From the IMG/VR virus record IMGVR_UViG_3300032931_000366, positions 1-24,012 of that record: a stretch of DNA of 24,012 nucleotides, one strand, 5' to 3'. The stretch is from a virus. Of this stretch, positions 1 to 24,012 are shown piece by piece. A program made the translations under genes and the position numbers. The notes under the pieces are model-generated. The model ran no database searches and had not been told where the DNA came from. It saw only the letters and a program-made list of their open reading frames with translations. Every line of letters begins with the position of its first letter. Position 1 is the stretch's first letter.

Positions 1-143
1 GTATTGAAACCAATTGCTCCTGTGATAACAATTATCCAACAATGCCAATTGATCATATAATATCCTAAATTATTAGCAAACATGTATAATCCAACTCCAA
101 TCAATCCTCCTACACTAAAAGCTTCAATATTTTCTTTTTTCAT
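1..143 (-). CDS. Small membrane protein, 3' end outside window
   Basis: Reading the minus strand from the ATG at 143 gives 47 codons with no stop before the window edge. The protein starts MKKENIEAF, then has a Gly-rich hydrophobic stretch (about residues 11-23) and a second hydrophobic stretch (about 33-46), so it is probably an inner-membrane protein with at least two membrane segments. I do not recognise the family. It is the last visible gene of a minus-strand series of short membrane proteins. The 5' leader is A/T-rich with no Shine-Dalgarno site, as elsewhere in the window, and a TTCTCTGTATAG element lies about 90 bases upstream (233-244). A holin-like or superinfection-exclusion role is possible but unsupported beyond size and hydrophobicity. 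Confidence 0.6.
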   Translation of the reverse strand, partial: MKKENIEAFSVGGLIGVGLYMFANNLGYYMINWHCWIIVITGAIGFN

Positions 144-232
144 AATATTATAGATTAAAAGATTAATAATCAAACAAATTTCATAATATCAATAAATTAA
201 AACAAACAATCAAACCATTATATTCATTCCTT

Positions 233-244
233 CTATACAGAGAA
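233..244 (-). promoter_or_regulatory. TTCTCTGTATAG element, copy 1
   Basis: On the minus strand this reads TTCTCTGTATAG, identical to the core at 674-685. It sits in the gap between the minus-strand genes ending at 296 and starting at 143, about 50 bases after the upstream stop. Placement in successive gaps in the same orientation suggests a promoter or operator. Function is inferred. Confidence 0.45.
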
Positions 245-295
245 ATAATCAATCATCTCAACCTTATTACAGGAATTACAAGATGCTATATATTA

Positions 296-478
296 TCAAT
301 CTTTCTTGTAATGTACTAATCTACTAAAAGATTGAAGACCAGAAGCTAATATCCAACTTAGTAATGCTGGATTACTCCACTCTTTATGAGTAATTTGCAA
401 TACAAGTCCAACAATCATAAACATAATAGAAAGCATATACAATACACCTACTATCCATACAATTCTTTCTCTTTTCAT
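296..478 (-). CDS. Small membrane protein, 60 aa
   Basis: The protein has a basic N-terminus (MKRER), a clear membrane segment at about residues 7-28 and a second, weaker hydrophobic stretch at about 38-52, followed by a basic tail (VHYKKD). Family unknown. Its ATG overlaps the TGA of the 31-aa gene upstream in an ATGA arrangement, so the two are probably translationally coupled. It is one of several consecutive short membrane proteins on the minus strand. The size, topology and clustering fit a holin, spanin-like or membrane-modifying accessory protein, but no diagnostic motif, such as a lipobox, is visible. Confidence 0.7.
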   Translation of the reverse strand: MKRERIVWIVGVLYMLSIMFMIVGLVLQITHKEWSNPALLSWILASGLQSFSRLVHYKKD

Positions 479-570
479 GATTTACAATTGAAATTAAAAA
501 CAACAATAATAGTAATGACTATAATCCAACCAACTATTCTCTCAATTAAATTCCTACTACTCTCTCTCAT
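475..570 (-). CDS. 31-aa single-pass membrane peptide
   Basis: An ATG at 570 on the minus strand opens a 31-codon frame ending in TGA at 475-477. The peptide starts MRESSRNLIERIVG and continues with one hydrophobic segment (about residues 12-26, rich in Ile and Val), ending NFNCKS. The stop overlaps the ATG of the following 60-aa gene (ATGA), which argues that this is a real, coupled gene. The charged amphipathic N-terminus followed by a single membrane span resembles small phage holin or accessory membrane peptides, but I recognise no family. Confidence 0.55.
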   Translation of the reverse strand: MRESSRNLIERIVGWIIVITIIVVFNFNCKS

Positions 571-643
571 AATATATAGATTTAATAACAAACAACACTA
601 TATAGTAAAAAACAACATAATACACCAATGTAATGCCATTCAT
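557..643 (-). CDS. Possible 28-aa hydrophobic peptide
   Basis: An ATG at 643 on the minus strand opens a 28-codon frame rich in Val, Tyr, Phe and Ile, starting MNGITLVYYVVFYYIV and ending YYERE before TAG at 557-559. It overlaps the next small gene by 14 bases. The TTCTCTGTATAG element at 674-685 lies about 30 bases upstream, a sensible distance for a promoter leader. The frame is short and could arise by chance in A/T-rich DNA, so it is only a candidate. Confidence 0.3.
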   Translation of the reverse strand: MNGITLVYYVVFYYIVLFVIKSIYYERE

Positions 644-673
644 TATATATTAAGATAGAATACAACTATTGTG

Positions 674-685
674 CTATACAGAGAA
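674..685 (-). promoter_or_regulatory. TTCTCTGTATAG element, copy 2
   Basis: On the minus strand the core reads TTCTCTGTATAG, preceded by TTGTTA. It lies about 30 bases downstream of the stop of the HTH gene and about 30 bases upstream of the first ATG of the small-membrane-protein cluster. The TTGTTATTCTCT portion is shared exactly with copy 3. This is probably a promoter or operator for the cluster; function is inferred. Confidence 0.45.
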
Positions 686-715
686 TAACAAGAATACCTA
701 TGAATGATAGTACAA

Positions 716-970
716 CTAATCACCAATGTCCTGTTTATACCGTACCACTGATACTTTTATAGCAAATCCAGTATGTTTCTTAGGAACTTCAATATTCTTC
801 CATATACAGTATCTATCACAATCATAAACACTTATATCTTTAAGATGTCTATATACAGTTTTACTGGATATTCCCAATATATCAGCAACTCCAACTTTTG
901 TAGTCACCATATATATCTTATTAATGCTCTTTCTGAGTACAACAAACACAAGTCTCTTCTTCTTTTTCAT
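716..970 (-). CDS. Small helix-turn-helix DNA-binding protein, 84 aa
   Basis: The protein begins MKKKKRLVFVVLRKSINKIY and contains a helix-turn-helix: residues about 22-43 read MVTTKVGVADILGISSKTV, with the typical pattern of a first helix, Gly turn and recognition helix (SSKTVYRHLK). The C-terminal 40 residues are basic and beta-like. It is probably a small phage transcription regulator. The frame is open further upstream to a TTG at 1045, but the ATG at 970 is chosen because a near-perfect Bacteroidales-type promoter (1015-1046) lies just upstream and the -33 box would coincide with that TTG. Targets are unknown; the nearby TTCTCT elements and G5 runs are candidates. Confidence 0.7.
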   Translation of the reverse strand: MKKKKRLVFVVLRKSINKIYMVTTKVGVADILGISSKTVYRHLKDISVYDCDRYCIWKNIEVPKKHTGFAIKVSVVRYKQDIGD

Positions 971-1014
971 AGTAATAATATTAAAATGTCCTACTGGTGT
1001 CAACACCAATAAGA

Positions 1015-1046
1015 CAAATATAATACAATTGAATGATATATGCAAA
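1015..1046 (-). promoter_or_regulatory. Bacteroidales-type promoter for the HTH gene
   Basis: On the minus strand TTTG (1046-1043), a 20-base spacer and TATATTTG (1022-1015) match the known Bacteroides primary-sigma consensus (TTTG, about 19-21 bases, TAnnTTTG) without mismatch. The predicted start point near 1008 leaves a leader of roughly 38 bases before the ATG at 970. It indicates that the host polymerase can transcribe the HTH gene independently of the upstream 134-aa gene. Confidence 0.65.
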
Positions 1047-1181
1047 TAAATCTACTCTATTTAACAATATAACACTCCATTATATATATAGTATACATAA
1101 AGAGAACAAAAGAACAAGCAACATGACAGCTAAACATTCCCACCCATTAGCAAGGAATAGACAATTGCTTTCTCCACCCTT

Positions 1182-1193
1182 ATATATAGAGAA
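1182..1193 (-). promoter_or_regulatory. TTCTCTATATAT element, copy 3
   Basis: On the minus strand this reads TTCTCTATATAT, preceded by TTGTTA as in copy 2. It starts about 8 bases beyond the terminator-like hairpin at 1201-1238, so it would restart transcription after the 134-aa gene. A weaker relative, TTCTCTTTATGT, lies on the same strand at 1095-1106. Promoter function is inferred. Confidence 0.4.
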
Positions 1194-1200
1194 TAACAAC

Positions 1201-1238
1201 AAGGAAAGAATGTCCCTTATTCAGAGACACTCTTCCTT
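1201..1238 (-). terminator. Terminator-like hairpin after the 134-aa gene
   Basis: On the minus strand, ten bases after the stop at 1248, AAGGAAGAGTGTC pairs with GACATTCTTTCCTT around an 11-base loop, with one bulged base and one G-U pair. The following bases, GTTGTTATTCTC, are U-rich but not a clean run. It is probably an intrinsic terminator or 3'-end stabilizing hairpin. Confidence 0.55.
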
Positions 1239-1247
1239 ATTAGCTGA

Positions 1248-1652
1248 TTAGATTGCATTGCTCAAGTTTACCAAAGCTTCTGCTGTGAGGTTAAGACTCT
1301 TGGCAACCTTCTGCAATTCACTCTCTGCTTCAACAGCCAATAACTTGTCAGCATTGACAGCATTGATGAGTTCAGCCTTGGTTTTGAAGATACTACCGGC
1401 TTGTAGTCTTGTGAATGTCTCACCGGTTGGTTCACCACTGTCATTGAGCGTGTTGAATGATCTCTCCACTACGCAAGCATAGAGTGGAAATTGAATGGTG
1501 CTTACATTAGCCTTGTCAAAGCCCAATGCTTTCATTGTATTAGCACTAACATGCACTCTTACGCCACCTGCATTGTAGCCACTGAAATTACCCTTTTCGC
1601 TGAAATTACCACTCTGGATAGCCATTGTGGTTGTTTTAATCTGTGTTTCCAT
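1248..1652 (-). CDS. Conserved-looking hypothetical protein, 134 aa, probably well expressed
   Basis: Starting at the ATG at 1652 the protein reads METQIKTTTMAIQSGNF, has a beta-rich body with several Gly and Asn turns (about residues 10-85) and a helical C-terminus (about 90-134) rich in Ala, Leu and Glu. I do not recognise it; a nucleic-acid-binding or structural role would fit but is a guess. The frame stays open to a GTG at 1721, but ATG 1652 is preferred because an A-rich leader (TTTAAGAAAA) precedes it and the extension is low in complexity. Codons are visibly richer in G and C than in the neighbouring small genes, suggesting high expression. It is transcribed away from the hub at 1653-2025 and is followed by a hairpin. 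Confidence 0.75.
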   Translation of the reverse strand: METQIKTTTMAIQSGNFSEKGNFSGYNAGGVRVHVSANTMKALGFDKANVSTIQFPLYACVVERSFNTLNDSGEPTGETFTRLQAGSIFKTKAELINAVNADKLLAVEAESELQKVAKSLNLTAEALVNLSNAI

Positions 1653-1708
1653 TTTTCTTAAATTGAATTTGTTATTATTGAAATTATTAACTCTCTGGCA
1701 TTCAAGCT

Positions 1709-1896
1709 GGGGGATAGCCACAACTTGCTAAAATGTGCTGGGGGTTGTGGGATAGAGTCCCCTAAGCATTTATACACAAAATAAATTTTAAAAATCCCCC
1801 ATTATATTTTGTAGTATAAGAAATATTCTCATAGGGGGTATTGGTTTAGAAAAGTTTAGTATAGGGGGATGCTTTCGAGTGTTATACCTGAGGGGG
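1709..1896. repeat. Six G5/C5 runs in an A/T-rich divergent region
   Basis: Runs of exactly five G occur at 1709-1713, 1740-1744, 1834-1838, 1864-1868 and 1892-1896, and five C at 1796-1800. Flanks are partly similar: GCTGGGGG at the first two, ATAGGGGG at 1831 and 1861, GAGGGGGTATA at 1890. Within each group the spacing is 28-31 bases, close to three helical turns. This looks like an operator array, but no matching regulator is known to me. Confidence 0.5.
1810..1819 (+). repeat. Inverted repeat TGTAGTATAA, left arm
   Basis: TGTAGTATAA here is repeated in inverted orientation at 1923-1932 (TTATACTACA). The arms are 103 bases apart and bracket three of the G5 runs, so they are placed about symmetrically for a protein controlling both divergent promoters. 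Confidence 0.45.
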
Positions 1897-1916
1897 TATA
1901 TTAGGATGAATATATG

Positions 1917-1928
1917 TTCTCTTTATAC
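1917..1928 (+). promoter_or_regulatory. TTCTCTTTATAC element on plus strand
   Basis: This plus-strand site matches the core of the minus-strand elements at 233-244, 674-685 and 1182-1193, and faces the packaging operon. It overlaps the right arm of the inverted repeat (1923-1932). It could be the phage-specific promoter of the rightward operon, alongside the host-type promoter at 1962-1996. Confidence 0.35.
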
Positions 1929-1961
1929 TACATCGGGTATATGAAAATAAAAAATAATTAA

Positions 1962-1996
1962 TTTGATTATTTTCCAAAAAATTATATGTATATTTG
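1962..1996 (+). promoter_or_regulatory. Bacteroidales-like promoter for the rightward operon
   Basis: TATATTTG at 1989-1996 is a perfect match to the Bacteroides -7 box TAnnTTTG. TTTG at 1962-1965 can serve as the -33 box, although the 23-base spacer is longer than the usual 19-21. Transcription would begin near 2003, about 22 bases before the ATG at 2026, which excludes the in-frame TTG at 1963 as start. Confidence 0.5.
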
Positions 1997-2025
1997 TTCT
2001 CAATAAACCAGCGTTATATTTTTCA

Positions 2026-2397
2026 ATGGATAGAGTAATTACATATCAAAGATGGAAGAAGCAATGCGAGGATAAGTTTGCAATAGCTTTGAAGTATTAT
2101 GGTTTGCTGTCAATTTTGAATTCTCTTTCTCTTACAGAGAGGGAATTGCAATTGGTGGCATTTACAGCTGTTAAGGGGAACATTAGTTATGCTAATGCAA
2201 GGGAGGAATTCTGCAGGAGATATAATACAACGTCTCCTACGATTAATAACATGATTAGCAAGCTAAAGAAGCTCAGTATTTTCATCAAGGAAAATGGGAA
2301 GATAAGGGTGAATTCAAAGCTTGTTCTTAATTTTGACAATGATTTAAAAATTGAAATACAGCTAGTGCATGGTGACAATACATCAGTTCAATCCTGA
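2026..2397 (+). CDS. Winged-helix-like DNA-binding protein, 123 aa
   Basis: First gene of the rightward packaging operon. Residues about 36-55 (SLTERELQLVAFTAVKGNIS) and 56-85 (a helical stretch including NTTSPTINNMISKLKK) look like a helical winged-helix/HTH domain, followed by a beta wing (IFIKENGKIRVNSKLVL). This suggests a DNA-binding protein, possibly a regulator of the operon it heads or a packaging-site binding protein. The start is set at ATG 2026 rather than the upstream TTG at 1963, which lies inside the probable -33 box. The 3' end overlaps the next gene by 29 bases. Recognition is by secondary-structure pattern only. Confidence 0.65.
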   Translation: MDRVITYQRWKKQCEDKFAIALKYYGLLSILNSLSLTERELQLVAFTAVKGNISYANAREEFCRRYNTTSPTINNMISKLKKLSIFIKENGKIRVNSKLVLNFDNDLKIEIQLVHGDNTSVQS

Positions 2398-2767
2398 AAT
2401 CTATCCTGTTAAATTATGGGTGACAATAACAAAGAATGGAGAGGAGCTACAGGGTAGATTTTGTTATTTGAATGGAAAGGATATGGATATTTCCTTGCTA
2501 AAGAATAATGAAGCTACTGTATATGTAATACAGCAGAAGGATGGAGAGAGATATAAAGGAATTATTATTGTCTTTACAGAGAAGAAATACATGTCTGTTA
2601 AAACTATAGCTCATGAAGCTACACATGCTGCAAGATTTATATGGGATCATCTGGGAGAAGTTTTTCCAAGTGAAGAAGCTGATGCTTATTTAGTGGGATG
2701 GGTAGCTAAATGTTGCGAGATAGTAAAGGATTATAAAAAGAAGAAAGATGTTGATAAGCTGGATTAG
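2369..2767 (+). CDS. HExxH zinc metallopeptidase-like protein, 132 aa
   Basis: Residues 82-86 are HEATH, the HExxH zinc-binding and catalytic motif, in a helix (TIAHEATHAARFIW). Glu102, Glu103 or Asp105 in the following segment (SEEADAYLVGWV) could supply the third zinc ligand, as in gluzincin-type peptidases. The N-terminal 75 residues are mostly beta strands. The protein is very small for a peptidase, comparable to the minimal metallopeptidase domains seen in some phages. Its place in a packaging and head operon would suit processing of a head protein, but the substrate is unknown. The gene overlaps the upstream one by 29 bases, and its last ten bases, including the TAG, lie inside the tRNA gene at 2758-2830. 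Confidence 0.7.
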   Translation: MVTIHQFNPEIYPVKLWVTITKNGEELQGRFCYLNGKDMDISLLKNNEATVYVIQQKDGERYKGIIIVFTEKKYMSVKTIAHEATHAARFIWDHLGEVFPSEEADAYLVGWVAKCCEIVKDYKKKKDVDKLD

Positions 2768-2830
2768 CTCAGATGGTAGAGCATCTGTTTTGTACTCAGA
2801 GGGTCAAGGGTTCAACTCCTTTATCCAGCT
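2758..2830 (+). tRNA. tRNA-Thr (anticodon TGT)
   Basis: A complete 73-nt cloverleaf is visible. The acceptor stem GCTGGAT (2758-2764) pairs with ATCCAGC (2823-2829). The D stem is GCTC/GAGC (2767-2770, 2779-2782). The anticodon stem 2784-2788/2796-2800 has four pairs and one T-T mismatch next to the loop TTTGTAC. The T stem is AAGGG/CCTTT with one G-U pair, and the T loop is TTCAACT. The anticodon TGT (2791-2793) reads ACA, and other ACN codons if suitably modified. CCA is not encoded. The 5' end overlaps the stop of the metallopeptidase-like gene. Confidence 0.93.
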
Positions 2831-2843
2831 CAAATAATTAAAT

Positions 2844-3200
2844 ATGGACAAACCAACAACATTGTCAGTTAAAGATTGGATAGTAAGAAACATGTCTACA
2901 GAGCTCTCTATACAGGAGAGAATTATACATGATATCATTAACCATCAATTTAACAAAGCTAAGGATGCTATGGAAACTTGCAATACAATAGAATTCTCTG
3001 GATGGGGGAAGTTTGTTTTTCACAAGAAGAGAGCATTTAAGAAGTTAGGAAAGTTCTCTCATATACAGAGAGGATATGAATACACGATTAACAAGGAAGA
3101 TACTCCTGACAAGAAAAGAGGGTATATTCAATACAAACTAGGTATTTTGAAGGGTGATATAAAATTGTTGAAAAGTAAATTAAAGATAAATGAAGATTAA
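2844..3200 (+). CDS. HU/IHF-like DNA-bending protein, 118 aa
   Basis: Residues about 24-68 follow the HU/IHF pattern: a helical segment (ERIIHDIINHQFNKAKDAM), the NTIEFSGWGKFVFHKKRAFKK segment split around 47-67, equivalent to the conserved GFGkF strand region, then a basic region. The C-terminal 25 residues are lysine-rich and helical. Crassvirales are known to encode IHF-subunit-like proteins, and a second one occurs here at 18944-19441. Likely roles are DNA bending during packaging, condensation or transcription. The start lies 13 bases after the tRNA and the 3' end overlaps the zinc-ribbon gene by 11 bases. Confidence 0.7.
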   Translation: MDKPTTLSVKDWIVRNMSTELSIQERIIHDIINHQFNKAKDAMETCNTIEFSGWGKFVFHKKRAFKKLGKFSHIQRGYEYTINKEDTPDKKRGYIQYKLGILKGDIKLLKSKLKINED

Positions 3201-3516
3201 TATTGCTGACATTTATGAAGGGTGGAAAAATCATTTATTCCCTACAGAGAAGTTAAAGGAAACTATTAATAAGGTGAGTAGGAGTAGACGTAGAATTTGC
3301 AATGAATGCGAGTATCATTCTAAACATTATTCTTCTATTAGATTTGATATTCACTGCACCATCTGTGGCTGCACATTATCAGCTAAAACCAAGTGTCTTA
3401 GCTGTGTTTGCCCTTTAGATCCTCCCAAATGGAATGATGTATTAACAGATGAACAAGAAAAACAGATAGAAAATGAAACAGAAGAATTTGACATTACAAA
3501 AAATATGGCTCCCTAG
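3190..3516 (+). CDS. Zinc-ribbon protein, 108 aa
   Basis: Cysteines at residues 37, 40, 56, 59, 61, 69, 72 and 74 form paired CxxC knuckles (CNEC, CTIC, CLSC) ending CPLDPPKW, a layout seen in small phage zinc-ribbon proteins. At least one four-Cys zinc site is expected. A basic patch (VSRSRRRICNEC) precedes the first knuckle and suggests nucleic-acid binding; the last 30 residues are acidic. It overlaps the IHF-like gene by 11 bases and the next gene by 44. Its place just before TerL suggests a packaging or late-transcription accessory role, which is inferred from context alone. Confidence 0.72.
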   Translation: MKINIADIYEGWKNHLFPTEKLKETINKVSRSRRRICNECEYHSKHYSSIRFDIHCTICGCTLSAKTKCLSCVCPLDPPKWNDVLTDEQEKQIENETEEFDITKNMAP

Positions 3517-3700
3517 TTTCATTGATATTCTCATAGAGATGTATGACAGGGGAGCTAATTATGTTGACATTATAGGCTATCCAGATGGAAAGCAGGATAC
3601 AATACAGATTATTGTAAAGGAAGAATATTTATGTCCAGACGATGTTATAAAAGAGGAAAAAATGACAAGAGAAAAACTAAATGATTTATTAAATGGCTAA
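3473..3700 (+). CDS. Hypothetical protein, 75 aa
   Basis: Small protein with an alpha/beta appearance: a helix (FIDILIEMYDRGA), a beta hairpin (YVDIIGYPDGKQDTIQIIV) and an acidic helical end. I do not recognise it. The ATG at 3473 gives a 44-base overlap with the zinc-ribbon gene; an internal ATG at 3539 (MYDRGANY) would avoid this but would cut the first helix. It overlaps the next gene by eight bases and is part of the run of small genes leading to TerL. Confidence 0.6.
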   Translation: MKQKNLTLQKIWLPSFIDILIEMYDRGANYVDIIGYPDGKQDTIQIIVKEEYLCPDDVIKEEKMTREKLNDLLNG

Positions 3701-4025
3701 GAAACTAAATTCATATATTTCTACAGAACTTCAATGGGCTGAGGAACAGCTACTTACGTGGAGAACATATATAGATGACAATCCTTTACATACAATGAAG
3801 GATAGAATAGAATGGCGTACTACAAAAACTGGAAACACAATGCCTCTTGTAGTAGCATCAATAGAATCTCAAGGAAAATTTGTACAGGAGACAATGAAAA
3901 ATTATTTATTGCTTCTCGAAGTAGTAGATAAATTGAGAGAAAAAGAAGAGGCTAAAATAGAATCAAGAGGAAAGGGAGAGATAACTGGACAAGCCTCCAG
4001 ATGGTTGAAAGGCAAGAATGGATAA
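3693..4025 (+). CDS. Candidate terminase small subunit, 110 aa
   Basis: An almost wholly helical protein, starting MAKKLNSYISTELQWAEEQL, with a long helix at about residues 55-95 and a basic, Gly-rich tail (TGQASRWLKGKNG). It ends inside the TerL gene with an eight-base overlap, the usual place for a small terminase subunit, and its size and helicity fit one. I see no clear HTH, so the call is from position and shape. Alternatives are a packaging chaperone or a small virion protein. Confidence 0.5.
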   Translation: MAKKLNSYISTELQWAEEQLLTWRTYIDDNPLHTMKDRIEWRTTKTGNTMPLVVASIESQGKFVQETMKNYLLLLEVVDKLREKEEAKIESRGKGEITGQASRWLKGKNG

Positions 4026-6042
4026 GATATTAAAGATAGATTATAAAGATTGGTTAATAAACCAGAAGAGACTTCCAGATAGACACTCCTCTGAAGCTGA
4101 ACAATTCTATGAATTCCATAAGAGATTATGTATAGAGGGATGCTATATGGGAGATATATTCATAAATCCATTTCTAATGTGGCATCTAAATATGTGGCAT
4201 ACAGAGGTGGACATTATAGATGAGAAAGGATATATATCACAGAAATATATAAATCCTCCTCTTAGAGACAATGAATGGATTATAACCAATACCATTTATA
4301 AGGCTAATACAGAGAAGAAGGGGTTAGTAATAGCAGGAGCAAGACGTATAGCAAAGAGTACTTATGAGGCTTCTTATATAGGATGGGGAGCATCTTTTGA
4401 TGAGAACTCCCAGAATGTTATTGCTGGACTGAATAGCCCTGATATAAAACTTGTAACAGATAAATTAGATAAGGGACTAAATCATATTCCCTGGTATTAT
4501 AAATGGGATAGAATAGAGGATAATTGGAAGAATCAGGTGACTCTGGGAATTAAGGCTAAGACAGGAGAGAGATTCCCATATTCTTATATTCTCATACGAA
4601 ATCTTGATGATGGTAATAATGAAGAGGCTATAGCAGGTACAAAACCAAGGAAGCTTATAATTGATGAAGGAGCCAAGGGACCATTCTTAAAAGCTCTCTC
4701 AGCAGCCATACCAGGCTTCACCACTCCCTATGGTTGGGGATGTAGTCCTATAATTACATTTACAGGGGGGGATGCTAAGAAATTTGAAGATGCTAGGAAG
4801 TTGATGTTTGACTGTGGAGCATTTAATTTCCTGGAATTCGAGAATGATATTAATCCTTCCAGAAAACATGGACTTTTCTTAGGACATAAATATAGACTTG
4901 AAGCTAAAATAGACTCTTCACTTGGAGAATATGTAGGAAATCCTAAGCTGAATAATATAAAAATGATTATCTCTGATATAGAGAAAGCTGATAAAATTAC
5001 AGATGAGCTTCTTGAGAAAGCAAAGAAGTCATCAGATAGATCTACATTTCTAAAGGAAAAGATGTACTATCCAAAGAATGTAGACGATATATTCTTGAAT
5101 GAAGATACTAACATATTTGATGCTGATGCTGCAAGAAGACAACAGTTTAAACTATTAGAAATTGGACATACAGGAACTCCTGTTATTTTATTTCAAGACG
5201 AGAATGGAAATATAAGACATGAGTTTACAGATAAAAAACCAATAACAAACTTTCCATCAAAACCAACAGATGATAAAGATGCCCCTATAGTAATATATGA
5301 ATTCCCTCCTGAGGATATTCCATATGGATTATATATTACTGGAATTGACAGCTATCGGCAGGGACAAGCTAAATATAGTAATTCTCTAGGTACAGCATAT
5401 GTATATAAGAGAAAAAATTCTATAAATGGTGAGGAATATGAAGACATGATAGTTGCGAGTTATGCAGCTAGACCTGATAATAAAGATAAGTGGGAAGAAC
5501 AAGCTAGACTTCTCTATAAGTATTATAATGCAAGAGTAGTGGTAGAGAACGATGAGATTTCCTTTATAGAGTATATGAAGGCTAAGGGAGATGCTCACAT
5601 GCTTGTAAAAATGACAGAAATAGGATGGCTAAAAGAAGTAAATGCTAATACCACAGTAACAAGAGAATATGGAATACACAGAAGTTCTGAAAAGAATAGA
5701 AACTATTTACATTCCTCATTAAAGAAATACCTGGAAGAAGAGGTATATACAGAGAAAGATGAAGAAGGAAATATAACAAAACGAGTATTAGGAGTATATA
5801 AAGTGTTTGACACAATGTTACTTGAGGAGATTATACAATTTACTGAAGATGGCAACTATGACCGGATAATTGCAATTGAACTCGCTATTGCACAAGCAAA
5901 TGCTATGGACCCTATATTTGGAAGAGTACAAGGAAATGATGATGGGAGAATAAAATCTCTCTACACAATACGAAGTAAATTAGCTCTATTTTCAAACAAC
6001 TCTTCAGTATTTAGTAGAAGAAGGCAGAAACTTTTTGCATAA
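4018..6042 (+). CDS. terL: Terminase large subunit
   Basis: TerL is the ATPase-nuclease that pumps DNA through the portal and cuts the concatemer. The N-terminal ATPase has a Walker A-like segment at residues 106-115 (AGARRIAKST) and a Walker B at 213-217 (LIIDE) with the catalytic acid Glu217. The C-terminal RNase H-like nuclease begins at about 438 (YITGIDSYRQG, Asp444 as first metal ligand) and continues with VVVEND (Glu510 region) as second ligand. At 674 aa it is of normal length for crAss-like TerL. Walker A lacks the usual GxGK (Ala stands before Lys), as is common in terminases. It overlaps the small gene upstream by eight bases, and the portal gene follows after 18 bases. Confidence 0.95.
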   Translation: MDKILKIDYKDWLINQKRLPDRHSSEAEQFYEFHKRLCIEGCYMGDIFINPFLMWHLNMWHTEVDIIDEKGYISQKYINPPLRDNEWIITNTIYKANTEKKGLVIAGARRIAKSTYEASYIGWGASFDENSQNVIAGLNSPDIKLVTDKLDKGLNHIPWYYKWDRIEDNWKNQVTLGIKAKTGERFPYSYILIRNLDDGNNEEAIAGTKPRKLIIDEGAKGPFLKALSAAIPGFTTPYGWGCSPIITFTGGDAKKFEDARKLMFDCGAFNFLEFENDINPSRKHGLFLGHKYRLEAKIDSSLGEYVGNPKLNNIKMIISDIEKADKITDELLEKAKKSSDRSTFLKEKMYYPKNVDDIFLNEDTNIFDADAARRQQFKLLEIGHTGTPVILFQDENGNIRHEFTDKKPITNFPSKPTDDKDAPIVIYEFPPEDIPYGLYITGIDSYRQGQAKYSNSLGTAYVYKRKNSINGEEYEDMIVASYAARPDNKDKWEEQARLLYKYYNARVVVENDEISFIEYMKAKGDAHMLVKMTEIGWLKEVNANTTVTREYGIHRSSEKNRNYLHSSLKKYLEEEVYTEKDEEGNITKRVLGVYKVFDTMLLEEIIQFTEDGNYDRIIAIELAIAQANAMDPIFGRVQGNDDGRIKSLYTIRSKLALFSNNSSVFSRRRQKLFA

Positions 6043-6060
6043 CATATAATAATAAATATT

Positions 6061-8658
6061 ATGTCAATAATTAGGTATACCAAAGACGCAACTATCAGAT
6101 ATGCTTACCTTAATATCTTTCCAGATCAATTTAAAACTGAGAAAGAGAAGCAAGACGAGAGCTGGATAAAGAATACAATGGATTATTTTGCTAACAAGGC
6201 TTATGCAGAATATATCAAGAACAGGGAAACCTTTGTTAAGAATTATGATTTGATGAAGGGTATTCTAAGAAGTGAAGATTTCTATGAAGAACCAGAGGTT
6301 AAATCATTTACGGAAGTACTGTCACAAGATATGGATTTGCCAGCTTATGTCAAGCATTATTCTATTGTCACCACGCCAATTAATGAATTAATTGGAGAGA
6401 TGTCCAAGAGACCTGATACTTACAGAGTGAAAGCTTTTGATGATGACAGCAGGGCTGAGGAGTTGCAATACAAGACAAACTTATTGCAGGAATACATTAT
6501 AAATAACGCTAAACAGCAAATTCTTATGAAAGCTGCTCAACAAGGAGCAGAAATAGAAGAGGAAGAATTACAGCAGATGACAATGGAAGAGGTACAGGAT
6601 CAACTGGACTCTTACACCTCTGTAGCAGAGAAATGGGGAAATCACATGCTTACATGTGCTAAAGCTGAATTTAATATTAAAGAGCTGTCAGAAGATGCCT
6701 TCAGGGATTTATGTATTACAGCAAGACAGTTCTATCTCCCTTATGAAGATAACTCCAAGACAGGATTTAATATAGAAGAGATAAATCCAAAGAATGCTTG
6801 GTTCCTCACCACTCCTGATAGGAAATATATTTCAGATCCTTCAGGGAGAGCCAAAGGTGCATATGCTGCAGGTACAGTGCATGTGATGGAGCTGTCAGAG
6901 ATTATAGAGACATTCCCTGATATTACAAAGACAGAGATAGATCACTTGAGAAGTTCATTACAAGATTATGGACTCATCAATGTTAGGGAGAGTAACCTGG
7001 GGAATAATGAAATTACTCCTGGTATAGACACTGTAACTTATGACACTTATGACCCTCTTGTTCTTAGGACAAGGATGATGATAGAATCAGAGATGAAGGA
7101 GAACAGTGATACCCTCAAGGACTTCTTGGGATTGACATCTAATGTCTCTTCATTTGGATATAAATATGTTGTTGTTAGGTCTTATTGGATATCCAAGAGA
7201 AAAATAGGTAAGCTCATCTATGTAGATGAACTTGGTAATGAACAGAGTACACTTGTAGATGAGAATTACAAATCTGGAAATATGCCTACACAGGTATCTC
7301 TTGAATGGGGATGGGTGAACCAGTGGTATCAGGGAATTAAAATTGGTCCTGACATCTATCATATAAAACCTTTCACACTTCTTCCTTATTGTCCTCTTAT
7401 AGGAATGACACATGAAATCAAGAACACAGAAGCTCGTTCTCTCCTTGATATGATGAAACCTTTCCAGGTGATATATAATGTATGCATGAACCAGCTATTC
7501 GACCTTCTCAAGAAGGAAATAGGGAATGTAGCTGCTATTAATATCAGGAGAGTACCAAGATTGAAAGATGGAGATGAGCAGGATGCTCTTGATGTATGGG
7601 AAATGGAAGCAAGACAAAGAGGTATAATATTTGATGATGACAGTCCTGAGAATACAAAGGCTCCTGTAAGTAATACCTCTGTAGCCAAGAACATAGATCT
7701 TACAAGAACAAATGAAATACAAGCAAGATATAACCTTGCTATACAGATGAAGAATGAATGCTGGGAACTTGTAGGAATGTCAAAACAAAGACTTGGCTCT
7801 ATATCTGCAAGTGAAACAGCAACAGGAACTAATACAGCAATACAGCAGAGTTATTCACAAACAGAACCTCTCTTTGTTGCTCATGAGTATGTTACAGGAC
7901 AGCTCTATCAAGCCATTATAGACGCTTCCTTGTATATAGAGAGTAGCAAGCCAGAATCTACACTATCTTATATCACCAATGAAGGAGAGAGTGCTTTTGT
8001 ACAGGTGAATGGAACAGATTTAAGATTCAGGGATTTAAAGGTATTCCCGACTAATAGACCAGAAGATACACAGATGTTCAATGAGCTTAGACAGCTTGCT
8101 CAACCTCTCATGCAGAATGGTGGGTCAATATATGATGTTATTGAACTCTATTCCACGAAAAGCATGAGACAAATGAAGAAGGTGTTCAAGGAAAATAGAG
8201 ACAAGATGGAAGCTATGCAACAGCAAGCACAACAGCTTGAACAACAGAAACTTGAACAACAACAACAAATGGTACAAGCTCAAATGGAACAACAAGCACA
8301 AATGGAACAGGAGAGAACTGCTAATGAGAATTACAACAAAGAATTGGATCGTATAAATAAGAAGGAAATAGCCATTATACAAGCCTCTGGATTTGGGAAG
8401 GTACAAACAGAAGATGCTAATGCAAATGGTGTTCCTGATGCTTTTGAAGTGAGCAAGCTTGCAAGTGAAGAATCAAGAGCTCTCAAGGATTATCAATTAA
8501 AGATGTCTGACATACAGAGTAAGAACAATCTTGCTCTCAAGAAGTTGGAAGTAGAGAAAGAGAAATTACAAGTTGCTCGTGATAACCAAGTTAATGATTT
8601 ACAGATCGCTCGTGAGAATGCTAAGGGTAGAAATAAGACTTCTAAAACAAAGAAGTAA
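6061..8658 (+). CDS. Portal protein, 865 aa, with Gln-rich coil and EF-hand-like loop
   Basis: It forms the dodecameric ring through which TerL packs DNA. Identification rests on its position between TerL and the scaffold/capsid genes, its size typical of crAss-like portals, and the alpha/beta core (about residues 20-650). A stretch at about 610-640 (SASETATGTNTAIQQSYSQT, with QTEP following) looks like the tunnel region. From about 715 the chain is a long helical barrel or coiled coil very rich in Gln and Glu. At 785-796, DANANGVPDAFE matches the EF-hand calcium loop spacing (acidic or Asn at 1, 3, 5, Gly at 6, Asp at 9, Glu at 12). A basic lysine-rich helix ends the protein. No Shine-Dalgarno site is visible. 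Confidence 0.88.
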   Translation: MSIIRYTKDATIRYAYLNIFPDQFKTEKEKQDESWIKNTMDYFANKAYAEYIKNRETFVKNYDLMKGILRSEDFYEEPEVKSFTEVLSQDMDLPAYVKHYSIVTTPINELIGEMSKRPDTYRVKAFDDDSRAEELQYKTNLLQEYIINNAKQQILMKAAQQGAEIEEEELQQMTMEEVQDQLDSYTSVAEKWGNHMLTCAKAEFNIKELSEDAFRDLCITARQFYLPYEDNSKTGFNIEEINPKNAWFLTTPDRKYISDPSGRAKGAYAAGTVHVMELSEIIETFPDITKTEIDHLRSSLQDYGLINVRESNLGNNEITPGIDTVTYDTYDPLVLRTRMMIESEMKENSDTLKDFLGLTSNVSSFGYKYVVVRSYWISKRKIGKLIYVDELGNEQSTLVDENYKSGNMPTQVSLEWGWVNQWYQGIKIGPDIYHIKPFTLLPYCPLIGMTHEIKNTEARSLLDMMKPFQVIYNVCMNQLFDLLKKEIGNVAAINIRRVPRLKDGDEQDALDVWEMEARQRGIIFDDDSPENTKAPVSNTSVAKNIDLTRTNEIQARYNLAIQMKNECWELVGMSKQRLGSISASETATGTNTAIQQSYSQTEPLFVAHEYVTGQLYQAIIDASLYIESSKPESTLSYITNEGESAFVQVNGTDLRFRDLKVFPTNRPEDTQMFNELRQLAQPLMQNGGSIYDVIELYSTKSMRQMKKVFKENRDKMEAMQQQAQQLEQQKLEQQQQMVQAQMEQQAQMEQERTANENYNKELDRINKKEIAIIQASGFGKVQTEDANANGVPDAFEVSKLASEESRALKDYQLKMSDIQSKNNLALKKLEVEKEKLQVARDNQVNDLQIARENAKGRNKTSKTKK

Positions 8659-8758
8659 ACATAATGCCATTAAGAGCTAATAAAACACTATAAAAACAAA
8701 CTATTTTAGTTATTTGTAATTAAATTAATTATATTTTTACATTAGAAAACTACATAAT
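8659..8758 (+). other. A/T-rich gap between portal and scaffold genes
   Basis: One hundred bases, almost entirely A and T, without a supported gene; the only ATG frame has nine codons. The segment near 8730 (TATATTTTTAC) resembles a -7 box only loosely, and no -33 box is at the right distance. It could be a promoter or an A-rich leader for the scaffold gene. Confidence 0.4.
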
Positions 8759-9967
8759 ATGGCTGAGAATTTAGAAAATTTTTCCTTCAGTATCGAGGAT
8801 ACTATGGATATGGGAGCAGGGAATCCAGAACTCATTAAAGATTTAATGGCTCCTGAGACAGCATCAGGTGATCCTGAGGAACTTAAACCTATTGTTAAAG
8901 AGGTGGAGAAAGTAAAGGAATCTGAGAAGAAAACTCCCAAGATAAAAGAAATTCCTGGAGATGATGAAGAAAAACAAGAGCAAAATCTATTGTCTGATTT
9001 CCTTGGAGGTGGAGAAGATGAAGATGAAGAAGAGGTAGAAAAAGTAGTACCTATTTCAGAAGAGGAAGAAGTTGTAGAAGAAGAATCTCAATTTTCAACA
9101 TTATCAAGAGACCTTCTAAAACTTGGTGTATTCACTACAGAAGAAGATGAAGAAGAATCTCCTGTTAAAACAGCAGAAGAATTCCTCGAAAGATTCAATG
9201 TAGAGAAGAAGAAAGGAGCTATAGAAATTGTTAATAATTTCATAGGTCAATTTGGAGAAGACTACCAGAGAGCATTTGATGCCATATTTGTAAAGGGTGT
9301 TTCCCCTAAAGATTATTTCGCTGCATATAATAACATTGTAAACTTCGCTGAACTCGATATAACAAAAGAAGAAAACCAGGTTGCTGTTATACAGAGAGCA
9401 TTGGCTGATCAAGGTTATGAGCAGGATGAAATAACAGCAGAAATAGATAGACTTAAAAACTATGGAGATGTAGAACCTGTAGCTACAAGACATCACAAGA
9501 TGCTGGTGAAAAAAGAAGCAGCGAAGCTACAGGAATTGGAAAAGCAATCACAAGCTGAATTACAAAGAAAAGCAACTTATAAAGATCAATACATACAGAA
9601 TGTTCAAACTGTTCTGGCAGAAAAATTAAAAACAAAAGAATATGATGGTATTCCCATCAATCCAAAACTAGCTGGTGAACTACAAGAATTTCTATTGGTA
9701 GACAAGTACCAAACTCCCACGGGAGAAACTCTCACAGACTTTGATCGTGTTATTCTGGAACTCAAGAGACCTGAGAACCACGCCATGAAAGTGAAAGTTG
9801 CTCTTTTGCTAAAAATATTAGAAAAAGATCCTACTCTGTCTACCATACAGAGAGTTGGTGTCACTAAACAGACTAACCAGCTCTTTGCAGAGACAGTTAG
9901 ACAAAAGACAACAAGCAAAGGTGTATCTACACCTCAAAAAACAAACTCGTGGTTTAAAGATTTATAA
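8759..9967 (+). CDS. Acidic scaffold-like protein, 402 aa
   Basis: Lies directly between portal and capsid genes, where scaffolding proteins usually sit. The first 130 residues are strongly acidic and probably disordered (runs of Glu and Asp at about 67-135, including EDEDEEEVEKVV). The central and C-terminal parts are helical, with a long Lys/Glu/Gln-rich helix at about 245-295, and the protein ends KTNSWFKDL. Scaffolds of other tailed phages share the acidic, helical and elongated character. The alternative is an internal head (cargo) protein. The MCP leader begins two bases after its stop. Confidence 0.65.
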   Translation: MAENLENFSFSIEDTMDMGAGNPELIKDLMAPETASGDPEELKPIVKEVEKVKESEKKTPKIKEIPGDDEEKQEQNLLSDFLGGGEDEDEEEVEKVVPISEEEEVVEEESQFSTLSRDLLKLGVFTTEEDEEESPVKTAEEFLERFNVEKKKGAIEIVNNFIGQFGEDYQRAFDAIFVKGVSPKDYFAAYNNIVNFAELDITKEENQVAVIQRALADQGYEQDEITAEIDRLKNYGDVEPVATRHHKMLVKKEAAKLQELEKQSQAELQRKATYKDQYIQNVQTVLAEKLKTKEYDGIPINPKLAGELQEFLLVDKYQTPTGETLTDFDRVILELKRPENHAMKVKVALLLKILEKDPTLSTIQRVGVTKQTNQLFAETVRQKTTSKGVSTPQKTNSWFKDL

Positions 9968-9968
9968 C

Positions 9969-9990
9969 ATTAATTTAAAAATTTAGAAAA
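9969..9990 (+). promoter_or_regulatory. A/T-rich translation leader of the capsid gene
   Basis: ATTAATTTAAAAATTTA (9969-9985) followed by five bases before ATG 9991. The same 17 bases at the same distance precede the gene at 13612. Bacteroidales genes depend on A/T-rich unstructured leaders rather than Shine-Dalgarno sites, so this is probably a strong initiation leader. Confidence 0.65.
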
Positions 9991-11544
9991 ATGGCGTTTC
10001 AGACTATCCCAGGGTTAACTGGGTTTACTTATGCAAGAGTAGCATCTATGGACAAGCGTGCTGTAGGCAAGCTTACTGATGCTAACCACCTGGAATCATT
10101 TCACTCTACAGAACCTGCTGACTATGACAAGAAAATTATTTCCTTGTATACCCAGAGTTCTCTGTATAGCAATGATTTCCTTGACATGATCAATAAAAGC
10201 ACACCTTATTACATTGATAATAATAGTGATGCTTGGAAGTGGAAAATACAAGTTCCTTACAAATTCCCGAAGATTATAGCTATTCCTCATTCAACACAGG
10301 ATTTGGTTAGACCGGGTATTGATGGACAGGAATTTTCAGTGGTGCTTGATAGCAATGAATTCTCCAAGAATTCTGTTGTTTCCGTTGGCTCTCGTCAATA
10401 TGGACCTCGTTGGTATGTTATTAACGATCCTCTGCCCTGGAACATGGGGTACTTGTATTCTTTTAACCTGATTACTGACAATCCTACTGTTGATTTTGTC
10501 TCTTCTAACTTCCTGCAGATTGGACTGGAACTTGAATTAATTGATGGTATCATCGGTGAATTTGACCAGGATTTGCTTGGGCTTCCTCGTTTGGGTGAAG
10601 AGATTACAATGTTTGAAAGCTTGAGCTCTGGCTATGGCTTTGAACATACCATCACTAAATGGGCTGATGAAAGGACATTGAAAGATGCTTCAGGGAAAGC
10701 TCTGGATATTCTTGTATATGCTCCACAGCGCAGGAACCAGCTTCCTCTTACAAGGAATGATGTTAAATGGGAACCCTTCATTGAATTCTGGATGCGTAAG
10801 GCAATGCTGGAAATGAAGGTGAAAAGGATGATTTGGAGTAAACCAGGAACAGTGAAGACTAATGGCTCCAAACAGGAATTAAAACGTAGTTCTGCTGGTG
10901 TATATCATAGAATGCGTAACAATGGTAATTTAACACAATACAACAGGGGTGAATTCTCTGCCAATCTTATTAGGTCGGTATTTGGAGATTTGTTCTACAG
11001 GCGTGTTGATGTGAAAGATAGGAAGGTGAAGATGTATACTAATGAAAGTGGTTTTGACACCTTCCAGCAGGCTCTTAAAACTGATGCTTTGAATTCAGGA
11101 CTTACCTTCATGGCTGATAGTGGCAATCGCTATCTGCAGGGTGAAGGACAGCACATCACCTATAACTTCGCTTTTGATGCTATAGTGACGAGGGAAACTG
11201 GAAGGGTTGAATTAGTACACCTGAAAGAACTTGACCTCCCGCAGACAAATCTTGAATTTGGACAGAATAAGAAATCTACACCTGTATTCTTCGTGTTTGA
11301 TGTTTCTCCTAATAGTGATGGATCACTAGTGAACAATATCAGAGAGGTTAGAATGCAGGGCAGTCCTTCAATGACTTGGGGATATATTGATGGTAGGGCA
11401 CATCACTTGGGATTCGCTAAATCACAAGGTATGAGTTCAGCTAACAAATTCCCAGGATACACACTGTGGATGGAAGATAGATGCGATGTTTTCATCGAGG
11501 ATTTATCTCGTACAGTGCTCATAGAAGAGATGCCACAATACTAG
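9991..11544 (+). CDS. Major capsid protein, 517 aa
   Basis: HK97-fold major capsid protein forming the icosahedral shell; called from its place after portal and scaffold, its length (crAss-like MCPs are about 500 aa) and the sequence, which starts MAFQTIPGLTGFTYARVASM, has many aromatic and Pro residues in the core and ends with SPSMTWGYIDGRAHHLGF followed by a segment near the C-terminus (VFIEDLSRTVLIEEMPQY). Codons are richer in G and C than in most neighbours, and the strong leader at 9969-9990 fits very high expression. No protease-processed N-terminal delta domain is obvious. A hairpin follows the TAG stop. Confidence 0.9.
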   Translation: MAFQTIPGLTGFTYARVASMDKRAVGKLTDANHLESFHSTEPADYDKKIISLYTQSSLYSNDFLDMINKSTPYYIDNNSDAWKWKIQVPYKFPKIIAIPHSTQDLVRPGIDGQEFSVVLDSNEFSKNSVVSVGSRQYGPRWYVINDPLPWNMGYLYSFNLITDNPTVDFVSSNFLQIGLELELIDGIIGEFDQDLLGLPRLGEEITMFESLSSGYGFEHTITKWADERTLKDASGKALDILVYAPQRRNQLPLTRNDVKWEPFIEFWMRKAMLEMKVKRMIWSKPGTVKTNGSKQELKRSSAGVYHRMRNNGNLTQYNRGEFSANLIRSVFGDLFYRRVDVKDRKVKMYTNESGFDTFQQALKTDALNSGLTFMADSGNRYLQGEGQHITYNFAFDAIVTRETGRVELVHLKELDLPQTNLEFGQNKKSTPVFFVFDVSPNSDGSLVNNIREVRMQGSPSMTWGYIDGRAHHLGFAKSQGMSSANKFPGYTLWMEDRCDVFIEDLSRTVLIEEMPQY

Positions 11545-11566
11545 CATATTGATTATCAACAAGAAA

Positions 11567-11598
11567 GGGAGCCTCTGATGACGGGGCTCCCCTCTTCT
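11567..11598 (+). terminator. GC-rich hairpin after the capsid gene
   Basis: GGGAGCC (11567-11573) pairs perfectly with GGCTCCC (11585-11591) around an 11-base loop. The following CTCTTCTT is pyrimidine-rich but not a pure T run. It may be a partial terminator or a 3'-end stabilizer separating abundant MCP message from downstream genes. Confidence 0.6.
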
Positions 11599-11629
11599 TA
11601 AAAATTATAAACTACATATTATTCACGTT

Positions 11630-12598
11630 ATGGGCAGAATAGGCAGAATATCTACTATCAAGAAGGGTTATAGTAGTACAGGACAACAGACAATGCAAGG
11701 AGGACTTGCTCAAAAAGGAATGACAAGAATTCCAGGTACTGGCGTTTTTAAATTTCCTTACAAAGAACTGGATGGGAAGTATAGAACAGGATTGGATGAA
11801 AAAGCTTCCTACATACAGAGAATTCAAGATCCTGTAGAAAAAGAGCTAGAGATAAAAAGAGTGAAGGAAACAAAAGCAAGACTTCAAGAAAATCTTGGAG
11901 AAGTTGATTTAGGACCACGTTCTTTATTCTGGAATTACGCTCTTTCCACTTCACCAGATGATAGTACACATGTTCAACCTGCCAAGTTGATGGATGGTGA
12001 CAATCTCTATGATTTAGGAGTTCCTTTCCAGGAGCTGACATTTTCATGGCTCAGGGTACATCCTACAATTGCAAGCTCCTATCAAGCATGGGAGAGAGGA
12101 GAATATCCTGCTGACATTCAATTTTATGTTGCGGACGAAGAAATAGAGAATGCTGTTACATTTAAAAAGAAACAACTCATCAACAAGGCCATTGCTAAAT
12201 TTGAAGTTATGTCTCCTGACAAGAGGAAGAAGGTAGCAAGAATGCTGGGTTTGCCTGTTAGTGACAGTAGTACAGAAGAATCTGTATATAACCAAGTGGA
12301 TAATCTCCTGAAGGAAACAGAATTTAAAACTGGTAAATATCAAGGACTTTCCACTGTACAGATATTCAATACCTTCTCTGACATGGATAATAAACTACTT
12401 AACGTGAAAGATATGGTAAAACAAGCTATAGCTCACTCTATATACAGGATTAAAGGTGCTGGTAAGATATATGAAGGAGATTACGAGCTTGCAAATGATG
12501 AAGATGAAATGGTGAAATTCCTTATTGATGATGACCACCAGGATGATCTTCTCATGCTTGAAAAGAAACTTAAGACAAAGAAAATAGCAACATCATGA
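11630..12598 (+). CDS. Conserved crAss-like structural protein after MCP, 322 aa
   Basis: Starts MGRIGRISTIKKGYSSTGQQ with a Gly/Ser-rich, probably extended N-terminus, a Lys/Glu helix at about residues 60-95, an aromatic core (SLFWNYALSTSPDDSTHVQP onwards), and a helical C-terminus ending in a lysine-rich tail. Crassvirales keep a gene of this kind just downstream of MCP; I assign it as a virion or head-completion protein from position and general resemblance, without a known enzymatic motif. The ATGA overlap with the next gene (four bases) indicates coupled translation with a ring-type protein, so a role at the neck or in head completion is likely. Confidence 0.6.
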   Translation: MGRIGRISTIKKGYSSTGQQTMQGGLAQKGMTRIPGTGVFKFPYKELDGKYRTGLDEKASYIQRIQDPVEKELEIKRVKETKARLQENLGEVDLGPRSLFWNYALSTSPDDSTHVQPAKLMDGDNLYDLGVPFQELTFSWLRVHPTIASSYQAWERGEYPADIQFYVADEEIENAVTFKKKQLINKAIAKFEVMSPDKRKKVARMLGLPVSDSSTEESVYNQVDNLLKETEFKTGKYQGLSTVQIFNTFSDMDNKLLNVKDMVKQAIAHSIYRIKGAGKIYEGDYELANDEDEMVKFLIDDDHQDDLLMLEKKLKTKKIATS

Positions 12599-13323
12599 TT
12601 TCTGTAGACAGCTTGTTATACAAGATAGACCTGAAACTAAATAAACTATCCACTAACGAGCATCAGCAGATTCCTATAGAGAACAAGATACTTGCTCTTA
12701 ATGAAGCTCAATTAAAGCTCATAAAGCAGAAGGTAGATGGTTTGAGTGTTCCAAGTGGATTGGGATATGACAGCTTTAAGAAGCGATATCAGGATTTACA
12801 AATACTCGCTGAAGACTACATAGATCATCCTCTTGTGCTTATAGAGAAAGATGACAAACTAAATAGGTGGGGTGCAGATATTCCTACAAGCCCGAAATAC
12901 ATGTTTTATATAGACAGTTATTTCTTGGCTAATAAGGGAAAATGTGTAGACAGGATAATATGGATTAATCAGGATTTAGCTAAACATGGAGACATTTCCT
13001 TGTTGATAAAAAATTCTCATTATAAACCATCATTCGAGTACCAGGAATCATTTAATGTAGTATCTTCGGATGAAATTAGTATTTTCACTGATGGTACTTT
13101 CACACCAACTAAATTATATTTAATGTACCTTCGTTATCCTTTATATATAGATAAAGCAGGGTATGTTAAATTTGATAGCACAGATTCTGTTAATCAAAAT
13201 TGTGAATTAGAAGAATATTTGGAAGATGAGCTTTTGGATTTAACAGTACAAGCTTTAGCCATGTATACAGAGAATGCTCCAGCTGTGCAGAGTAGTCAAT
13301 TTAGAATACAGACAAATGAATAA
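12595..13323 (+). CDS. Ring/neck-type tail protein, 242 aa
   Basis: An N-terminal helical region (about residues 1-85) is followed by a beta-rich middle and a C-terminal helix (CELEEYLEDELLDLTVQALA, about 195-215). That C-terminal pattern recurs in the 18216 protein (GYLEKQVLDLTSQKL) and more loosely in the 19442 protein (RIQEYIELFIKQKMFEQL), suggesting three related neck or tail ring proteins. In crAss-like virions several stacked rings connect the portal to the tail muzzle, so this is probably one of them. It is coupled to the preceding gene by a four-base ATGA overlap. Confidence 0.6.
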   Translation: MISVDSLLYKIDLKLNKLSTNEHQQIPIENKILALNEAQLKLIKQKVDGLSVPSGLGYDSFKKRYQDLQILAEDYIDHPLVLIEKDDKLNRWGADIPTSPKYMFYIDSYFLANKGKCVDRIIWINQDLAKHGDISLLIKNSHYKPSFEYQESFNVVSSDEISIFTDGTFTPTKLYLMYLRYPLYIDKAGYVKFDSTDSVNQNCELEEYLEDELLDLTVQALAMYTENAPAVQSSQFRIQTNE

Positions 13324-13334
13324 TATTAAATAAA

Positions 13335-13577
13335 ATGGCAACAATTAAAAAAGCACAATCAGGTTCAAGAGTTCCTAATGTAGAAAAAGTTAAAGAGTGG
13401 GGAATAAAAAATCAACCCTATACTAAAAAAGCAGTAAGAAAAGTAAATAATGGAAAATGGATATACCAGAATGTAGGAGTAATTGTAAAAAGAGACAACC
13501 CTCTTAAAAAACCTACAGGTACATATACAACTAATAGAGCAGAGCGTATTTATAACAAATATAACAAAAACAAATAA
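13335..13577 (+). CDS. Small basic protein, 80 aa
   Basis: Starts MATIKKAQSGSRVPNVEKVK and is rich in Lys, Arg, Asn and Tyr throughout (for example TKKAVRKVNNGKWIYQNVG), ending YNKYNKNK. No domain is recognised. The charge suggests nucleic-acid or capsid-interior binding; small basic packaged proteins are common in phage heads. It stands between a ring-type protein and an abundant virion protein, 11 bases after the first, and its stop is followed by the strong leader at 13590. Confidence 0.65.
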   Translation: MATIKKAQSGSRVPNVEKVKEWGIKNQPYTKKAVRKVNNGKWIYQNVGVIVKRDNPLKKPTGTYTTNRAERIYNKYNKNK

Positions 13578-13589
13578 CTCTTTTTTAGT

Positions 13590-13611
13590 ATTAATTTAAA
13601 AATTTAAACAA
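13590..13611 (+). promoter_or_regulatory. A/T-rich leader identical to the capsid leader
   Basis: ATTAATTTAAAAATTTA at 13590-13606 is identical to 9969-9985 and also stands five bases before the ATG (13612). The shared leader implies that this gene is meant to be expressed at capsid-like levels. Confidence 0.65.
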
Positions 13612-14832
13612 ATGGCAGATTTTTCATTAACGACATTATTTGTCGTGCCAGTGGGAGAAACAATTCCCAGCTCTGGTTCTAAATCTACGCAAGACCTTGA
13701 TGCAGGTGAAGTAGGGTTCTTCGGAACTGATTATGTAGCAGTGGATAATACAAACATTGCTGCTGAAAGCTATTTCTACGTTGCCCAGGGTAGAAACAAT
13801 ACCTACATGTTAGGTAGTAAAAGGTCAGATAGGATTAAAGGTTGTGCTACTGCCAACTGTAGATCTAATATCACTGAAGCTTACAAGGTATGTGGCTGTG
13901 GTACTCCTGTTAACCAGATTCTTCAAATTGGTGATTGGAATGTAAAATGTGGTGAAATTGTCACTATCACTTTACGTGCACACTCAAGCTATCTTGATAC
14001 TCTCTATTTTAATGGACTTACACGTAGTGTTACTGTCCAGGCTCCTTGTTGTGATTGTGATGGTGATCCTTGTGATCCTGTGGATTGCAGTGGTCTTCTT
14101 GATCTAATTATAAGCAAACTTACTGGCTACACTACTACCAGTGGTGTCACTGATTGGGACTCTCCTATTTCAGAAGTGTCGCTGGGTATTAATCCTGATA
14201 ATTTTAATTTGAATACTTTCTTCACTTTCTCGAAAGTCACTGTAGCTGAAGATACTTGTGTTCTCCAGATTGAAGGAAAACCTCTGACAGCTTATGGTGT
14301 TCCTTGTGATGTTGCTGCTTTCCCGTTTGAATATGACAGGATGTGGTTCAGGGGATGGGCTTACACTGGTCCTGCTACCACTGTTGATTTCATCGTTGCT
14401 GATGCTTGTAATATCATTGCAACTTCCACCACTGTCCAGAACTCTGTATATGCCACTGGCACTTCTGCAGAGATCAAACAGCTGGAGAAGAACTATTACA
14501 GCTACCAGGCTGGCTTGCTGAAACATCTCTACAGGCAGATGGGCTGGAACCAGAATTTTGATAGTTGGGTAACTGATGGCACTGTTTATGACACTTATTA
14601 TATCAAGTTCAATAATATTGATAAATCTGCTTATAGCTGGGGTGATTATATTCCTGATGATAGCATGGTGATTATAGCTGTTGAAAAGGTAAGTGCTGCT
14701 AATACAGCTATTGGACTTGCTCTTACTGCTGCTATTGGTACTCTGACTTGTGATAATGAATGTATCACTACTACCAGTACCACTACTGTTGCTCCTACCA
14801 CTACTACCACTACCACTGAAGGTCAGGGTTAG
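13612..14832 (+). CDS. Abundant Cys-rich virion protein with Thr-tract tail, 406 aa
   Basis: A beta-rich protein that begins MADFSLTTLFVVPVGETIPS. Cysteines cluster at residues 78, 83, 94, 96, 113, 146, 147, 149, 154 and 159 (for example VCGCG and CCDCDGDPCDPVDC), so metal binding or disulfides are possible. A middle beta domain, a helix near 288-305 (EIKQLEKNYYSYQAGLLK) and a Thr-rich tail (about 386-402) follow. The shared capsid leader suggests an auxiliary (decoration) capsid protein or another high-copy virion component; the exact role is inferred. A strong terminator follows the stop, so it probably ends a transcription unit. Confidence 0.65.
   Translation: MADFSLTTLFVVPVGETIPSSGSKSTQDLDAGEVGFFGTDYVAVDNTNIAAESYFYVAQGRNNTYMLGSKRSDRIKGCATANCRSNITEAYKVCGCGTPVNQILQIGDWNVKCGEIVTITLRAHSSYLDTLYFNGLTRSVTVQAPCCDCDGDPCDPVDCSGLLDLIISKLTGYTTTSGVTDWDSPISEVSLGINPDNFNLNTFFTFSKVTVAEDTCVLQIEGKPLTAYGVPCDVAAFPFEYDRMWFRGWAYTGPATTVDFIVADACNIIATSTTVQNSVYATGTSAEIKQLEKNYYSYQAGLLKHLYRQMGWNQNFDSWVTDGTVYDTYYIKFNNIDKSAYSWGDYIPDDSMVIIAVEKVSAANTAIGLALTAAIGTLTCDNECITTTSTTTVAPTTTTTTTEGQG
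14767..14817 (+). repeat. Thr-tract repeat 1
   Basis: ACT/ACC-rich degenerate trinucleotide repeat coding for a Thr-rich C-terminal tail. It ends ACTACCACTACCACTGAA, nearly identical to the tract at 17245-17292, which also ends ACTACCACTGAA. Confidence 0.7.
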
Positions 14833-14857
14833 TAGAAAAGATAATTTGAATGATAAT

Positions 14858-14895
14858 GTGCCAGGGGAGGAATAAAATCCTCTGGCACTTTTATT
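14858..14895 (+). terminator. Intrinsic terminator after the Cys-rich virion gene
   Basis: GTGCCAG...AGGA (14858-14871) pairs with TCCTCTGGCAC (14878-14888) with a small bulge around a loop of A/T bases, followed immediately by TTTTATT. Stem, G+C content and T tail are those of a rho-independent terminator. Confidence 0.85.
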
Positions 14896-14903
14896 AAAAA
14901 CAT

Positions 14904-15467
14904 ATGCCTGCATTAAGTTTAGATATTATAATCATTCCAACGTATAATACCTATACGCTGGCAGTAGTGGATAATTCAACATATCCAACAACTCCACCTG
15001 CTCCTGATACTCCCTGGATACAAATAGATATTCCAGGATTTAATTCTTATAGTGGACCTTTTATTCCTGCTGAAACTAATATTTTCAATTCCACGGATTT
15101 AGGAATTACAACAACAGGAAATGAACTTCCTATTCCTGATGGTATATATGGAATCAAGTACACTGTCAATCCAGCATATACATATTATGTAGAGAAATCT
15201 ATAATGAGAGTGGATCAGCTTCAGGAGAGGTATGATGAGGCTTTCATGCAACTGGATATGATGGAATGTGACAGGGCTATTAAAACACAATCCAAAGTTG
15301 ATCTATTATCAATCTATTTCCTTATACAAGGAAGTATAGCTGCAGCTAATAATTGTGCTAATGTAACATCAGCAAAATTGTATGCTCAAGCAAGCAATAT
15401 GCTGGATATAATGATAGAATCTAATTGTGGATGTACGGGAACAAATTACATTATTAATTTCCAATAA
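14904..15467 (+). CDS. Fibre-base structural protein with Ig-like N-terminus, 187 aa
   Basis: Starts MPALSLDIIIIPTYNTYTLA; the first 75 residues have the alternating hydrophobic pattern of an Ig/fibronectin-like beta domain (TPWIQIDIPGFNSYSGPF). The second half is helical: an amphipathic helix (VDQLQERYDEAFMQLDMMEC), then two more, ending CGCTGTNYIINFQ. This layout is common in Bacteroidetes phages as a fibre or head-fibre adaptor that anchors exchangeable fibres, but that role is inferred. It starts nine bases after the T tail of the terminator and begins the fibre block. Confidence 0.55.
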   Translation: MPALSLDIIIIPTYNTYTLAVVDNSTYPTTPPAPDTPWIQIDIPGFNSYSGPFIPAETNIFNSTDLGITTTGNELPIPDGIYGIKYTVNPAYTYYVEKSIMRVDQLQERYDEAFMQLDMMECDRAIKTQSKVDLLSIYFLIQGSIAAANNCANVTSAKLYAQASNMLDIMIESNCGCTGTNYIINFQ

Positions 15468-15476
15468 GACAAACCA

Positions 15477-15611
15477 ATGGCTTGTGGATCAGTTAAATGT
15501 CATGTCTGTGGAGGATCATTCCCAGCTTGTCAAATGAAAGATGGAAAATGTGCTACTTGTAGAGCTAAAGAACAACAGGAAAAAGCTCAACAAGCACAAG
15601 TAAAAAAATAA
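15477..15611 (+). CDS. 44-aa Cys4 zinc-ribbon peptide
   Basis: Reading from the ATG at 15477: MACGSVKCHVCGGSFPACQM, then KDGKCATCRAKEQQEK and a Gln/Lys-rich tail. Cys8, Cys11, Cys25 and Cys28 form two CxxC knuckles, a compact zinc ribbon; Cys3 and Cys18 are extra. It fills exactly the gap between two genes (nine bases after one, four before the next), which supports a real gene. A small zinc ribbon with a charged coil suggests protein-protein or nucleic-acid binding, perhaps a fibre assembly factor; function unknown. Confidence 0.75.
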   Translation: MACGSVKCHVCGGSFPACQMKDGKCATCRAKEQQEKAQQAQVKK

Positions 15612-15615
15612 TAAT

Positions 15616-15885
15616 ATGCTTACACCGAGATTAACAAATTGTACATGTTGTGCTGACATAGTTTCATTAATAAATGAAATTGATTGTAGAATGGCTCAGC
15701 TTGCTGGAAACATGTATAATAATCTCACGCTAATGTTAAACCAGAATGTTCCAGCAGATGCTATGATGTCTCTATTAACATACAGACGAATATTACAATG
15801 TAAATATGTGAATGCTACATATTGTAATAATTATACTATTTCTCAAATAGCCTCGAAAGTAAAACTTTTAAAATATAGAAAATAA
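15616..15885 (+). CDS. Small Cys-rich protein of the fibre block, 89 aa
   Basis: Starts MLTPRLTNCTCCADIVSLIN and is mostly helical, with Cys at residues 9, 11, 12, 23, 62 and 69 and a basic end (KVKLLKYRK). No family recognised. The TNCTCC start resembles the N-terminus of the next protein (MACTGCFTNC), suggesting that the two interact or share an attachment motif. The one-base overlap of TAA and ATG with the collar-type fibre gene indicates coupling. Perhaps a fibre chaperone or adaptor. Confidence 0.6.
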   Translation: MLTPRLTNCTCCADIVSLINEIDCRMAQLAGNMYNNLTLMLNQNVPADAMMSLLTYRRILQCKYVNATYCNNYTISQIASKVKLLKYRK

Positions 15886-17027
15886 TGGCCTGTACTGGTT
15901 GTTTTACAAATTGCACGCAGATAATCTCAGACCAGTGTGTAAAATATACAGGAACAGCTATTGCTGTTCTTGAGATAGAAAATGGTGATCCTCTATCAGA
16001 GGTGATAGAGAAGCTTACAGACTTCTTGAAAGATGCTTTGAATGGAGAAGGAATCCCTACTCTTCCTGCCACTATATGTGCTTTAATAGGACAATATCTC
16101 CCTATTAGTGGTGATATCACTCTTAATGATATTATATCAGCTCTCGTTCAAGCTTGCTGTGAATTACAGCTAGAAGTTACGGCTATAGAGAATGACATTA
16201 CTATACTTAATACTAATTATACTCCTGGGTGTTTAAGTGTTTCTGGTAGTGCTGGCACACATGCTGTATTGCAGTCTGTAATAACAAAACTTTGTGCTCT
16301 TTCATTAGATGTAACAGCTTTACAATCTCTCATCAATCAGTATGAAAAGATTAACGATTTATGTGATGATGTTACTGATTGTCTTACAGCATTAGGAAGT
16401 ACGAAGTATTATAATAAAATGGTTCCTTACACTGTTGTTGAGTATTATGGAGATTTAGTTGGAAACTTTGATGCCGGAGGAGCTGGTATAGGAGATTGGG
16501 AACAGATTTATTTATGTGATGGAAGAGTTCATAATGGTTTTCCAACTCCTGATAAAAGAGGAAGAGTTCCTGTTGGAGCTAATACAATGAGTTGTGCTGC
16601 TTATGCAAGTGCTTATTCAGATACTGCAACACCTGGAAATCCTAATTATGATGTATATGATATAGCAGGACAGAATAATGTTGTTCTATCAACTGCTAAT
16701 CTTGCTGCTCATACACACGTTGTTCCTGCTCCTACAGTGGTAGACCCTGGGCATAGACATTTATTCTTAGCTCCTGATAATGCAGATACTCATGGAGGAT
16801 ATGAGGAATATAGTGTAGTAAATAGTTGGTTTGCTACAAATAGTGAATATAGAAATGGAGATCACTATTATACAAAAAGTTCTAGTAATCAACCTGAGCA
16901 AATACATCAAACTACAGGTATTACAATAAGTATACCTGATACTTCACCAAGAGGAAACTCTACAGCTCACGAGAATAGACCTCCTATGATTGCAGCTTTC
17001 TATATCATATACATTCCTAACCCGTAA
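15885..17027 (+). CDS. Collar-type tail or head fibre with HxH motifs, 380 aa
   Basis: Residues 1-170 are helical and Cys-rich, with two segments of an apparent repeat (YTGTAIAVLEIENGDPLSEV at 21-40 and YTPGCLSVSGSAGTHAVLQ at 112-130), which look like trimerization or attachment modules. From about 190 a phage tail-collar domain is clear: GDWEQIYLCDGR (203-214), TPDKRGRVPVGAN, NLAAHTHVV (272-280) and the end HENRPPMIAAFYIIYI (362-377), as in tail-collar/microcystin-dependent-protein families. HTH at 276-278 and HRH at 290-292 recall the metal-binding HxH motifs of T4-type fibre tips. It is probably a receptor-binding fibre, on head or tail. Confidence 0.78.
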   Translation: MACTGCFTNCTQIISDQCVKYTGTAIAVLEIENGDPLSEVIEKLTDFLKDALNGEGIPTLPATICALIGQYLPISGDITLNDIISALVQACCELQLEVTAIENDITILNTNYTPGCLSVSGSAGTHAVLQSVITKLCALSLDVTALQSLINQYEKINDLCDDVTDCLTALGSTKYYNKMVPYTVVEYYGDLVGNFDAGGAGIGDWEQIYLCDGRVHNGFPTPDKRGRVPVGANTMSCAAYASAYSDTATPGNPNYDVYDIAGQNNVVLSTANLAAHTHVVPAPTVVDPGHRHLFLAPDNADTHGGYEEYSVVNSWFATNSEYRNGDHYYTKSSSNQPEQIHQTTGITISIPDTSPRGNSTAHENRPPMIAAFYIIYIPNP

Positions 17028-17031
17028 AATT

Positions 17032-17304
17032 ATGATAAGTCCAAGATGGCCTTTTTATTTTCTCCCTACAAATCCATGTTGTGGAACTCTTCCTTGTGAC
17101 CCCTGTTCTAACCCACAGGCTGATATTACAAAGCAGAGTGACAACATGATATATACAGGAGCAAATCTTCCTTGTTTAGGAATTGATACAAATGATACAT
17201 TGACAGTATGCTTGCAGAAGATAGAGGCTGCTTTATGTCCTTTGACTACAACAACAACTTCTTCTAGTAGCACTACTACCACTACTACCACTGAAATTTT
17301 ATAA
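17032..17304 (+). CDS. Small fibre-attachment-like protein with Thr tail, 90 aa
   Basis: Starts MISPRWPFYFLPTNPCCGTL at the ATG 17032, four bases after the previous stop (an upstream TTG at 16990 would overlap the fibre gene). It contains YTGANLPCLGIDTNDTLTVC followed by LQKIEAALC, matching the apparent YTG...I...L..K module of the preceding fibre. It ends in a Thr/Ser tract (residues 72-87). This looks like a stub of a fibre: attachment module plus flexible linker, with the receptor-binding part missing or supplied by the next gene. I infer a fibre-related role. Confidence 0.6.
   Translation: MISPRWPFYFLPTNPCCGTLPCDPCSNPQADITKQSDNMIYTGANLPCLGIDTNDTLTVCLQKIEAALCPLTTTTTSSSSTTTTTTTEIL
17245..17292 (+). 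repeat. Thr-tract repeat 2
   Basis: ACA/ACT/ACC repeat with four Ser codons, ending ACTACTACCACTGAA. The last 12 bases equal those of tract 1 at 14806-14820, so homologous pairing between the two is conceivable. Confidence 0.7.
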
Positions 17305-17308
17305 ACCA

Positions 17309-17956
17309 ATGAAAACAGTAAAAATAATATTAACAATTATGGGACCTAATACTGATCCAGAGTTTAATATATATGATAATTCAGCTACTCTTCCTGGAGA
17401 AGTAAGATGTGCGGCAGTTCCCAGAGCATCGTTTGCTCTACCAGATGGATATGATTGTACACAAATACAAGATGATGCTACACACGTTATATTAGTAGGA
17501 TACGGTGGAGTATGTGGCACTACTCTACCATTAGAAATAACTGAATGTACAACCACTACGACATCTTCTACTAGTTCTACTACAAGTACAACTTCTACTA
17601 CTACCTCTACTAGTAGTACCACTACCACTACTACAACAGCAGCTCCTACTACCACCACTACTACAACTTGTATGGTAGGACTCACTCCATTTATATCTAC
17701 TAACACTTATGAAGGAAGTATACCTGATATTTGTTTCTTAGAGTTTCCGACTTATGTAATATATTATCATGATGGAGGTAGTGCTTATCCTGTTACCGGA
17801 GATAATGTATATACAACAGAATGTGGAGAATTACTTATAGTGATTGAAACAGCATTCTTTGGATATTCTGCAGATGGTACTGGTTATCCTGATAGATATT
17901 ATAGACTTGATAATGGTTTTGATGCAGTACAGGCTGATGGAACATGTGGAGCTTAA
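17309..17956 (+). CDS. Two-domain virion protein joined by a 40-residue Thr/Ser linker, 215 aa
   Basis: The N-terminal beta domain (1-80, starting MKTVKIILTIMGPNTDPEFN) has an Ig-like pattern ending TLPLEITEC. Residues 81-120 are nearly all Thr and Ser with one Ala-Ala-Pro break. The C-terminal domain (121-215) is Tyr-, Gly- and Asp-rich beta structure with Cys at 121, 138, 168 and 213. The linker resembles heavily O-glycosylated or flexible fibre linkers common in Bacteroidetes phages. Probably a fibre or surface-adhesion protein. It starts four bases after the preceding gene and ends with a 13-base overlap with the 33-aa peptide. Confidence 0.65.
   Translation: MKTVKIILTIMGPNTDPEFNIYDNSATLPGEVRCAAVPRASFALPDGYDCTQIQDDATHVILVGYGGVCGTTLPLEITECTTTTTSSTSSTTSTTSTTTSTSSTTTTTTTAAPTTTTTTTCMVGLTPFISTNTYEGSIPDICFLEFPTYVIYYHDGGSAYPVTGDNVYTTECGELLIVIETAFFGYSADGTGYPDRYYRLDNGFDAVQADGTCGA
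17549..17668 (+). repeat. Thr-tract repeat 3, the longest
   Basis: One hundred and twenty bases of ACN and TCT/AGT codons encoding 40 residues, interrupted by GCAGCTCCT (Ala-Ala-Pro); tract 1 has a related interruption (GTTGCTCCT). The repeat can lengthen or shorten by slippage in steps of three. Confidence 0.75.
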
Positions 17957-18045
17957 TAAAGAAAATACTAAAATGGCTAAAAGGTATATTTAAACCTTCT
18001 TCAAAATGTACACTAAAAGGAGAAGTGAAACATGTAACTCATTGA
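17944..18045 (+). CDS. 33-aa cationic amphipathic peptide
   Basis: An ATG at 17944, in the +2 frame of the preceding gene's end, opens 33 codons to TGA at 18043-18045. The N-terminal half, MWSLIKKILKWLKGIFK, alternates hydrophobic and lysine residues with the spacing of an amphipathic helix; the second half is PSSKCTLKGEVKHVTH. The start overlaps the upstream stop by 13 bases and the frame ends at the tandem hairpins, so it is the last cistron of the fibre operon. The composition is that of a membrane-active peptide, such as a lysis or host-killing factor; no homologue is known to me. Confidence 0.5.
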   Translation: MWSLIKKILKWLKGIFKPSSKCTLKGEVKHVTH

Positions 18046-18071
18046 TCTTGAATTTGTTGGTTTGTCAAGAT
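18045..18071 (+). terminator. Weak hairpin upstream of the strong terminator
   Basis: ATCTTGA (18045-18051) pairs with TCAAGAT (18065-18071), seven perfect pairs around a 13-base loop. It has no T tail of its own and probably works as the first of a tandem terminator pair. Confidence 0.4.
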
Positions 18072-18078
18072 TAAACTT

Positions 18079-18117
18079 AGCCCTTTTTGTAGACTTTTGT
18101 TTACAAGAGGGGCTTTT
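18079..18117 (+). terminator. Strong intrinsic terminator ending the fibre operon
   Basis: AGCCCTTTTTGTA (18079-18091) pairs with TACAAGAGGGGCT (18102-18114): 13 pairs, two of them G-U, around a ten-base loop, followed by TTTTGG. It ends the fibre operon before the tail genes. Confidence 0.88.
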
Positions 18118-18215
18118 GGTTATAACTAATTTGATTATAAAAATTAACCTTCTAAGTTATTTTTATTTTTATGATTACAAAATATATTTATATCTTTACA
18201 TAAATAATCATTATA
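18118..18215 (+). other. A/T-rich promoter region for the tail operon
   Basis: About 100 bases with no gene, between the terminator and the next ATG. A promoter is expected here. TATCTTTA at 18191-18198 is one mismatch from the Bacteroidales -7 box, but no TTTG stands at the right distance, so I cannot name the promoter itself. Confidence 0.5.
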
Positions 18216-18944
18216 ATGTCAACAGGTAGGAAGCTGGTAAGCGATGTGCGTGGGTTACATAAATTACTTTCGACAGACTCATTAATTACGGACAGAGTAA
18301 TTTTGTCAGAATTAAAAAAGAATACCTTTTTATTAGTTCGCCGGGAAACAAACCTTCGTAGACTTTGGGCAACAGATACAATTTTCTCCACTGTACCCTG
18401 TCTCCAGATGTGTGCTGTTCCTATATCTTCATGTTGTGAATATGTTGAAAATTGTGAGGTAGCAAGAAGTAAATATAAACTTCCAAGAATTGCTGAAGGT
18501 ATATATCAATATATCATTCAGGGAGTATACTCTGTAAATGCAATGGGAGGAAGAGGCAAGAAATTGAAGGAAGTTACTATTAATAGATATATAAATCTTT
18601 TAAAACTTCCTTTTGTTAAGAAAGAAGAATATTTCTGGATACATGATCAATATTTATATGTCTCTAATCCTATGATACAAGCAGTGAGAATAACAGCTAT
18701 GTTTGAAGAGGATATACCTATGGAGATAATGTATCCAGATTGTGATTGTGCAGCTCAGGTATCAGTTGAGGAATTATGTAAAAATCCTCTGGATAAGGAA
18801 TTTCCTCTTCCTGGATATCTTGAGAAACAGGTGTTAGATTTGACATCACAGAAATTATTAGGTACATACTTTGGAATCAAGACAGATTTAGCTAATGAAG
18901 GGCTTGATAATCAGGCTCCTAATATAAATAACCAACAAAAATAA
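18216..18944 (+). CDS. Ring/neck-type tail protein, 242 aa
   Basis: First gene of the tail operon. Starts MSTGRKLVSDVRGLHKLLST, with a helical N-terminal part (1-60), a beta-rich middle with a cysteine group (PCLQMCAVPISSCCEYVENC, about 60-79) and a C-terminal helix (PGYLEKQVLDLTSQKLLGTY) resembling that of the 12595 protein. The length is the same, 242 aa. In crAss-like virions such proteins form rings between portal and muzzle. It overlaps the following gene by one base. The tail ends in Asn/Gln-rich residues. Confidence 0.65.
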   Translation: MSTGRKLVSDVRGLHKLLSTDSLITDRVILSELKKNTFLLVRRETNLRRLWATDTIFSTVPCLQMCAVPISSCCEYVENCEVARSKYKLPRIAEGIYQYIIQGVYSVNAMGGRGKKLKEVTINRYINLLKLPFVKKEEYFWIHDQYLYVSNPMIQAVRITAMFEEDIPMEIMYPDCDCAAQVSVEELCKNPLDKEFPLPGYLEKQVLDLTSQKLLGTYFGIKTDLANEGLDNQAPNINNQQK

Positions 18945-19441
18945 TGAGAGTTAAGGTCGAGTGGAGGTCTGCAAGCAGAGAAAACTATATAGACTTTTGT
19001 AAATCTTATCCAGGTACAAAGATTTTATTTGATAAATGGAAGAATATTATATACACCTTCAATGAATCATTTAGAAATTATATTCTGGAGACAGGAGATA
19101 AAGCAAAATTTCCATATGGATTTGGTGATTTTTCAATATTAAAGAGAAAAAGAAATAAATTCAAGATAGTAGATGGGAAAGAGATTATAGATTTGCCTGT
19201 TGATTGGCCTAAGAGCAGACAAAAGCACAAGATAATCTATAATATGAATGACCATACAGAAGGATTCTCTTTTAAATGGTTATGGTTTAAAGAGACTTCC
19301 AGGATAAAATATCATGATTTATGGTATTTTAAACCTTCAAGAGTAACATCAAGATTACTTGCCCATTATATAAAAGTAAGTGATAAATATCAACATTTCT
19401 ATAAAGAGTGGTCATCTGTTAGTACTAATAAATACAAGTAA
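18944..19441 (+). CDS. Second IHF-like protein, 165 aa
   Basis: I recognise the overall pattern of the crAss-like IHF-subunit family placed beside the tail genes: an N-terminal helical region (NYIDFCKSYPGTKILFDKW), then an HU/IHF-like central part (NYILETGDKAKFPYGFGDFS), with the GFGdF motif, followed by a basic strand (ILKRKRNKFKIV). The C-terminal half is aromatic and basic (FKWLWFKETSRIKYHDLWYF) and ends PSRVTSRLLAHYIKVSDKYQ plus a short tail. DNA bending or virion DNA organization is the expected role. One-base overlap with the previous gene; the next ATG follows directly after the stop. Confidence 0.7.
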   Translation: MRVKVEWRSASRENYIDFCKSYPGTKILFDKWKNIIYTFNESFRNYILETGDKAKFPYGFGDFSILKRKRNKFKIVDGKEIIDLPVDWPKSRQKHKIIYNMNDHTEGFSFKWLWFKETSRIKYHDLWYFKPSRVTSRLLAHYIKVSDKYQHFYKEWSSVSTNKYK

Positions 19442-20410
19442 ATGTCTTATTATTTTAAACAGAAATTCGTTAGTCCCGATGGAATTTTTAGCATAATCCA
19501 AGAGGAACTTAAGTCGTATTACGATAGTGGTAGCATAGATACCCTCATGTTTAATACTTATCTTGACAAGGCTTTAAGGAAGCTTGGAAGGGCTACATAT
19601 GTCATTTCTGAAACTGTATTGGAAATACAGGATTTTCAAGCAAGGCTTCCTGATAATTTCTATGCTGTAAGAGAAGCGTGGATGTGTACAGAAGTTAGTG
19701 GATATCCATACCAGAGTGCTAATTCATTCTATACACAAGCAGAGACATCTTCTACAATACAGGTGAGTCCTATGACTATTGGTGGACAACCTTGTAACAA
19801 TCCTACATGTATAAATGGATGTAGTGAATGTATGCCTAATCTTGTGCAAGCTGTATATAAAACCAATAATTCTGTTGATAGAGCATATATAAGACATTAT
19901 TTGCTGAAACCTGGGAATATATCAGCAAAACAAAATTGTGATGTCAATTACATGAATAATTGGGAAATCTATTCTGAAGACCTTGCTAAGAGACAATCTA
20001 CACCATATTCCTCTTCCTATGACTCTTTTGATATTAGAGACAATAAATTCGTTACTAATTTCAGGGTAGGAGTAGTAAATCTCATATTCTATGCTACAGA
20101 GTATGACAATATAGGAAATCAATTAATTCCAGAAAACTTCCGCATTCAAGAATACATTGAACTCTTTATAAAGCAAAAGATGTTCGAGCAGTTGAGTAAT
20201 CAAATAACTGATGAAACATTCAACCAGGTAATGCAGAAGATGCAATATTATAAACAACTAGCAGATGAAGCATTTATAATAGCCCTTGTTGAATTAAGGA
20301 GTCAAACAGCATGGGATAAACAAAGAAGGATAAAAGCACAGAAGAACAGTTTGAGAATGTATGAACTACCTACGAGGGGATATTCCAATCGTTGGAAACG
20401 CAATGTTTGA
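19442..20410 (+). CDS. Tail tubular protein, P22 gp4-like, 322 aa
   Basis: Crassvirales have a conserved tail tubular/head-completion protein related to P22 gp4 just before the stabilization protein, and this gene has the right place and features: helical N-terminus (1-50), the strand-turn LPDNFYAVREAWMC (69-82), and a long helical C-terminus (about 230-300). A short insertion has four cysteines at 118, 123, 127 and 130 (CNNPTCINGCSEC), spaced like a zinc-binding loop. The C-terminal RIQEYIELFIKQKMFEQL resembles the helix of the ring-type proteins at 12595 and 18216. Four bases separate it from the next gene. Confidence 0.75.
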   Translation: MSYYFKQKFVSPDGIFSIIQEELKSYYDSGSIDTLMFNTYLDKALRKLGRATYVISETVLEIQDFQARLPDNFYAVREAWMCTEVSGYPYQSANSFYTQAETSSTIQVSPMTIGGQPCNNPTCINGCSECMPNLVQAVYKTNNSVDRAYIRHYLLKPGNISAKQNCDVNYMNNWEIYSEDLAKRQSTPYSSSYDSFDIRDNKFVTNFRVGVVNLIFYATEYDNIGNQLIPENFRIQEYIELFIKQKMFEQLSNQITDETFNQVMQKMQYYKQLADEAFIIALVELRSQTAWDKQRRIKAQKNSLRMYELPTRGYSNRWKRNV

Positions 20411-20414
20411 ATAA

Positions 20415-23400
20415 ATGGCTGATCAGGAACAAAATATAAAGCAGGAATATACTAACTCTGTATCTGGTATGAACATGGATAATGTTCTTAGCCAAGTTAA
20501 TAAGGGTCAGGTGAGTTATGCATTGAATGCTGCTGTTGAAAGTTATAACAACTCAGGAATTTCATATCAGAATGAACTCGGAAATCAATTCTGTGTTACC
20601 TTTCCTGAAGGATATGCTTTAATAGGGCTTCATTTTATTATAGAGCAGACAAAGCAAATATTCTTCCTTACCAGCCCTCTTACAGGAGATAGCGAGATAG
20701 GGTACATGGAAAATAATGACTGTATCTATCATACTCTTGTAAATGCTCCCTGCTTGAATTTTGATGTTCATCATCCCATACACAAGATAGTACATAGAAT
20801 CACCAATTGCTCTACAGAGATATATTGGACAGATGGATATAATCCAAGAAGATACATGAGTATTGATCCTGATAATATTCCAATGTCTATTAGATATGGT
20901 ACTCCTCTGTGTGACCCTGCATATTCTAATGATTTAGATTGTAACCAGCTCAACATACAACCAGTATTCAATATTCCTATTCTTGAGGTGGTAAATGTTG
21001 CTAATACAGGGAATTTAATAGCTGGAACATATCAATTTGCAATACAATATTGTGATGCTTCAGGTAATCCATTCACCTCTTATTATTCCATCACCAATCC
21101 CACACCTATTGCTGATCCTCAATTAGCAACAGTTAATTTTAACTATCCTGTAGGGAAATCCATAATATTAGATGTTTCCAATTTAGAGACAAGTGGATTA
21201 TATTCCTATTTTAATATTGCTGTCATCAAAACTGTTAATTCTATTTCCTCTGTAGAACTTGTAGGAACATATTCTATAGAGAAGGAAGATTTACAGATTA
21301 CATATACAGGGCAGAATGTAACAAATATACGTCTTGCAATAGAGGATGTGTTTGAAAAGTATCCTTATTATGAAATTGCACAGGATTTAACAACAGCACA
21401 GGATATTCTCATATGGGACCAGCTATCCTCTGTAGACAGGATAAACTATCAACAAATAGCTAACAAGATAGATTTACAATGGGAAACATGGAGAATTCCT
21501 GCTACAGAGAATTATAGTGATGAAATCAATGCTACCAATTTAAGAAGCTATTTAAGGGATGAAGTTTATTCATTTGAACTTGTATTCCTTCTTGAGAATG
21601 GAAAGCAGACAGATGGATTTCATATTCCTGGAAGAGCTAAGAATCTGAATGAACTTGTAAGACCTGATATAGAGGAAACAGATGATGATTTTGTAGGAAC
21701 TCCTACTTATTATAGTGGTGGAGTGGGGTATAGTCCTTATTGGAAGATTTATAATACAGCGAGTGTTTCAGGATATTCTCTTGATTACAGTGCTGCAGAT
21801 ACATACAAAGGACCATATGAATATGGACAATTTGCTTATTGGGAATCTACAGAAGATTATCCTTGTAATACAGAGGTATGGGGAGAACTTGCAGGAACAC
21901 CAATAAGACATCACAAATTCCCTGATTGTAATATATCTCCTATATTTGAAACAAGAATATTTACAGGAAGATATTCCATGCAAATGGGAGATGATGCTGT
22001 GTTTCCTATAGGAGTGAAGATAGAACCTGGACAAATACAATCATTAATTAATAGTTCCAATCTAACCACCGAGCAAAAATCGGAGATTGTAGGATTCAAA
22101 ATAGTAAGAGGAGACAGGGGAACTAACAAATCTATTGTTGCAAAGGGTATCCTGAGGAATGTTAATACCTATGAAAGAGAAAGCAAGAATTATTTCTATC
22201 CCAATTATCCCTATAATGATTTAAGAGAAGATCCTTTTATAAACAAGACTAATAATGCTTATAGTGAGGTATGTGATGCTTTCACGGTGAATATACAACA
22301 ACTCTATTATGATCCTAATGTAGGCTATAACAGGGCTCTTGTACAATATATAGATTGTAACACGAATAAATCAGGTGTACAGGAATATACAGAAATTGGA
22401 GAAGAGGAACAATTATGCTCTATAGGTAAACCTTCTATCACATTTGGTAAGGGTACAGTATCATATATTAATTATGATTTATATGGAGTAGCTTGCATAG
22501 ACGATTCTAGTTTTCCATTATATGCCGGATATCATATTGAATATAATGATATAGAAAAAGGAATAATAATAGAGTGGTTAACGGGTTGGCCCCTCTTTGA
22601 AAGTAAAGAAGTTAGAGTGATAGTAGGATCTGTTCCATCATGTAAGGATAATTGTAATCCTCATAGTAAAATTGCTATAGTAAAGTTAGGAAGTTTTATT
22701 ACAGCTTCTGCTTGTGTAACTCCAGAATCACTTTCTTCTACAACAGATGAATACAGGCAAATATTTAACTCTCCAGAGACATCATTTGGACAACCTTTCC
22801 TTGGAGATATTCTCAAATTAGAAAGTGTTATATATGGAGCAGGAAAAGCTCATTTCAAACAGGTGCTGGATAATGCCAAATACAAACTCCTATCAAAAGA
22901 AGCACAACAGAAAGCTCTTGATAGCTCTGCTAAACTGGCATGTATAACAGAAGATTTTAATACAGCAGCAATGTTCGCTGCTTACCAGGCATATCTTACT
23001 ATTTATATCAATGGAATTACAAGAAGGAATTATGCTTATTCTTTCAATTCCATAGCTGATTACAATTATACAGTAGGTGTACCTGATGAAGAAGGCGTGA
23101 AGCAGAGAAATATTGATATTGCGAGATATCTAATTCCTGCTGTAATATCTACAGGTGACACTCTTGATATCAACAACTGGCAAAGGGAAAGCTCTGTATA
23201 TTTAAAGACAGATAAAATACTACCTGTACCCAGCAGAAGTCCTAATATGCTATCAGGAAGTGTTAGTGTGCTTACAGAGTGGAGCAGGTTTACAATATCA
23301 GAGGTGGGACATTGTAATGCTCCAGAGGAAGAAGAGCCTATACAGGTAGTGTCTTATTATGGAAGTATAAAGAAGGATTTTGTAAATCAATGGGGTCAAA

Positions 23401-24012
23401 TATATTCTTATGAAACTATTGACACGGGATATCAATACATATTTGGTGTCTCATCTGACACTACTATTTTTGGTGGTGATACATATATTTCAAGATTTGC
23501 TTTTAAAACTAAACTCCCTTTCTTTATTGATAATAGAGTGGGAGCTCCTGATGATAGTGATATATTTTATGACGAGATAGGCAATATAGGCTATCCTAAA
23601 TATTGGCATTCTTCAAGGAGTGTTCTTGATGATTATAGTATTACTGCTACAGGGGATGTAGATAATAGTCCTGGGATTCTTGTTAATTTCATATCATACA
23701 AGGCTCACAACTTTGATTGTCCTAATGATACAAGCAATGTTATAACAACATACACAGGAACCAGCACCACTACTACCAGTACTACTAAACTGTCTGAAAG
23801 TGTTGTATCTACAGCAGATGCTGAAAGAACTTTCTATGATGGGTATTTCTATCTCTTCGCTTATGGAATTCCTTATTTCTATTGTGAAAGTTCATATAAT
23901 ACAGATTTAAGACAAGTTTTTAATAATAAAGAGGGAGATTTCTGGCCTCATGTCAGCAACACTATTCCTGATGATTGGGTACAGGAGAAGTTTGTCTCTA
24001 TAGCGAATGATA
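20415..24012 (+). CDS. Tail stabilization/muzzle-type protein, 3' end outside window
   Basis: An open frame of 1199 codons runs from the ATG at 20415 to the window edge with no stop. It starts MADQEQNIKQEYTNSVSGMN and is rich in Asn, Tyr, Thr and Ile. Features match the very large crAss-like stabilization/muzzle protein: repeated beta segments, GGDTYISRFAFKTKLPFF (about residues 1023-1040), a short Thr tract (about 1116-1124) and near the edge GIPYFYCESSYNTDLRQV and GDFWPHVSNTIPDDWVQEK. In the virion this protein closes the tail barrel and contacts the fibres. The full length cannot be seen. No frameshift is visible in the part I translated. Confidence 0.85.
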   Translation, partial: MADQEQNIKQEYTNSVSGMNMDNVLSQVNKGQVSYALNAAVESYNNSGISYQNELGNQFCVTFPEGYALIGLHFIIEQTKQIFFLTSPLTGDSEIGYMENNDCIYHTLVNAPCLNFDVHHPIHKIVHRITNCSTEIYWTDGYNPRRYMSIDPDNIPMSIRYGTPLCDPAYSNDLDCNQLNIQPVFNIPILEVVNVANTGNLIAGTYQFAIQYCDASGNPFTSYYSITNPTPIADPQLATVNFNYPVGKSIILDVSNLETSGLYSYFNIAVIKTVNSISSVELVGTYSIEKEDLQITYTGQNVTNIRLAIEDVFEKYPYYEIAQDLTTAQDILIWDQLSSVDRINYQQIANKIDLQWETWRIPATENYSDEINATNLRSYLRDEVYSFELVFLLENGKQTDGFHIPGRAKNLNELVRPDIEETDDDFVGTPTYYSGGVGYSPYWKIYNTASVSGYSLDYSAADTYKGPYEYGQFAYWESTEDYPCNTEVWGELAGTPIRHHKFPDCNISPIFETRIFTGRYSMQMGDDAVFPIGVKIEPGQIQSLINSSNLTTEQKSEIVGFKIVRGDRGTNKSIVAKGILRNVNTYERESKNYFYPNYPYNDLREDPFINKTNNAYSEVCDAFTVNIQQLYYDPNVGYNRALVQYIDCNTNKSGVQEYTEIGEEEQLCSIGKPSITFGKGTVSYINYDLYGVACIDDSSFPLYAGYHIEYNDIEKGIIIEWLTGWPLFESKEVRVIVGSVPSCKDNCNPHSKIAIVKLGSFITASACVTPESLSSTTDEYRQIFNSPETSFGQPFLGDILKLESVIYGAGKAHFKQVLDNAKYKLLSKEAQQKALDSSAKLACITEDFNTAAMFAAYQAYLTIYINGITRRNYAYSFNSIADYNYTVGVPDEEGVKQRNIDIARYLIPAVISTGDTLDINNWQRESSVYLKTDKILPVPSRSPNMLSGSVSVLTEWSRFTISEVGHCNAPEEEEPIQVVSYYGSIKKDFVNQWGQIYSYETIDTGYQYIFGVSSDTTIFGGDTYISRFAFKTKLPFFIDNRVGAPDDSDIFYDEIGNIGYPKYWHSSRSVLDDYSITATGDVDNSPGILVNFISYKAHNFDCPNDTSNVITTYTGTSTTTTSTTKLSESVVSTADAERTFYDGYFYLFAYGIPYFYCESSYNTDLRQVFNNKEGDFWPHVSNTIPDDWVQEKFVSIAND
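23760..23786 (+). repeat. Thr-tract repeat 4, short
   Basis: ACC/ACT/AGC/AGT codons giving TSTTTTSTT within the muzzle-type protein, in the same style as the fibre tracts but shorter and flanked by folded sequence. Confidence 0.55.

Follow-up and report, generated by a model that had tools for sequence, protein, structure and literature searches.

A 17-nt sequence, ATTAATTTAAAAATTTA, was found immediately upstream of both the major capsid protein (MCP) gene and a second capsid gene of a crAss-like phage. The most likely reading, with a probability of about three in four, is a strong initiation region of the Bacteroidota type with this 17-mer as its core; such a region does not depend on a Shine-Dalgarno site and would be used separately by two capsid cistrons with equal demand. 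The window, i.e., the whole analysed stretch, comprised 24,012 bases of an IMG/VR virus record. The features of the two cistrons, all on the plus strand, were as follows.

9969-9985, plus strand: MCP leader, 17 nt, at -22 to -6 relative to the ATG
9991-11544, plus strand: major capsid protein, crAss type (Pfam PF23898, 1.5e-23, above the cut-off; PHROG 11589)
11567-11591, plus strand: terminator-like hairpin behind the MCP gene (GGGAGCC...GGGCTCCC, then CTCTTCTT; GC-rich, z -3.45)
13590-13606, plus strand: leader of the auxiliary capsid gene, 17 nt, core TTTAAAA at 13595-13601
13612-14832, plus strand: predicted auxiliary capsid protein with a phicrAss001 gp36-like fold (model compared with 7qof_a; homology to FpV4 gp17)
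14858-14888, plus strand: strong hairpin behind the auxiliary gene (GC-rich, z -5.68; then TTTTATT)

The 17-mer occurred in two exact copies (0 mismatches), and no other copy was present in the 24,012-base record. Both copies ended 5 nt upstream of the ATG, with the spacers GAAAA (MCP) and AACAA (13612 gene). In the MCP leader, the core TTTAAAA occupied 9974-9980 (-17 to -11), with an A run at -14 to -10 and an A at -6; the spacer contributed an A at -3. From -22 to -1, the two leaders matched at 20 of 22 bases (mean 8.5 for all window gene pairs compared), and the sequence outside these 22 bases was entirely different between the copies. Because the window is so AT-rich, a repeated 17-mer somewhere in it is not very rare, and 11 of 200 dinucleotide-shuffled windows contained one. 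The probability that two start codons are preceded by the same 17 bases in the same register was 3.3e-8 per gene pair (column frequencies of 721 distinct leaders) and 5.6e-6 over all gene pairs; with the AT-richer column frequencies of the MCP and auxiliary leaders, whose AT content was 0.85-0.88, it was still 2e-6. These results confirmed two claims of an earlier note on this DNA, namely that an identical 17-nt leader stands at the same distance from both start codons and that the identity is unlikely to be due to chance. A literature search, itself partial, found no publication reporting this leader.

Comparison of the 13612 gene product with the sequences of named phages, Pfam, PHROGs, and the PDB yielded no match, and only a fold search resolved its identity. 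The AlphaFold2 model, built with 67 relatives as input (pLDDT 78), matched the phicrAss001 capsid chain 7qof_a with a Foldseek E-value of 7.5e-9 and a VIA Z of 16.8 over 292 residues, while the top fold from another virus had a Z of 9.2. Chain 7qof_a has 333 residues, the same length as gp36. The second domain of gp36 resembles FliD (PMC10172136), and FliD proteins were also among the matches of the 13612 model. FpV4 gp17 occupies the same place and was homologous to the 13612 product (hhalign 6.6e-7). The gene sits a few genes after the MCP gene, as in crAss001 (gp32...gp36) and FpV4 (gp13...gp17). By its predicted fold, the 13612 product would thus be a crAss auxiliary capsid protein of the phicrAss001 gp36 type. 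The capsid asymmetric unit of phicrAss001 contains nine copies of MCP and nine of gp36 (PMC10172136); given the gp36-like fold, the 13612 product is therefore expected to rival MCP in amount. The assignment as a second high-copy virion gene, which the earlier note had proposed, is well supported by this analogy, the 1:1 copy number being that of phicrAss001 only.

By synteny, crAss002 gp15 (L445:14570-15451) and p-crAss gp71 (L450:15830-16693), both annotated as 'putative tail sheath protein', correspond to the auxiliary capsid protein, and this label may be wrong. For crAss002 gp15 the correspondence is one of synteny alone, because hhalign of the auxiliary profile against it gave no match. 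A tRNA-Thr (TGT) gene was located ahead of the structural cluster (window 2758-2831), and several window proteins carried threonine-rich C-terminal tails.

A search of phage DNA with the region gave no match, and relatives were therefore taken from IMG/VR. Hundreds of contigs encoded MCPs 87-89% identical to that of the window and auxiliary proteins about 60-66% identical. In phage L083 (MCP 82% and auxiliary protein 66% identical), the exact 17-mer stood 5 nt before the auxiliary gene, and ATTAATTAAAAATTTA, with one T fewer, stood 5 nt before the MCP gene. The other relatives had only a looser class of A-rich leader without identity of the two leaders. As judged from these sequences, exact identity appears unique to this phage, with L083 coming close. 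The class itself was conserved; the clade consensus of the MCP leader was ttttaaaaaatAAAA..aaAAcAAA-ATG, and that of the auxiliary leader was TTTTaAaaatTtAAAAtAAAacAAA-ATG. The strict 17-mer was absent before the MCP genes of the cultured relatives inspected (crAss001, crAss002, p-crAss, elemoF, FpV4, Panino, and jaberico).

Among the 91 pairs of leaders compared (66 distinct loci, 14 gene families), the MCP and auxiliary leaders were the second most alike. The most alike pair preceded the 8759 and 11630 genes (12.6 of 22), so leader likeness alone is no mark of high copy, and the suggestion that like leaders are confined to a high-copy pair did not hold. The 8759 and 11630 leaders share AAACTACATA (window 8747-8756 and 11609-11618). 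Between the 12595 and auxiliary genes, the window has an inserted 80-aa ORF (13335-13577) that had no homologue among the relatives examined. The gap upstream of the auxiliary gene was 288 nt in the window vs. 19-49 nt in 146 relatives, which leaves no room for the ORF. Despite this insertion upstream, the auxiliary leader remained with its gene.

Ribosome profiling of Flavobacterium johnsoniae showed that A at -14 to -11, -6, and -3 is stimulatory, with no Shine-Dalgarno site (PMC6847099), and F. johnsoniae ompA has a TAAAA ribosome-binding site, 2-12 nt from the ATG (Chen et al. 2007, cited in PMC2483708). Both window copies carried AAAAA at -14 to -10, and the clade means of A over these positions were 0.79 (MCP) and 0.74 (auxiliary leader). 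The MCP gene had A at both -6 and -3; the auxiliary gene of the window had A at -6 and C at -3. Across the clade, the A frequencies of the two capsid genes were 0.75/0.84 at -6 and 0.87/0.99 at -3. When the six positions (A at -14 to -11, -6, and -3) were scored over 66 distinct loci and 14 gene families, the MCP gene (mean 5.21 of 6) and the auxiliary gene (4.83) were the top two of the 14 (others 2.85-4.59); in the window itself, genes 12595 and 15616 had scores equal to that of the MCP gene. A Shine-Dalgarno-like site was found in none of the 19 window genes, and over all genes in the clade such words occurred in 35 of 803 leaders vs. 19 in shuffled sequences.

The clade mean of the predicted fold around the start was weakest for the MCP gene. 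In the window, predicted pairing around the two starts was not lower than at other genes, and low structure was unsupported there as an explanation of the leader. No phage-encoded bS21 that might act as a partner of the leader was found in 14 large relatives. The Bacteroidota -7 box (TAnnTTTG) was not found close upstream of either leader copy in the window. The earlier note had read the leader as translation-enhancing; the leader's position and content fit an initiation region, which may enhance translation, and no Bacteroidota promoter box lies at the leader.

When 2.9 million viral contigs were searched for the 17-mer followed by N4-6 and ATG, 28 places were found, 21 of them with exactly 5 nt. 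Fourteen were before MCP genes and one was before the L083 auxiliary gene. Four of the 14 MCPs were called by PHROG 13704 or 11589, and the others because they clearly resembled these; the capsid matches were partly homologous, so only a few capsid lineages are represented. Two control strings with the same dinucleotide counts (shuffled and reversed) matched at 5 and 17 places, few of which were gene starts, and no capsid gene lay downstream at any of them. When the ATG was not required, an ORF began 5 nt after 12 of 82 distinct matches, compared with 0-6 at each other spacing. The MCPs of PHROG 13704, collected without regard to the leader (69 distinct leaders), had the consensus AAtTTAAAAataaaAAAtt-ATG (AAtTTAAAA-N10-ATG), in which TTTAAAA likewise lies at -17 to -11. 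The hosts of named members of these capsid families were Flavobacterium, Cellulophaga, Maribacter, and Bacteroides. The host of the window phage is probably one of the Bacteroidota; the earlier note had named Bacteroides, whereas the findings indicate the Bacteroidota as a whole.

In bacterial genomes, the matches to the 17-mer were mostly in Bacteroidota. The genes behind the leader included those for GroES, L9, CspA, GAPDH, thioredoxin, SSB, and MscL, as well as a transposase-like gene and unnamed genes. The idea that the leader is a private mark of virion proteins was contradicted by its presence before chromosomal Bacteroidota genes (GroES, L9, GAPDH, thioredoxin, and SSB). The earlier note had also named occurrence before weakly expressed genes as evidence against its reading, and the transposase-like and unnamed genes may be partly of this kind. 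A multi-copy Myroides family (METTVLN...; L248, L249, L257, L265, L289, and others) had the exact 17-mer 5 nt before the ATG; its N-terminus had no Pfam match. The -7 box was present within 40 nt upstream of the leader in 11 of 79 bacterial matches vs. 2.3 expected, and in these cases the leader therefore lies within the 5' UTR. Its recurrence ahead of capsid genes in other phages and of genes in Bacteroidota makes the leader a probable strong start signal for translation, of the known non-Shine-Dalgarno kind.

The hairpins, which the earlier note had not mentioned, are an independent feature singling out the same two genes. In 72 of 82 distinct loci, no other gene compared had a 3' hairpin as strong as those of the MCP and auxiliary genes. 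The auxiliary hairpin covaried in relatives. For the MCP hairpin, the alignment was too divergent for a common fold to be found, and most members had a strong hairpin of their own. A 3' hairpin was also present in 62 of 65 MCP genes of PHROG 13704, and hairpin and T-run terminators followed crAss001 gp32 and gp36, the elemoF MCP gene, and FpV4 gp17. These hairpins would terminate transcription or stabilise the mRNA.

The leader could instead be a late promoter of the phage, an AT-rich site for a phage or altered host polymerase from which transcription starts a few bases before the ATG. Other phages have AT-rich late promoters, crAss-like phages encode RNA polymerase subunits (crAss001 gp47-gp50), and one element before two late genes would agree with such a role. 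However, the distance to the ATG was fixed at 5 nt, and the leader recurred ahead of genes on bacterial chromosomes and in phages whose capsids are of other types. For 11 host and 3 phage copies of the leader, a Bacteroidota -7 box lay upstream, so these copies are transcribed. A promoter is made unlikely by the spacing to the start codon and by those host genes that have a promoter box of their own, and the leader also matches the published determinants of translation (PMC6847099).

Copying of an intergenic segment by gene conversion or duplication, with selection only for a generic A-rich leader, would explain why exact identity was limited to this phage and nearly L083, why other relatives showed only the loose class, and why the flanks differed wholly just beyond the 22 bases. 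It is improbable as a full account, since L083 kept near-identical leaders despite protein identities of 66-82%, and capsid genes of other families are also preceded by this 17-mer. Copying by recombination may account for the identity beyond likeness and is compatible with an initiation region. Under chance or composition, any two AT-rich leaders in such genomes would look alike, with no special role for the 17-mer; the AT content of the present leaders (0.85-0.88), the repeated 17-mers in 11 of 200 shuffled windows, and another leader pair as alike in the clade would suit this. This reading is already disfavoured and very improbable, given the in-register probability of 2e-6 to 3e-8, the spacing peak at 5 nt, and control strings of matched composition that were rarer at gene starts and never before capsid genes.

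For a Shine-Dalgarno-independent initiation region, the mechanism would be as follows. MCP and the auxiliary protein would be needed in about equal and very large numbers. The presumed bS1 contact on the mRNA would coincide with the A run at -14 to -10, bS1 being the putative reader of the leader, and A at -6 and -3 would stimulate initiation; the leader would thereby raise translation, and matched leaders may give matched amounts of protein. With a terminator-like hairpin at its end, each capsid cistron resembles an expression cassette made up of leader, capsid gene, and hairpin within the structural gene cluster. A more speculative extension, which we consider doubtful, is that Bacteroidota phages share one optimised 'capsid-strength' leader (ATTAATTTAAAAATTTA-N5-ATG, core TTTAAAA at -17), and that its two identical copies here fix the MCP:auxiliary ratio at 1:1 by translation, each in a cassette bounded by a hairpin.

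The mechanism class of the leader is already known. Phage T7 gene 10 has a similar outline, with an AU-rich leader before the major capsid gene and the Tphi terminator behind it; however, it uses a Shine-Dalgarno site in Escherichia coli, whereas here there is none and the leader is on two capsid cistrons. In phicrAss001, the same proteins, gp32 (MCP) and gp36 (auxiliary), are encoded in the same order with a terminator after each, but their leaders differ from each other and lack the 17-mer. The F. johnsoniae region is alike in A at -14 to -11, -6, and -3 and in having no Shine-Dalgarno site (PMC6847099); it is a statistical consensus over all genes, whereas a fixed 17-mer was found here on two cistrons and recurrently before capsid genes. 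The TAAAA of F. johnsoniae ompA (PMC2483708) also lies inside the leader, 10 nt before the ATG, but the leader has a longer context (ATTAATT-TAAAA-ATTTA) and a preferred 5-nt spacer.

Bacteroidota ribosomes ignore Shine-Dalgarno sites, very strong start signals are a practical need for engineering gut bacteria, and the capsid genes of Bacteroidota phages are a natural place to seek them. A previously unannotated gene in a large environmental crAss-like clade was identified, by its predicted fold, as a putative auxiliary capsid protein gene. The leader is short, fixed, and testable, and it predicts that two cistrons, the products of which assemble 1:1 in the solved relative, have the same output.
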